Shown here in pieces: positions 1-64,000 of a stretch of 64,000 nucleotides of DNA; position 1 is the first letter of the stretch, and each line of letters starts with the position of its first letter. The notes under the pieces were generated by a model that saw only the letters and a program-made list of their open reading frames with translations, made no database searches and was not told the origin of the DNA. Source of the DNA: Bacteroidota bacterium (GTDB lineage Bacteria > Bacteroidota > Bacteroidia > Chitinophagales > LD1); the NCBI GenBank assembly GCA_018267365.1, contig JAFDYQ010000011.1:1-64000 (forward strand), given 5' to 3'. The translations under genes were made by a program, and so were the position numbers.

Positions 1-87
1 GTAAATGATATTCGCGGAAAGGTATATAAAATTATATTATTTATGTATTTGATTTTATAGAATGTAATGCCTTTTCGAGAAAGCTAA

Positions 88-291
88 TCAGGCATTGCTT
101 TCCAGCTTCTTCAGCCTGCTATCCAGCGCCATCAGAAAGATGATGATACCCACAAAGATGATAGTCAGGACACCCACTACCACGTAGATCTTCAGATTGC
201 TTTCCATCAGCGTATGGATAGGCTGCTCGCCCTGCGCCGTGGCGGATAAGGTGGTGAGGAGCGTGATGGCGATGGCAGTTATTTTTCTCAT
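88..291 (-). CDS. CcmD-like small membrane protein of cytochrome c maturation
   Basis: This 67-residue protein has an N-terminal hydrophobic signal-like stretch (about residues 5-20), then one strong transmembrane helix (about 33-55) followed by a short charged tail ending in LKKLESNA. Small single-helix proteins encoded next to ccmC are CcmD in the heme-delivery (Ccm system I) pathway, where CcmD helps release holo-CcmE from the CcmABC complex. Its ATG overlaps the TGA of the upstream ccmC gene (ATGA), so the two are translationally coupled. The assignment rests on context and topology, since CcmD sequences are poorly conserved. A generic small membrane protein is the alternative. Confidence 0.7.
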   Translation of the reverse strand: MRKITAIAITLLTTLSATAQGEQPIHTLMESNLKIYVVVGVLTIIFVGIIIFLMALDSRLKKLESNA

Positions 292-1388
292 TGAGATGAT
301 TTTTTGAGTTGAAGCAGGCGGATGCGCACCAGTACTGAGAGTATCCAGAAGCCGAGCATGGTCCAGCCGATCACAGCAGGGTAGAAGAAGAGGCGCAGGT
401 GGCTATCGAGGTCATATTTGCTAAAGGCCGGATTGCCGCCATTGCCGGGATGCAGTGAGGCTGTGAGCCGCGGTATGATAAAAATGAACAGCATGAAGAT
501 GACGATCGCAAAAATATTGTACACGGCACTGATACGCGCGCGCTGTATCTCGTCTGTGAGAGAGCCGCGCAGCACGATATAGGCCAGGTAGATGATCACG
601 CCTACTGCAGCGCCGTGGAGTTTGGGATCATTGGGCCAGGGTGAGCCCCAGGTGTAGGTAGCCCACATCATGCCTGTAGACAGGCCCAGCGCGCCAAAGA
701 GCAGCGCCGCAGAGATAGCCTGAGAGGCCATCACATCGTCTGCCAGATCGCCGGTGCGCAGGTAGCGGATACTATATACCAGTGAGAAGATCACCAGAAA
801 CATCATGGTAAACCACATCGGCACGTGAAAGAAGGTATTGCGGATAGACTGGAAGAGTATCTCACGAAACGGGAATACGAACTGCTTTGAGTGCGCATTC
901 ACGATCTCGGGTGTCACCGGCTTCAGCCGTGCAGCGGTGCTATCTGTATGGCTGCCTGCTTTGGCTACGGTAGCGAAGGTCATGACCAGTGTGCCATCCA
1001 GCCTGTCATTTAGCACGAGGTCAAAGTTCTTATTGGGTTCACCGCCCAGATCAGCGGTGGGTACATGAAAGATCACGCGGGCTGTACTATTGATGATGGG
1101 TATGATCGAGTCAGCAGCGTAAAAATCCACGCCGGTAGCCGGCTTGAACCACACCTGCAGATCGCCCGCATCCTGAAAATGGGTATTGTATCCCGTCACT
1201 ACAAAGTCTACCGTGCTATCAGTGGTAAAATTGACCGGGGCGATGGAGCGGAGCCCCGGCCCCAGCGGCACCAGCATGCCGCCTATGAGTACATACAGCA
1301 GGATGATCGCTGCCACATATTTCCACCATTGCTGTTTGAAAAGATTGATCATTGGAGGCTGCCTATTTGTAGCATGGAGGAGTTCCAT
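288..1388 (-). CDS. ccmC: Heme exporter / cytochrome c assembly protein CcmC (CcsA family)
   Basis: Membrane protein that handles heme at the periplasmic face for c-type cytochrome assembly. About six transmembrane helices are visible (near 22-43, 190-208, 222-242, 258-278, 288-310 and 331-356). The family's tryptophan-rich heme motif is present as TWGSPWPND (from about 246), preceded by an HVP motif with His188 and followed by a second conserved His in DSHLRLFF (about 329). The protein is 366 residues, against roughly 220-250 for typical CcmC. The excess is a soluble segment (about 46-180) between helix 1 and the HVP motif. An alternative start is the internal MINLF at 1352. It lies 12 bp after ccmB and overlaps the CcmD-like gene, forming a ccmB-ccmC-ccmD operon. 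Confidence 0.87.
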   Translation of the reverse strand: MELLHATNRQPPMINLFKQQWWKYVAAIILLYVLIGGMLVPLGPGLRSIAPVNFTTDSTVDFVVTGYNTHFQDAGDLQVWFKPATGVDFYAADSIIPIINSTARVIFHVPTADLGGEPNKNFDLVLNDRLDGTLVMTFATVAKAGSHTDSTAARLKPVTPEIVNAHSKQFVFPFREILFQSIRNTFFHVPMWFTMMFLVIFSLVYSIRYLRTGDLADDVMASQAISAALLFGALGLSTGMMWATYTWGSPWPNDPKLHGAAVGVIIYLAYIVLRGSLTDEIQRARISAVYNIFAIVIFMLFIFIIPRLTASLHPGNGGNPAFSKYDLDSHLRLFFYPAVIGWTMLGFWILSVLVRIRLLQLKKSSQ

Positions 1389-1400
1389 ACCCTTTCGGAT

Positions 1401-2075
1401 TTATTCGCGCCAAATATAGGGAAAAAGGATATAGGCCAGCAGCAATTCCATCACGTTGAAAGCTGCCAGCAGCAGGAGGTTTTTCATCATATCAGGGTCT
1501 GCACCTGTGGCAGCCATACAGGAGGCGCTGAGCCGGGTGACGAAGATCAGTATCGGGATAATGATCGGGAAGCCGAGCACAGCAATGAGCGTGGCATTAT
1601 TGCCCGCGCGGGAGGCTATGGCACCCATGAGTGTAAAGAGAAAAGAGTACCCCGTGCCACCCAGGAGGGCCGTAGTGAGAAAGAGAGGCAGGTTCTGCAC
1701 CGGATCGCCCACTACTACCGCAAATACGATAAAAGCCAATAAGATCAGAAACACAGTAAAGACAAAATTGTAGATCAGCTTGGACGCGATCACGGCCTGC
1801 GGGCTGGCTATATAGTAGTAATAATAGCTGCGCCCCGGAGGCTCACGAAAGAAGCCATTGGCTATGGCATTGATACTGCTAAAGAGGATGATGAGCCAGA
1901 AGAAGATACTCCAGATCACGGGGCTCATATCGCGGATACTGTCATTGTAATTCAAGGAAAAGTAGATAACCAATACAGATGAGAGTACATACAGTACGAT
2001 GCCACCGAGCGCATACCTATTGCGAAACTCGATAAGGAGATCCTTGCGGAATATGGTGAGGGCCGAGCGGAACAT
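1401..2075 (-). CDS. ccmB: Heme exporter permease CcmB
   Basis: A 224-residue, six-helix membrane protein that begins with MFRSALTIFRKDLLIEFRN. This is the characteristic cytoplasmic amphipathic start of CcmB, the permease of the CcmAB ABC transporter that powers heme release from CcmE. The aromatic FFREPPGRSYYYYY region and the Gly-rich loop near residue 140 also fit the family. No ATPase (ccmA) gene lies in the window, so it may be encoded elsewhere. It is the first gene of the leftward ccmB-ccmC-ccmD run. Its start is 168 bp from the divergent YtxH-like gene, and that gap should hold both promoters. Confidence 0.9.
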   Translation of the reverse strand: MFRSALTIFRKDLLIEFRNRYALGGIVLYVLSSVLVIYFSLNYNDSIRDMSPVIWSIFFWLIILFSSINAIANGFFREPPGRSYYYYYIASPQAVIASKLIYNFVFTVFLILLAFIVFAVVVGDPVQNLPLFLTTALLGGTGYSFLFTLMGAIASRAGNNATLIAVLGFPIIIPILIFVTRLSASCMAATGADPDMMKNLLLLAAFNVMELLLAYILFPYIWRE

Positions 2076-2243
2076 TCACTGACAAATATAAAGCACTCAA
2101 CGTGATAGGTAGAAAAACTTACCAAGACATATGATACTGCTCAGGAGATATCCGATGTTATTTCAGTATTTTTGGGTAAACAGCACCCCGCCGGAGTGGT
2201 GGCATGGTTTTTCCGATAGATCAAGTATAAAACGGGAAATATC

Positions 2244-2495
2244 ATGAAAGAAAAGACAAAAATAGCACTCGGCGTACTGGCGGGTGCGGCAGCGGGAGTA
2301 GCGGTAGGTTATGCCCTCTCGGATCAGGAAACTATAGCTAGCCTGAAGGACACACTGGCTGAGGCGGTAGAGCAATTTAACCTCAAACTGCAAAATATGA
2401 TAGAAAACAGCCAGGACTATCTGGGAGATCTCAAGGATAAGGTAACTGATACCACTGATGAGCTCACAGCGGGCATACAAAATATGGAAGGATAA
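2244..2495 (+). CDS. YtxH-like small stress-associated protein
   Basis: An 83-residue protein with a Gly/Ala-rich N-terminal hydrophobic segment (about 6-26) typical of YtxH/gas-vesicle-like proteins. It is followed by an amphipathic acidic/lysine helix that could form a coiled coil (about 29-75). Family members are usually cell-envelope or general-stress proteins of unknown mechanism. A second small gene follows after 27 bp and a shared terminator lies at 2846-2879, so the two are probably co-transcribed. A TATTTTTG sequence at 2167-2174 could be the -7 element. Confidence 0.72.
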   Translation: MKEKTKIALGVLAGAAAGVAVGYALSDQETIASLKDTLAEAVEQFNLKLQNMIENSQDYLGDLKDKVTDTTDELTAGIQNMEG

Positions 2496-2522
2496 TATTT
2501 ATAAACCATAAATCTGATCATC

Positions 2523-2804
2523 ATGGCAGGCAAAAGAAAACAAATGGAAGCACCGGAGCCGGGCTCCAACTATGAAAAAATAAAAGACGAAGTAGTGAGC
2601 CTCATCACCGGTCAGGAAACCGGCAGCAAGGAAGACATAAACTATGCTAAAGTAGTAGCCAGAGTCACCCTGATCCTGGTAGCGCTGTATGGCATAGGCC
2701 GGGTCAAAATGCTCCGGCAACTGGCCTTCTCCATAGCCAGTGCGGCGGTGACCAAGTGGCTGGCAGACAAGGCTGCCGGAGTAGTAGCCAAAGAAATAGC
2801 GTAA
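2523..2804 (+). CDS. Small protein of unknown function with a hydrophobic segment
   Basis: A 93-residue protein with a charged N-terminal half (GKRKQMEAPEPGS, then a Lys/Glu helix) and a hydrophobic central stretch (about 44-60, VVARVTLILVALYGIGRV). An amphipathic Ala-rich helix lies at the C-terminus. No family is recognised. It follows the YtxH-like gene closely and ends just before a strong hairpin terminator, so it probably shares that transcript and perhaps an envelope or stress role. Confidence 0.6.
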   Translation: MAGKRKQMEAPEPGSNYEKIKDEVVSLITGQETGSKEDINYAKVVARVTLILVALYGIGRVKMLRQLAFSIASAAVTKWLADKAAGVVAKEIA

Positions 2805-2845
2805 AAAGAAATGTACGCTTGCCAGAAGGTGGCAAGGTATGTGTG

Positions 2846-2879
2846 AGCGGCGTGTATAGCTATATACGCCGCTTTTTTT
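2846..2879 (+). terminator. Rho-independent terminator of the YtxH-like operon
   Basis: A stem of about 12 bp built from GCGGCGTGTATA and its near-complement TATATACGCCGC, with one G-T wobble, is followed directly by seven T residues. It sits 42 bp downstream of the 93-residue gene's stop. Confidence 0.85.
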
Positions 2880-2936
2880 ATCTCCTAAATGCAATTACAG
2901 TTTGCCGGGACTGTATATTTACAATGCTCAGGATAT

Positions 2937-3521
2937 ATGGAAGAACTTCTTCATAAGTTTCGCGACAAATTTAGCTACCTGCCGGAGGCCAAGCTGGAGG
3001 ATGCTCTGAGTATGGGTGAAGTGGTGATGCTCGAGCCCGGCCAGGTATTTGTGCGGCGTGGGGAGCGCAGTACCAGGGCCGCCCTGATACTGCAGGGCAT
3101 GATGCGAAACTACCTGACAGACAGGAACGGTGAAGAGGTGACCGTACTACTGGCTACCGAGATGCAGACCATAGCGCCACACGCTGCTATCTTTCTGGAT
3201 ATGCCTGCCACGGAGACATCTGAGGCACTGGAGCCTACCATACTGCTGGCTACAGATTTCAAAGTATTCAAACAGAAAGCCCTGTCAGACCTGGACCTGA
3301 TGCATGTATACAGCACTATAGTGGAGGAGACACTGATTCATGCCATCCGGCGCATAGAGGAGTTTACCCAGAGCAGCCCTGAGGAGCGCTACCAGCGGAT
3401 CCTGCGCGAGCAGCCGGAGCTGATAGATCGCGCTCCACTGAAGTATCTCGCCTCCTACCTCGGTATCACACCTGTATCACTCTCGCGGATCAGAAAAAGG
3501 ATCAGCGGCCACCGAAATTAA
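2937..3521 (+). CDS. Crp/Fnr-family transcriptional regulator
   Basis: A 194-residue cyclic-nucleotide-binding-fold regulator. The N-terminal beta-roll (about 20-110) contains LEPGQVFVRRGERS and a conserved long dimer helix follows. The C-terminal part (about 150-190) reads APLKYLASYLGITPVSLSRIRKRI, the helix-turn-helix recognition region of this family (the SLSRIRK motif). I chose the ATG at 2937, preceded by AGGA, over an upstream in-frame start at 2889, because it matches the usual N-terminus. No Fe-S cysteines are seen, so it is Crp-like and not a true Fnr. Its targets are unknown. Confidence 0.85.
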   Translation: MEELLHKFRDKFSYLPEAKLEDALSMGEVVMLEPGQVFVRRGERSTRAALILQGMMRNYLTDRNGEEVTVLLATEMQTIAPHAAIFLDMPATETSEALEPTILLATDFKVFKQKALSDLDLMHVYSTIVEETLIHAIRRIEEFTQSSPEERYQRILREQPELIDRAPLKYLASYLGITPVSLSRIRKRISGHRN

Positions 3522-3650
3522 CCTTTGTAAAGTGCTTTTGGGATGGCACCTGGTAGCTTTGCTGCCAAGTAAACCCAATCAATATGCTAGACGATCTGTA
3601 CAACGGTAACTAAGCACACCTGTAGAAAACTCTTTACCCCACCCAACTGA

Positions 3651-3684
3651 AACCCGTCACGAAAATATAGTGGCGGGTTTTTTT
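3651..3684 (+). terminator. Rho-independent terminator
   Basis: AACCCGTCAC and GTGGCGGGTT form a 9-10 bp stem with a 9-nt loop, followed by a T run. It lies 130 bp after the Crp/Fnr gene and just before the stop of the convergent oxidase gene. The 130-bp gap (3522-3650) holds only two nine-codon open frames and nothing I can assign. Confidence 0.75.
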
Positions 3685-3687
3685 ATT

Positions 3688-5043
3688 TCATGCCAGACCT
3701 GCCTCACTGCATATGGCCTCTACCATCGGATTGGAGAACTTGCCCTGCGGGTCCAGATGTCTCCGCAGCGCACAGAAGGTGTCCAGCTGAGGATACTGCA
3801 CGTGTAGGTACTGCGGGTCTATGTGATACTCTTTGCCCCAGTGTGGACGGCCATTGTACCTGACAGCCAGCTTTTCAAAATCGTGCAGCAAGGCGTCCCA
3901 TCCACGGTCGCCTATGAGGTAGCAGCCTATCCAGATGGAGTCGCGCCGGTAGCAGGGGCTGAGGGCATAGTCGTCTCCTTTCACAAATCGGATCTCCTGT
4001 ATGAAGTTGATCTTATGCTCGCTCTCGTCTATCATTTTGCGGTAGGCGCTCAGGACTTCTTGTGCATCGCGCAGGTCAAAGGCCCACTCCGCCTCGCGGT
4101 GGATGGGCGGGTCGGCCACATTGAAGACACGGTAGGATTTCTCTATCCTATCCAGCGGAGAGCGGAAGGAGAGGACGAGTATCTTATTGAAGAAAGGGCG
4201 CAGGGATGGCAGGAAGTTTCCTATCCATACCAGGAAGCGATACACCAGCACAGAGAGTACCTCATCCATCAGCCACTGGCGCAGGCGGGAGTCATTAGCG
4301 GGGGCGGAGGTGCGCTGGTACTGATATAGTACGATGTCATTCACGTGGGGAAACCACCACATCTTGAAGTGATCTGTGGTAGCGACGAGATCATCCAGCT
4401 TCGTCAGCATCTCATCAAAATTCATAGAACAAGTGCGGTCGTGCAGTCGAAAAGCCTCGCAGATATGAATAGTGATCTCAGACACGACACCCAGCGCACC
4501 GAGGCTGATGATGGCGAGGTCAAAGGTTTCTTTATCAGTGTCGCGGTCCAGTGTCAATCTATGGCCATCTGCCTGTATCAGGGTGAAGCGCTGCACCTGT
4601 GAGGCCAGTATCTGATACTGTATACCGGTGCCATGGGTAGCAGTAGAGATAGCACCTGCCAGGGACTGCTGCGCTATAGAGCCGAGATTGATCAGGGCGA
4701 GGCCCTGTGTGTCGAGGTAGTCATTGAGCTGCCAGAGCTTGATACCTGCCTGTACTGTGAGGAGCTTCTGCTCTCGGTCCAGTGAGAGGACGCGGTTGTA
4801 TTTATCCAGATTGATCAGGGCCTCACTGGTGTGGCAGAGTGCAGACCAGGAGTGGCCGGTGCCTACCATGCGCACCTTTTCATGCCCATGGATGATGTCT
4901 ATCAGCTCCGCCTCAGACTCAGGCTGGTAGTAGTGGGGCGCGGTGTACTCCAGATTTCCGGCCCAGTTGCGAAAGCGATAGTCTCTCTGTGGTGTGACAG
5001 CCATAGTGCGTATATCCGTGAATGTACGAAAGTCCGGGGGCAT
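3688..5043 (-). CDS. FAD-linked sugar-lactone oxidase (D-arabinono-1,4-lactone oxidase family)
   Basis: A 451-residue flavoenzyme of the vanillyl-alcohol-oxidase fold. The N-terminal FAD domain has the PP-loop region with GTGHSW (61-66) and the signature GAISTATHGTG (130-140). The C-terminal ALO domain contains the family motif HWGKEY (401-406) and ends with DPQGKFSN. Such enzymes oxidise aldono-lactones or related sugar alcohols with oxygen or another acceptor, but the substrate cannot be read from sequence. An internal Met at residue 14 (5004) is a possible later start. The first-listed start lies only 2 bp after the upstream kinase stop, which suggests coupling. Confidence 0.85.
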   Translation of the reverse strand: MPPDFRTFTDIRTMAVTPQRDYRFRNWAGNLEYTAPHYYQPESEAELIDIIHGHEKVRMVGTGHSWSALCHTSEALINLDKYNRVLSLDREQKLLTVQAGIKLWQLNDYLDTQGLALINLGSIAQQSLAGAISTATHGTGIQYQILASQVQRFTLIQADGHRLTLDRDTDKETFDLAIISLGALGVVSEITIHICEAFRLHDRTCSMNFDEMLTKLDDLVATTDHFKMWWFPHVNDIVLYQYQRTSAPANDSRLRQWLMDEVLSVLVYRFLVWIGNFLPSLRPFFNKILVLSFRSPLDRIEKSYRVFNVADPPIHREAEWAFDLRDAQEVLSAYRKMIDESEHKINFIQEIRFVKGDDYALSPCYRRDSIWIGCYLIGDRGWDALLHDFEKLAVRYNGRPHWGKEYHIDPQYLHVQYPQLDTFCALRRHLDPQGKFSNPMVEAICSEAGLA

Positions 5044-5045
5044 TA

Positions 5046-5606
5046 TCAGCTGCCCGGCCAGCAGCGCAGGAATCGCTCTACCTCTCGCGGGGAGCGCAGC
5101 CTGACGAAGGTGATATGTGCATATCGCGGGTCAGCCATGGTGCGCTCATATTTCACAATGTTGGAGGCATGGGTATTGTAGGCCCATTTTACGATAGAGT
5201 CCTTGCCCAGGAGTTTGCTCCACGTTTCCCTGTTGCCCGTACCGGGCCAGAGCTCGCGCTGTGTGAGTATGCGGCTCAGTGCGCGCGTGGTGACGCGGTA
5301 AAGCGTCAACGGCAGGGAATAGTCCAGCCAGATGACCAGTTGCACACGGGCCCACTTGACAGGCTGAGTGGCTTTATAGTTGCCGTCTATGACCCAGCTA
5401 TCACCGGAGAGGGCTTGCTCTATTTTTTGAAAGAAAACTTCCGGTGTTACTTCCTTCCAGTTTGGCAGCCAGAAGAGCTGATCCATCTCTATGTGCGGGG
5501 CGCCGATCTTTGCCGCCAGGCGCCGGGCAAAGGTAGATTTGCCGCTGCCGCTGGTGCCTATCACGCTGATGCGCCTGATGTCTGTGGGGAGGGTTTTCAC
5601 GGGCAC
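5046..5606 (-). CDS. P-loop nucleoside/nucleotide kinase-like protein (FlaR-related)
   Basis: A 186-residue P-loop protein with Walker A GTSGSGKST at residues 17-25. An adenylate-kinase-type lid or substrate segment follows (MDQLFWLPNWK, then DGNY). This matches the 'DNA topology modulation protein FlaR' family, a misnamed group of small kinases with unknown substrate. The start codon is GTG, and a second GTG two codons on is equally possible. It is the first gene of a two-gene leftward unit with the FAD oxidase, so a role in sugar or nucleoside metabolism is possible but is inference. Confidence 0.75.
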   Translation of the reverse strand: MPVKTLPTDIRRISVIGTSGSGKSTFARRLAAKIGAPHIEMDQLFWLPNWKEVTPEVFFQKIEQALSGDSWVIDGNYKATQPVKWARVQLVIWLDYSLPLTLYRVTTRALSRILTQRELWPGTGNRETWSKLLGKDSIVKWAYNTHASNIVKYERTMADPRYAHITFVRLRSPREVERFLRCWPGS

Positions 5607-5755
5607 AATTTACATCAAAGCCGGTGCAAAAGTTATCTGATTGCTTTTCAATAGATAGCAACGGAATGACAAAGAAATAACATTATATCGGTGGCGGTGG
5701 CACAGGCCTTGAGGCTATATTCTCACTCAATAATTCCTCACCAAAAATCAATGCC

Positions 5756-6172
5756 ATGAAAAAGCAACCTGAAAAGAAAAAGCCGGGTAGCGGTGCATCG
5801 GGCCTGGAGCTGAATGAAGTTTTCTCTGATGTAGGGCAGCAGCTGCAAAATACGGACCCTGATAAGCTGGCTATGCCACCAGTGGAAGAGCAGGACCGTA
5901 CAGATCACGCCGCGAAGCCGCTGATCCATACGGAGCCCGATCAGCAGCCGGGTATTTATCATGATAATATCTATGACCCTGCTGATATCAGCAGGCATCA
6001 GTCCGGTGCGGAGGGGATCACCCCTACAGATGCCCCATCAGAAGATGAGGATGATAGCCAGACAGTAAAAGGCCTGAAAGACCTGCACCAGCGCGCCCGC
6101 CAAAATGCTGAGAAGGGTGAGGATGATAATCCTAATGACGACCTGCTGCTCAATAGCCACACTTATTTGTAG
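5756..6172 (+). CDS. Acidic, probably disordered protein of unknown function
   Basis: A 138-residue, highly charged protein (Asp/Glu/Gln/Pro-rich) without hydrophobic segments. It begins with a lysine-rich MKKQPEKKKPGSG tail and continues with DPADI, SEDEDD and similar runs, so it is likely disordered. No family is recognised. The following small gene starts 10 bp after its stop, suggesting an operon. Confidence 0.6.
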   Translation: MKKQPEKKKPGSGASGLELNEVFSDVGQQLQNTDPDKLAMPPVEEQDRTDHAAKPLIHTEPDQQPGIYHDNIYDPADISRHQSGAEGITPTDAPSEDEDDSQTVKGLKDLHQRARQNAEKGEDDNPNDDLLLNSHTYL

Positions 6173-6182
6173 ATTGTGCGCT

Positions 6183-6458
6183 ATGAGTGATGCTGTCAGA
6201 GTATATATACTCCGTGCTGATGACACGGAGTTTTTTGTGCGGGAAAATGCGCCCAAAGAGCCGCTATTGCATGTCAGTGATGGCAGGTACGGCAAGCTGT
6301 ATAACCGTATGGACTTTGAAGTAGCTAAACCGCTGCATGAAAAAATAGGTGAAGAGGCTACGGAGAAAGCATTCCACGATTTTGACCAGTGCCAGAGATA
6401 TCTGGAGGACAATCCTGCGCCGTGGGAAGATGAGGAGGTACCGAGCTATCTGGAGTGA
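6183..6458 (+). CDS. Small acidic protein of unknown function
   Basis: A 91-residue protein. I chose the ATG at 6183 over an in-frame ATG at 6105, because the upstream extension overlaps the preceding gene and translates to an unlikely Cys/Ile-rich tail. The protein has a compact look (DAVRVYILRADDTEFFVREN near the start, DFEVAKPLHEKIGEEATEKAF in the middle) and an acidic C-terminus (WEDEEVPSYLE). The function is unknown. A palindromic hairpin downstream probably ends the transcript. Confidence 0.6.
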   Translation: MSDAVRVYILRADDTEFFVRENAPKEPLLHVSDGRYGKLYNRMDFEVAKPLHEKIGEEATEKAFHDFDQCQRYLEDNPAPWEDEEVPSYLE

Positions 6459-6502
6459 TTTTGTTTAACCAAAAACGCGGAAACGCAAAAAGGGAATTAA
6501 AT

Positions 6503-6533
6503 AGTAAAGCCATTCACTTAGGATGGCTTTACT
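6503..6533 (+). terminator. Hairpin, probable terminator
   Basis: A perfect 11-bp inverted repeat AGTAAAGCCAT / ATGGCTTTACT with a 9-nt loop. There is no long T run after it on the plus strand, so termination strength is uncertain. It could serve either strand. Confidence 0.5.
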
Positions 6534-6585
6534 GTATATAAAAATGATGTATTCTCTAGTATAAACTATACTGCCAAAATCAAAC

Positions 6586-6606
6586 ATCCGAAATCCGAAA
6601 TCCGAA
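6586..6606. repeat. Tandem heptamer repeat ATCCGAA x3
   Basis: Three perfect copies of ATCCGAA abut each other just after the end of fldA, followed by a degenerate fourth. This is one of several arrays in the window with an exact 7-bp period. Confidence 0.85.
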
Positions 6607-6611
6607 AATCC

Positions 6612-7145
6612 TTACGCCGGCACCTGCACGCCAAACTCCTGGAGTACCTGTGGTAGCCAGGCATTGAGGCGGCCGTTTGTCAGCTCGTCCTGATTGTCGG
6701 TGTCGAGGCAGAGGCCTACGAACTGGTCGCCGCGCTGTGCCTTTGATACATCGTGCTCGTAGCCCTTCACTGAGGTGAAGCCGCAGAGGGTGCCGTGGCC
6801 TTTCTCTACGATCTCTGCAAATACGCCCAGCGCATCGCAGAAATATGCTGCATAGCCATACTGGTCACCGAGGCCAAAGAAGGCCACCTTCTTGCCCGTG
6901 AAATCTATCTGCTCCATCTCGGGGATAAACTCCTCCCAGTCGCCCTGCAGCTCTCCGTCATACCAGGTAGGCATGCCGATGATGAGCAGGTCATATTTGG
7001 CCATGTCTTCTTTCTTCTTTTTGTAGATCTCATACATATCTACAGAGTCCGGGCCGAGCATGGCCTCCAGTTTCTTCTTTATCTCCTTGCTTATGGTTTC
7101 CGTGTTGCCTGTATCTGTACCATAAAACAGTCCTATCTTGGTCAT
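6612..7145 (-). CDS. fldA: Flavodoxin, long-chain type
   Basis: A 177-residue FMN-binding electron carrier. The phosphate-binding loop GTDTGNTE is at residues 9-16. The tryptophan/tyrosine isoalloxazine loops are present as MPTWYDGELQGDW (near 57-69) and FFGLGDQYGYAAYF (near 89-102). The 20-residue insertion that defines long-chain flavodoxins is present. It supplies low-potential electrons in place of ferredoxin. It starts 14 bp after the S41 protease stop on the same strand, so read-through from that gene is possible. Confidence 0.95.
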   Translation of the reverse strand: MTKIGLFYGTDTGNTETISKEIKKKLEAMLGPDSVDMYEIYKKKKEDMAKYDLLIIGMPTWYDGELQGDWEEFIPEMEQIDFTGKKVAFFGLGDQYGYAAYFCDALGVFAEIVEKGHGTLCGFTSVKGYEHDVSKAQRGDQFVGLCLDTDNQDELTNGRLNAWLPQVLQEFGVQVPA

Positions 7146-7159
7146 ATGTATCGGGGCTA

Positions 7160-8848
7160 TTACTTTCTGTTGTCTGATTTGCTTTCGTCTGCTTTGATCG
7201 GTGAGTTGACCGCGTCTTTTTTCTTGAGGTCTTTCTCACGCTTTTGCAGTTCTTTCTTGGTTGGGTTCAGCACGGCAAATTCTGACTTGTCGTGCATCAC
7301 TGCCAGTGCTTTCTTGTAGGAGTCGTTCATCTCGTTTGTCACGCGCCAGAAGGCCACATTGTCAAACATATCGCGCGCTATGAGGCTCTTGACCTGATTG
7401 AGGAAAAGCGGCTTGCTGCGCTGCATCTCCGTCTCGTTGCGCTTTACGCTATCGCGATCACCCTTCTTATACATTTCCTCCAGGATCGCATCTGTGACAT
7501 GAAATCCTGCGATGAAAGCATCTGCTGTAGGATACTGTGACTTCAGCTCCTGGCGGTGACGGTCTACATACTCCAGGCTGAAGCTATTCAGTATACCCTT
7601 GCCACGGATGCCCTGGTAGTATCCCGAGTTGAGAGAAGTATCTACCGGCACAAATATCTCAGGCACCACACCGCCGCCGCCATATACTTTGCGGAGGTTC
7701 TTGGTGTAGTAGGTCAGCGAGTCGGGAAATACCATATTGGTATCTGCGCCAAAAAGCTCACCACTCTTGATACGCTTGGTGTACTCGTCATAGTAGTCCT
7801 TCTTGCCCTTGTCGTACGGGCGCTGGATGCAGCGGCCGCTAGGGGTATAGTAGTGCGCTACAGTGAGGCGTACTACAGAGCCATCAGGGAAAGCATACGG
7901 CTTCTGTACGAGGCCTTTGCCAAAGCTGCGGCGGCCTATCACCAGGCCACGGTCCAGATCCTGCATACAGCCGGAGAAGATCTCAGAGGCCGAGGCAGAG
8001 CCCTCATCTATCAGCACGATCAGCTTGCCGTCTTTCATCGTGCCCTTGTTGTCAGAGAAGTATTCCTCCTTTGGCGCGTGGGCGCCTTTGGTGTAGACGA
8101 TCAGCTCTTTCTCACCCAGAAACTCATCGCAGAGCTGAATGGCGGTCATCAGGTAGCCGCCGGTATTGCCCTGCAGGTCCATGATCAGGTCCTTCATGCC
8201 CTGGCGCTTCAGCTTCTCTACCGCACCAAAAAACTCAGACATGGTGGACGCAGAGAAACGGAGCAGTTTGATATAGCCTGTGGTAGAATCTGCCATATAG
8301 CTGGCATCTATCGAGTAGATAGGTATTTTGTCACGCTGTATCACAAAGGTGAGAAGGTCATTGCCGGCAGAGGCGCGGCGGATACCGACCTTCACTTTGG
8401 TACCCTTGGGGCCGCGCAGGCGCTTGATCACGCCATCGTTATCTATCTTGATGCCGGCTACGGTCGAGTCATTGATGGTCACGATCTTGTCTCCTGCCTC
8501 TATGCCCACCTTCTCTGATGGACCGCTAGGGATCACCTCGAGCACCATGATCGTATCGCGCAGCAGCTGAAAGGTTACGCCGATGCCCTCAAAATTGGCT
8601 ACCAGCGGTTCGTCAGATTTCCTGAGGTCCTTGGCCAGTATGTAGCTGGAGTGCGGGTCCAGCTCTTCGAGTACCTTATTGATAGCAGCATCGGTGAGCT
8701 TTTCTTTATTGACAGTATCGGTATAGTAGGAGTCGAGCAGGTGTAGCAGCTCGCGGTATTTCTCACCCTGATCTATAGTAGACTGCGCATGAGTAGGCAA
8801 AATGCACAGTCCGAATATCAGGGCACACAAGATCTTTTTCAATGACAT
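7160..8848 (-). CDS. C-terminal processing (tail-specific) S41 peptidase with PDZ domain
   Basis: A 562-residue periplasmic protease. The chosen start at 8848 gives a clean signal peptide (MSLKKILCALIFGLCILPTHAQ); an in-frame ATG at 8905 would add an unlikely 19-residue leader. A PDZ domain (about 80-165) contains VIPSGPSEKVGIEAGDKI. The S41 core follows, with the serine motif DEGSASASEIFSG (near 284) and the lysine motif SFGKGLVQ (near 309), which form the Ser-Lys dyad. The C-terminal 150 residues are helical and Lys-rich. Such proteases trim or degrade envelope proteins at their C-termini. The upstream region 8849-9096 is the divergent promoter region shared with leuS. Confidence 0.92.
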   Translation of the reverse strand: MSLKKILCALIFGLCILPTHAQSTIDQGEKYRELLHLLDSYYTDTVNKEKLTDAAINKVLEELDPHSSYILAKDLRKSDEPLVANFEGIGVTFQLLRDTIMVLEVIPSGPSEKVGIEAGDKIVTINDSTVAGIKIDNDGVIKRLRGPKGTKVKVGIRRASAGNDLLTFVIQRDKIPIYSIDASYMADSTTGYIKLLRFSASTMSEFFGAVEKLKRQGMKDLIMDLQGNTGGYLMTAIQLCDEFLGEKELIVYTKGAHAPKEEYFSDNKGTMKDGKLIVLIDEGSASASEIFSGCMQDLDRGLVIGRRSFGKGLVQKPYAFPDGSVVRLTVAHYYTPSGRCIQRPYDKGKKDYYDEYTKRIKSGELFGADTNMVFPDSLTYYTKNLRKVYGGGGVVPEIFVPVDTSLNSGYYQGIRGKGILNSFSLEYVDRHRQELKSQYPTADAFIAGFHVTDAILEEMYKKGDRDSVKRNETEMQRSKPLFLNQVKSLIARDMFDNVAFWRVTNEMNDSYKKALAVMHDKSEFAVLNPTKKELQKREKDLKKKDAVNSPIKADESKSDNRK

Positions 8849-9096
8849 CTGTTTATACGTGAATAATTGCACATTTGCCTCAAAGGCAAAAGGCGAAGTT
8901 AACAAACCTGTGGACTTAACTCAAATTTCGGTTTTCGTCACCTAAAATGCACCGTTTCCGGCATATTTTCAGAGTTTTTGGCGATCCCCGCCTGATAATA
9001 TACGGGTAGGCGGCTATTCTGTTATATTTATGCCCTTATGCAGTAGCCTTGTGGCTTTTTCGCATACTTTCTATACATATAAAAGATAAACCATAA

Positions 9097-12000
9097 ATGG
9101 AATTCGATTTCAGGGCCATAGAGCAGAAATGGCGCAAGCAGTGGGAAGATAATGGCATCTATCGCGTGACAGAGGACACGACGAAGCCAAAGTATTATGT
9201 GCTGGATATGTTTCCGTATCCGAGTGGTGCGGGCCTGCATGTGGGGCACCCGCTGGGCTATGTGGCGTCTGATATCTATGCCCGCTACAAGCGGCTGAAG
9301 GGCTTCAACGTGCTGCACCCGATGGGCTTTGATGCCTTTGGCCTGCCGGCAGAGCAGTATGCCATAGAGACCGGCACGCCGCCACAGGTTACTACTGATA
9401 AAGCCATCGCGACCTACAAGGAGCAACTGGGCAAGATCGGATTCAGCTATGACTGGAGCCGCGAGGTGAAGACCTGCGACCCGAGCTACTACAAGTGGAC
9501 GCAGTGGATATTCCTACAATTATTCGGCAGCTGGTATAACCGTGAGAAAGATAAAGCAGAGAACATAGACACGCTGATCGCGCGCTTCGCGCACAGTGGC
9601 ACGGATGGTTTTGCGCAGTTTGATAAGGAAGACCACGCGCCGTTCACTGCGGCAGAGTGGAAAGGCTTTTCTGAAGAGGAGCAGCAGCACATCCTGATGC
9701 ACTACCGCCTGGCCTACCAGAGCTATAGCGAGGTGAACTGGTGCGAGGCGCTGGGCACCGTACTGGCCAATGACGAGGTGAAGGACGGCAAGTCTGAGCG
9801 CGGCGGCTACCCGGTGGAGCGCAGGAAGATGCGTCAGTGGTTCCTGAGGATCACGGAGTACTCTGACCGCCTGCTGCGCGGGCTGGATACGCTGGACTGG
9901 AGCGAGGCCATGAAGGATATGCAGCGCAACTGGATAGGGCGCTCAGAGGGGGCTATCATACAATTCAACCTCACCCAAACCCTCTCCAAAGGAGAGGGCT
10001 TAAATACAAATACAACAAATGCTGGTAAGCCAGGTTTTTATCATACAGATCCATTATCATGGAATGCGAACATTGATAAAGCTAAACAGCACAGGCTTGA
10101 TCCTACTGAGGCTGAGGAAATTGTTTGGCAACGATTGAGGGGTAGCGCTACCGGTCATAAAATAAGGAGGCAACATTTGATCGGCTCGTATATCCCGGAT
10201 TTCGTCTGCATTATCAAGCGCCTTGTGATCGAAATAGATGGCCCGATACACGATGATCAGGTAGAAGCTGATCAAGAAAGAACAGATGAACTAAAGCAGC
10301 ATGGTTTTGAGGTCATTCGTTTCAAAAATGAAGCTGTGTTTGCTGATATAGATGCCGTGGTCAATGCAATTAAAATAAAGCTTGATTCACTTCCTGATGT
10401 ATCGTATGACGGTACCATCTCAGAAGAAGTATCTGAGGATGCATTAGCTCCCTCTCCTTTGGAGAGGGCGGGGGGTGAGGTGGCTGTTTTTACCACCCGC
10501 CCCGATACCATCTTTGGTGCGACCTTTATGGTCATCGCACCGGAGCATGAACTCGTGGCATCACTCACCACTCCTGCACAGCAGAAGGAAGTGGACGACT
10601 ACATCACCTACGTGAAAAGCCGCAGCGACATAGAGCGCCAGCAGGAGAAGCGCGTGACGGGTGCCTTCACGGGCAGCTATGCGCTGAATCCATTTAATGG
10701 CGCGCGCATACCGATCTACCTGGCGGAGTATGTGCTGGCGGGCTACGGTACAGGTGCCATCATGGCCGTGCCGGCAGATGATGAGCGCGACAGGAAGTTT
10801 GCAGAGAAATTTGGGCTGCCGGTGGTGGAGGTGATAGACAAGAGCATGTACCCCGGCGCGACCATAGAGGACAAGGTGGGCAAGATGATCAATAGTGACT
10901 TCCTGAACGGGATGGAGGTGAAAGATGCGATCAAGGCCATGCTGGAGAAGGTAGAAGAGCTCGGCATAGGCAAGCGCCAGGTCAACTACCGTCAGCGCGA
11001 CGCGGGCTACAGCCGCCAGCGCTATTGGGGTGAGCCATTTCCTATAGTGTATAAAGGCGACCTGCCCTATCCGCTGCCGGTGAGCGAGCTGCCGGTGGTG
11101 CTGCCAGATGTGACGAGCTACAAACCATCCGGCGATGGCCGCTCACCACTGGCTAATGCTACGGAATGGGTTACGACACCACAAGGCCAGCGCGAGACGG
11201 ATACGATGCCGGGCTATGCAGGCTCCAGCTGGTACTTCCTGCGCTATATGGACCCGAAGAATCCGGATGCCTTTGCGGCAAAGGAGAAGATAGACTACTG
11301 GCAGAATGTGGACCTCTACCTGGGCGGCAGCGAGCACGCAGTGGGCCACCTGCTGTACTCACGCATGTGGCATAAGTTCCTACATGACCTGGGCTATGTG
11401 CCTACGGAGGAGCCGTTTCAGAAGCTAGTAAATCAGGGGATGATACAGGGGGTGAGTAAATATGTTTATAGGCTCATACCACAAAACGGTAAGCCTATCT
11501 ACATATCATATTCGTTAGTTAAAAGAATCCAGCTTCCACCATTAGGAATGGGAATTTTGGACTTCCAATCGGTTAATTTTTTATTGCCTCTGCTTCAACC
11601 TGTTTTATCCCAAGAACACTACTTAGGTTTTATTGGGGAAATATGGATTGACAAAGTTAAAACAGATATTTCTTTTACTGACAACGACACACTTAATATA
11701 GATCAATTCAAACAATGGAGAACGGAATATAACGACGGCATTTTCATATTGGACGATGACAGATTTACTTGTGAGCCTATAGTTGAAAAAATGTCAAAGT
11801 CAAAGTATAACGTTGTCAATCCCGATGTGGTAATTGAGAAATATGGCGCAGACTGTTTCCGTATGTTTGAGATGTTTCTCGGGCCGCTGGATCAGTCTAA
11901 GCCGTGGGATGATCAGGGTATAGGTGGCGTGGAGAAATTTCTGAGGAAATTCTGGAGGCTATTCTATGATGATAAGGGTGGCTATCGCGTAAGCGATGAG

Positions 12001-12471
12001 GCGGCGACCGATGCAGAGTACAAAGTACTGCACAAGACGCTGAAGAAACTGTCTGAAGATATCGAGCGCCTGGCGTTTAATACCTGCGTGAGCCAGTTTA
12101 TGATCTGTACCAATGAGCTGATAGACCTAAAGTGTACCAAGCGCGCCATACTGGAGCCGCTGGTGATCGCGCTGGCACCGTTTGCGCCATTCATCAGTGA
12201 GGAACTGTGGGCATCACTGGGGCATAGTGATAGCGTGCACAAGGCTGTCTTCCCTAAAGTAGAGGAGAAGTATTTGGTCGAGAGCTCCTTCACCTATCCG
12301 ATCTCTATCAATGGCAAGGTGCGCGCGAACCTGCCTTTTGCACTGGACCTCTCTGAGGCCGATGTGAAGGCAGCGGTGCTGGCGAATGAGATAGTACTGA
12401 AATGGACAGAGGGTAAAGAACCTAAGAAGTTCATCTTTGTTAAGGGTAGGATAGTGAATGTGGTGATCTAG
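9097..12471 (+). CDS. leuS: Leucyl-tRNA synthetase carrying an in-frame DUF559 endonuclease insertion
   Basis: Class I aminoacyl-tRNA synthetase that charges tRNA-Leu. HVGH is at 48-51 (the HIGH motif), KMSKS at about 898-902, and the editing-domain threonine-rich motif FTTRPDT lies near 465-471. The protein is 1124 residues, far longer than usual. Residues 292-461 are not LeuRS sequence: they encode a DUF559 nuclease domain bounded by inverted repeats (see the mobile element at 9970-10479). Removing those 170 residues rejoins GRSEGAIIQFN to AVFTTRPDT, the normal CP1 editing domain order. The segment before KMSKS (about 780-895) corresponds to the LeuRS-specific domain of Bacteroidota enzymes, but it is AT-rich and enlarged compared with its flanks. 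All catalytic motifs and the C-terminal tRNA-binding part are intact, so the gene appears functional. Confidence 0.95.
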   Translation: MEFDFRAIEQKWRKQWEDNGIYRVTEDTTKPKYYVLDMFPYPSGAGLHVGHPLGYVASDIYARYKRLKGFNVLHPMGFDAFGLPAEQYAIETGTPPQVTTDKAIATYKEQLGKIGFSYDWSREVKTCDPSYYKWTQWIFLQLFGSWYNREKDKAENIDTLIARFAHSGTDGFAQFDKEDHAPFTAAEWKGFSEEEQQHILMHYRLAYQSYSEVNWCEALGTVLANDEVKDGKSERGGYPVERRKMRQWFLRITEYSDRLLRGLDTLDWSEAMKDMQRNWIGRSEGAIIQFNLTQTLSKGEGLNTNTTNAGKPGFYHTDPLSWNANIDKAKQHRLDPTEAEEIVWQRLRGSATGHKIRRQHLIGSYIPDFVCIIKRLVIEIDGPIHDDQVEADQERTDELKQHGFEVIRFKNEAVFADIDAVVNAIKIKLDSLPDVSYDGTISEEVSEDALAPSPLERAGGEVAVFTTRPDTIFGATFMVIAPEHELVASLTTPAQQKEVDDYITYVKSRSDIERQQEKRVTGAFTGSYALNPFNGARIPIYLAEYVLAGYGTGAIMAVPADDERDRKFAEKFGLPVVEVIDKSMYPGATIEDKVGKMINSDFLNGMEVKDAIKAMLEKVEELGIGKRQVNYRQRDAGYSRQRYWGEPFPIVYKGDLPYPLPVSELPVVLPDVTSYKPSGDGRSPLANATEWVTTPQGQRETDTMPGYAGSSWYFLRYMDPKNPDAFAAKEKIDYWQNVDLYLGGSEHAVGHLLYSRMWHKFLHDLGYVPTEEPFQKLVNQGMIQGVSKYVYRLIPQNGKPIYISYSLVKRIQLPPLGMGILDFQSVNFLLPLLQPVLSQEHYLGFIGEIWIDKVKTDISFTDNDTLNIDQFKQWRTEYNDGIFILDDDRFTCEPIVEKMSKSKYNVVNPDVVIEKYGADCFRMFEMFLGPLDQSKPWDDQGIGGVEKFLRKFWRLFYDDKGGYRVSDEAATDAEYKVLHKTLKKLSEDIERLAFNTCVSQFMICTNELIDLKCTKRAILEPLVIALAPFAPFISEELWASLGHSDSVHKAVFPKVEEKYLVESSFTYPISINGKVRANLPFALDLSEADVKAAVLANEIVLKWTEGKEPKKFIFVKGRIVNVVI
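9970..9998 (+). repeat. Left terminal inverted repeat of the leuS insertion
   Basis: CTCACCC followed by AAA and the internal palindrome CCCTCTCC-AAA-GGAGAGGG. It is the reverse complement of the right end apart from a few bases in the spacer. In frame it reads LTQTLSKGEG. Confidence 0.88.
10450..10479 (-). repeat. Right terminal inverted repeat of the leuS insertion
   Basis: The palindrome CCCTCTCC-TTT-GGAGAGGG is followed by CGGGGGG and TGAG, mirroring the left end. In frame it reads PSPLERAGGE. Confidence 0.88.
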
Positions 12472-12473
12472 GG

Positions 12474-12555
12474 AATTGTAGAGACGCAATACTTTGCGTC
12501 TTCCTATATGATGAACCAATAGAAACGAGACGCAAAGTATTGCGTCTCTACAATT
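12474..12555. repeat. Perfect 28-bp inverted repeat with 26-nt loop between leuS and the next gene
   Basis: The arms 12474-12501 and 12528-12555 are perfect reverse complements (AATTGTAGAGACGCAATACT and the rest of the arm). The arm is itself partly palindromic around ACGCAA-TACTT-TGCGT. GTAGAGACGCAA-type repeats are dispersed palindromic repeats in Bacteroidota and cyanobacteria. It starts 3 bp after the leuS stop and ends 9 bp before the next start, so it could also stop transcription or protect mRNA ends. There is no T run. Confidence 0.85.
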
Positions 12556-12564
12556 AGGAGGCAA

Positions 12565-13353
12565 ATGCAATTCATTAAAGAAAAACAAAACCGGGTCTTC
12601 ATCTTCCTCGCGGCATTCTTTCTGACGAATGCAGTGGTGGCGGAGTTTATGGGTGTCAAGATATTCTCGCTGGAGGATACCTTTGGCTGGTCTAAGTTTA
12701 CGTTTCATCTATTCGGGCAGGAGATCAAGGGTTTTAGCCTGACCTGTGGCGTAATCCTGTGGCCGTTTGTGTTTGTCTTTACAGATATTATCAATGAGTA
12801 CTTTGGTACGCGCGGGGTGCGGTTCCTTTCTTTCATAGCGGCGGCGATGATCGCCTACACCTACGTGATGCTGAACCTTGCGATCCACGTGGCACCTGCC
12901 GACTGGTGGATACATACTTCACAGTACGGACCGGACTTCGACTTCTCTCATGCCTATAACGCAGTCTTCGGGCAAGGCAATAACATCATCGTTGGTTCCC
13001 TTATCGCCTTTATGATCGGGCAGATCACAGACGTGTATATCTTCCACTGGGTGAAGAAGAGGACAGGGGAGAAGTACATCTGGCTACGCAGTACGGGTTC
13101 GACGTTTGTATCGCAGTTTGTAGATAGCTATGTGGTGCTGTTTTATGCGTTCTACTTTGCCTATCGCGGTACCAATCAGCAGTGGCCGCTCGCGCTGGTA
13201 CTAGCAGTTGGCACGGTGAACTACATCTACAAATTCATCATGGCCTTTGCGCTCACACCGCTGATCTATCTGATACACGGAGCCATAGAGCGCTACCTGG
13301 GCCACGACCTGGCCAAGCGGCTGAAAGACGAGGCTGCAAGGGCGGACGATTAA
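12565..13353 (+). CDS. yhhQ: Queuosine precursor transporter (YhhQ / VUT family)
   Basis: A 262-residue inner-membrane protein with about six to seven hydrophobic helices. It contains the family motifs WPFVFVFTDIINEYFG (near 67-82) and STFVSQFVDSYVVLFYAFY (near 178-196). Members of this vitamin-uptake-transporter-like family import preQ0/preQ1 for queuosine tRNA modification. The gene follows leuS but is separated from it by the large inverted repeat, so it may depend on its own promoter or on read-through. No preQ1 riboswitch is visible in the short leader. Confidence 0.88.
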   Translation: MQFIKEKQNRVFIFLAAFFLTNAVVAEFMGVKIFSLEDTFGWSKFTFHLFGQEIKGFSLTCGVILWPFVFVFTDIINEYFGTRGVRFLSFIAAAMIAYTYVMLNLAIHVAPADWWIHTSQYGPDFDFSHAYNAVFGQGNNIIVGSLIAFMIGQITDVYIFHWVKKRTGEKYIWLRSTGSTFVSQFVDSYVVLFYAFYFAYRGTNQQWPLALVLAVGTVNYIYKFIMAFALTPLIYLIHGAIERYLGHDLAKRLKDEAARADD

Positions 13354-13370
13354 TCCTAATACATTTTTAA

Positions 13371-13401
13371 CCTCAAAGACGCAAAGAACGCAAAGAGAAT
13401 T
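13371..13401. repeat. Short ACGCAAAGA-type intergenic repeat
   Basis: CCTCAAAGACGCAAAGAACG and the bases that follow repeat an ACGCAAAGA-like unit of about 9 bp. A similar run occurs near 54433-54463. These are common dispersed A/C-rich repeats in Bacteroidota intergenic DNA. The function is unknown. Confidence 0.55.
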
Positions 13402-13498
13402 ATATAAAACCTTCGCGTTCTCCGCGTTCTTGGTAGTAAGCAAGAAGTTGAATTCTGTCAATACAGAAACAGCTATCTTTCGTCACAAATCGCCGACA

Positions 13499-13864
13499 AT
13501 GATCAAAGACCTGCGCAAATATGAGAACCTGCACGTGGCTTTCTGGCTGGTAAAAGATGCCTGCTGGTGCATGCTATTCAAGCCGCTGGGTATGATCATG
13601 ATCGTGCCGACGCTTTTTGTGGCGCTGCATATCACCTGGCGTACGCGCCATGATACTACAGACCTGTATCACAATATAGCCATCACCTTCTGGATCTGTG
13701 CCAATGCCACATGGATGACGGGCGAGTTCTTCTTTAATGATTCGCTACGGCCCTATGCGATGGTATTCTTTGCACTGGGGCTCTTTGTGGTGGGGGTGTA
13801 TTATACCTTTGTAGCACGCCGGCTGCGAGACAAGGGCAATAATAATGAGCTGCTATCTCAGTAA
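13499..13864 (+). CDS. Small multi-helix membrane protein of unknown function
   Basis: A 121-residue protein with about three hydrophobic helices (near 32-50, 62-80 and 88-108). Several conserved-looking Trp residues are present, in FWLVKDACWCMLFKPLGM and ITFWICANATWMTGEFFF. I used the ATG at 13499, because the upstream in-frame extension from 13430 has no hydrophobic or conserved character. The family resembles small Bacteroidota membrane proteins of unknown role, and I cannot name a function. Confidence 0.7.
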   Translation: MIKDLRKYENLHVAFWLVKDACWCMLFKPLGMIMIVPTLFVALHITWRTRHDTTDLYHNIAITFWICANATWMTGEFFFNDSLRPYAMVFFALGLFVVGVYYTFVARRLRDKGNNNELLSQ

Positions 13865-13911
13865 ACTCAGAAGGACAAGGAGGGCATAAACACGGCCCAT
13901 AATCTTAATAA

Positions 13912-14952
13912 TCAGCGCAGCGTTTCCCGCTTGTTGATCTTGCCTGTAGTGGTGTAGGCGAATTTGTCGCGGTGTATCACTTTGCGCACCTTCTCATAGC
14001 GGGATAGGTGTTCGTTCAGTTCGCTTTCGTTTATAGTGCTGCTACCCTCTACCACCAGGGTCACGGTCCGGCCCAGTAGATCATCTGCCGTACCGGTGAT
14101 AAAGAATGGCGCGCTGATAAAGGGCTGAAGCTTGCGTGCTATTTCTTCTGCGTAGACTTTGATGCCACCGGTATTGATCACATTGTCATACCTGCCCAGC
14201 CAGCGAAACTGTGTAGGGCTGTGAAGCTCCACGATATCATTGGTCACCAGCTCGCCCTCGTTCAGGTGGGGGGCGAGTATGACCAGGCAGCCCCGCTCAT
14301 CGAGACGCAGGGAGACATCCCGCATGGCGGTGAAGTATTCAGAGCGGTCAGGGCCATTGAGTTTTTTGATAGCGATGTGTGTGATGGTCTCTGTCATGCC
14401 ATAGCTCTCGTATACCTCTGAGGTGAGGTTTTGTAGCTGCTCGCAGAGTACCTCGGGTACCTCGCCGCCGCCGAGTATGATCTGACGGATGTGCGCCAGC
14501 TTTGACGCGGAGGCGGAGTGGCTCAGTATAGTACTCATCTGCATAGGCGTGAAAGCTGTAAAGTCTATGGGGAGCATAGGGTCCAGCATCTGCAGCGGGT
14601 CAGAGGCAGGCTCCACGCAGATCAGCCGCAGGCCGCGTATGATACTACGCAGTACCATCATCTTGCCGCCTATGTACTGTGCGGGCATGGCTACGAGCGC
14701 TGTATCTCCTCTCTGGAGGTCAAAGAAATCACAGGTGCGCTCCGCGCTGGCGGTCATGGCGGTGCGGGAGTGCCAGATGGATTTGGGTGCGCCTGTAGAG
14801 CCGGAGGTACGCACCTCAAACTGCTGCTGGTCTGCATACCACTGCTGTATAAAATCAAAAACCGGAACCTCCCAAAGAGAGTGGTCCCGGTCTTTGATAA
14901 TCGAATCTATATCCTGCGCTGTGCTGAAGTCTATAGTAAGCATAGACTGCAA
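13912..14952 (-). CDS. menE: AMP-dependent acyl-CoA synthetase, probable O-succinylbenzoate-CoA ligase MenE
   Basis: A 346-residue ANL-superfamily enzyme, short as is usual for Bacteroidota MenE. The AMP-binding P-loop TSGSTGAPKS is at 49-58, the adenylation motif YGMTET at 184-189, the hinge aspartate lies in WLGRYDNVINTGGIKVY (near 254-270), and the C-terminal catalytic lysine region is TTTGKINKRE. MenE activates o-succinylbenzoate to its CoA ester for menaquinone synthesis. No other men gene lies in the window, so the specific role is inferred from length and family. Its start is 10 bp from the giant adhesin gene upstream on the same strand. Confidence 0.8.
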   Translation of the reverse strand: MQSMLTIDFSTAQDIDSIIKDRDHSLWEVPVFDFIQQWYADQQQFEVRTSGSTGAPKSIWHSRTAMTASAERTCDFFDLQRGDTALVAMPAQYIGGKMMVLRSIIRGLRLICVEPASDPLQMLDPMLPIDFTAFTPMQMSTILSHSASASKLAHIRQIILGGGEVPEVLCEQLQNLTSEVYESYGMTETITHIAIKKLNGPDRSEYFTAMRDVSLRLDERGCLVILAPHLNEGELVTNDIVELHSPTQFRWLGRYDNVINTGGIKVYAEEIARKLQPFISAPFFITGTADDLLGRTVTLVVEGSSTINESELNEHLSRYEKVRKVIHRDKFAYTTTGKINKRETLR

Positions 14953-14961
14953 AGATACAGC

Positions 14962-22671
<7,710 letters not shown>

Positions 22672-22860
22672 CTTACCGGATGATTATTGATGTGAAAAGG
22701 GTTACGTTCAAATCTAACAAATACTTAGAGATATCTGAACAATTATTTGACCTTAAAATCTCCCCTTTCGTTGCATTGTGCATGAATTGTTGGTTGAAAA
22801 TCAATAGTGGTTTGCACAGCTGATTTCAGTCATATCGAAAAAGGCTGATGCGCCCGCACG

Positions 22861-22892
22861 TTGGGCAGTGCGACGGGGATTAGGTATTTTTG
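22861..22892 (+). promoter_or_regulatory. Putative Bacteroidota-type promoter of the aldehyde dehydrogenase
   Basis: TTG at 22861-22863 and TATTTTTG (TAnnTTTG consensus) at 22885-22892 are separated by 21 bp. The start codon at 22898 is only 5 bp after the -7 element, so the transcript may be leaderless or nearly so. Confidence 0.5.
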
Positions 22893-22897
22893 CCGGT

Positions 22898-24250
22898 ATG
22901 AAGTACCAGAGCATGGACCCGTATACGGGGCGGGTCATCCGAGATTTTGCATTAGATAGTTTTCCCGACCTGGCTGTTTCTCAGCATGCTTTTGCGAAAT
23001 GGCGGCGCCTCAGCATAGCTGAGAGAGGCGTATATATGCGCCGCCTGGCCGCAGTACTGGATCAAAATAAGGAGCCTTACGCCCGGCTCATCACACAGGA
23101 GATGGGCAAGCCCTATAAGGAATCTCTGTATGAGATCAATAAGGTGCTGACAGCATTTGACTACTATATAGCGGGTGCGGAGCAGATGCTGGCACCGGAG
23201 ATAGTCGCTACCAATGCTGCTAAGAGCTATATCACCTTTGAGCCGCTGGGCATCATCTTTTCTGTCATGCCGTGGAATTTTCCCTTCTGGCAGGTATTCC
23301 GCTTCGCAGTGCCATCACTCATGGCCGGCAATGTCACCATTCTGAAGCATGCACCCTCCGTATCCGGCTGCGCAGAGGCTATAGAGCAGGCATTTGCCGA
23401 GGCGGGTATGCCGTATGGTACACTGCTGAAGTACTACCTGAGCAATGAAGATGCCGCTAAAGTCATAGCCCATCCTGCCGTGCGTGGAGTGAGCTTCACA
23501 GGCAGTGATGCTACGGGCAGCGTCATAGCCTCGCTGGCAGGCCGGCATATCAAGAAAGCAGTGATAGAGCTCGGTGGCAATGATCCCTTTATCATCCTGC
23601 CCGGCGCAGATATGGATATGGCTGTGGCAGGGGCGCTCAAATCACGGTCTATCAACTCCGGCCAGAGCTGCAATGCGGCCAAACGCTTCATAGCAGTGGG
23701 TAGCGCCTACGAGGTTTTCAGCAAAAGACTGATAGCAGCAGTGAAGGCCCTGAAAGTGGGCAACCCAATGGATGAGGACACGCAGATAGGCCCGCTGGCG
23801 CGCCCGGACCTCGCAGATAAAGTACGAAAACAGATAGCCGACACTGTAGCGCAGGGCGCAAAGGTGCATAGCCATGATGGCGGAGGTATAGTAAATGAGA
23901 GCTTCGTACCGCCTGTGGTGCTGGATGATGTACGGCCCGGCATGGTGGCCTTTGAGGAGGAGGTGTTTGGCCCTGTGTGGTCTATGGTAAAGGCTGATAC
24001 TGTAGAAGAGGCCCTGGTGCTGGCCAATCAGTCACAGTATGGACTCGGCGCCTCTGTCTGGACCGGCGATGCGGCCGCTGCGGAAAGATGGATACCCGCA
24101 CTGGAGGCAGGAAACGTATTTATCAATGATATCGTAAAGTCAGATGCCCGGCTTCCCTTTGGCGGGGTGAAGCGGAGTGGCTTTGGCCGCGAGCTGTCTG
24201 AGTTTGGCCTGCGCGAATTCGTGAATGTAAAGACAGTGTATATCAAGTGA
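22898..24250 (+). CDS. NAD(P)-dependent aldehyde dehydrogenase (succinate-semialdehyde type)
   Basis: A 450-residue aldehyde dehydrogenase. I chose the ATG at 22898 (MKYQSMDPYTGRV) over an in-frame start ten codons upstream, because it gives the family N-terminus and follows a promoter-like element. The motif PWNFPFW, the catalytic general base Glu224 in ELGGNDPF and the nucleophile Cys258 in SGQSCNAAKR are all present. The C-terminal PFGGVKRSGFGRELSEFGLREF is typical of the family. It most resembles short GabD-like semialdehyde dehydrogenases, but the substrate is not certain. It stands alone, followed by a repeat-rich region. Confidence 0.9.
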   Translation: MKYQSMDPYTGRVIRDFALDSFPDLAVSQHAFAKWRRLSIAERGVYMRRLAAVLDQNKEPYARLITQEMGKPYKESLYEINKVLTAFDYYIAGAEQMLAPEIVATNAAKSYITFEPLGIIFSVMPWNFPFWQVFRFAVPSLMAGNVTILKHAPSVSGCAEAIEQAFAEAGMPYGTLLKYYLSNEDAAKVIAHPAVRGVSFTGSDATGSVIASLAGRHIKKAVIELGGNDPFIILPGADMDMAVAGALKSRSINSGQSCNAAKRFIAVGSAYEVFSKRLIAAVKALKVGNPMDEDTQIGPLARPDLADKVRKQIADTVAQGAKVHSHDGGGIVNESFVPPVVLDDVRPGMVAFEEEVFGPVWSMVKADTVEEALVLANQSQYGLGASVWTGDAAAAERWIPALEAGNVFINDIVKSDARLPFGGVKRSGFGRELSEFGLREFVNVKTVYIK

Positions 24251-24263
24251 ACAGTCTGCCTAC

Positions 24264-24351
24264 ACATCCTGCCTCACGGCAGGCAGGCTCCCTAAAGGGA
24301 GACTTTGACAGCCGGGAGGCTACTTGTATTTTGTATTAAAGCTTCTTTTAG
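24264..24351 (+). repeat. 88-bp direct repeat, left copy
   Basis: It begins ACATCCTGCC-TCAC-GGCAGG, itself a small hairpin, then the palindrome CTCCCTAAAGGGAG, and ends CTTCTTTTAG. It matches 24981-25068 at 86 of 88 positions. Confidence 0.88.
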
Positions 24352-24479
24352 GGTAGAGGTGGAATCAATTGATCCAATAGCCTGCCCTCTAAATCTCCCT
24401 AAAGGGAGACTTTAACAGACGGGAGGCTACTTGTATTAAAGCTTCTTTAGGGTAGAGGTGGAATCAATTGGTCCAACAG

Positions 24480-24573
24480 CTGCCCTCTAAATTTCCCTAA
24501 TGGGAGACTTTAACAGCCGGGAGGCTACTTGTATTTTGTATTAAGCCTCCCTTTAGGGAGGTTTGGAGGGTAG
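24480..24573. repeat. 94-bp MITE-like palindromic unit
   Basis: The left arm (24480-24508, containing CCCTCTAAATTTCCCTAATG) and the right arm (24545-24573, containing CCTCCCTTTAGGGAGG and TTTGGAGGG) are imperfect inverted repeats of about 29 bp. The arm length and layout match the terminal repeats of the leuS insertion. There is no coding content. Confidence 0.65.
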
Positions 24574-24588
24574 AAATAAAGAAAAAAT

Positions 24589-25056
24589 ATGTCTGGTACA
24601 GAGATGCATTATGGAGCGAGCCCTAAGCTTTTTAAATATGCAGTGGATATGCGCAAAAATCCCACTGCGACAGAGAAAATCACTTGGGATTTGATAAAGG
24701 TTCCGCCATTTGCTCAATTTAGATTTAGAAGACAACATCCTATCGGAGCTTTCATCGCAGATTTTTATAGTCATTCATTGAAAGCGGTTATTGAGATTGA
24801 CGGTGGGTATCATTTAGATAAGGAGCAGCGAGCGCTCGATGGATTTCGCGATAGCGATATGGAAGGTTATGGGATCAGAGTTTTGAGATTGAAGAATCAG
24901 GAGGTAGAGGGTGATCTAGAACGAGTCAGGGAGAGGATTATGAGTTTTGTAGATGGTATCGTTAAACAATCACCCTCTATACATCCTGCCTCACGGCAGG
25001 CAGGCTCCCTAAAGGGAGACTTTGACTGCCGGGAGGCTACTTGTATTTTGTATTAA
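24589..25056 (+). CDS. Free-standing DUF559 endonuclease-domain protein
   Basis: A 155-residue protein with a complete DUF559 domain of the Vsr-like nuclease superfamily. It has NPTATEKITWDLIK, FRRQHPIGAFIADFYS (Asp in ADF), VIEIDGGYHLD (Glu and Asp of the active site) and GIRVLRLKNQEV. The domain aligns along its length with the one inserted in LeuRS. The final 25 residues (from about HPASRQAGSLKGDF) are translated from the repeat copy at 24981 onward, so the gene runs into its own flanking repeat. The DNA is more AT-rich than the neighbouring genes, consistent with transfer. Cleavage activity and target are unknown. Confidence 0.82.
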   Translation: MSGTEMHYGASPKLFKYAVDMRKNPTATEKITWDLIKVPPFAQFRFRRQHPIGAFIADFYSHSLKAVIEIDGGYHLDKEQRALDGFRDSDMEGYGIRVLRLKNQEVEGDLERVRERIMSFVDGIVKQSPSIHPASRQAGSLKGDFDCREATCILY

Positions 25057-25068
25057 GGCTTCTTTTAG
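24981..25068 (+). repeat. 88-bp direct repeat, right copy
   Basis: Near-identical to 24264-24351. It overlaps the 3' end of the DUF559 gene and ends 33 bp before aroB. Confidence 0.88.
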
Positions 25069-25101
25069 AGGGGAGCATAGAAACCAGGAACACGTCAATC
25101 A

Positions 25102-26139
25102 ATGTCCAACGTCAAATTTTATTCAGAAATAAAATCCCTACAGCAGCAGCTACAGCAGCTCGCAGCAGGCTACTCTGCCACCTTCATCCTCTGCGATGAG
25201 CATACGGAGGAGCACTGCCTGCCTCTGATGCGTGATGCACTGCCCGATGCATTTATCATCAGAGTCAGGAGCGGAGAGCAGTATAAGAACCTGGGAAGCT
25301 GTGATATTATCTGGTTTGCGCTCACACACCACCATGCTGACCGGCGCGCCCTGCTCATCAATCTGGGCGGAGGGGTGATCTGCGATATGGGTGGCTTTGC
25401 AGCATCCTGCTACAAGCGGGGTATTGATTTCATACATGTGCCCACTACTTTGCTGGCTATGGCAGATGCCAGCATAGGCGGCAAAACAGGTATTGACTTT
25501 GACCATTACAAAAACCAGATAGGCCTTTTCCGCCCGGCGGCGGCAGTATTGATCTGCCCTGCCTTTCTCACTACACTGGATCAGCGCCAGCTGCGCTCCG
25601 GACTGGCTGAGGTGATCAAGCACTATCTGATAGCAGATGCAGCGGCGTTTCGCAGAGTGGAGCAAAATGAAAAGCTCAGCTATGATCTGGCACTGATAGC
25701 AAGAGCAGTGCAGATCAAGTCTCAGTTTGCCGAGGCGGACCCTGACGAGCAGCACATACGCAAGGCGCTCAACTACGGCCATACCATCGGCCACGCCATA
25801 GAGAGCCACAGGCTGCGCACAGATGTGCCGCTGCTGCATGGCGAGGCGATAGCTATGGGTATGGCAGTAGAGGCGCTCATAGCACAGCATATGGACCTGC
25901 TGGCCGAGGCGGATGCAGACCGTGTGCTCGCAGTGCTGCACAGATTATTTGACCTGCCGGTACTAAGTATGGAGGAGATAGCTGCTATCGTCACGCTCTC
26001 GGCGCAGGACAAAAAAAACACCGGAGCCACCAGGCGCATGGCGCTGATAGATGCTATAGGCAGCTATGTCACAGATGTGGCAGTGGGAGAGGAGCAGATA
26101 CGCGAAGCCTGTATTTGGTACAATAATGGTATATCATAA
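25102..26139 (+). CDS. aroB: 3-dehydroquinate synthase
   Basis: A 345-residue enzyme of the shikimate pathway that converts DAHP to 3-dehydroquinate with transient NAD oxidation. The NAD-binding motif NLGGGVICDMGGF (near 89-101), the substrate/metal segment VPTTLLAMADASIGGKTGID, the metal ligand Glu in LAEVIKH and the metal His residues in NYGHTIGHAIE are all present. It lies 17 bp upstream of aroA, so the two form an operon. The DUF559 repeat unit ends just before its start, where it may have displaced or supplied a promoter. Confidence 0.95.
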   Translation: MSNVKFYSEIKSLQQQLQQLAAGYSATFILCDEHTEEHCLPLMRDALPDAFIIRVRSGEQYKNLGSCDIIWFALTHHHADRRALLINLGGGVICDMGGFAASCYKRGIDFIHVPTTLLAMADASIGGKTGIDFDHYKNQIGLFRPAAAVLICPAFLTTLDQRQLRSGLAEVIKHYLIADAAAFRRVEQNEKLSYDLALIARAVQIKSQFAEADPDEQHIRKALNYGHTIGHAIESHRLRTDVPLLHGEAIAMGMAVEALIAQHMDLLAEADADRVLAVLHRLFDLPVLSMEEIAAIVTLSAQDKKNTGATRRMALIDAIGSYVTDVAVGEEQIREACIWYNNGIS

Positions 26140-26156
26140 AATAAACGTGCGCACGA

Positions 26157-27371
26157 ATGCCAAACCTGACCATCAGTCACACCCGCCGCAAGCTGCGCGG
26201 CGAGATCAAACTACCTACCTCCAAGAGTGAAAGCAACAGGCTGCTGATACTGCAGGCCCTCTCCGGTGGTGAGCTGCATGCGGACAACCTGTCAGACTCA
26301 CTGGATACGATCAAGATGAAAGAGGGGCTGGCCTCCAGGGAGCTGAGCATCAATATAGGCGATGCCGGTACGGCTATGCGGTTTCTCACGGCCTACTACT
26401 GCGCCACGAGCCAGTATAAGATCATATCGGGATCTGACCGTATGCATGACAGGCCCATCGGTATACTGGTAGACGCGCTGCGCGAGATCGGATTTAAGGT
26501 AGAATATAAAGGCAAAGAGGGATACCCGCCACTGGAGATCATACCCGTGCCGCTCACCCAGACCAAACGTGAGGTACATATAGCCGGCAACGTAAGCAGC
26601 CAGTATATCACCGCACTGCTGATGATAGCGCCTGTACTGCCTCATGGGCTCACTATCTACTTCACTACACCGCTGGTATCTCAGCCGTATATACACCTCA
26701 CGCTGGACGTACTGCTCAAGGCGGGTATCTCCTACATAGAGGGTAGCCAGTGCATACGCGTGGGCAGGCAGCGCTTTGCGCCGGTCACTATGATAGCGTC
26801 TATGGACTGGTCTGCTGCCAGCTACTGGTATGGTGTGGCAGCACTCTCTGATGCCTGCGAGCTAAACCTCCGCGGCCTGACACTGGGCGCAGCCCAGGGA
26901 GATAAGAAGATGGCGGAGTGGGGCGCCCTGATAGGTGTCAATACTATGCAGACAGGTAGCGGTGTCACGCTAAACTGTACAGAAGCGGCGACCAGCGCCA
27001 GTTTTGACTTTACCAACTATCCTGACCTGGCGCAGACTATCATAGTGATCTGTGCGGCCAAAAATATCAAGGCTACCTTCACCGGTATGGACAGCCTGCG
27101 TATCAAGGAGACCGACCGCATAGCAGCACTGCAGAGTGAGCTGGCAAAATTTAATGTGAAACTGATAGAAGAGAGCGCAGGCGTATTTGTACTGGAGGGT
27201 ACCTTTGCCATGTCACATCAGACCATCCGCACCTACAATGATCACCGCATGGCTATGGCCTTTGCCCCGCTGGCGCTACTGGGTACTATCACTATAGAAG
27301 ATGCCGATGTAGTGGCAAAGTCTTATCCGGGCTTCTGGGATGAGATGAAGAAGATGGGGTTTGTGATGTGA
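26157..27371 (+). CDS. aroA: 3-phosphoshikimate 1-carboxyvinyltransferase (EPSP synthase)
   Basis: A 404-residue enzyme that transfers enolpyruvyl from PEP to shikimate-3-phosphate. TSKSESNR at 21-28 carries the Lys, Ser and Arg substrate ligands. GDAGTAMRF, the Bacteroidota form of the GNAGTA loop, is near 66-74. KETDRI carries the catalytic Glu and its Arg near 319, and NDHRMAMAF is near the C-terminus. Slightly short for the family, as is common in this phylum. It is co-transcribed with aroB. Confidence 0.95.
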   Translation: MPNLTISHTRRKLRGEIKLPTSKSESNRLLILQALSGGELHADNLSDSLDTIKMKEGLASRELSINIGDAGTAMRFLTAYYCATSQYKIISGSDRMHDRPIGILVDALREIGFKVEYKGKEGYPPLEIIPVPLTQTKREVHIAGNVSSQYITALLMIAPVLPHGLTIYFTTPLVSQPYIHLTLDVLLKAGISYIEGSQCIRVGRQRFAPVTMIASMDWSAASYWYGVAALSDACELNLRGLTLGAAQGDKKMAEWGALIGVNTMQTGSGVTLNCTEAATSASFDFTNYPDLAQTIIVICAAKNIKATFTGMDSLRIKETDRIAALQSELAKFNVKLIEESAGVFVLEGTFAMSHQTIRTYNDHRMAMAFAPLALLGTITIEDADVVAKSYPGFWDEMKKMGFVM

Positions 27372-27374
27372 TCA

Positions 27375-27401
27375 AAAAAACTAAAAGAGGATCAGTTTTT
27401 T
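27375..27401 (+). terminator. A/T hairpin after aroA, possible terminator
   Basis: AAAAAACT and AGTTTTTT form a perfect 8-bp stem with an 11-nt loop, ending in a T run. The stem is AT-rich, so it is weaker than the other terminators in the window. Confidence 0.5.
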
Positions 27402-27475
27402 ATGGATAGATGGCTGCGCCACCTTGCAGTCCTGCGCCGCATGTGCTAATTTCATACGAAACCAATCTCTCTGTC

Positions 27476-28168
27476 GTGAAAAAACTGTACTACGCTCTCG
27501 TCTTTATGTTATTGGCTACTGCCGGCCACGCGCAGGACAAAGGCGCTGTGACTATCATCAAAAAATCAGAACAACTGACACACGCCACCGGCTGGAAACA
27601 AAACCGCAGCACGGATAAACTCATAGCCAATGACAACGTGATATGCGATAAGGAGATACAACGCACAGACAGCGCCCTGATAGGCGGCACACCGCAAAAC
27701 TTCGGCTGGCTGCAGACTGCCTCTCTGCGCTATGGCGCGCGCAAATACTACATGGTATATTACTTCCGGCAGGATGGCCACTTCCTGCATCCCGAGACAA
27801 AGGTAGGATGGATATCGCATACGGCTACACGCTTTCTGGTCGTTGATTCATCGGAGTATGTGGCCTTTCGCAGAGAGGTACTGGCCAAACGTGGCGGCGC
27901 CCACACACTGCGCAGCCGCGTGACCGGCGAGATACTCGATGCCTATGATGAGCCAGCCCTGCTGAAGGCTGTAGCCGCAGCCTTTGAGAGCGTAGAGAAA
28001 AAGACAGCACTGGTATATTACTGTTTCAATGCACGCACACAGGTCTTTGAGGGCCGGGATATAGCCCGCCTGCGTATGCCGGAGACCTGCATCACCAGCG
28101 ATAAACTAGGCACTGAGTTTTTTGAAACTGACTATGAGAGTTTCAGGAAGCTACTGGTGGAGCCGTAG
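27476..28168 (+). CDS. Exported protein of unknown function
   Basis: A 230-residue protein with a signal peptide when started at GTG 27476 (VKKLYYALVFMLLATAGHAQ). The upstream in-frame ATG at 27410 would add a Pro/Cys-rich, non-signal leader. After the signal the protein is mixed alpha/beta, with several Tyr-rich strands (KYYMVYYFRQDG, TALVYYCFNARTQ) and no recognised domain. It is probably periplasmic. It stands alone between the aro operon and a heptamer repeat. Confidence 0.65.
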   Translation: MKKLYYALVFMLLATAGHAQDKGAVTIIKKSEQLTHATGWKQNRSTDKLIANDNVICDKEIQRTDSALIGGTPQNFGWLQTASLRYGARKYYMVYYFRQDGHFLHPETKVGWISHTATRFLVVDSSEYVAFRREVLAKRGGAHTLRSRVTGEILDAYDEPALLKAVAAAFESVEKKTALVYYCFNARTQVFEGRDIARLRMPETCITSDKLGTEFFETDYESFRKLLVEP

Positions 28169-28182
28169 TTGTCGCGAACGAT

Positions 28183-28203
28183 GGACGACGGACGACGGAC
28201 GAC
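28183..28203. repeat. Tandem heptamer GGACGAC x3
   Basis: Three perfect abutting copies of GGACGAC lie in the short gap between convergent genes. Confidence 0.88.
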
Positions 28204-28228
28204 AGAGCGCTGGCGATAAGTGAAAGGC

Positions 28229-28486
28229 CTACTCAAAACCTATTATAAAGTCATAAGATATTTTGGTGCTGCCATCGGTGAGTGTCAGGGTCAGCTCGGT
28301 GTCAGGTTCTACTTTGACTGGCTGCGTAATATTCTCCATAGTGACCTTTTGCGATATACCGCCGCCGCTCACGAGCAGGCCATAGTCTTGCTCCCCTTCT
28401 TTCAGAGAAATATACAACTGTGTGAAATCGCCGCTCTGTATGGTGGTGCTTTGACCTTTGTCCAGTGTGATGATGGTATTTTTCAT
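28229..28486 (-). CDS. Small protein of unknown function
   Basis: An 85-residue protein from the Met at 28486 (MKNTIITLDKGQSTTIQSGD); an in-frame ATG 14 codons upstream runs into a repeat and looks spurious. It is predicted mostly beta strand, with Thr/Ser-rich alternation, and ends ISYDFIIGFE. It lies downstream of the NdpA-like gene on the same strand, separated by a heptamer array, and may share its transcript. The function is unknown. Confidence 0.55.
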   Translation of the reverse strand: MKNTIITLDKGQSTTIQSGDFTQLYISLKEGEQDYGLLVSGGGISQKVTMENITQPVKVEPDTELTLTLTDGSTKISYDFIIGFE

Positions 28487-28522
28487 ACACTGCATGAGCC
28501 AAAATCTGTGCCTGAAATGAAT

Positions 28523-28543
28523 GGTCAACGGTCAACGGTGGAC
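28523..28543. repeat. Tandem heptamer GGTCAAC (two perfect, one degenerate)
   Basis: GGTCAAC GGTCAAC GGTGGAC lies in the gap between the NdpA-like gene and its downstream small gene. A related array (GGTCCAC/GGTCGAC) occurs at 53923-53950. Confidence 0.78.
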
Positions 28544-28552
28544 AGCGAAGCG

Positions 28553-29605
28553 CTACCCGGAGGTCTCGTCCCGGAAGTACACCTTGTAGAAATTCATATT
28601 GCGCTCGGGGTCGTAGCCTTTCTCTATCAGCTCGCGGTCGCCGTGTATGTAGATGTGAAAGTTCTTGTCCAGTTTCAATACGCTTTTGAAGATGCGCTGT
28701 TGCTTTTTGACTGCCGTATCTGAGATGTCAAACTGGTCGTGCACGCGCGTCTGTGTATCCTGCTCGTAGGTCTGCTTATACCGCTCAAAGGATTCTTTGA
28801 CCGCTGGGGCCTGCATGACCTCTGTGGCAAACTCCTGAAAGTCAAACTGCTCATGCTTTTTGAAAAACTCCACTGACTTATTGAGCATGGCGATCTGCTC
28901 GGTGGTCTCCACGGCAAACTCCTCCGGCATCTGCTCTTTGATAAAATTCTTGGTCATGGTGAGCATGTTCTGTGTCTTGTGGTAGTCGTCATTGGCTACT
29001 GCCAGGCCCAGGAAATCATCGCGCCAGTAGCGCGCCTCCTCACTCTTGTTGGTATTGTCTATGATAGATACACGGTAGCCTTCGGCTTTTTTCGTATTAA
29101 AGATCAGGCAGCCCTTATCCAGCTTTTCATCACTGATGCCTATGTCCTCTGCCACGGAGAAAATACCATCGTCATTATAAACTTTAAAGAAGTTGCTCTT
29201 AGACTCCGTTTTGAAAATACCGATCGCATCCATCAGGTCGCCATCCAGTATCAGGCTGCGAAAGTGGGCCACGTACACCTCACCACCGCGTATATTGGGG
29301 TGTATGGATTTGTCATAGAGATAGCGGGCTATGCCTTGTGTCGTTTCATGCACATCACCTACGCCGGAGAATATCTTGTCACAGAGGTGATAGACTGTAT
29401 TCAGCTTGACATCCTCCGTATGGTGAAAGCGGTAGTACTCCGGCTTGCGAAAGTGGATGAGAAAGTACTGCAGGAGGTCATCGCGCAGGGAGTCGTCCGT
29501 CAGGTCTATGGGCTGGGTAGAGAGGATCAGCTGGTCGCCGTTGTTCTTATTGCCGGCGTAGTGTATGCTGAGCGTCTGAAACCGTGCCTGTGTCACATCT
29601 ATCAT
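28553..29605 (-). CDS. Nucleoid-associated protein, NdpA/YejK-like
   Basis: A 350-residue protein matching the 37-kDa nucleoid-associated protein family. It has an N-terminal segment starting IDVTQARFQTLSIHYAGNK, a central region with YVAHFRSLILDGDLMDAIGIFKTE, and the pattern FLKV-like FFKVYNDDG. The family binds nucleoid DNA in some bacteria, but its biological role in Bacteroidota is poorly known. No catalytic motif is seen. It may be followed by the small 85-residue gene on the same strand. Confidence 0.75.
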   Translation of the reverse strand: MIDVTQARFQTLSIHYAGNKNNGDQLILSTQPIDLTDDSLRDDLLQYFLIHFRKPEYYRFHHTEDVKLNTVYHLCDKIFSGVGDVHETTQGIARYLYDKSIHPNIRGGEVYVAHFRSLILDGDLMDAIGIFKTESKSNFFKVYNDDGIFSVAEDIGISDEKLDKGCLIFNTKKAEGYRVSIIDNTNKSEEARYWRDDFLGLAVANDDYHKTQNMLTMTKNFIKEQMPEEFAVETTEQIAMLNKSVEFFKKHEQFDFQEFATEVMQAPAVKESFERYKQTYEQDTQTRVHDQFDISDTAVKKQQRIFKSVLKLDKNFHIYIHGDRELIEKGYDPERNMNFYKVYFRDETSG

Positions 29606-29747
29606 GCTATGGTATTAGAGCGCGGAAGATAGATGAATTTCCAAAAGCACATACAGCAAGGTATGCACCACTGTGAAATGACGCCGTTTGGTACACAATA
29701 TAGCCGCAGTGAGTGCGTTAGTCTGCCGATCATATATCAAACCTCTG

Positions 29748-31607
29748 ATGATACTGCGAAATGTTTTCCTTACCCCTCTGATGCTGTGCCTGTATATCTC
29801 TGCTGCGCAAAACCTGGTGATCAATCCGGGACTGGAGAGTGGGGGCAATTGTTTTTTGGTAAATACTTTTACGACCAATAATTGTACTGGATGGGATTCA
29901 TCATTAGCAAATTACTTTAACGCGTGTGCTCAACAACCTTCGGTGTACCGGACTCCGACAAATTTTGCAGGTTATCAAGTACCACGTTCAGGCAGCGGTT
30001 ATGGTTCTATATGGTGCGGTGGAGTGGGGCCTCAATTTATTGACACGGATTTTATAGAAAATAACCGGTTGTACCTCTTGGGGACTCTGAGCAGACCGCT
30101 CATGCAGGGAGAGGATTTATGTGTTAGCTTTTACATTTCTCTCAGTGATACAAGCGTCCTGGCCGGTCAGCGATTGGGAGTTTATTTTTCTGATACTTTG
30201 ATTGCACTGACAGGTGTTCCACTACCATTGTCGCCGCAGATCGTTACTCCTACAGGTACGTATTTTACTGATAAAACAAATTGGGTCAGGATATCTGGCC
30301 TGTATCACGCGCGTGGCGGCGAACAGCTCATATACATTGGAAATTTCGATGATCAGCAGCAGCTGATCAAGGTAAAACAATACTACGATGGTATAGGTAC
30401 CCGCAATTTCTGTATGTACTATGTAGATGATGTAGCGGTAGTGCCTTTGTCAGATGTATTTCTCCATCCACTGCCGGCAGATACTACGGTGTGCGATACG
30501 ACGGGTATGTCTATGCTGCTCTCAGTACCAGCAGGCGTATATGACTCTCTGCGGTGGAGTGATGGGTCCACAACACAGCAGCTGCAGATCACCGCGCCCG
30601 GTATCTACTACATAGATGGCTGGAGTGGTGACTGCCATGCGCGGGATAGTATCACCATATCATTTACGCCGCCACTGATCCTGGGCATTACGCACACAGA
30701 TATGCAGGCCTGCGCAGATGCCTTCCCGGTACCTATACAGGCTCCGCCAGGGTATAGCGCTTACTACTGGTCTACGGGAGACACGAGCGCGGCCATACCC
30801 GCTGCCGTCAGTGGCATCTATACCGTACAGCTCAGAGATGGCTGTAGCAGCTATGCAGATACCTTTCGGCTATCATCTGTACCGCTGCCAACTCCGCCTC
30901 AGGTAGCAGATACGTCGTTTTGCCATAGCGAGGTACATGGAGCTATCAGCGCCACGGGGGACTCGCTGCGCTGGTATGCGGATGGTACCGGTAGTCTTTT
31001 GCCGGCTGCGCCTGTGGCGGCAGATAGTCCCGCGCATCAGTTTTACTACGTGACGCAGACCGTACTAGGCTGTGAGAGTGCACCATCCGGAGTCCGTGTC
31101 ACCATCCTCTCACCACCACCGGCTGTGCTGGGGACTGATCAGGTGCATTGCACGGGTGTGGCGGTGCCTATAGGCAGTACTGCCGGGGCAGGCACCAGCT
31201 ACAGGTGGAGCACCGGAGACACCAGCGCACAGATCACGGTGACCGCTGCGGGCAGCTACAGCCGTACCGCTACCAATCTCTGCGGCACGATCACAGAGAC
31301 AGTAGCCATAGGCCTCACAGACTGCGATAGCGCCTGTATCTATGCGCCCAATGCATTCACGCCAAACGGAGATGGTACCAATGATGCATACAAGGTGTAC
31401 ACCCGGTGCCCGTTTCGTTTTTTTGAGATCAGGATATTTGACCGGTGGGGAGAGCAGCTCTATCAGTCGTATGACATAGGCGACGCATGGGATGGCAGCT
31501 ACCGCGGCCAAGCGCTGGAACCCGGTGTCTTTGTATACCACCTATTTCTCACTACTGAGGAGGGCAATACGGAGATGCACAAAGGCTCAGTTACATTGAT
31601 CCGGTGA
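29748..31607 (+). CDS. T9SS type B secreted protein with Ig-like modules
   Basis: A 620-residue exported protein. Starting at 29748 gives a signal peptide (MILRNVFLTPLMLCLYISAAQ). An N-terminal module of about 210 residues (NLVINPGLESGGNC, then a CBM/jelly-roll-like pattern) resembles domains that open many Bacteroidota gliding-associated proteins. Three Ig/PKD-like segments follow (each with a YxWSTGDTSAxI pattern). The C-terminus from about 545 (YAPNAFTPNGDGTNDAY, FDRWGEQLYQS, KGSVTLIR) is the type B T9SS / gliding-motility sorting domain. It is likely anchored or released at the cell surface. The ligand is unknown. Confidence 0.88.
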   Translation: MILRNVFLTPLMLCLYISAAQNLVINPGLESGGNCFLVNTFTTNNCTGWDSSLANYFNACAQQPSVYRTPTNFAGYQVPRSGSGYGSIWCGGVGPQFIDTDFIENNRLYLLGTLSRPLMQGEDLCVSFYISLSDTSVLAGQRLGVYFSDTLIALTGVPLPLSPQIVTPTGTYFTDKTNWVRISGLYHARGGEQLIYIGNFDDQQQLIKVKQYYDGIGTRNFCMYYVDDVAVVPLSDVFLHPLPADTTVCDTTGMSMLLSVPAGVYDSLRWSDGSTTQQLQITAPGIYYIDGWSGDCHARDSITISFTPPLILGITHTDMQACADAFPVPIQAPPGYSAYYWSTGDTSAAIPAAVSGIYTVQLRDGCSSYADTFRLSSVPLPTPPQVADTSFCHSEVHGAISATGDSLRWYADGTGSLLPAAPVAADSPAHQFYYVTQTVLGCESAPSGVRVTILSPPPAVLGTDQVHCTGVAVPIGSTAGAGTSYRWSTGDTSAQITVTAAGSYSRTATNLCGTITETVAIGLTDCDSACIYAPNAFTPNGDGTNDAYKVYTRCPFRFFEIRIFDRWGEQLYQSYDIGDAWDGSYRGQALEPGVFVYHLFLTTEEGNTEMHKGSVTLIR

Positions 31608-31616
31608 GAGGGTGCC

Positions 31617-31772
31617 TTAGTCATTAGGATTATGCTTGTACTCTTTAGGTGTATTATCAAACAAGACAAAACGCAGAAAAAGTGCCAGCAATATGATAAA
31701 ACCGATCACTCCTATGATATAGGCAGGCGTATCGCCCAAGCCTGCAAAAAGAAAAATGTTATTGATGTTCAT
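31617..31772 (-). CDS. Small single-helix membrane protein (51 aa)
   Basis: A short reading frame starting MNINNIFLFAGLGD, with one strong transmembrane helix (about 18-38, IIGVIGFIILLALFLRFVLF) and a charged tail ending YKHNPND. The codon pattern and clean membrane topology argue that it is real, and the longer overlapping plus-strand frame has neither. It converges on the T9SS gene with a 9-bp gap. The function is unknown. Confidence 0.55.
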   Translation of the reverse strand: MNINNIFLFAGLGDTPAYIIGVIGFIILLALFLRFVLFDNTPKEYKHNPND

Positions 31773-32135
31773 AAGGTAAAAATTCATGCATTACACCATA
31801 TCATTTTGTACACTAAAGCAAACATACTGGGTATAAACGAAAAATGGGGTCGGACAGATTGTTTTTTCGGTAAAATAAAATATAGATCATTGATTATCAT
31901 TTATTAAACATTAATGTTGTATTATTGGACAACGATCTTTTTGACCGTAGGATCCGCTTATTTTTTGAGACATGTAGCAACTTTCATACCACTCCATCTT
32001 GCTGGCAATAATTTCTCCTTTTATATCAGTTCATACGGTCAGCAGGCACGTTCATGACATTTCACATATTCTTAACCGGTGTATATATGCAAAGTATCCC
32101 TTCATTGCGGATATTGTAGCTACAAAACACGCATC
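31773..32135. other. AT-rich intergenic region, no gene seen
   Basis: This stretch should hold the divergent promoters of the 51-residue membrane protein and the Tat phosphoesterase. It is AT-rich, with no convincing reading frame, hairpin or repeat. Confidence 0.5.
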
Positions 32136-33092
32136 ATGTCATATCAAAAAACGGATCGCAGAACCTTTCTACGTACGGCAGGCCTGGCAGGTCTGGCAGC
32201 AGGGGCATCGCCACTGATAGCGGCTGCTACTCCACCCCCTGGCAAGGCGGCCCGCAGGGTTTTGCGCGTAGCGCATATCACAGATATACATGTGCAGCCC
32301 GGTGCTGTACCTGAGTATGGCATGGCCCGCGCACTGCACACGCTGAACGGACTGGCTGAACGGCCCGACTTTATCATCACCGGTGGCGACTCGATCATGG
32401 ATGCGATGTCTACGCCCAGGGATCGGGTGAAGGCTATGTGGCAGACCTTTCACAGCACGATGAAAAATGAGAATAGCCTACAGCTCTATCATACGCTGGG
32501 CAATCATGATCACTACAATGTGACACGCAGCCGGGCCTCATATGCCGAGAGCAAGAAGTGGGCCTGTGAGGAGTTTCAGATCGCGAGGTCGTATTATAGT
32601 TTTGACAAAGGGCAGTGGCGCTTTATCATACTCGATAGTGTGCACCCGAAGCCGGTGATACCGGGCTATCTGGCCCGTCTGGATGATGAGCAGATGGACT
32701 GGCTCCAGAAGACACTGGCCGCGACGCCAAAAGATAAATATGTCTGCGTGGTATCGCACATACCGATACTGGCTATTTGTACCCTCTTTGATGGGGCAAA
32801 GAATCACAATAACCGCTGGACCATCTCCGGCTCCAATCAGCATGATGATGCTAAGGAACTCAAGCAGCTATTCTACAAGGCGGGCAATGTCAAAGCCTGC
32901 CTCTCGGGCCACATACACCTGATAGATCAGCTGGATTATCTCGGCACGACCTACTACTGCAATGGTGCCGTATGCGGTGCCTGGTGGGGCGGGAGCAATC
33001 AGGAGTTTGCACCGGCATACACTGTTATGAATTTCTACGATGACGGGTCCAATGACCGCGAGCTCTACTACTATGACTGGAAGATGGCATAA
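32136..33092 (+). CDS. Tat-exported calcineurin-like metallophosphoesterase
   Basis: A 318-residue protein. The start at 32136 gives a twin-arginine signal (DRRTFLRTAGLAGLAAGASP). The phosphoesterase core has the metal-ligand series in order: HITDIH (about 46-51), GGDS (about 88), LGNHDHYN (about 131), a His in CVVSHIPI and GHIHL near 269-273. It is likely folded with metals in the cytoplasm and exported by Tat. Targets may be phosphomono- or diesters, with none identifiable. A bidirectional terminator separates it from the convergent Ser-rich gene. Confidence 0.87.
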   Translation: MSYQKTDRRTFLRTAGLAGLAAGASPLIAAATPPPGKAARRVLRVAHITDIHVQPGAVPEYGMARALHTLNGLAERPDFIITGGDSIMDAMSTPRDRVKAMWQTFHSTMKNENSLQLYHTLGNHDHYNVTRSRASYAESKKWACEEFQIARSYYSFDKGQWRFIILDSVHPKPVIPGYLARLDDEQMDWLQKTLAATPKDKYVCVVSHIPILAICTLFDGAKNHNNRWTISGSNQHDDAKELKQLFYKAGNVKACLSGHIHLIDQLDYLGTTYYCNGAVCGAWWGGSNQEFAPAYTVMNFYDDGSNDRELYYYDWKMA

Positions 33093-33111
33093 GCAGATCT
33101 ATCGTAATATA

Positions 33112-33143
33112 AAAGAGCAGGCACCCTAAGATGCCTGCTCTTT
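33112..33143. terminator. Bidirectional terminator
   Basis: A perfect 12-bp inverted repeat, AAAGAGCAGGCA / TGCCTGCTCTTT with an 8-nt loop, sits between two convergent genes. A and T runs lie at both ends, so it can serve both strands. Confidence 0.87.
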
Positions 33144-33162
33144 GGATCAGCATATCTATAGA

Positions 33163-34260
33163 CTAGCGGGAGCGGCGATCACCACGCTCATAGTCTGAGT
33201 CATAGTCATCAGACTCACCGTACTGGTCATCGTCATATCCTTCTTCATCATAGTTGTTGTCGTCTTCGTCATACTCCTCATAGCCACCGCGAGCGGAGCG
33301 GTCGTCCTCATCATAGCGCGATGAGCCGCTGCGGCCCTGATCGTAGCCACCCTGGCCACGGCTGCTGCCATAGTCGTCATCATAGCGGCCATAGCTGCCA
33401 CGGCTGCTGCCGCCTTCGTAGTTGTCATCTTCATCATAGTTATCTTCATAGTCGTTCTGGTCATACTGGCTGCGTCCGCCGCGGCCAGACTCGTAGCTAT
33501 CGCTATCTGAGTAGCGCGATGACCCGCCACGGCCTGAGGTGTATTGATTGTGACCCTCGGGGTTATTACTGTGTCCGGTGCGGCCGGACTGCCCCCCACG
33601 GGATGATGAGCCGCGGCCATAGTCCTGATCATAGTCAGATGAGGAGCGTGATGAGCCGCCACGACCTGAGGAGTATTGGTTGTATCCTTCGGGGTTGTTA
33701 TTGGACCCACCGCGTCCCTGGCCGCTGCTGCGCGAGGAGCGGCGGTCCGTATCATAGTCCATATCATAGCGCGAGGAGCCACCGCGGCCTGAGGTGTACT
33801 GATTGTGACCCTCGGGGTTATTGTTGTGGCTGCCGCTGCGGCCAGCGCTGCCTCTGCGGGATGATGAGGATGATGAGCGGTAGTCGCTGTCACTCTCAGT
33901 GAAGCGACCACGGTCATCGCGCTCCTGGCCACGTGATGACGACCGGCCCCTCATATCTGATGAGCTGCTGTGGCCACTACCAGAGCGGGAGGAGGATGAA
34001 GAGGAGCGCCCGGATGATGAACCTCCGGATGAGCGGCCTGAAGAAGAGGCGCCCGAAGACCTGCCGGACGAAGAGCTGCCGGATGAGCGGCCTGAGCTGC
34101 CACGACCGGAGGTATATTGATTGTGCCCTTCGGGATTGTGATTGTGGCTATCACGTGATGAAGAACCGCCGCGTGAGCTGCTGCTACGTGATGAGCTGCC
34201 GCTGCGAGAGCTGTGAGAACCATTGGAGCTGCTATGGCTCCTGCCTGATGACCTTTGCAT
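33163..34260 (-). CDS. Low-complexity Ser/Gly/Arg/Asp-rich repeat protein
   Basis: A 365-residue hydrophilic protein with no signal peptide or membrane segment. The N-terminal two thirds are Ser/Arg/Gly-rich and basic; the C-terminal third is Asp/Glu/Tyr-rich and acidic. A motif of about 16 residues, NNPEGHNQYTSGRGGSSR with small variants, occurs four times (DNA near 34110-34140, 33790-33826, 33665-33702 and 33535-33570). The overall look (SR/RGG-like, disordered, Tyr-containing) suggests an RNA-binding or condensate-forming protein, but this is inference. A frameshifted reading frame of similar length overlaps it and is a shadow of the repeats. Confidence 0.7.
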   Translation of the reverse strand: MQRSSGRSHSSSNGSHSSRSGSSSRSSSSRGGSSSRDSHNHNPEGHNQYTSGRGSSGRSSGSSSSGRSSGASSSGRSSGGSSSGRSSSSSSRSGSGHSSSSDMRGRSSSRGQERDDRGRFTESDSDYRSSSSSSRRGSAGRSGSHNNNPEGHNQYTSGRGGSSRYDMDYDTDRRSSRSSGQGRGGSNNNPEGYNQYSSGRGGSSRSSSDYDQDYGRGSSSRGGQSGRTGHSNNPEGHNQYTSGRGGSSRYSDSDSYESGRGGRSQYDQNDYEDNYDEDDNYEGGSSRGSYGRYDDDYGSSRGQGGYDQGRSGSSRYDEDDRSARGGYEEYDEDDNNYDEEGYDDDQYGESDDYDSDYERGDRRSR

Positions 34261-34378
34261 AGTATTTTGTTTTTGGTTAGAGAAAAAATTCGGCTTGATG
34301 CCGGTGGGATACCAAGCAAAATATCTACCGTAGGTTGGGGAATTTACTTAAACCTCAGTCCGCTAAAGAATTAGCTGA

Positions 34379-34600
34379 TCAGTGGGAGTGTGCCGCGTCA
34401 GGCAGCATAAGATTTTGCGCCTCAAGAGGGGAATGCTTTGCCAGAGTGCGACGCGGGGCACTGCAGTCACAGCATACCGGCTCAAAATAAAATGAAGCAA
34501 TAAAAAATAATAGAGTGCTAGCTGTCAGGCCAATGAACTCAGATAGGATAAAGAGAGTTGCCTCATAGAACAACACATCATATATCCTGCTATGTGATGG
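34379..34600 (-). CDS. Possible small membrane protein
   Basis: A 73-residue frame (from MPSHSRIYDVLFYEA) with one long hydrophobic stretch (about 14-38) followed by a Cys-rich PVCCDCSAPRR segment. The amino-acid make-up looks natural, but its start lies only 38 bp from the divergent exported-protein gene and no promoter or family is visible. It may be spurious. Otherwise the 377 bp between the flanking genes hold nothing recognisable. Confidence 0.25.
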   Translation of the reverse strand, partial: PSHSRIYDVLFYEATLFILSEFIGLTASTLLFFIASFYFEPVCCDCSAPRRTLAKHSPLEAQNLMLPDAAHSH

Positions 34601-34638
34601 CATAGCCTTTGGTACAGAGCAGCAAAACCAAACACACA

Positions 34639-34983
34639 ATGAAGCACATCAGGATCCTAACACTCGCAGCGATGGTCTGTACCGCAGCCGCAGTGTCTGC
34701 CCAGGCCACCGGCACACAGAGCGGCAGTGGCAATAGTACACCATCACAAAACTCATCAGGCAATCACGGCACCCATGGTGCTACCGGCTCCTCCGGGCAT
34801 ACCGGCAGCAGTGGCTATACCGGCAGCTCCGGCTCTATGGGTAGCAGCGGTCGTCATGGCGGCTCATCAGGTGCCACGGGCAGCACCGGTGCCACAGGCA
34901 GAGGCCGTGGTACGCGTGGAGCTACGGGTACCAGCGGCTATACAGGCAGCTCGGGTATGAGCGGCAGTTCAGGCCCCCGGTGA
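34639..34983 (+). CDS. Exported Gly/Ser/Thr-rich low-complexity protein
   Basis: A 114-residue protein with a signal peptide (about 1-22, ending AAAVSAQ) and a mature part made almost wholly of degenerate SSGHTGSSGYTG-like triplet and hexad units. This is collagen-like in spacing (SGxTGx) but lacks proline. It is probably a secreted, flexible or sticky polymer. I started it at 34639, because the in-frame start ten codons upstream spoils the signal peptide. Confidence 0.6.
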   Translation: MKHIRILTLAAMVCTAAAVSAQATGTQSGSGNSTPSQNSSGNHGTHGATGSSGHTGSSGYTGSSGSMGSSGRHGGSSGATGSTGATGRGRGTRGATGTSGYTGSSGMSGSSGPR

Positions 34984-35007
34984 TAGAGTCATATACTGAC
35001 ATTTACT

Positions 35008-35045
35008 CCCATGCAGAGCGGGTTTATGCCTTGCTCTTGCATGGG
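35008..35045 (+). terminator. Hairpin after the Gly/Ser-rich gene
   Basis: CCCATGCAGAGC and GCTCTTGCATGGG form a 12-bp stem with one bulged A. The downstream sequence is only moderately T-rich, so it may be a terminator or an mRNA-end stabiliser. Confidence 0.5.
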
Positions 35046-35084
35046 CCTTGTCGTCTGTTTTATCCACCCTGAAAAAAATAAAAA

Positions 35085-35282
35085 ATGAACTACTTATATA
35101 AAGAACAGCAGCTGCGTCAGGTACATACTGATATGCAGAAGCTGCTGACCAATGTGCGGGCACAGCTATCGTCCGGGCTCCTGAGTGATAGGGAGGCGAT
35201 GCTGATGCGCAGCGTATGCAATAATCTCAGTACTGCGATCTCACGGATGGAATATATGCTGTCCAGTCCGGCCAAGGCATGA
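35085..35282 (+). CDS. Small helical protein of unknown function
   Basis: A 65-residue protein predicted to be almost wholly alpha-helical (LYKEQQLRQVHTDMQKLL, then DREAMLMRSVCNNLSTAISRME). It has no signal or membrane segment. It follows a short leader and ends before a strong terminator. The function is unknown. Confidence 0.55.
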   Translation: MNYLYKEQQLRQVHTDMQKLLTNVRAQLSSGLLSDREAMLMRSVCNNLSTAISRMEYMLSSPAKA

Positions 35283-35321
35283 GAGAACTAACACGTACAA
35301 AGCGGTTTCTCCTATATGCGG

Positions 35322-35359
35322 TAGCACTCCTCACGGGGTGCTATTTTTTTTTTTTTTTT
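35322..35359 (+). terminator. Strong terminator with 16-T tract
   Basis: A stem TAGCACTCC / GGGGTGCTA (9 bp, with a T-G wobble) and a 4-nt loop is followed by 16 consecutive T residues, unusually long for a terminator tail and prone to length variation. Confidence 0.9.
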
Positions 35360-35413
35360 GTGACCGGTGTTTGTAGCAGGTGTATATGTTCGGTATTGGG
35401 TATAGCCACAAAA

Positions 35414-35438
35414 AAAGGCACCCGGTAAGAGTGCCTTT
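35414..35438 (-). terminator. Terminator of the 1323-residue T9SS gene
   Basis: On the minus strand AAAGGCAC and GTGCCTTT pair and are followed by a T run. It lies about 20 bp downstream of the gene's stop. Confidence 0.82.
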
Positions 35439-35458
35439 CTGATATTCTGAGGTTGCGG

Positions 35459-38400
35459 TTATCTGGTCACCACGAGTTTCTTGGTGGTAAAGCTATTGCC
35501 TGCATAGACAGATACAGAGTAGGTGCCCTGTGCCAGGCCCGATACATCAAAGGTAGAGATATTGTATCCCTCTGCCAGCTGCCATGGCTGTGTGAGCACT
35601 ACACGGCCTACCATGTCTGTGATGGTCACAGTAGCCTTCTGGCCTGTGGTGGTCAGGATGCCGAGCTGCACCGCGTTCACGGCAGGGTTAGGGATCATGT
35701 CTTCAAAGCTGAAGCCCTTCTCTCCGATCAGTGATGCGGATACGATCTCAGAGTATACAAACTGTCCGTCAAAGTCTACCTGCCTGAGGCGGTAGTAGTA
35801 GACAGCGCCCGGCTGTACGGTACGGTCAGAGTAGGAGTAGGAGAGCTGTGTATTGCTATTGCCGTGTCCATCTACCCATCCTATCTGGGTGAACTCCCTG
35901 CCATCAGTGCTGCGCTCTATGGCAAAGCCCTTGTTATTGATCTCAGAGGCAGTAGCCCAGTCCAGGTCTATGTACTTATTATCTATGGCATCAGCCGTGA
36001 GGTAGAGCAGCGTGACAGGCAGCGGTGTATTATTATTATTCTGACCATGGATGTAGAAGCCTGACCAGCTCGATACATTCATACATACTTCCCACACGTT
36101 ATTAAAGGTCACGCCATTCACGGTAGGGTTGTGCGTTTTGGAGGTAGGCGTGAGCACGATGCGGGATGTATTGCTGGCAGGTGTCTCAGCACCGCCGTGA
36201 AACTTCGTCACTACCGCATTGCTGAGGTTAGTGGCAAAGGTAGGGTAGTATGCCGGCGCACTGTGGTTGTCATTATTATTGGATGCTGTATTGAGCGCCG
36301 CTACCTCGGCATCGCTCATGTAGAGGCATACAGATGCATTGCCCGATGTATTGGTCGGAGAGATCTTGAAGTGGCGCTGCAGGTAGCTCTGAGGGCTGGT
36401 AGGGCCAAACTGCTGTACAGAGCCATCTACCGTCACCTCCACATTGGTATTGCCCAGTGTATTGCCCCCGTCGGTGATCTTCACCATCAGGTTGCCGCTA
36501 TTGTCATAGAATACCTTGGTAGCACCGGTGGTCACGGTACAGGCATAGGTATCGCCCGATGTCAGTACCGGCGTAGAATAAGATACCGGGCTGCCGGTGA
36601 TAGACGCCGCAGCACAGCCGCTGGCATCCGTCACGCCGGTGAGTGAGCAGGAGCTATTGGCACCCGCAGGTATCACAAACGGTGAGGTCTGATTGGTATA
36701 TGCTGTACCGCAGACAGTGAAGTTGTATGGCGATGTGCCGCCTGTGACGGTCACCGTAGCGGTATGGCCGCCGTTGCACGGATCTATCACATCAGCTATA
36801 GAGGCCGACGAAGGGCCATTAGTAACATTGACAGTAGTCGAGACCCCACCTGCCCCGTTGCATGGCGAAGGACCTGTGACAGACACCCAGTAGGAGGTGG
36901 TAGATGCCGGAGTGACAGCGTAAGATGCAGAGGTAGCCCCACCTATAGGGTTCGTACCTACTACGGTGCCTGTACCCCACTGATAGTTTGCACCCGTGCC
37001 CAGCGAGCCTCCGGTGGCAGTCAGTGTGGTACCATTGCCACTGCACAGATTGGTCGTACCGCTGATACCTGTAGGAGCGGTAGATGGTGTATTGACATTG
37101 ACCGTAGTGGTCACACCGCCTGCACCATTGCATGGCGACGGGCCCGATACCGATACCCAGTAGGTAGTAGTAGATGCAGGTGTGACCGCATAAGATGCCG
37201 ATGTAGCACCGGCGATAGGGTTCGTACCTATCACAGATCCTGTACCCCACTGATAGCTGGCCCCTGTGCCGAGAGAGGCACCTGTGGCTGTGAGCGTGAC
37301 ACCACTGCCCTGGCAGATCGTACCGCCGCCGCCACTGATACCCGTCACAGCGCTGGATGGTGTATTGACATTGATAGTAGTGGTCACACCGCCCGCACCA
37401 TTGCATGGAGACGGCCCGGTCACAGATACCCAGTAGGTAGTAGTAGAGGAAGGTGTGACCGCATAAGATACCGATGTAGCGCCCGCGATAGGGTTCGTAC
37501 CTATCACAGAGCCCGTACCCCACTGATAGCTGGCCCCTGTGCCGAGAGAGCCGCCTGTAGCTGTGAGCGTGACACCGCTGCCCTGGCAGACCGTACCACC
37601 ACCACCGCTGATACCTGTCGGTGCGGTAGATGGCGTATTGACATTGACCGTGGTGGTCACACCGCCTGCGCCATTGCATGGAGACGGGCCGGTCACAGAT
37701 ACCCAGTAGGTAGTAGTAGAGGATGGCGTGACCGCATAAGATGCTGCTGTAGCGCCACCGATAGGGTTAGTACCTATCACAGAGCCCGTACCCCACTGAT
37801 AGGTGGCCCCTGTGCCTAGTGAGGCACCTGTAGCTGTGAGCGTCACACCGCTACCCTGGCAGACCGTACCGCCGCCGCCACTGATGCCTGTCACGGCGCT
37901 CGATGGTGTATTGACATTGACGGTGGTAGTAGCCGATCCTACCGGATTGCTGCATGGAGCAGTAGTGCCGGTCACAGATACCCAGTAGCTGGTAGTAGAG
38001 GATGGTGTCACACTGGCAGTAGTAGAGGTAGATGTCTGGAAGACATTGGTACCTACGCTGCCCGTACCCCACTGGTAGCTGGCACCTGTACCCAGGGCAC
38101 CGCCACTGGCAGTGAGTGTCACAGATGAGCCCTGGCAGATCGTGCCGCCGCCGCCGCTGATAGAGGTAGGAGCAGTAGATGGATTATTGACTGTGATGGT
38201 CTTGGTCGCGCTGCCGGATGGATTGCTGCACGGAGATGAACTGCCTGTGACCGACACCCAATAGGTAGTAGTGGATGATGGAGTCACGTTTGCAGTAGTA
38301 GAGGTAGATGTCTGGAATACATTGGTACCCACCGTACCGGTACCCCACTGATAGCTGGCACCGCTGCCCAGAGCGCCGCCGGTCTCGGTCAGGGTGATGC

Positions 38401-39430
38401 CTGTACCCTGGCATACAGGCGTAGTACCTGATATGCCGGTAGGAGCTGTAGATGGCGTATTGACAGTGACGGTAGTAGACACGCAGGCGGTATTGGTACT
38501 GCACGGCGATGGGTCTTCATATCGCACATAGTATGTAGTAGTAGAGGTAGGAGAGACAGAGAGGCTATTGCCCGAGCCCACCAGTGTACCACCGCAGGAT
38601 CCGGTGTACCACCGCGCAGTAGCGCCGGTACCCAGGGAGCCGCCGCTATAGGTCAGCGTGCTGGAGCCGCCGCTGCAGATAGTGGCAGGAGAGGCCGCTG
38701 CGCTGGTAGGCGCCGTAGATTTAGAGTTGACTGTAAATGTCACATCAGAACTACAAACTCCGAGTGAGGCACGCACGGTGACAGTACCCGCTGTAGTAGC
38801 TGTGAGGGTAGTGCCTGATATACTGGCGGTACCACCCACTACAGACCAGGTAGGCACGCCTGACCCCGACGATACGGTATAGGTCAGGGCCTTGGTGGCG
38901 CCTACGCAGACGGTAGTATTGCTCGTAGTATTGGTCACAGATGATACCTGCTTGTACTTTAGCAGGGCACTGGTGCTCTCCCAGACACTACCGCAGTTAT
39001 AGCGCTCTACGAGTACATTCACCGTACCGGTAAAAGTGGCCGTCCAGTCTACAGACGCATTGGTGCCGGTACAATCAGGACCGTTGTCATCATCATAAAA
39101 TACGGAGGTAGCAGTGTTACTGCTATTGTAACCGGTGATCTGGCTGTCCCAGCTCCCGTCGCAGGTAGAGACTACGTATTCCACACCGTTTATACAGTTG
39201 AAGGTACCATATCCCGTAGATGCTACGCTCAGGTTTGAGCCAAATGTATTGCAAGAAGTAGGTGTAGGTATGGTGCCGAAACTATGGCTACCGTTCCAGG
39301 TACACTGCGCATCGGCGGTGAGCACCAGTCCCATCAGTACCACCAGGGCCAGAAGGAATTTACTACTGCGATAGCTGACGGCGAGGGAGTGAGTCAGATG
39401 GCTACAGGCTTGTGTAAAAGACTTTTTCAT
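35459..39430 (-). CDS. T9SS type A secreted protein with seven Ig-like repeats
   Basis: A 1323-residue exported protein with a long signal region (about 1-42, ending LTADAQ). The central part has seven tandem modules of about 85-95 residues, typified by GISGGGGTVCQGSGVTLTAT and YWVSVTGPSPCNGAGG. Several are almost identical at DNA level, so they look recently duplicated or homogenised by recombination. A carbohydrate-binding or adhesin-like segment follows, then a beta-rich module (ERSTDGREFTQIGWVDG, YYYRLRQVDFDGQ) and a type A T9SS sorting domain (MIPNPAVNAVQL, GLAQGTYSVSV, TKKLVVTR). It is a surface-associated protein of unknown ligand. Confidence 0.92.
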   Translation of the reverse strand: MKKSFTQACSHLTHSLAVSYRSSKFLLALVVLMGLVLTADAQCTWNGSHSFGTIPTPTSCNTFGSNLSVASTGYGTFNCINGVEYVVSTCDGSWDSQITGYNSSNTATSVFYDDDNGPDCTGTNASVDWTATFTGTVNVLVERYNCGSVWESTSALLKYKQVSSVTNTTSNTTVCVGATKALTYTVSSGSGVPTWSVVGGTASISGTTLTATTAGTVTVRASLGVCSSDVTFTVNSKSTAPTSAAASPATICSGGSSTLTYSGGSLGTGATARWYTGSCGGTLVGSGNSLSVSPTSTTTYYVRYEDPSPCSTNTACVSTTVTVNTPSTAPTGISGTTPVCQGTGITLTETGGALGSGASYQWGTGTVGTNVFQTSTSTTANVTPSSTTTYWVSVTGSSSPCSNPSGSATKTITVNNPSTAPTSISGGGGTICQGSSVTLTASGGALGTGASYQWGTGSVGTNVFQTSTSTTASVTPSSTTSYWVSVTGTTAPCSNPVGSATTTVNVNTPSSAVTGISGGGGTVCQGSGVTLTATGASLGTGATYQWGTGSVIGTNPIGGATAASYAVTPSSTTTYWVSVTGPSPCNGAGGVTTTVNVNTPSTAPTGISGGGGTVCQGSGVTLTATGGSLGTGASYQWGTGSVIGTNPIAGATSVSYAVTPSSTTTYWVSVTGPSPCNGAGGVTTTINVNTPSSAVTGISGGGGTICQGSGVTLTATGASLGTGASYQWGTGSVIGTNPIAGATSASYAVTPASTTTYWVSVSGPSPCNGAGGVTTTVNVNTPSTAPTGISGTTNLCSGNGTTLTATGGSLGTGANYQWGTGTVVGTNPIGGATSASYAVTPASTTSYWVSVTGPSPCNGAGGVSTTVNVTNGPSSASIADVIDPCNGGHTATVTVTGGTSPYNFTVCGTAYTNQTSPFVIPAGANSSCSLTGVTDASGCAAASITGSPVSYSTPVLTSGDTYACTVTTGATKVFYDNSGNLMVKITDGGNTLGNTNVEVTVDGSVQQFGPTSPQSYLQRHFKISPTNTSGNASVCLYMSDAEVAALNTASNNNDNHSAPAYYPTFATNLSNAVVTKFHGGAETPASNTSRIVLTPTSKTHNPTVNGVTFNNVWEVCMNVSSWSGFYIHGQNNNNTPLPVTLLYLTADAIDNKYIDLDWATASEINNKGFAIERSTDGREFTQIGWVDGHGNSNTQLSYSYSDRTVQPGAVYYYRLRQVDFDGQFVYSEIVSASLIGEKGFSFEDMIPNPAVNAVQLGILTTTGQKATVTITDMVGRVVLTQPWQLAEGYNISTFDVSGLAQGTYSVSVYAGNSFTTKKLVVTR

Positions 39431-39953
39431 CGTTAGGGCTGCGTGTATTTATTTATAAACCAATAATTAAATAAAGAGTACGCCGGAGCGTAAACCCGCT
39501 TTCATGTTCATACGAGATAATAATCTGAAAAGTCTCCTCTGTCAAGCAAGAAAAGACTACAGGACTGATTATCAAGGAGCAATACGCTCAACAAAATCCT
39601 TGTACAATAAAAACACTGTATTGATCGCCGTCCGTGGTCATCAGTGGACTGCTCACATTACTTCATATCGCCTTAAAGTTGCTGCTTTTTTGCGGGTTTG
39701 CGAAGCAAAATCAGTGAATAGACCTAAAAAATAGGTTTGTAGATTTATATAGTGCTGAAAATGAAACGAGTGCTGATATATTTATATAAATAATAAGTTT
39801 ATAATTTCGATTATAAAAATATTGTCTTACACGACAATAAATGTCAGGGTATTTATAGTTGGCCTTCTGGCCGGGCTGCACTGCATGCCTCACACAGCTG
39901 CCTGCGGCCTGCTACCGGGTCTCCGTATAGCGTTTTTCTACCTCCTGTCAGTA
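39431..39953. other. Long AT-rich intergenic region
   Basis: About 520 bp between two minus-strand genes. It contains an in-frame run of 76 codons on the plus strand (39504-39734) without recognisable protein character, a small ACCTA-AAAAA-TAGGT hairpin near 39723, and AT-rich tracts near 39760-39830. I see no convincing gene, and the upstream part probably carries the promoter of the T9SS gene. Confidence 0.5.
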
Positions 39954-40973
39954 TCACTCTATCGGGTAGTAGATGTCGGTCTCTACCTTGGCAGGGTCCT
40001 TCTCCGTGGCGGGGTCGGTCACATATGACTCTATGGCCAGTCCTTTCTTCTTCATCTTCTGGTCAGTGATATAGGCATTGAGCATGCTGTGTGTCTCTGC
40101 CATCTTCTCATTGTAGGGGCCATAGTATTTTGCCATCACTGCGCGGGTGGCGGGTATGGTCACCACCTGATAGTCTCCCTGGCCCTTATCTGCTTTCTTC
40201 ACAGGTATAGCTACGGCCATATCGGTCTTTTTATGCGCTGTATCCCATGTGTAGTAGAGACCTGCCGGCGGCCCGTCCATCTCCAGTTTGTGCGCCTGCA
40301 GGTAGCTATACACCTTGGGCATCCACCGTGGGAATAGCGCACCTGCCGAGTCGGTAGAGGTCTCAGTGCGGTAGGCTATGTAGGTCCGGGCCGGTAGCTC
40401 TACGGTCATGACTGCCGCCTCTGTATTGCCAGGGGCCGCTTCGCATACTTTTTTGAGCCGGGCCAGGCCTTTCTCATAGTCTGCGCCTATCATCTTTTCC
40501 ATATTCACAAAGAGCATCATAGGGCGCATCAGAAACGGGATGTCATTGGCAAAGCCCCAGGTCACCTTTGTGGCGCCATCTGCTGCACTATCCAGGCTAA
40601 AGGTGGCATGCGCCACAGACTCAAAAGGCTTGACAAAGTGGATGCGCGATACGAGGCGCATATCCTCTGCTATCTCTATGGTGAGCATCTCTCCCTGCCC
40701 GGCCTTATCGTTTCCCTGCCAGCGATAGCCGGCATCAGCCTGTCCCTGCGTACCAAAGTAGTCATACCGGCAGTTGGTATCCAGATCGTACCACGGCGAC
40801 CATTTCGGCCAGTTGCGATAGTCTGCTATCTGCGTGAAGATGAGGTGGCGCGGTGCCTGTATCACTACGCTGCGCTCTGTCTTGAAGCTTTTCGGTCCCA
40901 GCAGGCCGCCCAGCACTACCGCCACTGCTACTATCAGCACGATAGCGCCTATGATCTTGAGTATTTTGCCCAT
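39954..40973 (-). CDS. SRPBCC-domain protein fused to a GyrI-like effector-binding domain
   Basis: A 339-residue protein. An N-terminal transmembrane helix (about 5-27) is followed by a START/SRPBCC-like domain (about 30-180, with APRHLIFTQIADYRNWPKWSPWY) and a C-terminal GyrI-like/AraC-effector-binding domain (about 190-335, with ELPARTYIAYR and PATRAVMAKYYGPY). This pairing is common in Bacteroidota proteins of unknown role, where both domains bind small hydrophobic ligands. It is probably membrane-anchored. Confidence 0.8.
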   Translation of the reverse strand: MGKILKIIGAIVLIVAVAVVLGGLLGPKSFKTERSVVIQAPRHLIFTQIADYRNWPKWSPWYDLDTNCRYDYFGTQGQADAGYRWQGNDKAGQGEMLTIEIAEDMRLVSRIHFVKPFESVAHATFSLDSAADGATKVTWGFANDIPFLMRPMMLFVNMEKMIGADYEKGLARLKKVCEAAPGNTEAAVMTVELPARTYIAYRTETSTDSAGALFPRWMPKVYSYLQAHKLEMDGPPAGLYYTWDTAHKKTDMAVAIPVKKADKGQGDYQVVTIPATRAVMAKYYGPYNEKMAETHSMLNAYITDQKMKKKGLAIESYVTDPATEKDPAKVETDIYYPIE

Positions 40974-41171
40974 GAGTATGGTTGTTTGGTTGAAACCAAA
41001 TATAAACGTATAGTACCTTTATCTGAAATTTATCTATCTGATACTCCTCTGGATGTGCAGCAAATGTAGCCCACAGCCGTCAGAAAGCGCAAGAAGTCAG
41101 ATAGTTAAAACAAAGATGTAAAGTTGGTGAAAAAGCCAAAATACCTACATTCGCAGCAAAACTATACATAC

Positions 41172-41645
41172 ATGAAGCAACTCATCGTGGCGGTCGTGGC
41201 CGGCTGCCTGCTCACGCTCGCATCCTGCAGCAGCAATAACAATCCTTTCTCAGCAGGTACATGGACCTATAAGGGTACCAGCTACAGCGCCTACTCTGCC
41301 ATAGGCACGGCTACTGCCAAATCTCTCGTAGCTACCTATGGCAATACGGGTGAAGTGGATAACGTAGAGTGCTACTTCTACTCATGGCCGCCTACATCCG
41401 GTACCTATACGATAGTGAATACACAGGGTGCCCTCACCTCAGGGTCCAATGTGGTATACATAGTGATGAATATAGGCACCAAGGTATATACCCTGGACAA
41501 TAGCAGCACCTCCAGCGCAGCTACCGTATCTGTGAGCAGTGACAATAAGGTGACGATCTCTGTAGCCGGCGCCACCTTTAGCATAGTGAGCACGAGCACT
41601 ACAGACTCGGGTCCGTTCACACTGAATGTGACACAGAATATATAA
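41172..41645 (+). CDS. Predicted lipoprotein of unknown function
   Basis: A 157-residue protein with a lipoprotein signal, LTLASC with the lipid-modified Cys at 19. I used the ATG at 41172 to give this signal; an upstream in-frame start adds 16 unlikely residues. The mature part is Ser/Thr-rich and beta-strand-like (AGTWTYKGTSYSAYSA, SGTYTIVNTQGAL). It is likely attached to an outer or inner membrane. A bidirectional terminator follows. Confidence 0.68.
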   Translation: MKQLIVAVVAGCLLTLASCSSNNNPFSAGTWTYKGTSYSAYSAIGTATAKSLVATYGNTGEVDNVECYFYSWPPTSGTYTIVNTQGALTSGSNVVYIVMNIGTKVYTLDNSSTSSAATVSVSSDNKVTISVAGATFSIVSTSTTDSGPFTLNVTQNI

Positions 41646-41677
41646 TGATAAACGGCGCACGCCGGAGCCTGTACTAA

Positions 41678-41720
41678 AAAGATGAAGCCCCGCCATTGGA
41701 ATGACGGGGCTTCATCTTTT
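41678..41720. terminator. Bidirectional terminator
   Basis: AAAGATGAAGCCCCG and CGGGGCTTCATCTTT form a perfect 15-bp stem separating convergent genes, with A and T runs on either side. It touches the stop of the minus-strand gene. Confidence 0.9.
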
Positions 41721-41951
41721 TCACGCGCGGCGGCCTATGCGGAGGGCCAGACTGCCGGCCTTGGTGGCCAGCTCTATGTATGCCTCTGATACCTCCAGCG
41801 TGTCTATGGGAGTATCCTCCTCGTCCAGAAACTCTATGAGGTATGACCTCGGGTGCGTGACGTACACCTGGTGTACCTGCCCACGCGTACCCTCAGGTAT
41901 GAGCGGGCTGATGTCTGCAGTAGTGATGATGATGTCTTCTTCTTCTATCAT
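41721..41951 (-). CDS. DUF4926-like small protein
   Basis: A 76-residue protein resembling the DUF4926 family. It has a DIIITTADI opening, IPEGTRGQVHQVY, then YLIEFLDEED and an L-rich C-terminus. Such proteins are often encoded near restriction or toxin-antitoxin genes and have no known activity. Here it is alone between two terminators. The assignment is by pattern only. Confidence 0.6.
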   Translation of the reverse strand: MIEEEDIIITTADISPLIPEGTRGQVHQVYVTHPRSYLIEFLDEEDTPIDTLEVSEAYIELATKAGSLALRIGRRA

Positions 41952-42244
41952 ATATGTGCTGGTGTTTGGTTCTCTGCCGTGGGGGTCCGGGCTGAGTACC
42001 TCTCGCGGTGGCTGCCGGTTAGCTTTTTTTGGGGCAGGGATCGGCCGCGATCACTAGTGATACGTACCGGCTTTTTAAATGTTCGCCATATGAGGAGTTG
42101 TTTTACACATTTAGTTTTGTTGTTTACAGCAACATATAGTGGTGCCACGCATGAATAAGTGGCGGATAGTGGGCAGATTATTTGGTTTTGTGCGGTTTTG
42201 TCGTATCTTGACTATCCCAAACCAAACCCGAAGAACCTCCCGGA

Positions 42245-42769
42245 ATGACCCGATCCGAGATAGCGACCCGCCTGAGAGAAGACCACAAGCGATTTGCAGT
42301 GATGCTGTCATCGCAGACGGACGAGGATTTCGTACGCGCTGCCGATGGCAAGTGGACTGCCGGTCACCAGCTGGACCATATCTACCGCTCTGTAGTGCCG
42401 CTGCGTACTGCTATGCAGCTACCGGGCTTTGTGCCCCGTGTGCTGTTTGGCAGGGCCAAAGCGCCCTCGCAAAGCTATGAGGAGGTGGTGGCCCGGTACA
42501 AGGAGCGCCTCTCTGCCGGCGGCCAGGCCGTGGGCCGCTACCGCCCGAGGCCTGTGAGCGTGAGCAGCCGCAACCGTCAGATCATCAAGCTGACAGATAC
42601 CGTAGAAACCCTGGCCAAAAGAGTGGAAAAGATGGACGAAGACAAGCTGGACGCCATCCTGCTGCCGCACCCCCTGCTGGGCAAAATAACCCTGAGGGAG
42701 ATGCTCCACTTTACCATCTATCATGTGGGCCACCATCACAAGGCCACGCTCAAGAACCTAGGCAAGTAG
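42245..42769 (+). CDS. DinB-family protein
   Basis: A 174-residue four-helix-bundle protein. The conserved metal-ligand histidines of the DinB fold are seen as WTAGHQLDHIY (near 37-47) and FTIYHVGHHHKATL (near 156-169). Members act as metal-dependent thiol-related transferases or as damage-inducible proteins of unclear function. A promoter-like TATCTTG sequence precedes the start (near 42203-42209). Confidence 0.8.
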   Translation: MTRSEIATRLREDHKRFAVMLSSQTDEDFVRAADGKWTAGHQLDHIYRSVVPLRTAMQLPGFVPRVLFGRAKAPSQSYEEVVARYKERLSAGGQAVGRYRPRPVSVSSRNRQIIKLTDTVETLAKRVEKMDEDKLDAILLPHPLLGKITLREMLHFTIYHVGHHHKATLKNLGK

Positions 42770-43082
42770 GGGCGAAGGGACGAGTGGCGGAGGACGGAGG
42801 ACGAGGAATATACCCCTGTCTGTATTCATTTTTGCCAGTGGTCCCTTACTATGGCAGGTGTCTCCGCTGCCTACCAGGCTCATGGCTTTTTGACGCTGTG
42901 GTGACCGATCCGGGTGCCAAGTTTTTCCGATGAGGAGCATAGTAGCTCAGACCTCAGTGTACATTCCTTATCCACCAAGTTTTCCGACTGAGAGGCTATT
43001 TCTCTATCAGCCTTTTACATAGCATAAAAAAAGCCCCGTACCAGGTATGGTACAGGGCTCCGGTTTAGGATTGGGTTGGTTA
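42770..43082. other. Intergenic region with GGAGGAC heptamers
   Basis: About 310 bp with no gene. Two abutting heptamers GGAGGAC lie at 42789-42802, in a G-rich stretch just after the DinB stop. A pair of similar TTTTCCGA-type short motifs occurs near 42925 and 42980. The T9SS gene's terminator ends the region. Confidence 0.55.
43026..43058 (-). terminator. Terminator of the 488-residue T9SS gene
   Basis: On the minus strand GCCCTGTACC and GGTACGGGGC pair in a 10-bp stem, with a T run after it. It is 25 bp downstream of the stop. Confidence 0.85.
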
Positions 43083-44549
43083 TTATTTAGACACCACGGT
43101 GAAGCGGATGGCCTCGCGCTGAGTGCCGTTGCTCACGGTGATGGTGTAGATGCCTGACTGCTGCGCGCCGAGGTCTATGTGCTGGCGGTCTGTAGAGATG
43201 GTGCCATGCTGTACCGGACGGCCCAGGATGTCATAGATCTCATAGCTGTCACCTGTGCGGCCGCTGGTCACGAGGGTAAAGGTACCGCCGGTAGGGTTAG
43301 GGTATACGCCCAGCGCCTCAGTACCTGTGATATCATGCACGCCTACATTCACCACTGCTACGGCGGCAGAGGTAGCAGAGCAGCCGCCTGCGTTGGTCAC
43401 CTCTACGGTATAGTTGCCATTGATGGTCACATCGTATGTCTGAGCGTTGGCGCCTGCTATGAGGTTGCCATCCTGATACCACTGATAGGTGCTGGCCGCG
43501 CCTGCAGTGAGGGTGAATCCGCTACGGGTGATAGTAGCTGTAGGCACCGGCCTGAAGGCTACAGTCACAGGGCCGGCAGTAGCAGTACACTGATTGCCGT
43601 CGGTCACGGTCACAGTATAGTTGCCCGCCTGGGTCACATGGATACTGGATGTAGTAGCAGTATTGCTCCAGAGGTATGACACGCCGGTAGCTGTGGCAGC
43701 TATCGTAGCTGTATCGCCCGTAGGGCAGATGCTGTCCGGGCCGGCGGTATTGAGCGTGACGGTAGGGAGGGCAGCTACATTGACTGCTACAGGTGCAGAT
43801 ACTGCGCTATCCATAGCAGCGTTGTATACCGTCACTACATAAGATGCTGCCGAGCTGACAGTGATAGCCTGTGTAGTAGCACCGGTAGACCACTTGTAGG
43901 TATAGCCTGTGCCGGCAGATGCAGTGAGCGTCTGGCTGGCACCTGCACAGATGGTGACAGGACCTGCCGGAGAGATAGATGCTACTGGAGGGCCTGCGCA
44001 GGCGGTGTAGGCTATGTAGTCCGGGTAGCTATTGCCATGCTTGGTAGTATCGAGCGGTGTGCAGGCCACAGATGAGCACTTGGTGCGCAGCCAGTACCGG
44101 AGGCCAAAGTCTTCAGCATTCCTATTGGTCAGCGTCAGGATACTGGTGGCTACGTCTACTACTATGTGCAATTTGTACTGACCTACAGGACCCGCAGGTG
44201 TGCCTGATACTACGATGGCACCGGCATCACCACCGGCAAAGGTATTGTTGCTAGAGTTGCTCGTCCAGCAAAGGCCCGGAGGCAGGTTTGTGATAGAGTC
44301 GATCTTCACACTATTGATAGTCACTGTGCCAAAGCCGGGATAGTTGTAAGAAGAGAAATTCTGGAAATAGAAGGTATCTGATACGGCCACACCGATCACC
44401 GTACATGGGAGGCTATCTGCTGATGGATAGAGGCCCGGCTGTGCGTATGTGTTTGGTGTCACGCTATTGCTGGCTGCTGCACAGTGCTGCGCCTGAGCTC
44501 CCGCTGCCATGATCACACCCGCTACGATAGATAGGAAAAGTTTCTTCAT
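43083..44549 (-). CDS. T9SS type A secreted protein with Ig-like modules
   Basis: A 488-residue exported protein with a signal peptide (1-21, AGAQAQ), an N-terminal domain of about 150 residues and three Ig/PKD-like modules (for example YTYKWSTGATTQAITVSS and VSYLWSNTATTSSI). The C-terminal 80 residues (GVYPNPTGGTFTL, YDILGRPV, GIYTITVSNGTQ) form a type A T9SS sorting domain. It is probably surface-exposed or released. The ligand is unknown. Confidence 0.9.
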   Translation of the reverse strand: MKKLFLSIVAGVIMAAGAQAQHCAAASNSVTPNTYAQPGLYPSADSLPCTVIGVAVSDTFYFQNFSSYNYPGFGTVTINSVKIDSITNLPPGLCWTSNSSNNTFAGGDAGAIVVSGTPAGPVGQYKLHIVVDVATSILTLTNRNAEDFGLRYWLRTKCSSVACTPLDTTKHGNSYPDYIAYTACAGPPVASISPAGPVTICAGASQTLTASAGTGYTYKWSTGATTQAITVSSAASYVVTVYNAAMDSAVSAPVAVNVAALPTVTLNTAGPDSICPTGDTATIAATATGVSYLWSNTATTSSIHVTQAGNYTVTVTDGNQCTATAGPVTVAFRPVPTATITRSGFTLTAGAASTYQWYQDGNLIAGANAQTYDVTINGNYTVEVTNAGGCSATSAAVAVVNVGVHDITGTEALGVYPNPTGGTFTLVTSGRTGDSYEIYDILGRPVQHGTISTDRQHIDLGAQQSGIYTITVSNGTQREAIRFTVVSK

Positions 44550-44731
44550 GCGTATAGTTTGGTTGTTTTAGTAAAGCTATAAATGTAGTGAAATATCAGT
44601 GGCGGTTGGTATAAACTATCCACAAGATGGATGAACGGTCGGGTTTTCTCATTGTGCACTCATGCTGTAGTACGGTTTGCATTTTCCTAACGTTGCTCAG
44701 ATTTTTCATATTTGCACGCATATCTATCTCT

Positions 44732-45541
44732 ATGAGGCATATACCCCTGCTGATCATAGCGGCTATCGTACTACTGGCCTCTGCATGCGGCCAGCAGGGC
44801 CGCGGGCACCGGCACCTGACTACTGCAGACTCTCTGCGCCGCGCACGCGCTATAGCCGAGGAGTCGCACCTGACTGATATGGAGCAGGTACATGAGAGCC
44901 TGACCGGTCCGGAGCCTGCCACAGGCAGCGGTGTGGTGGCACCCGGGGGCGCGGCACAGGTACCACAGCCCGGTGACTCCATAGCCCAGGCTGTGCGTGC
45001 GCATGACCGCTGGCACAAAAGGCTGGAGCAGGCCCTGGCTGACTCTGCCACCGCGCTCGGTGCGCTGATCACCCGGGTGCTGGTGCAGGACTCTATACAT
45101 CGCTATACTACGGCCACCTATACCGGAGACGGCCACCTGCTCACCTTTCACTCAGAGCAGACGCCCGATGAGCATGAGCGGGCGGAGTATGATCTGTGCT
45201 TTGATCGCGGGCATCTGGTACACGTGCATGAGCGCCATCTATACGCGGGCGATACAGAAGGTGATGACCAGGCGGCAGATACCTATACGGATGATACGTA
45301 CTATCTCGCCCATGGGCGCGTGTACTATCACTACCGCAAGGCAGGGGAGGCGGTACATCATATGGATCGTATAGAGTACATACAGCAGCACCACTCTGCG
45401 CTACAGGGGGATATAGCAGGCCATCTCAGCCGCGTGTATGATAACTTTGTGACGGAGTACGATCGGCTGACACAGCAGCCTATGGAGGTGATGGTCTATA
45501 CCGCCGTACCGCGCGAGGTGGCGCATGTGGATGGACAGTAG
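44732..45541 (+). CDS. Predicted lipoprotein of unknown function
   Basis: A 269-residue lipoprotein. The start at 44732 gives the lipobox LLASAC with Cys19; an in-frame start at 44627 would add a 35-residue leader without reason. After a flexible Gly/Pro/Gln-rich linker (to about 95) comes a mixed alpha/beta region with many His and Tyr residues (DTYYLAHGRVYYHYRKAGEAVHHMDRIEY). No domain recognised. A CATATTTG sequence near 44707-44714 could be the -7 element. Downstream lies the large heptamer array. Confidence 0.68.
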   Translation: MRHIPLLIIAAIVLLASACGQQGRGHRHLTTADSLRRARAIAEESHLTDMEQVHESLTGPEPATGSGVVAPGGAAQVPQPGDSIAQAVRAHDRWHKRLEQALADSATALGALITRVLVQDSIHRYTTATYTGDGHLLTFHSEQTPDEHERAEYDLCFDRGHLVHVHERHLYAGDTEGDDQAADTYTDDTYYLAHGRVYYHYRKAGEAVHHMDRIEYIQQHHSALQGDIAGHLSRVYDNFVTEYDRLTQQPMEVMVYTAVPREVAHVDGQ

Positions 45542-45556
45542 AGTGTGAGGCGGGGG

Positions 45557-45696
45557 CGAGAGCCTAGAGGCAAGAACCAAGAACCAAGAGACAAGAGGCG
45601 AGAGGCAAGAATCAAGAGTCAAGAACCAAGAATCAAGAATCAAGAGGCGAGAGTCAAGAGGCAAGAATAAAGAGACAAGAATCAAGAGGCAAGAAT
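45557..45696. repeat. Long tandem heptamer array, CAAGANN x 20
   Basis: Twenty consecutive 7-bp units in perfect register (140 bp) between a lipoprotein gene and the aquaporin gene. Most units are CAAGAAC, CAAGAAT or CAAGAGG, with variants such as CGAGAGG and CAAGAGA. No insertion or deletion breaks the 7-bp phase. The same family forms the array at 63612-63695. On the opposite strand it reads as a low-complexity Leu/Ser frame that is not a gene. Confidence 0.92.
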
Positions 45697-45755
45697 CCAA
45701 CGGTAAGTGGCGGGGAATCCGCAACGAAATTTTACCTTTAGGCAAAACCCAACAG

Positions 45756-46415
45756 ATGAGAAATTATATCTCTGAGGTCTTCGGCACGTTTGCGATCGTT
45801 TTTTTCGGTACCGGTGTGGTGATAGTCAATCAGGAGACACATGGTGTAGTAGGCCACACAGGCATCTGCATCGTGTGGGGGCTGATAGTGATGTCTATGA
45901 TCTATGCGCTGGGCACGGTGAGTGGTGCCCACTTCAATCCTGCCGTGTCCATCGGCTTTGCTATCGCGCGCAAGTTTGAGTGGAGGGAGGTCATACCCTA
46001 TATTATCAGCCAGTGTATCGGGGCGATAGCCGGTAGTGCGGCGCTAAAGCTGCTCTTCCCGGCCAATGAGATGCTGGGCGGCACCATGCCTGCCGGCAGT
46101 GACCTGCAGAGTTTTGTACTGGAGTTTATCCTCACCTTTGTGCTCATGGCGGTGATCATGCGTGTGGCCTTTGGCAGCAAGGAGCAGGGGCTATTTGCAG
46201 GTCTCGCCATCAGCAGCATCGTGTGCCTGGAGGCGCTCATGGCCGGGCCGGTGAGCGGTGCCTCTATGAATCCCGCCCGCAGCCTCGGGCCTGCACTGGT
46301 CTCTATGCACATGGGCAAGTGGTGGATCTACGCCATAGCGCCCACACTGGGCAGCATCGCTGCGGTATACTTTGACATGTACCTGGGCCCTGCGGGCAAG
46401 GTGGATGGTGAGTGA
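45756..46415 (+). CDS. Aquaporin-type MIP channel
   Basis: A 219-residue channel with six membrane helices and two half-helices. The pore motifs are NPA at 61-63 (preceded by GAHF) and NPA at 172-174, followed by Arg175 of the selectivity filter. The length and the residues around the NPA boxes favour a water channel over a glycerol facilitator, but selectivity is not proven. It starts 59 bp after the heptamer array, with a TACCTTTA -7-like element between. Confidence 0.88.
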   Translation: MRNYISEVFGTFAIVFFGTGVVIVNQETHGVVGHTGICIVWGLIVMSMIYALGTVSGAHFNPAVSIGFAIARKFEWREVIPYIISQCIGAIAGSAALKLLFPANEMLGGTMPAGSDLQSFVLEFILTFVLMAVIMRVAFGSKEQGLFAGLAISSIVCLEALMAGPVSGASMNPARSLGPALVSMHMGKWWIYAIAPTLGSIAAVYFDMYLGPAGKVDGE

Positions 46416-46640
46416 TCCCGGCGGGCGTGATTTCGCATTGCGGCAGTGCCAGGCGATCAGGCCGGTAGAGCATTTGTGTATTGCGTTACCCTTCTCTATC
46501 TCGGCGTCCTCCTCCATCGCCTTGCTAAAGGCTGAATGGGGAAAAGTTTGATCGCCAGGGTATAGTGATAGTTGTCTCATTGATCAACGTATTCTTTTGG
46601 CAAGGTTTTAGAACTACCCCACGCATAAAACGTGAAAGCC
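46416..46640. other. Intergenic region with a possible gene remnant
   Basis: The minus strand here encodes a natural-looking stretch of about 54 residues (from MRQLSLYPGDQTFPHSAF) that runs without stop into the antisense of the aquaporin gene. It may be a remnant of a longer gene or a conserved intergenic sequence. I cannot assign it. Confidence 0.3.
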
Positions 46641-46835
46641 ATGCTAACCAGAGAAGTGAAACAACAGCTAGACATGCACATCAGCGACTATAAGGACGAG
46701 CTGGGCAATGAAGACTTTGTATATGAGAATGTGCGCATGACACCAGCGCGCCGTGCAGTACGTGCGGTAGAGCGCTGGGTAGACAGGATACGCCGCAGGT
46801 TTACATCCTATGACAGGCCTCGATACAGCGCATAA
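46641..46835 (+). CDS. Small basic/acidic protein of unknown function
   Basis: A 64-residue soluble protein (MLTREVKQQLDMHISDYKDE) with a basic, Arg-rich C-terminal half (TPARRAVRAVERWVDRIRRRF). A GTG three codons upstream is an alternative start. No family recognised. It lies 53 bp before the thioredoxin-like gene. Confidence 0.5.
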   Translation: MLTREVKQQLDMHISDYKDELGNEDFVYENVRMTPARRAVRAVERWVDRIRRRFTSYDRPRYSA

Positions 46836-46888
46836 AAGTCTCCTTTTTTCTTCCGGAAGGTGTATCTTAGTATCACATAAAAGATACT

Positions 46889-47476
46889 ATGAAAAACATC
46901 CTCCTCCCGGCCCTGTTGATGCTGAGTGGCCTCTGTCATGCGCAGCGGGACTGCTTCGGGCAGAAAGTCTTTGACCCGGCAGACTATATGGTGAAAGGCT
47001 ACGACACCATCATGAAGTATGCTGATATCTATACGCAGTCACTGGTAGGGTGTACTATGCCCTCATGGCAGGCCGTGGACAGACAGGGCAGAGAAATACA
47101 ACCATACGACTATCAGGGGCGCATCCTTTTTCTCAACTTCTGGTGGCCGGGCTGCAAGCCATGTATCCGTGAATTTAACTCGCTCAATAAACTGGCTCAG
47201 GAGTACGGTGGTCAGGTCATGTTTCTGTCCTTTGTGTCGGGCAGGCGCGCTCAGATGGATAGCGTGCTGAGCATACATCCCCTGGACTTTCGCATCATAC
47301 CGGCTGCGGATACACTCATCACCGATGTCTTCAGGATGTCTATCTACCCTACCAATATGATCATAGGCCGCGATGGCCGCGTGGCATATATCATGCACGG
47401 AGGCCAGGTGGATGATGGCCTGAGCAACTATGAAAAGATAAAACCGGCACTGGTACGTGCTATAGAGCGGCGGTAG
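46889..47476 (+). CDS. Periplasmic thioredoxin-like (TlpA/AhpC-TSA) protein
   Basis: A 195-residue exported protein with a signal peptide (1-19). The thioredoxin fold shows the redox motif WPGCKPC (near 87-93) in the TlpA-type context LFLNFWW, and the cis-proline loop YPTNMI. It probably acts as an extracytoplasmic thiol-disulfide oxidoreductase, for example in cytochrome c maturation, but it is 45 kb from the ccm genes here. The substrate is unknown. Confidence 0.82.
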   Translation: MKNILLPALLMLSGLCHAQRDCFGQKVFDPADYMVKGYDTIMKYADIYTQSLVGCTMPSWQAVDRQGREIQPYDYQGRILFLNFWWPGCKPCIREFNSLNKLAQEYGGQVMFLSFVSGRRAQMDSVLSIHPLDFRIIPAADTLITDVFRMSIYPTNMIIGRDGRVAYIMHGGQVDDGLSNYEKIKPALVRAIERR

Positions 47477-47489
47477 AATGGTGCGAGCG

Positions 47490-48416
47490 CTATAGCCCTT
47501 CCAGCTGGCTGCCCATCACCTGCGCATCGCTGATATCCAGTTTGCCGGCTTTGTAGCCGGTGGCAGATGGTTTCTGCACGATAAATCTGCTGCCATGCAG
47601 TGAGAAGCTCTGAGAGATGGTAGCCTTGTCAAAAAGCGTACGGCCATAGAAGGTGCTATTCTCTATCTCAGCGCGCACCCAGTCTGCAGTGAGAAACTCT
47701 GCCCTGCCGCGAAAGGTACACTCGGAGAGGACCATATTCTTTTTGGAGTGTGTATAGTTGGCCAGCATATGAGAGTAGAAGCTGGCTTGGGTAAAGTCTG
47801 CATAGCCGTCAAAGCTGGCCAGATTGAAAGTAGCATCGCGATAGAAGTAAGTGCCCATAAAGCTGCTCTCGCGCTCAAAGTGAACCTCATTGAAAAAGGC
47901 ACTGCTCATAAAGGTGCTCTGCTGAAAGCCGGCACTCTCCAGAAAGGTACAGCCGGCAAAGGATACCTCACCGCCGAAGCGGACCTGATTGAAAAGCGCG
48001 GGCTTTTTGAATGTACATTTAGTGAAAGTGCAGGCGCCCTGTATGGTAGCACCGGTGAAGTTCACCTCCTCTTCAAAGACACAATTGTCAAAAAAGACGC
48101 TGCGCTCCAGTGTGGCGCTATAGATAGCCTGCCCTGCGTGCAGGCTGCCGGCCACCCGGCCTCTAAAAGTACAATCATGAAAGACGAGTGCCCCGTGCAC
48201 ATAGCTGATATGCTGCACCGGAGAGGCGCTGATGGCGTCTGTGCTATCTGCCAGTACCAGGTCTCCGGATATGGTGCTGCCGGTGCTGACCAGATTCTCA
48301 CCACGGGCTATGGGGCCGTGCAGGTCGGCAGCATTGACCTGGCTGTCCCCTCCTCGCGAGGAGCAGGAGTAGCAGACCATACAGAGTGCAAAGATACAGA
48401 TCAGGCGTGTGTGCAT
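47490..48416 (-). CDS. Lipoprotein with pentapeptide-like beta-helix repeats
   Basis: A 308-residue protein. The start at 48416 gives a lipobox ending CYSC with Cys18. The mature part has about ten repeating units with a spacing of about 20 residues of the kind CTFxxxxxFxxxxF (for example CTFRGRVAGS, CVFEEEVNFTG, CTFKKPALFNQ). This is the pattern of pentapeptide-repeat or related right-handed beta-helix proteins. It is probably anchored in a membrane. Its partner or ligand is unknown. Confidence 0.75.
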   Translation of the reverse strand: MHTRLICIFALCMVCYSCSSRGGDSQVNAADLHGPIARGENLVSTGSTISGDLVLADSTDAISASPVQHISYVHGALVFHDCTFRGRVAGSLHAGQAIYSATLERSVFFDNCVFEEEVNFTGATIQGACTFTKCTFKKPALFNQVRFGGEVSFAGCTFLESAGFQQSTFMSSAFFNEVHFERESSFMGTYFYRDATFNLASFDGYADFTQASFYSHMLANYTHSKKNMVLSECTFRGRAEFLTADWVRAEIENSTFYGRTLFDKATISQSFSLHGSRFIVQKPSATGYKAGKLDISDAQVMGSQLEGL

Positions 48417-48487
48417 AAGGATGGTTTTGATAGCGGGGAAATGTTTTTTGGCCGCAGGCATAGATGCTATAGATTTTGCTGAAATCA

Positions 48488-48518
48488 TATCCCCTCTCCG
48501 TATGGCAGAGAGGGGATA
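48488..48518 (-). terminator. Hairpin after the papain-like lipoprotein gene
   Basis: TATCCCCTCTC and GAGAGGGGATA form a perfect 11-bp stem with a 9-nt loop. Its stem resembles the CCCTCTCC/GGAGAGGG palindrome of the leuS insertion, so it could be a solo relic of that repeat family. Confidence 0.6.
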
Positions 48519-48541
48519 CAGGATACAGATAGGTGATCGTA

Positions 48542-50209
48542 CTACTGATGGGCGCCCATGCCGCCATTATACTGCGGGTTGGCTGTGCGGGCCTTGGCGT
48601 CCAGCTCACCACTGGCCTTTTTGGCTTTGATAAAGGTGAGTATCTCACGTGGCGTATAGGCATTGCGGTGCTCTGCATTTACGGCACTGTTGTAGCGGTT
48701 TTTCTTTAGTGTATTGTAGTCGCGGTGCAGGGTGTTTTTGAATGCAGGCAGCTGCGCGGTGGCACCGGTGCCATTTTTGCCAAAGCCAGCAGTGAAATAG
48801 ACAGGATAGTCCTGTACGTAGAAGAGATTGTTAGAGTAATCTACGTCCCCCAGCTTCTGCCCGGCATCTGCCACGAGTATGAGATAGTAGTAGCCGGTGA
48901 TGGATGGCATGGTATAGTTCTGATATAGGGTAGAGGTACCAAACCCCAGGGTGGCAAAGTCAGTGTTGGCGGGCAGGTCGACATTGACCACGCACTGATT
49001 GCCACTGGTATTGCACTGATAGGTATTTTGCTGTATAGAGGTATTAAACTCATCGTAGAATATCACTCCATAGTCGTTGGCATTATACGCATTGTAGTAC
49101 ACGTAGTAGAGGCCCCAGTCAGCGGCAGCCGGTGCGGTACCGGTACCGATATTATAGATATTGTATATGGCCTGGCGCGTAGGTGTGGAGGAGCCGGTGG
49201 CATAGTCGTCCTCTACCCATGTAGCCAGGTCTACGCCACTGCTTTGATTGGGCGATGGTGAGGGAGGCGTAGTGGTGTCTGTAGAGTTTGAGGCTACGTA
49301 GATAGGATAGTTGTTGCTGCCGTCTTTCATGGCCAGGGTGTTGAAGAGGAAGTTGTAGTCTACCCAGTAGTAGCCATTGTCTCCCCAGGTAGTATTCCAC
49401 GAGTTGATCAGGCGAAAGGCACCGCCGGCACCCTTGCTATCATCATAGCCTACGATGGTCTGTGCGTGGCCGCCGCAGGGCTGCCCGCCGCCGCAGGGGT
49501 CAAAGCCTGCACTCATCACCCCGCTGCCGCTCCAGCTCTGAAATCCGGTGCCTACGCCGCAGCCCACCATGACGGGCGTATTGCTCACGAGGCTCTGCTT
49601 GATATCTGCGATATAGTCGCTCACATTGTTATGCTGTATGGCGCGATAGGTAGATATTTTGTGAAAGGAGGCATCTGTATTATTGGATGAGCTGGATTGG
49701 GAGCAGTTGCCCAGACTGCTGTAGGGTACACTACCCAGCGTAGCTACGCCGCGCGTCTGTATGAGCGTGAGGGCGGCGTCATAGTTGGTACCGTCACAGT
49801 TGGCACCCTTCTGATTGTCTGCTATAGCGGTGAAGAGGTCCTTGGCGCTCATCTGGTAGGCGGTCTGGGAGAGCTGCGCAGAGGTCAGGTTTCGCGCGGC
49901 GGCCTCGAGGGCAGTCTTGGTATAGTAGGCAGTAGACCAGCCTATGCAGGTGCCATACTGGCCCTGATCGCCTACGGGTGGCAGATAGTTATAGAGAAAG
50001 TAGGATGAAGGCAGACTGCTGGCATTGCTACCCGCAAAATTTCGCGTATTAATGGCTTTCGGTGTCTGGTTCACATTGTCATTGGCAGCATTGTAGCCTG
50101 TGGCATGCGCGCCGTTGTTGTTGTTATTATTGTTGTTGTTGTCTTTTTTGCATCCGGCTATGGTGAGGATACTCAGACATAAGAAGGCAGCACAGTAGAT
50201 TTTATTCAT
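48542..50209 (-). CDS. C1 (papain-type) cysteine peptidase lipoprotein
   Basis: A 555-residue lipoprotein. The start at 50209 gives the lipobox LTIAGC with Cys20, and a run of nine Asn follows (24-32). The peptidase domain has the oxyanion Gln and nucleophile Cys88 in DQGQYGTCIGW, the catalytic His in GGHAQTIVGYDD and the Asn in NSWNTTWGDNGYYWV. A C-terminal beta-rich domain (about 340-500) may be an adhesion or CARDB-like module. An in-frame extension far upstream is spurious. It is an extracytoplasmic protease of unknown substrate. Confidence 0.9.
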   Translation of the reverse strand: MNKIYCAAFLCLSILTIAGCKKDNNNNNNNNNGAHATGYNAANDNVNQTPKAINTRNFAGSNASSLPSSYFLYNYLPPVGDQGQYGTCIGWSTAYYTKTALEAAARNLTSAQLSQTAYQMSAKDLFTAIADNQKGANCDGTNYDAALTLIQTRGVATLGSVPYSSLGNCSQSSSSNNTDASFHKISTYRAIQHNNVSDYIADIKQSLVSNTPVMVGCGVGTGFQSWSGSGVMSAGFDPCGGGQPCGGHAQTIVGYDDSKGAGGAFRLINSWNTTWGDNGYYWVDYNFLFNTLAMKDGSNNYPIYVASNSTDTTTPPSPSPNQSSGVDLATWVEDDYATGSSTPTRQAIYNIYNIGTGTAPAAADWGLYYVYYNAYNANDYGVIFYDEFNTSIQQNTYQCNTSGNQCVVNVDLPANTDFATLGFGTSTLYQNYTMPSITGYYYLILVADAGQKLGDVDYSNNLFYVQDYPVYFTAGFGKNGTGATAQLPAFKNTLHRDYNTLKKNRYNSAVNAEHRNAYTPREILTFIKAKKASGELDAKARTANPQYNGGMGAHQ

Positions 50210-50369
50210 GTGATTGGGTTTAAGGTAAAAAAAAGATAAGGGCAGAGAGGCTAGTGGCTCTAAGGTACGGCTTTGAGAGAAAAGGCAAAATTTATTTTCA
50301 GCGGGATCTTTTGTGTTGTTTTTTGAGCTAACGAAGCTACGGCAAGCATTTTGTGAGGCTAAAATTATC

Positions 50370-50873
50370 ATGAGTGCTGTAGATCTCATTTTTGGCATCG
50401 GGGCGGAGCAGCTCACCACGGAGCAGATGCTGGCGCGGGCACTGGTGGTATTTTTTGCCGGCTGGGTATTGATACGTTTCGCGGGGGTGCGTACACTGGG
50501 GCGTGTCACTGCCTTTGACCAGCTCACGCTCCTCATCATAGGCTCTATACTGGGCCGGTCTGTGATATCCGGTCAGAATTTCTTTGGCTGCCTGGCGGCG
50601 TCGCTGCTCATCACGCTGCTGCAGCGTATCATGTCGTGGCTCATGTATCGCAGCAAGGCCGTAGGCAAAATATTCAAGGGCCGGCCCATACCGCTGATGC
50701 GGCACGGACGGATGGATGAGCGCAATATGGCCCGCACGCTGGTGACCAATGAAGACATAGATGAAGCGCTGCACACCCACCTGCAGCGCGAGGATATAGA
50801 GGGCGTACAGGATATCTACCTGGAGCGCTCCGGCCACATCAGCTTTATCAAAAAACAATCAGATAAAAAATAA
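50370..50873 (+). CDS. DUF421 (YetF-type) membrane protein
   Basis: A 167-residue protein with an N-terminal membrane region of about three helices (RALVVFFAGWVLIRF, then FDQLTLLIIGSILGRSV) and a soluble C-terminal DUF421 domain (RPIPLMRHGRMDERNMARTLVTNEDI and related). I used the ATG at 50370, because the upstream in-frame ATG at 50313 gives an extra, non-membrane leader. It is 2 bp upstream of the SDR gene, so the two are co-transcribed. The function of DUF421 is unknown, though it is stress-associated in other bacteria. Confidence 0.8.
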   Translation: MSAVDLIFGIGAEQLTTEQMLARALVVFFAGWVLIRFAGVRTLGRVTAFDQLTLLIIGSILGRSVISGQNFFGCLAASLLITLLQRIMSWLMYRSKAVGKIFKGRPIPLMRHGRMDERNMARTLVTNEDIDEALHTHLQREDIEGVQDIYLERSGHISFIKKQSDKK

Positions 50874-50875
50874 TA

Positions 50876-51739
50876 ATGAACAGCAAGAAACCCAAAGGCG
50901 TACCTGCGCAGCATCAGGACGTACAGCCCGGCCATGAAGCGGCCATGACACCGGAACCCATATACATACGGCGCAGCTATGTAGGTAGCGGCAAGCTAAT
51001 GGGCCACACCGCTATCATCACAGGCGGGGATAGCGGTATAGGGCGGGCAGTGGCTGTACACTTTGCCAAGGAGGGCTGCGATGTGGCCATAGCCTATCTG
51101 AGCGAGCACAAGGACGCCCGCGAGACGCAAAGGCTGGTGCAGGACTGTGGCCGCCGCTGCCTGCTGATAGAGGGCGACCTGACCGACCTTGCCTTTTGCC
51201 GCAAGGTGGTGAGCCGGACGCTGAAGGAATTTGGCCGTATAGATGTGCTGGTCAATAATGCGGGCGAGCAGCGCTATCAGGAAGATTTTGAGAAGATCAC
51301 ACACAGGCAGCTCACTAAGACTTTTGACACCAATATCATAGCCATGATCGCCCTGACCCAGCAGGTACTGCCACACCTGCCGGCGGGTGGCGCCATAGTC
51401 AATACGACCTCTGTGACGGCCTATCGCGGCAGTGACCATATCATAGACTATGCTGCCAGCAAGGGGGCGATCCTGGCCTTCACCCGGTCTCTCAGCGCCA
51501 ATCTGGTAGACAAAAAGATCCGTGTGAATGGCGTAGCACCGGGGCCGATATGGACACCCTTTATCCCCAGTACTTTCCCGCCGGAGGAGGTAAAGAAATT
51601 TGGAAAAGACCAGCCCATGAAGAGGCCGGGGCAACCCTCAGAGGTGGCACCCTGCTATGTCTTTCTGGCATGTGAGGACTCCAGCTACATGACCGGCCAG
51701 GTACTGCATCCTAATGGCGGTGAGATAGTAGGAGGCTGA
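50876..51739 (+). CDS. SDR-family oxidoreductase (YhdF/GolD-like)
   Basis: A 287-residue short-chain dehydrogenase with a 40-residue Pro/Gly-rich N-terminal extension. TGGDSGIG at 49-56 is the cofactor motif, NNAG lies at 127-130, and the catalytic YAASK at 192-196 is preceded by a Ser in NTTSV. The extension and motifs fit the 'general stress protein 39' or YhdF-like group. The substrate is unknown, and NADP(H) or NAD(H) use is unresolved. It shares a transcript with the DUF421 gene, and a ferritin-like stress gene follows after 221 bp in which I see nothing. Confidence 0.88.
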   Translation: MNSKKPKGVPAQHQDVQPGHEAAMTPEPIYIRRSYVGSGKLMGHTAIITGGDSGIGRAVAVHFAKEGCDVAIAYLSEHKDARETQRLVQDCGRRCLLIEGDLTDLAFCRKVVSRTLKEFGRIDVLVNNAGEQRYQEDFEKITHRQLTKTFDTNIIAMIALTQQVLPHLPAGGAIVNTTSVTAYRGSDHIIDYAASKGAILAFTRSLSANLVDKKIRVNGVAPGPIWTPFIPSTFPPEEVKKFGKDQPMKRPGQPSEVAPCYVFLACEDSSYMTGQVLHPNGGEIVGG

Positions 51740-51960
51740 GCTGTGTTAGCATTTCCTCATTCAAGCAAATAGCTCCTCAAACCGGCCATACTGCGTACAG
51801 ATGAGGTATACAGGTGACTGAGGTAACATATTGAGGCTAATGGCTTTTTAGTATGACAATTTTTATAAGGCTATGGGAAAGGTAACGAGGCACAGCATTA
51901 GTACAGGAGTATGCCGCGAGATGCAGGCATCTCATTTATCATCATAAAAAACCTAAACAC

Positions 51961-52524
51961 ATGAAAGGCACAAAACCGGCTACGACGATAGCCAAGCAAA
52001 ACAACACAGCGAGCAAGCTGCACAAACTATTTGAAGATATGCTGAAGGATATCTACTGGGCAGAGAAGGCGCTGCTCAAGGCGATACCCAAGATGATCAA
52101 AAACGCCACTCATGAGGATCTGAAGCAGGGCCTCAGCGACCACCTGGAGGAGACCAAGGGCCAGGTAGAGCGCCTGGAGCAGATATTCGAGCAGCTGGGC
52201 AAAAAGGCCACTGCCAAGAAGTGCCTCGCCATGGAGGGCCTGATCAAAGAGGCCGAAGAGATCATGGAGGAAAACGATGAAGGTGCCATGCGCGATGCGG
52301 GTATCATAGCTGCCGGCCAGAAGGTAGAGCACTATGAGATAGCTACGTACGGTACACTCCTGACCTTTGCACAGATACTGGACCTGCAGGATGCGGTGCC
52401 GCTGCTGGAGGAGACACTCGACGAGGAGAAAGGTGCGGACGAAAAGCTGACCGATGTGGCAGAGGCTGCTATCAACCTGGAGGCTGCCGAGGAGCAAGAA
52501 GAAGAAGAGGAGGAGGAAGACTAA
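51961..52524 (+). CDS. YciE/DUF892 ferritin-like protein
   Basis: A 187-residue ferritin-like four-helix protein of the DUF892 group (LHKLFEDMLKDIYWAEKALLKAI, and the conserved HYEIATYGTLLTFA). Carboxylate and His residues of the di-iron-type site are present. It ends in a long Glu-rich tail (EEQEEEEEEED), unusual for the family. Members are induced by osmotic or stationary-phase stress; their enzymatic role is unclear. A strong terminator follows directly. Confidence 0.85.
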   Translation: MKGTKPATTIAKQNNTASKLHKLFEDMLKDIYWAEKALLKAIPKMIKNATHEDLKQGLSDHLEETKGQVERLEQIFEQLGKKATAKKCLAMEGLIKEAEEIMEENDEGAMRDAGIIAAGQKVEHYEIATYGTLLTFAQILDLQDAVPLLEETLDEEKGADEKLTDVAEAAINLEAAEEQEEEEEEED

Positions 52525-52546
52525 AAAAGTTAGTTAGCCAGATGGG

Positions 52547-52578
52547 GCGGGAGCGGTCATGCTGCTCCCGCTTTTTTT
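52547..52578 (+). terminator. Terminator of the DUF892 gene
   Basis: GCGGGAGC and GCTCCCGC form an 8-bp stem with a 9-nt loop, followed by seven T residues. It overlaps the last codon of the split gene on the other strand. Confidence 0.87.
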
Positions 52579-52863
52579 ATGGCCGCCTGCGGCGAAAGAC
52601 ATACTCCGATCCATTTTGGAGCACCATGTCATAGCCCTTGTCATTGAGGTAGTGGAAGCAGTGAAACTTAGCCAGCTGTAGGTAGGATCCCCTGCGCGCG
52701 GGCACTGTATCTCGCGTCATGCCTCCATGACCATCATCATAGCATATGTGCCCCAGAAACTAGCGTCGATATCGAGCAGCGCATAGTCGTAGCGCAGTGT
52801 ATCTTGCGCATGGATACAATAGAAACCCAGAATGAATGCTGAAGAGAAAAGTAGTTTTTTCAT
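52577..52863 (-). pseudogene. Split gene: two overlapping frames that look like one frameshifted protein
   Basis: The first frame (52717-52863) encodes a signal peptide and LRYDYALLDIDASFWGTYAM, then stops in MEA. A second frame (52577-52720) overlaps it by ATGA, one base back, and continues with SYLQLAKFHCFHYLNDKGYD and SEYVFRRRRP. Joined by a -1 shift they give a protein of about 95 residues that resembles small exported Bacteroidota proteins (pattern YxYxxL...LNYMNxxGWE...YHYLLRR). Either a frameshift broke the gene, or the shift is programmed, or there is a sequence error. No slippery heptamer is obvious. Confidence 0.55.
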
Positions 52864-52963
52864 AAGCCGTGCGGTTTCTGCCAAAGGTAAATCAACGGTG
52901 GCGAGGCCGCAAAAGATTAACACCTCTTGCGCAAAATGAATGCGCCTGAGATGCTCCGGCACA

Positions 52964-53848
52964 CTACCGCTCCTGCTGTAGCTGGCGGCGGGCTTCTTTC
53001 ATCATCTCCAGCTCTGTGGTATCTACAGTGGGGAAGTGGAGGTCCATCTGCTCCAGCTCGTGGCTGATGATCTCGCCGCACAGCAGGTGGGTGTACCATT
53101 TGTCGTCTGCCGGTATCACATACCACGGTGCATCGGCGCGGCTGCAGTGGCGTATGGCATCCTGATAGGCGCGCTGGTAGTCGTCCCAGTATTCACGCTC
53201 CTTGATATCAGCAGAGCTAAACTTCCAGTGTTTGTCCTTATTGTCCAGCCGCTCCAGAAAGCGCTTGCGCTGCTCATCGCGGCTCAGGTGCAGAAAGAAT
53301 TTGATCACGCGCGTACCGTTTTGTACGATCACGTCTTCAAAGTTATTGATCTGCTGGTAGCGCTGGCTCCAGAATTTCTTGTCTACTTTCTTCACGCTGT
53401 CTATCCCCGGCACATGCTCTGCCAGTACGATCTCGGGGTGCACCTTTGAGATCAGCACATTCTCGTAGTGAGACCTGTTGAAGATCACTATCTGTCCATG
53501 CTCGGGCAGCTTCAGGTAGTGGCGCCAGAGGTAGCTGTGCTCCAGCTCCAGGCTGGTGGGATGCTTGAAGCTGTATACCTGTAGCCCCTGCGGGTTTACC
53601 CCATTCATGATATGGCGCACGAGGCTGTCCTTGCCCGCGCTGTCCATACCCTGCAGGATGATGAGCATAGACTGCCGGTTCTCGGCGTAGAGCTTGTACT
53701 GCAGGTCGGCGATCTTTTTCTTGTACTTCATCTCGCGCTCCAGCAGCACATCGTCTTTGGGGCGATCCATAGGTGCGCCGGTGCGGTACCTGTCCAGTTT
53801 GAAACCTTTGCCGTCTTTGATGCGGTATTTTTTCCAGTCGATGGTCAT
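52964..53848 (-). CDS. ppk2: Polyphosphate kinase 2 family protein
   Basis: A 294-residue PPK2 with Walker A GMDSAGKDS at 67-75, the conserved FNRSHYENVL (near 124-133) and the helical lid containing ERFLERLDNKDKHWKFS. PPK2 enzymes transfer phosphate between polyphosphate and nucleotides. Which nucleotide (AMP, ADP or GDP) is used cannot be told reliably, although the single-domain length and the QGMDSAGKD motif suggest class I or III. It is preceded by a heptamer-rich gap and followed by the split gene. Confidence 0.9.
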   Translation of the reverse strand: MTIDWKKYRIKDGKGFKLDRYRTGAPMDRPKDDVLLEREMKYKKKIADLQYKLYAENRQSMLIILQGMDSAGKDSLVRHIMNGVNPQGLQVYSFKHPTSLELEHSYLWRHYLKLPEHGQIVIFNRSHYENVLISKVHPEIVLAEHVPGIDSVKKVDKKFWSQRYQQINNFEDVIVQNGTRVIKFFLHLSRDEQRKRFLERLDNKDKHWKFSSADIKEREYWDDYQRAYQDAIRHCSRADAPWYVIPADDKWYTHLLCGEIISHELEQMDLHFPTVDTTELEMMKEARRQLQQER

Positions 53849-53884
53849 GAGATAGTATTAAGTATTTAGACAAATGCGTATGCG

Positions 53885-53950
53885 GTAGTGAGTAGTGTAT
53901 ATTGAGTAGTGAGATAATGCCTGGTCCACTGTCTACGGTCGACAGTCCAC
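53885..53950. repeat. Heptamer arrays GTAGTGA and GGTCCAC/GGTCGAC
   Basis: At 53885-53912, GTAGTGA GTAGTGT ATATTGA GTAGTGA runs in 7-bp phase. At 53923-53950, GGTCCAC TGTCTAC GGTCGAC AGTCCAC runs in 7-bp phase. The second array belongs to the same family as the one at 28523-28543. Confidence 0.75.
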
Positions 53951-53995
53951 GAAACGAGGACTAGTTGCTGCGTCCCGTTGACAGCTGATGATGAA

Positions 53996-54361
53996 TTATT
54001 TCAAAAACAATACCAATGCCAGCCCTATCAGTGCGGGTAGCGCCTGTATGTAAAAGATGCTGCGCTGCGCCGTAATAGCGCCGTAGATGCCCGCCACAGC
54101 CACACAGCCGAGAAAGAACTCTCCCACATACACTGACCACGCCGGATCACCTATGAGCAGTGACCAGATGAGGCCTGCAGACAGGAAACCATTGTACAGG
54201 CCCTGATTGGCGGCGAGGGCTTTGGTAGGAGGGAAGAGTTCCGGTTTTAGCGAGCGGAAAGTCTTGGGCCCGCGTGTGGTCCAGGCAAACATCTCCAGCC
54301 ACAGGATGTAGATGTGCTCTACAGCTACGATACCTACCATGATCTTTGCTATGAGGTGCAT
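53996..54361 (-). CDS. DUF1304 membrane protein
   Basis: A 121-residue protein with four hydrophobic helices (about 4-24, 52-70, 77-95 and 102-120) and the DUF1304-like motifs EHIYILWLEMFAW and NQGLYNGFLSAGLIW. The function is unknown. It is a lone leftward gene next to an A/C-rich repeat. Confidence 0.8.
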   Translation of the reverse strand: MHLIAKIMVGIVAVEHIYILWLEMFAWTTRGPKTFRSLKPELFPPTKALAANQGLYNGFLSAGLIWSLLIGDPAWSVYVGEFFLGCVAVAGIYGAITAQRSIFYIQALPALIGLALVLFLK

Positions 54362-54714
54362 GGGTGTTTTGGTTTAGTGCAGGTACAAGATAGGGAAATA
54401 TCCAGACGTGAGATGTGATACATGGAACAATGACGAGGAACCGCAAAGAACGCAGAGAACGCAAAGGGGATTTTTAAATAAATCATAATTAGCGCGTCAT
54501 TCCCAGCCATTGCTGGTCGCCTGACCTGCAACAAACTCCTGGCGCGGATATGCGAATCTCATTTGCAGGCGTGAGGGACCCTATCAGCAAAAGTGGCGCC
54601 CTTATGTCGCGTCGTTGGTCAGCGGCCAACGACGGCGGGGGAGACGTGAGCATGCTTATCCAGCCTGAAACGGGTGTTTCAGATCACAAGCGGTCCTTTA
54701 CTGATCTACGAAAA
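54362..54714. other. Intergenic region with repeats and a hairpin
   Basis: About 350 bp. It has an ACGCAAAGA-type short repeat near 54433-54463 and a perfect 9-bp stem, CGTCGTTGG (54610-54618) with CCAACGACG (54626-54634). The hairpin lies in a GC-rich patch. No protein gene is supported. Confidence 0.55.
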
Positions 54715-55077
54715 TTATTTCTTCCGCGCCGCAGCTCCGATGAGCTTTTTGTTCAGCGCCTTCTCTATGCGCTCCAGGCGCAGCTCCAGGGCGGTGAGTC
54801 GCTTCTCCTCTTTGGTAGAGGTGGGCATGCCCTTGCTGCCTGCCTTTGGCATAGTGCCTGTGAGCAGCCAGTGGCCATTGACATCAGAGTGCAGGCATAT
54901 GTTTTCACACATCACGAGGGTAGGCTGCAGGTCTTTGTAGGTCTCGGGATTCATCACCTTAGAGAGCGTGCTATAGTTATCGCCGGTGGCATTGACATAT
55001 GCCACGAGGTTGCGAAACTTTTTGTCACGGCCTACTATCTCTTCCATAGCTTTGATATATCTGTCGCGGATGCTCAT
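54715..55077 (-). CDS. Putative XRE-like DNA-binding protein
   Basis: A 120-residue protein from the Met at 55077. The N-terminal part (YIKAMEEIVGRDKKFRNLVAYV) and the middle (GDNYSTLSKVMNPETYKDLQPT, then HWLLTGTMPKAG) resemble helix-turn-helix repressors of the phage/XRE type, in which a 'WLLTG' motif follows the DNA-binding domain. The C-terminus is a Leu/Arg coiled-coil-like helix (LTALELRLERIEKAL). The assignment is by pattern only. Confidence 0.5.
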   Translation of the reverse strand: MSIRDRYIKAMEEIVGRDKKFRNLVAYVNATGDNYSTLSKVMNPETYKDLQPTLVMCENICLHSDVNGHWLLTGTMPKAGSKGMPTSTKEEKRLTALELRLERIEKALNKKLIGAAARKK

Positions 55078-55261
55078 GTGTCTATAGGTGGTTTTTTGCA
55101 AATATAGGAAAGAATAGGAATTTGACATCAGTGCATCCTATCTGCGTAAAACATATTGCCACCTACGACCAGCATCAGCTCAAAAAAAATCCCGTATGCT
55201 GCGCGGTTTACTATTTGGAAAAGCCGCAACTTTGCCATACACCATATCTACCACCCCTCCC

Positions 55262-55900
55262 ATGCAAATGAAACGTATCCTGGCCGCCATCGCGATCCTG
55301 GTTGTACTGATAGTAGCAGTGCTGACCTGGTGCGACCACGCAGTGAAGACTGCGGCAAAAGGCCGCTTGTATACGGATACTGCCAGCCTGCCCTACCGCC
55401 GCAGCGGCCTGCTGCTGGGCACAGCCAAATACATAAACGGTACGCACCTCAATCCCTACTACTACTATCGCATAGAAGCTGCTGCCGCACTGCTGAAAAG
55501 TGGCAAGATCAGCTACCTGATCATCAGCGGGGACAATAGCCGCAAGGACTATGACGAGCCCTCTGATATGCGCGCGGACCTCATAGCGCGTGGCGCAGAC
55601 TCTACACATATCTACCTGGACTATGCCGGCTTCCGCACCTTTGACTCGATGCGGCGCGCGCGGGAGGTATTCGGCCAGGATTCTGTCACAGTCATCTCGC
55701 AGCTCTTTCATGATGAGCGGGCGCTCTACATCGCGCAGCGCGAGGGTATCGATGCCATAGGCTACTGTGCACGTGACATATCGGTGCGCGCCGGCATCCG
55801 CACACAGCTGCGTGAGCGTTTTGCGCGCGTCAAGGTCTTTGTAGATTATATCATAGGCCAGGAGCCAAAGTTCCTTGGAAAGAAGATAGTGGTGGGGTAA
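55262..55900 (+). CDS. SanA/YdcF-like DUF218 membrane protein
   Basis: A 212-residue protein with an N-terminal membrane anchor (about 5-25) and a DUF218 domain (LLLGTAKYINGTHLNPYYYYR, YLIISGDNSRKDYDEPSDM, VISQLFHDERALYIAQ). SanA-like proteins affect envelope permeability. I chose the ATG at 55262; a Met two codons later is equivalent. An AACTTTGCC element upstream is a weak -7 match. Confidence 0.85.
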   Translation: MQMKRILAAIAILVVLIVAVLTWCDHAVKTAAKGRLYTDTASLPYRRSGLLLGTAKYINGTHLNPYYYYRIEAAAALLKSGKISYLIISGDNSRKDYDEPSDMRADLIARGADSTHIYLDYAGFRTFDSMRRAREVFGQDSVTVISQLFHDERALYIAQREGIDAIGYCARDISVRAGIRTQLRERFARVKVFVDYIIGQEPKFLGKKIVVG

Positions 55901-56040
55901 TACAGATAAGAGACATCAGACGATAGACTGTACGGCGCTTTGCGCTGCGCGCAAAACCAATGTACGGCAGATAACATGGACTTATAGAATCTTTGAAATA
56001 AGGTTACACTCGTATTACCTTACACCTGGTGTCTGCTGTC

Positions 56041-57012
56041 TCAGCCCTCGGCCATCTGCTCATACTGCCTGCGATGTTTGGCGGCTGCCTCTTTATCGCC
56101 CAGTGTCGTAGCCAGGCGCTCGAGGTCTGAGAGGATCACGAGCTGCAGGCTGCGCGTATGGCTGATAAAGGCATAGTCACGGCTGGCCAGCAGGTTCTCA
56201 TAGGCGCGGATGTGTGCGCCCTGGCGCTCATAGTGGGCAAAGAGGTTGTAGTAGCTATTGGCTATATCGGGATAGCTGCCCAGGCGCAGGCGCATATCCA
56301 GTGCCGAGCGCAGATAGGTCTCCGCTATCTCATATTCTCCCATGTTGGTATAGCAGAGGCCTATATTGCTCAGTACAGCGGCACGGTTAGTGATGCCCGT
56401 CTCATCTGCCAGCAGCGCCTCTGCCTGCTGGTAGTGTGCGAGTGCTGGCTCCACTTTGCCCTGGCCAAAGTAAGCATTGCCACAGCCCATCAGGCAGACA
56501 CCCTTGCGGGTATGCCACTGTGTAGGGGCCAGCGCCTCCAGTGCGCGCTCCAGATAGAGCAGTGTACCCTCGGCACTGCCGCCGGACTGCTGGTGATTCA
56601 TAGCCAGGTCGTGCAGGATGTCTGAGAGCAGTGCGCGCATCTCTTCTGTAGCCTCTGCCCGCAGGCACCGCTGCTCGGCGCGCAGCAGGTACTCACGCCC
56701 GTGTGCGTAGCGCATCTGCAGCGTATAGCAGCGGCCTATGATGGCCTCATGGCCTGCTACCTGCACCGGCGAGCCATCGGCCCCATAGCGGCGTATAGCA
56801 TCCTGAGATAGCTGTATACTGCGCGTGTAGTCTGTCTGGAAAACCATGGCTGCCCAGCTGTCACTGAGCAGGAGGCCCAGCCGGGTATCGGCGTCCTCTA
56901 CGTCATGGAAGGAGGCATGGAGCATGGCGAGATTCTGCAGGGCAGTGGCAGTCTTGAGCCTGACCTGCTCCCTATTGGCCGCTATGAGCCGCTGTATATG
57001 GCCGTGATCCAT
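56041..57012 (-). CDS. TPR-repeat protein, paralogue 1
   Basis: A 323-residue protein from Met 57012 (MDHGHIQRLIAANREQVRLK). The N-terminal helical region is shared by all three paralogues (TALQNLAMLHASFHD), and tetratricopeptide units follow (for example AVLSNIGLCYTNMGEYEIAETYLRSAL). It aligns along its whole length with the genes at 57066-58052 and 60215-61189. No enzymatic domain is present. TPRs suggest a partner-binding role, but the partner is unknown. Confidence 0.78.
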   Translation of the reverse strand: MDHGHIQRLIAANREQVRLKTATALQNLAMLHASFHDVEDADTRLGLLLSDSWAAMVFQTDYTRSIQLSQDAIRRYGADGSPVQVAGHEAIIGRCYTLQMRYAHGREYLLRAEQRCLRAEATEEMRALLSDILHDLAMNHQQSGGSAEGTLLYLERALEALAPTQWHTRKGVCLMGCGNAYFGQGKVEPALAHYQQAEALLADETGITNRAAVLSNIGLCYTNMGEYEIAETYLRSALDMRLRLGSYPDIANSYYNLFAHYERQGAHIRAYENLLASRDYAFISHTRSLQLVILSDLERLATTLGDKEAAAKHRRQYEQMAEG

Positions 57013-57065
57013 GGTGTGCCGGTATGGGTGTGATAGAGGGCACAAGGTAGTGAAAAAAAGAGGTA

Positions 57066-58052
57066 TCAGGCAGCGATATCTGCTTTGATCTCCATAAAGG
57101 AGGCATGATGGCCCGCGGCGGCAGCCTGGTCTCCCAGGGCGGCGGCCATGCTCTTCAGCTCCTCCAGTATGAGGGTCTGCAGGCCGCGGTGCTGGCTCAC
57201 GAGCGCATAGTCACGGCCTATGATCATAGTGTCGTAGGCGCGCCGGTGCTCACCGCGTGCCTGGTATAGCTTGCCCAGGTTGTAGTACGTATTGGATATC
57301 TCCCAGTAGGTGCCGAGGCGGGTGCGCATATCCAGTGCGCGGTCCAGGCAGTCCTGCGCCTGGTCAAAAAGGCCCATGCGGCCATAGCAGGAGCCCATAT
57401 TGCAGAGCACGGTAGCGATATTGCAGCGGTTGTCTACCTCCTCAAAGAGTGCCAGCGCCTGCTGGTGATGGTCGAGCGCAGCGGCCAGGTCGCCCCGGCG
57501 GCCCAGCACATTGGCCATGCCCATGAGGCACACGCCGCGGCGGTTGACCTGCACGCCCTCGGGCAGCAGCTCCAGGGCGCGGTGCAGATAGGTCATGGTC
57601 TGCTCGTCATCTCCGTCGGAGTAGTAGTTGAGCATGGCCAGGTTTTGCAGGATGTCTATGCGCAGTCCCATCAGGTCGTCATTTGATTCTCCGTTTTCGC
57701 CAAAGGCGATATGCTCTGCCGCCCGCAGCTGCTCCAGTGCATCATCATAGCGCATCATATAGGTATAGCAGCGGCCCGCCAGTGACCTGTGGGCGGCCAG
57801 CAGCTGCTGGTAGGGCGTATGGCTGTAGCGGCTGATCATCTGCTCAGAGATGGCTATACCACGTGCATAGTCCGAGTTGAAGAGCATGGCGGCCTCGCTG
57901 CTATTCAGCGCGAGGGCCAGGACGCACTCCTCATCCTCCATATGGCCAAAGCTTTTGTGCAGCATGGCGAGATTCTGTACAGCTATATTGCTGCGCAGTT
58001 TGATATATTGCCGGTTAGCACTGATCATATCTAGTACCTGCAAACGATCCAT
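57066..58052 (-). CDS. TPR-repeat protein, paralogue 2
   Basis: A 328-residue protein with the same architecture as its neighbour: MDRLQVLDMISANRQYIKLR at the start, then TPR units (TVLCNMGSCYGRMGLFDQAQDCLDRALDMR). It lies 53 bp upstream of paralogue 1 on the same strand, and an AraC regulator faces it divergently across a 288-bp gap with promoter potential. Tandem duplication is evident. Confidence 0.8.
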   Translation of the reverse strand: MDRLQVLDMISANRQYIKLRSNIAVQNLAMLHKSFGHMEDEECVLALALNSSEAAMLFNSDYARGIAISEQMISRYSHTPYQQLLAAHRSLAGRCYTYMMRYDDALEQLRAAEHIAFGENGESNDDLMGLRIDILQNLAMLNYYSDGDDEQTMTYLHRALELLPEGVQVNRRGVCLMGMANVLGRRGDLAAALDHHQQALALFEEVDNRCNIATVLCNMGSCYGRMGLFDQAQDCLDRALDMRTRLGTYWEISNTYYNLGKLYQARGEHRRAYDTMIIGRDYALVSQHRGLQTLILEELKSMAAALGDQAAAAGHHASFMEIKADIAA

Positions 58053-58328
58053 GGCGCTGAGATTAATTAAATGTTATGCAATACATCGAATATACGCAAT
58101 ACATCCCGTGAGGTTTTGCCACCTATGCACATATACCGTCCTAGACAAAATACACTTTGTAACAAGTCGCGTTCTGTCAGGTTTTGACGGTAAAAACTTA
58201 AATTTTTTAGGGCAAACACTGCCCGAAAGATGAGGGGCGCCGTGTTTTTAACGGGCGGCTTCGGGCGGTAGGCGGCACGCCCCGCAGATGCCGGACTACC
58301 CGGCCAGATGTATTTAGTTTGAATATCT

Positions 58329-58336
58329 TACTTTTG
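58329..58336 (+). promoter_or_regulatory. Putative -7 element of the AraC-family gene
   Basis: TACTTTTG fits TAnnTTTG. It ends 4 bp before the ATG, so the transcript would have almost no leader. No clear -33 TTG is seen at the expected distance. Confidence 0.35.
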
Positions 58337-58340
58337 CAGC

Positions 58341-59222
58341 ATGGCCAAAAAGCAGACGGACGCTATAGCGCGGCTACCGGATTTTGCAGAGCTGCGGCTG
58401 CACGGTTTCAAAGTGCACGCCATTCCCCGGCATATCGCGCCTACGGTAGTACGGGGCAGGCGTGATTTCTACAAGATGGGCCTGGTCACCGGAGATATGA
58501 CGATGCTGTATGGCGATAAGCCGGTAGAGCTGACAGGCAGCACGCTTTTCTTTGTCAATCCTCACGTGCCGCATACGGTGGTCAGGCGCTCCCGAAAGAT
58601 AAGCGGGTATGCCTGCCTTTTCACGGAGGCATTTATAGCGGGCAGGGAGCGGACTGATATACTGCAAAACTCGCCGCTGACCAATACTGCGATGCCACCG
58701 GCCATTTCATTGGATCCTCATCACACGGCATTTGTAGAAAACATTTTCCGCAAAATGATGGCCACGCAGCAGGGGAGCTACGCGCACAAGGGCGATGTGC
58801 TGCGCAGCTGCCTGGAGCTGCTGCTGCACGAGGCCCGTAGCCTGCAGCCGCCTACAGGCACCGCACAGCGCAGCGGCGCTACACGTATCAGCCATCTCTT
58901 TCACGAGCTGCTGGAGGGGCAGTTTCCCATAGACCATCCGGGGCATCCCCTCAGACTGCGTACGCCGCAGGATTTTGCCGAAGGCCTGTCCGTGCATGTC
59001 AACTACCTGAACCGCGCAGTAAAAGAAGCGACCGGCAAGCCCACCTCTGCCCACATAGCAGAGCGTATACTGGCAGAGGCCAAAGCGCTGCTGCTCTACA
59101 CAGACTGGAGCGTAGCTGATATTGCGTATGCGCTGGGTTTTGAGTATCCTACTTATTTCAATAACTACTATAAGAAGATGACCGGCACCACGCCGCTCTC
59201 CCTGCGCCGGCAGCAGGTTTGA
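58341..59222 (+). CDS. AraC-family transcriptional regulator
   Basis: A 293-residue regulator. The N-terminal cupin-like sensing domain (about 25-160, containing SGSTLFFVNPHVPHTV-like residues) is followed by the two-HTH AraC domain (about 200-285), including EATGKPTSAHIAERILAEAK and WSVADIAYALGFEYPTYF. The ligand is unknown. It faces the TPR gene pair and lies 86 bp upstream of the epimerase-like gene, so it may control either. Confidence 0.87.
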   Translation: MAKKQTDAIARLPDFAELRLHGFKVHAIPRHIAPTVVRGRRDFYKMGLVTGDMTMLYGDKPVELTGSTLFFVNPHVPHTVVRRSRKISGYACLFTEAFIAGRERTDILQNSPLTNTAMPPAISLDPHHTAFVENIFRKMMATQQGSYAHKGDVLRSCLELLLHEARSLQPPTGTAQRSGATRISHLFHELLEGQFPIDHPGHPLRLRTPQDFAEGLSVHVNYLNRAVKEATGKPTSAHIAERILAEAKALLLYTDWSVADIAYALGFEYPTYFNNYYKKMTGTTPLSLRRQQV

Positions 59223-59308
59223 TTTTTATACTTTTTGGATTGAATATCGTTATCTCCCGCCTGCGGGCATGCTGCATCTTTGCATCTCACAAATCAAAAC
59301 GCTAAAAC

Positions 59309-60169
59309 ATGAAGATACTGATCACCGGCGCTACCGGCAAGGTAGGCAGCAGGTACGCCAAACGGATGCTGGCAAAGGGATACGACGTGCGCATACTGGT
59401 GCGCGATGCTGCAAAGGCTGAGGCTCTGGCTGCCCTCGGTGCAGAGGTCACCGTAGGCGACCTGCACGATGCGGCCTCCCTGCCCGCAGCCGTAGCAGGG
59501 ATAGATGCCGTGATACACATGGCAGCATTTTTCCGCACCTTCACAGACTTTGAGGAGGTGATACGGACCAATCACTCCGGTACGGTGGCGCTGGCTCAGG
59601 CCGCTATGGCAGCCGGAGCAGGCAGGTTTATATTTATCAGCACCGGCAATGTGTACCCTACTACAGCACGCCGGCCCGGGCGCGAGGACGATGTGCTGGA
59701 TGCCAATGATCCGCGTGCCTACTCCTCCAGCAAAATAGCTGCGGAGAAGGAACTGCTGGCACTGCATAAAGAGAAAGGCCTGGATGTGCGTGTGCTGAGG
59801 CTCGGATTTGTATATGGCGATGGCGATCCGCATATAGAGGAGATACTGCCCGTGCTGAAAAAATGGAAGCGCCCCTCCGGCTACCGCATGCACATGGTGC
59901 ACCATCTGGATGTGGCGCAGGCAGTGACGCTGCTGCTGCATACAGACGGACTGGATGGAGAGATATTCAATGTGGTAGATGATGCGCCCATCAGCCTCTA
60001 TGAGCTGGCCGATTCCTTTGGCAAGGCTGCGGAAACCTTTGATGCGGAAGACGCTCCGCTGGTTTATCCCTTTGAGGGTATCATGGATACGACCAAGCTG
60101 CGCACCATGACGGGTTTCCGGCCACTGGTACCGAGCTACTATGTAGCCAGGGACCTCGACATCCTCTAG
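59309..60169 (+). CDS. NAD-dependent epimerase/dehydratase-like oxidoreductase
   Basis: A 286-residue extended-SDR protein. The cofactor motif GATGKVG is at 7-13, and the active-site YSSSK at 138-142 has a Ser in FISTGNVYP upstream. The fold and the [12 protein letters not shown] segment match sugar-nucleotide or NmrA-like epimerase families; the substrate is not known. It follows the AraC gene on the same strand. Confidence 0.87.
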
Positions 60170-60214
60170 GGCAAGAGCGGGAGCAATCACCTGCCCGCTG
60201 TGGCGTCAGGAGCC

Positions 60215-61189
60215 CTACGCAGCCTCCATAGCCACCAGATCGCGGCGGTGGCGCACGGCAGCATCGGCATCGCCCAGAGAGAGGCTGAGCACCTCCAGCT
60301 CACGTATGATACGTATCTGCAGCTCGCGCGCCTGGCTCAGGCGGGCATAGTCACGTGCTATGACCATCGTGTCGTAGGCGCGCTGCATCTCCCCGCGGCG
60401 CTCGTAGAGGATCGCGAGGTTAAAGTAGCTGCCCGCTACATCCCCATAGCTGCCGGAGCGTTTGCGCAGCTCCAGCGCGCGCAGGTGGTATGTCTCGGCC
60501 ATGTCATATCCGCCCATGCACATGTGGCAGGAGCCGAGATTGGCCAGGACGGTAGAGAGATTGTAGTAGTCGTCGGTGTTTTCCAGCAGTGTCTCCGAGC
60601 GCATGTAGTAGTTCTGCGCGTCTTCATATCTTTTCTGAAAGAAACGCACATTGCCTATAGCCATCAGGCAGACTGCCCTGCGGCGGGTGTGGCCCTCATG
60701 ACCCAGTATACGGAGCGCCTTGTCAAAGCAGCGGGTAGCCTCATCCATATCGCGTCCTGACTGCACCATGGCCATACCCACATCATGCAGGATATCAGCA
60801 CGCAGGCGGCACACATTATCACTGGCCTCCAGCATATCAAAGGCGATGGTCTCTGCCATAGTGAGGTGCTCCCAGGCGCGCTGGTACTCCATGAGCAGCG
60901 CGTAGCAGCGGCCTATGAGCGCATGGTGCTGCGCTATGTGGAGCAGGTGCTCTGAGTCGCGATAGCGGTCTACGATAGCCTGTGAGATACGGATAGCGCC
61001 TATATAGTCTGCGCGGAATACCATAGCCGCTATAGCATCATTCAGCGCGAGGCTGATCACTACGGGCTCCTCGGTCAGCTCGTCCAGGCTGCTGTGCAGC
61101 ATGGCCAGATTGGAGAGGGCTGTGTCGCTTTTGCGGCGCAGAAACTCCCTATTGGTAGTGAGCATCTCAAGTATATGGTCCGATGTCAT
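60215..61189 (-). CDS. TPR-repeat protein, paralogue 3
   Basis: A 324-residue protein from Met 61189 (MTSDHILEMLTTNREFLRRK), with the same N-terminal pattern (ALSNLAMLHSSLDEL) and TPR units as the pair at 56-58 kb (for example TVLANLGSCHMCMGGYDMAETYHLRALELR). It is separated from them by the AraC and epimerase genes, which may have been inserted between members of one array or carried together with them. Confidence 0.8.
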   Translation of the reverse strand: MTSDHILEMLTTNREFLRRKSDTALSNLAMLHSSLDELTEEPVVISLALNDAIAAMVFRADYIGAIRISQAIVDRYRDSEHLLHIAQHHALIGRCYALLMEYQRAWEHLTMAETIAFDMLEASDNVCRLRADILHDVGMAMVQSGRDMDEATRCFDKALRILGHEGHTRRRAVCLMAIGNVRFFQKRYEDAQNYYMRSETLLENTDDYYNLSTVLANLGSCHMCMGGYDMAETYHLRALELRKRSGSYGDVAGSYFNLAILYERRGEMQRAYDTMVIARDYARLSQARELQIRIIRELEVLSLSLGDADAAVRHRRDLVAMEAA

Positions 61190-61301
61190 GAGTGTACAAA
61201 TCAAATAAAAATTCAAAACAAAGGGAATCAAAATACCTTAATAATTAACGAGATATGCACATCAGTGAAACAATATGGATATTGTGGAGCGTTCGCTTTT
61301 A

Positions 61302-61730
61302 TCAGATCTGGAGCAACTGCCCCAGCCGCGTCATGCTGATGATCTGTATGCGGCCCACATGCTTTTGAGCCAAAACTTTACGATCTCCTGTCACTATATA
61401 AAAGGATTTGGCTGTGTAGGCCAGATCTATAAGATAGTTGTCCTTGGGATCACCCAGCCTGTCATACGAATGGTCAACATCGTAAATAGTAGAAAGCGAT
61501 ATGAAAAAAGCTACGAAGTCGGAAACAGGGTACTTAAGGTATTTGTCAAAATTGCTTTCAGGTCGGGACAGCACCATCTGCAACTCCTCTAACTGAGTCT
61601 GGCAAGTACATATCTCTATGTCGAGTTTATATTTGAGATCTGCGAGATATGACAATCTCCCTTTGAGTAAAAGAGAGATTATGTTATTCGTATCAAGGAC
61701 TATTTTATCAAGCCCTACGTTTCCTTTCAC
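61302..61730 (-). CDS. PIN-domain toxin
   Basis: A 142-residue PIN-family protein. Acidic residues of the metal site are seen in VLDTNNIISLL (Asp13), in the middle acidic region (DPKDNYLIDLA) and near the C-terminus (TGDRKVL). Related proteins are the RNase toxins of toxin-antitoxin modules (PIN/COG1569 group). It overlaps the upstream antitoxin-like gene by 23 bp. Activity is inferred from family only. Confidence 0.8.
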   Translation of the reverse strand: MKGNVGLDKIVLDTNNIISLLLKGRLSYLADLKYKLDIEICTCQTQLEELQMVLSRPESNFDKYLKYPVSDFVAFFISLSTIYDVDHSYDRLGDPKDNYLIDLAYTAKSFYIVTGDRKVLAQKHVGRIQIISMTRLGQLLQI

Positions 61731-61923
61731 TCCTCACTTTATTTACAGCCTCTGTGATAGATGCCAATGAAACTTTATTTTTTTTGACACCATTACTAAG
61801 GCGTTCGGCCTCTTGCAGGGCTTTCCTATATTCAAAAGCCTTAAGTAGCTCTTTTTGCTCCGCAGCCGATAGCTCTCGGATATAGGAGGTAAGTTTCTCT
61901 ACCGTGGCAGATTCTATAAGCAT
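61708..61923 (-). CDS. Antitoxin-like small protein
   Basis: A 71-residue, charged helical protein (LTSYIRELSAAEQKELLKAFEYRKALQEAERL) with a basic tail ending RSERKRRA. It precedes and overlaps the PIN toxin gene, as antitoxins do. No specific DNA-binding family is recognised. Confidence 0.7.
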   Translation of the reverse strand: MLIESATVEKLTSYIRELSAAEQKELLKAFEYRKALQEAERLSNGVKKNKVSLASITEAVNKVRSERKRRA

Positions 61924-61950
61924 ATCTCAAGATTGTAGCATAAATATAAT

Positions 61951-61994
61951 GAAAAGCCGGGTGAATCGTGTGTTGGTCACGTGCCCGGCTTGTA
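61951..61994 (-). terminator. Duplicated hairpin terminator, left copy
   Basis: GCCGGG...CCCGGC with a loop of about 26 nt. The 44-bp sequence is essentially identical to 63064-63107, including the loop, so it is a copy of the 3' end of the gene at 63129-63485. Confidence 0.75.
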
Positions 61995-62014
61995 AGTTTT
62001 GAGTGTATATATAT

Positions 62015-62143
62015 CTACACCAGCAGTGCTACCACAGCTACGGCTGCGGTGGCGAGGACCGGAGCCAAAGTCTGTATTGACCACCGGTGCTGAGGCTGCT
62101 CGTACAAAGCTGCGCTGCGCACTACGGGCGCAGACACATACAT
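62015..62143 (-). CDS. Small protein sharing a hydrophobic tail with the gene at 63.1-63.5 kb
   Basis: A 42-residue frame (MYVSAPVVRSAALYEQPQHR) whose last 16 residues, APVLATAAVAVVALLV, are identical to the C-terminus of the 118-residue protein at 63129-63485. The DNA of the tail and terminator is nearly identical in both places, while the rest differs. It is either a true small tail-anchored peptide or a truncated duplicate. The remaining DNA from about 62145 to 62387 is AT-rich with no clear gene. Confidence 0.4.
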   Translation of the reverse strand: MYVSAPVVRSAALYEQPQHRWSIQTLAPVLATAAVAVVALLV

Positions 62144-62378
62144 GTCATACACACACCATCCGCACCTGCGGAAAAAAATATAAAAGGCCTGGATAAAGGA
62201 TCATATCTACAGGCAAAGAAACAATGCGCCGCGGTGCACCTTGTGCCGCTATACGGCACATGAAATGCGAGATGTTTTCTGTAAGTAAAAAACCGCATAC
62301 TTCACATATTTTCAGAAAGGCCGGAATAAAAAGCTGCCGCACTGCAGACCTCAGGTGACTTCTATGTGATTCATCCGT

Positions 62379-62386
62379 TATATTTG
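62379..62386 (+). promoter_or_regulatory. Putative -7 element of the GldM-like gene
   Basis: TATATTTG matches TAnnTTTG and ends 1 bp before the ATG at 62388. A GTG two bases later is an alternative leaderless start. Confidence 0.42.
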
Positions 62387-62387
62387 C

Positions 62388-63056
62388 ATGGTGAAAGCCA
62401 GCCTGTTCATCTCAATACTGCTTTTACTTGGGACCGACGCCTGTGCGCAGCAGACACTCATAGCTAATGCCCAGCTCAAAGTACTGTACCGCAACTTTGA
62501 CAACCACATATCTATGGCCAAATCAGGCTATGACTGTGATCAGATAAAACTGATAGTGCGATCACGCAGTCTCTCTGACTCCATCACTGTGCATGGCACC
62601 GGCTGCGAGTACGTCGTACGTACATGCATATACGGCTGTATAGACCTGATAGCGTCTTATACAGATCAAAAGAGCGTCATCACATACCACGACACTACCA
62701 CCTTTATTGTGAAAGATATACAGGCGCCCTATATCACACTGGGTGGCCGTCTGCGCGGTGGCACTTGCCATGCCAGTGTGATACGTGCTATGCCTGGCCT
62801 CGTAGCTATCGGTACGACAGACCTTCCCTATCGCTGCGATATTTACAGCTTTCAGCTGAAATATCTCAGAAAAGGACACCGCAAGAGCATTGTCCTTACC
62901 GCACCCGGGCCTCTTTTCACCAACGAAATGCAGGCACTATTAGCACATCTGCGTAAAGGTGACAAAGTTATCATCGATCACGTCATAGCATCTTACGCAG
63001 GTATGCTCGCAGAAGATATCGGCGGCATTACTTTCACCATCTCTGACAGCCACTGA
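62388..63056 (+). CDS. GldM C-terminal-like exported protein
   Basis: A 222-residue protein with a signal peptide (about 1-20, ending ACAQQ). The mature part resembles the C-terminal domains of GldM, the T9SS motor-rod protein: ANAQLKVLYRNFDNHISMA, then FIVKDIQAPYITLGGRLRGG and a last KGDKVIIDHVIASYAG segment. It lacks GldM's N-terminal membrane helix and most of its domains. It may be a free periplasmic partner or a domain paralogue, and T9SS involvement is inference. It lies between the duplicated gene ends. Confidence 0.68.
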   Translation: MVKASLFISILLLLGTDACAQQTLIANAQLKVLYRNFDNHISMAKSGYDCDQIKLIVRSRSLSDSITVHGTGCEYVVRTCIYGCIDLIASYTDQKSVITYHDTTTFIVKDIQAPYITLGGRLRGGTCHASVIRAMPGLVAIGTTDLPYRCDIYSFQLKYLRKGHRKSIVLTAPGPLFTNEMQALLAHLRKGDKVIIDHVIASYAGMLAEDIGGITFTISDSH

Positions 63057-63063
63057 CAGGCAC

Positions 63064-63107
63064 AAAAAAGCCGGGTGAATCGTGTGTTGGTCACGTGCCC
63101 GGCTTGT
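63064..63107 (-). terminator. Hairpin terminator of the 118-residue gene, right copy
   Basis: The same GCCGGG...CCCGGC hairpin as at 61951-61994. On the minus strand it lies just after the gene at 63129-63485 and is followed by a T-rich stretch. Confidence 0.8.
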
Positions 63108-63128
63108 AAGTTTGGAGTGTATGTAGGT

Positions 63129-63485
63129 TTACACTAATAGTGCGACAACGGCTACGGCTGCGGTGGCGAGGACCGGGGCGGGTATGTGCAGCTTTTCTGC
63201 TCCCTGAGAGAGCACCTTGTTCAGGCTTTTCACAGTGTCGCTTTTGCGCACCTTTTTCACCTGCTTCATCAGCGCCTTGTTTGTCTTTTTGAGCTGCTTG
63301 CGGCCTGTAGACATGAGGTCATCCCTCGTATCGAGTATGCGGCCATATTGACGCTGCCCGCGGCCCATCAGTTCTCCTGCGAGTGCCTCTACGTATAAGG
63401 TCCTATTACCCGTTATACTTGCCCATTTTTTTACTGCCTTGCTCAGTCCTACTCTGACTGTGCCTTTGATGATCTTGCTGTTCAT
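63129..63485 (-). CDS. Small basic protein with a C-terminal membrane tail
   Basis: A 118-residue protein from Met 63485 (MNSKIIKGTVRVGLSKAVKK). The body is Lys/Arg-rich and helical (GQRQYGRILDTRDDLMSTGRK, SLNKVLSQGAEKLHIP), and the last 16 residues, APVLATAAVAVVALLV, form a hydrophobic tail typical of tail-anchored proteins. Longer in-frame starts upstream come from the heptamer array and are spurious. The function is unknown. Confidence 0.6.
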   Translation of the reverse strand: MNSKIIKGTVRVGLSKAVKKWASITGNRTLYVEALAGELMGRGQRQYGRILDTRDDLMSTGRKQLKKTNKALMKQVKKVRKSDTVKSLNKVLSQGAEKLHIPAPVLATAAVAVVALLV

Positions 63486-63611
63486 GATTTCTTTATTTGA
63501 TATGAGGTAACGATATATTTCTGCAACGTATAATTCCCAAATATCGTACCATCTCAGGCTACGCAGCCTGTGGTTTTTTGACCCCACAAAAGGGCCCGGG
63601 GAGTAGAGAAA

Positions 63612-63695
63612 CAAGAAACAAGAAACAAGAAACAAGAACCAAGAACCAAGAACCAAGAATCAAGAGGCAAGAATCAAGAGGCAAGAATCAAGACA
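63612..63695. repeat. Tandem heptamer array CAAGANN x 12
   Basis: Twelve 7-bp units in perfect phase (CAAGAAA x3, CAAGAAC x3, then CAAGAAT alternating with CAAGAGG). Same family as the array at 45557-45696. Confidence 0.92.
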
Positions 63696-63721
63696 AAAGC
63701 CACGTGGGGAAATGGCTGTAG

Positions 63722-63755
63722 TCTTGATTCCTGGTTCTTGATTCTTAATTCTGAA
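63722..63755. repeat. Inverted CAAGAAN-family array
   Basis: Reads as TTCTTGA-type 7-bp units (the reverse complement of the CAAGAAN family) in phase, so the two arrays at 63612-63695 and here could pair as a long imperfect hairpin across 26 bp. Confidence 0.7.
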
Positions 63756-63757
63756 GG

Positions 63758-64000
63758 TCACTGCTCTGAGAATCGCGGGTCTTTCAGAAAGTCATCGTCC
63801 GTCAGTGTCTTCAGAAAGGCGATGATCTTTACCTTGTCGTCTGCGCTGAGGGTGATGCCCGTAGTGCCGCCGCGCTGCAGTACTGTATCCAGAGTAGGAG
63901 AGTAGTGCACGCTGGCACCGTAAAAGTCCAGCACATCTTCCAGCGAATGCAGGCTGCCATTGTGCATATAGGGAGAGGTCTTCTCAATATTGCGCAGGGT
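63758..64000 (-). CDS. Di-heme cytochrome c peroxidase family protein, C-terminal part (cut by window edge)
   Basis: The frame runs off the right edge. The visible end reads TLRNIEKTSPYMHNGSLHSL, with the YMHNGS sequence typical of MauG/CcpA-like proteins, then DVLDFYGASVHY and KIIAFLKTLTDDDF at the C-terminus. These enzymes reduce peroxide or modify protein residues in the periplasm. The heme CxxCH motifs lie outside the window. The heptamer array follows its stop. Confidence 0.85.
   Translation of the reverse strand, partial: TLRNIEKTSPYMHNGSLHSLEDVLDFYGASVHYSPTLDTVLQRGGTTGITLSADDKVKIIAFLKTLTDDDFLKDPRFSEQ

Follow-up and report, generated by a model that had tools for sequence, protein, structure and literature searches.

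Intergenic DNA in the source bacterium and its relatives is rich in seven-base tandem repeats, and the arrays combine a mostly fixed core of about five bases with two free columns. The examples in the 64,000-nucleotide stretch analysed here (the window) belong to a genuine genome-wide feature of a known class, heptanucleotide simple sequence repeats (LSSRs), in which sequence counts as well as unit length. Our preferred reading, held with evenly balanced confidence, is that these are heptanucleotide repeats in a form most evident in Bacteroidota, resized over time, whose core would be kept by a sequence-dependent step.

Heptamer arrays in the window

Every array named by the first-pass annotation, which had described abutting 7-mers between genes, lies at the position it gave. 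An ATCCGAA array (6586–6607, 3.1 perfect copies) ends 4 bp off the called end of a flavodoxin ORF (6612–7145, minus strand). Two borders of a single intergenic region are occupied by GGACGAC (28178–28206, plus strand; 3.7–4 copies, GACNACN family), which begins 9 bp past the stop of the ORF at 27410–28168 and points away from it, and by three GGTCAAC units of the GTCNACN family beside an NA37-like gene (28523–28544; 2.4 perfect copies, the third degenerate). GGAGGAC, or RGGRCGA-type, heptads (about 42775–42807; reverse complement CGYCCYN) are present in two to three copies, with one indel by TRF, 6 bp past a DinB_2 ORF, and 19 CAAGARN units (45559–45697, plus strand) start 17 bp past the stop of the ORF at 44627–45541. 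Near a PPK2 gene start, two AGTATTN units and the tail AGACAAATGC (53854–53877) form the reverse complement of the CTNANTA border element; there follow four degenerate GTAGTGA units (53885–53913, 72% matches) with the related tail AGATAATGC, and four degenerate GTCNACN units (53922–53951; GGTCCAC, TGTCTAC, GGTCGAC, AGTCCAC). Twelve CAAGARN units (63607–63693, plus strand) form the left arm of an inverted pair whose right arm, four to five NYTCTTG units (63722–63755, minus strand), repeats most of the left arm's free bases.

Several of the short arrays, each taken alone, would be weak evidence, and the informative part of CAAGANN is its two variable columns. Known families account for most of the flanking ORFs tested (flavodoxin, NA37, DinB_2, MIP, PPK2, DUF1304 and the GldM C-terminus); those at 27410–28168 and 44627–45541 have no Pfam match. 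A known structured RNA was rejected as the identity of the arrays, the window having no Rfam match at gathering scores.

Other repeats were noticed alongside the heptamers. A 98-bp tandem repeat (24288–24535, 2.4 copies) contains CTCCCTAAAGGGAG palindromes, and its ACTTTAACAGCC words recur at about eight intergenic sites in a 1.2-Mb sample of the genome. Tandem repeats of 273–276 bp (36825–38380) lie within a 1,323-residue ORF (35459–39430, minus strand), like those of large repetitive surface proteins. A dispersed palindrome, AGGGACAGGTCGCGACCTGTCCCTAC, and its close variants occupy about nine intergenic sites in 1.2 Mb (L131:9796–9850, L048 near 6030 and others). In the related genome G004, about 1.1 kb (L118:12934–14113) that is missing from the matching contig of genome G001 carries palindromic words of the GCGATTATATCGC type and a minus-strand ORF that by inspection resembles a REP-associated Y1 transposase.

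Period, families and free columns

The first-pass annotation had predicted that intergenic self-similarity at lag 7 would exceed that at neighbouring lags, and it does, both in the window and in 1.2 Mb of the window's genome, sampled as stretches, on which our genome-wide counts are based. Intergenic runs of at least 7 in the window number 10 at lag 7 and 9 at its harmonic, lag 14; the remaining lags between 2 and 13 have 1–4. Exact intergenic runs of at least 10 across the 1.2 Mb number 12 at lag 7 and 0–2 at each remaining lag between 1 and 13; harmonics appear at lags 14, 21 and 28. Tolerant scoring of the same intergenic DNA gives 46 segments at lag 7 versus 3–8 at lags 4, 5, 8, 10, 11 and 13. 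Chance is ruled out by dinucleotide shuffles: 38 intergenic lag-7 segments compare with a mean of 0.2 (range 0–1) in ten shuffles, while lag 8 has 5 versus 0.6 and lags 5, 10 and 11, with one each, stand at shuffle level. Coding periodicity was also rejected, coding DNA being dominated by multiples of 3 and not by 7. Lag 7 leads its neighbours in two other genomes of the genus and in one of another genus of the same family as well (35, 5 and 7 segments); two of the segments listed for G004 are runs of N and were left out of later counts. These are tandem 7-bp units beyond chance, as in heptanucleotide LSSRs.

Across four genomes, 76 intergenic arrays of period 7 fall into 16 families, 11 of them recurrent, where randomised units would be expected to give 40–48 (consensus units were clustered by average linkage, with n for mixed columns; single linkage had merged everything). 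Period 8 contributes 16 arrays in 8 families, period 9 contributes 9 in 6, and periods 10, 11 and 13 have 2–5 arrays. Families turn up repeatedly, at different loci and in further species of the same genus and the same taxonomic family; the main ones are CTNANTA (reverse complement TANTNAG, seen as AGTATTN), CAAGARN, GAATARN, AATCANN, GTCNACN, GACNACN, TGAGANN, CGYCCYN and ATCCGAA. Families of period 8 and 9 are present too (GATTTACN and CGCAAAGNN). Within the window, CGCAAAGNN repeats, with a period of about 9, lie at 13374–13396 and 54439–54479, the second of which has dozens of matches across the genus's genomes.

Period 7 is thus dominant even when counted by family, and something therefore favours 7. 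The first-pass annotation had gone further, proposing a mechanism that measures 7 bp instead of selection for a sequence. Its length component survives; its indifference to sequence does not, because families are few and recurrent, variation lies in two columns, and cores are kept at orthologous sites.

The column patterns are CAAGA|RN, GAATA|RN, CT-N-A-N-TA and G-W-C-N-AC-N. Among 58 longer arrays, 324 of 410 mismatches lie in whichever two columns vary most in the array concerned, against 234 ± 6 if evenly spread. The significance is overstated because mismatches were treated as independent though duplicated units share descent; more telling is that the same columns are free again at other loci and in other species. 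Over 172 units of the CAAGA family, the core bases are C in 155, A in 160, A in 169, G in 165 and A in 171; column 6 is A or G in 168, and all four bases are about equally common in column 7 (41 G, 48 C, 38 A, 45 T). GAATA arrays obey the same column rule. At eight orthologous short arrays, core positions changed in 13 of 162 cases (8%) and free columns in 26 of 60 (43%; Fisher p 9e-9), a count that excludes a single core column that had switched (GTC to GAC, changed in 4 of 4) and is partly ascertained, because family patterns in one genome served to pick out the eight pairs before they were compared by position; one pair (L101 and L149) was matched through common surrounding sequence.

Order within arrays is also structured in the longest array, where neighbouring units have the same RN less often than expected (0.05 versus 0.17 ± 0.05) and units three apart share it more (0.29). 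Reading of a 46-unit CAAGARN array (L049:10967–11293) shows that a unit with G in column 6 never directly follows another such unit, a pattern absent from other arrays. At L082:14080–14160, a period-8 array, CGTCACYN, has six fixed and two variable bases and is followed by CGTCCYT heptads, which extends the core-plus-two rule beyond period 7.

Change between species, breadth and gene borders

Comparison of G001 with G004 (about 96% identity at some compared loci, 85–93% at others) showed that long arrays gain and lose multi-unit blocks between species. A CAAGARN array differs by a 56-bp gap, or eight units, and another long array differs by several blocks and many free bases; copy number thus varies between relatives, as it does for LSSRs. 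Three short arrays, each with three or four units, do not differ between the two genomes. Whole-stretch replacement or switching of family was seen at two or three loci. One of these has AGTATTN and GTCNACN arrays in G001, where G004 has CAAGARN arrays and an inverted partner for them; the replaced stretch begins close to the start codon of one gene and runs almost to the stop of its neighbour. Another carries GTCNACN...GTNGACN in genome G000 and GACNACN...GTNGTCN in G004: both arms changed together, with the same core base altered in four units, in register.

CAAGARN is found in many phyla among the matches listed. Outside Bacteroidota, such arrays mostly have one or two unit types and are mostly perfect single-unit repeats, and at least three RN types within five units occur at 11 of 33 Bacteroidota loci versus 1 of 45 elsewhere (10 of 30 versus 1 of 36 with one locus per genome), in what is a small, pattern-selected sample. 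Of 296 genomes of the phylum, 19 contain GAATARN arrays, and many of these arrays repeat a single unit perfectly. As far as sequence comparison goes, this suggests that slippage may be ordinary everywhere and that Bacteroidota may add a core-keeping step.

The arrays sit between genes, many at gene borders and some with inverted partners. CTNANTA arrays adjoin borders, which were taken from simple ORF calls and are in part approximate, and in 23 of 28 cases they are oriented toward the closer gene, whether the border is a start or a stop; a simple role as promoter or leader is rejected because these arrays point toward both. Polarity is weak for CAAGARN (12 away, 8 toward, several of the counts coming from one array), and stands at 9 away and 3 toward for GAATARN and at 13 toward and 2 away for CGYCCYN. 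All-frame stop codons were rejected as a selected property, since by inspection CAAGARN, ATCCGAA and CCAGTAT read forward without them.

Candidate explanations and known heptamer repeats

Under the preferred reading, arrays would be resized in multiples of 7 by slipped-strand mispairing or unequal exchange, and inverted partners would arise by inverted template switching. The least certain part is the sequence-dependent step that would keep the core. This might be re-annealing for which the core is required while the two free columns may mismatch, or else a factor that binds nucleic acid and recognises the core; a re-annealing requirement gives no simple account of GTCNACN and CTNANTA, because these lack a contiguous five-base core. 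The polymerase-contact proposal of Mrazek et al. (2007) may explain why the step is 7. The period-7 excess, limited families, two-column variation and orthologous core conservation support this reading, as do block resizing, the RN spacing of the longest array, family switching and the mixed-RN excess in Bacteroidota. Against it stand the four-unit CTNANTA arrays, which keep their core with little visible resizing and which selection fits better than replicative turnover. That core conservation in short, little-resized arrays would follow if the arrays were selected sites at gene borders for a putative single-strand DNA- or RNA-binding protein of about 7-nt pitch, of cold-shock or S1 type, which we regard as a tentative possibility: CTNANTA arrays abut gene borders and favour the nearer gene 23:5, but their polarity holds at start and stop borders alike, so that the transcribed strand differs, and equivalent places in related species carry different families. 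Sequence-blind polymerase slippage with a 7-nt step, the view of the first-pass annotation and of Mrazek et al. (2007), would make any seven bases duplicable in tolerant intergenic DNA. The dominance of period 7 over other lengths agrees with it, and the mostly perfect single-unit CAAGARN-type arrays outside Bacteroidota are what slippage would give; however, the families are few and recurrent, variation keeps to two columns, orthologous cores are conserved and some families show border polarity. The results on families and columns already weigh against it as a complete explanation, and we consider it doubtful.

Two further candidates seem improbable to us, and about equally so. The arrays could be ends or cargo of a small mobile repeat, REP- or MITE-like and moved in trans, for example by Y1 transposases, of which the window's genome has eight Y1_Tnp matches over the cut-off. 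One 18-base CTNANTA element core is present in 21 copies, the tail AGAYNAATRC recurs, and G001 and G004 share a pair of genes between which the entire intergenic stretch was replaced. In the CTNANTA element, units and tail follow one another in a recurring order, but the units vary freely, most inspected borders carry different families at their two ends, and neither target-site duplication nor constant inner sequence was seen, the search for these being unsystematic. Alternatively, stems formed by inverted arrays might act as hairpin terminators that end transcription from both sides. As single-stranded DNA, the inverted pair at 63607 and 63722 is predicted to fold strongly into a long hairpin (z = -6.2 over 63612–63756), and two inverted pairs in related loci moderately so (z about -2.5); yet an inverted partner is not evident for many arrays, and the three further window arrays that were folded (45560, 53920 and 28178) do not exceed shuffles, with z = 0.3 for the long array at 45559. 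Nor do we put much weight on the idea, quite unlikely in our estimate, that a sequence-specific Bacteroidota system, a binding protein or copying enzyme of 7-nt pitch, builds or maintains core-plus-two arrays at gene borders, its cores being interchangeable modules with one function.

The heptamer excess has been known since 2007, and the papers cited here settle on no cause for it. Many families at comparable loci in one genus, together with free positions that record array history, allow a test of whether the length of 7 originates in the copying machinery, in a factor that reads the repeats, or in both.

Known heptamer repeats offer partial parallels. TAACTGA direct repeats in Beggiatoaceae, Cyanobacteria and some Bacteroidetes (MacGregor 2015, PMC4679880) are likewise heptamer arrays between genes, often beside start codons; other heptamers occur in the same Bacteroidetes intergenic regions, orthologous regions can be shorter and repeat-free, and a cold-shock or S1 type binding protein was suggested for them. 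Our border arrays differ in lying at stops as well as starts, and identity was rejected, TAACTGA doublets numbering zero in 2.2 Mb sampled from four genomes. The GGGNATC and GGGGAYT repeats of Xanthomonas and Nostoc (PMC4692102) resemble ours as degenerate intergenic heptamers, some in inverted pairs, that vary in length and sequence between related species. The main families here are without their defining G-runs, and these G-quadruplex heptamers were also rejected as an identity (zero doublets of either in the four genome samples). A literature search covering few subscription journals found no prior description of core-plus-two heptamer families in Bacteroidota; the few families, two free columns, orthologous core conservation, border polarity and concerted change of inverted arms thus appear to be undescribed. 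The idea about length has been published before: according to PMC4679880 and PMC4692102, which cite the work, Mrazek et al. (2007) found heptanucleotides to be the commonest repeat class in most of the genomes they examined and put forward a polymerase contact of 7 nt as the cause. As those citing papers describe the 2007 LSSRs, our arrays share with them a 7-bp tandem unit that is over-represented relative to neighbouring lengths and varies in copy number between relatives, and depart from them in their limited families, two free columns, inverted pairs and, in some families, border polarity.
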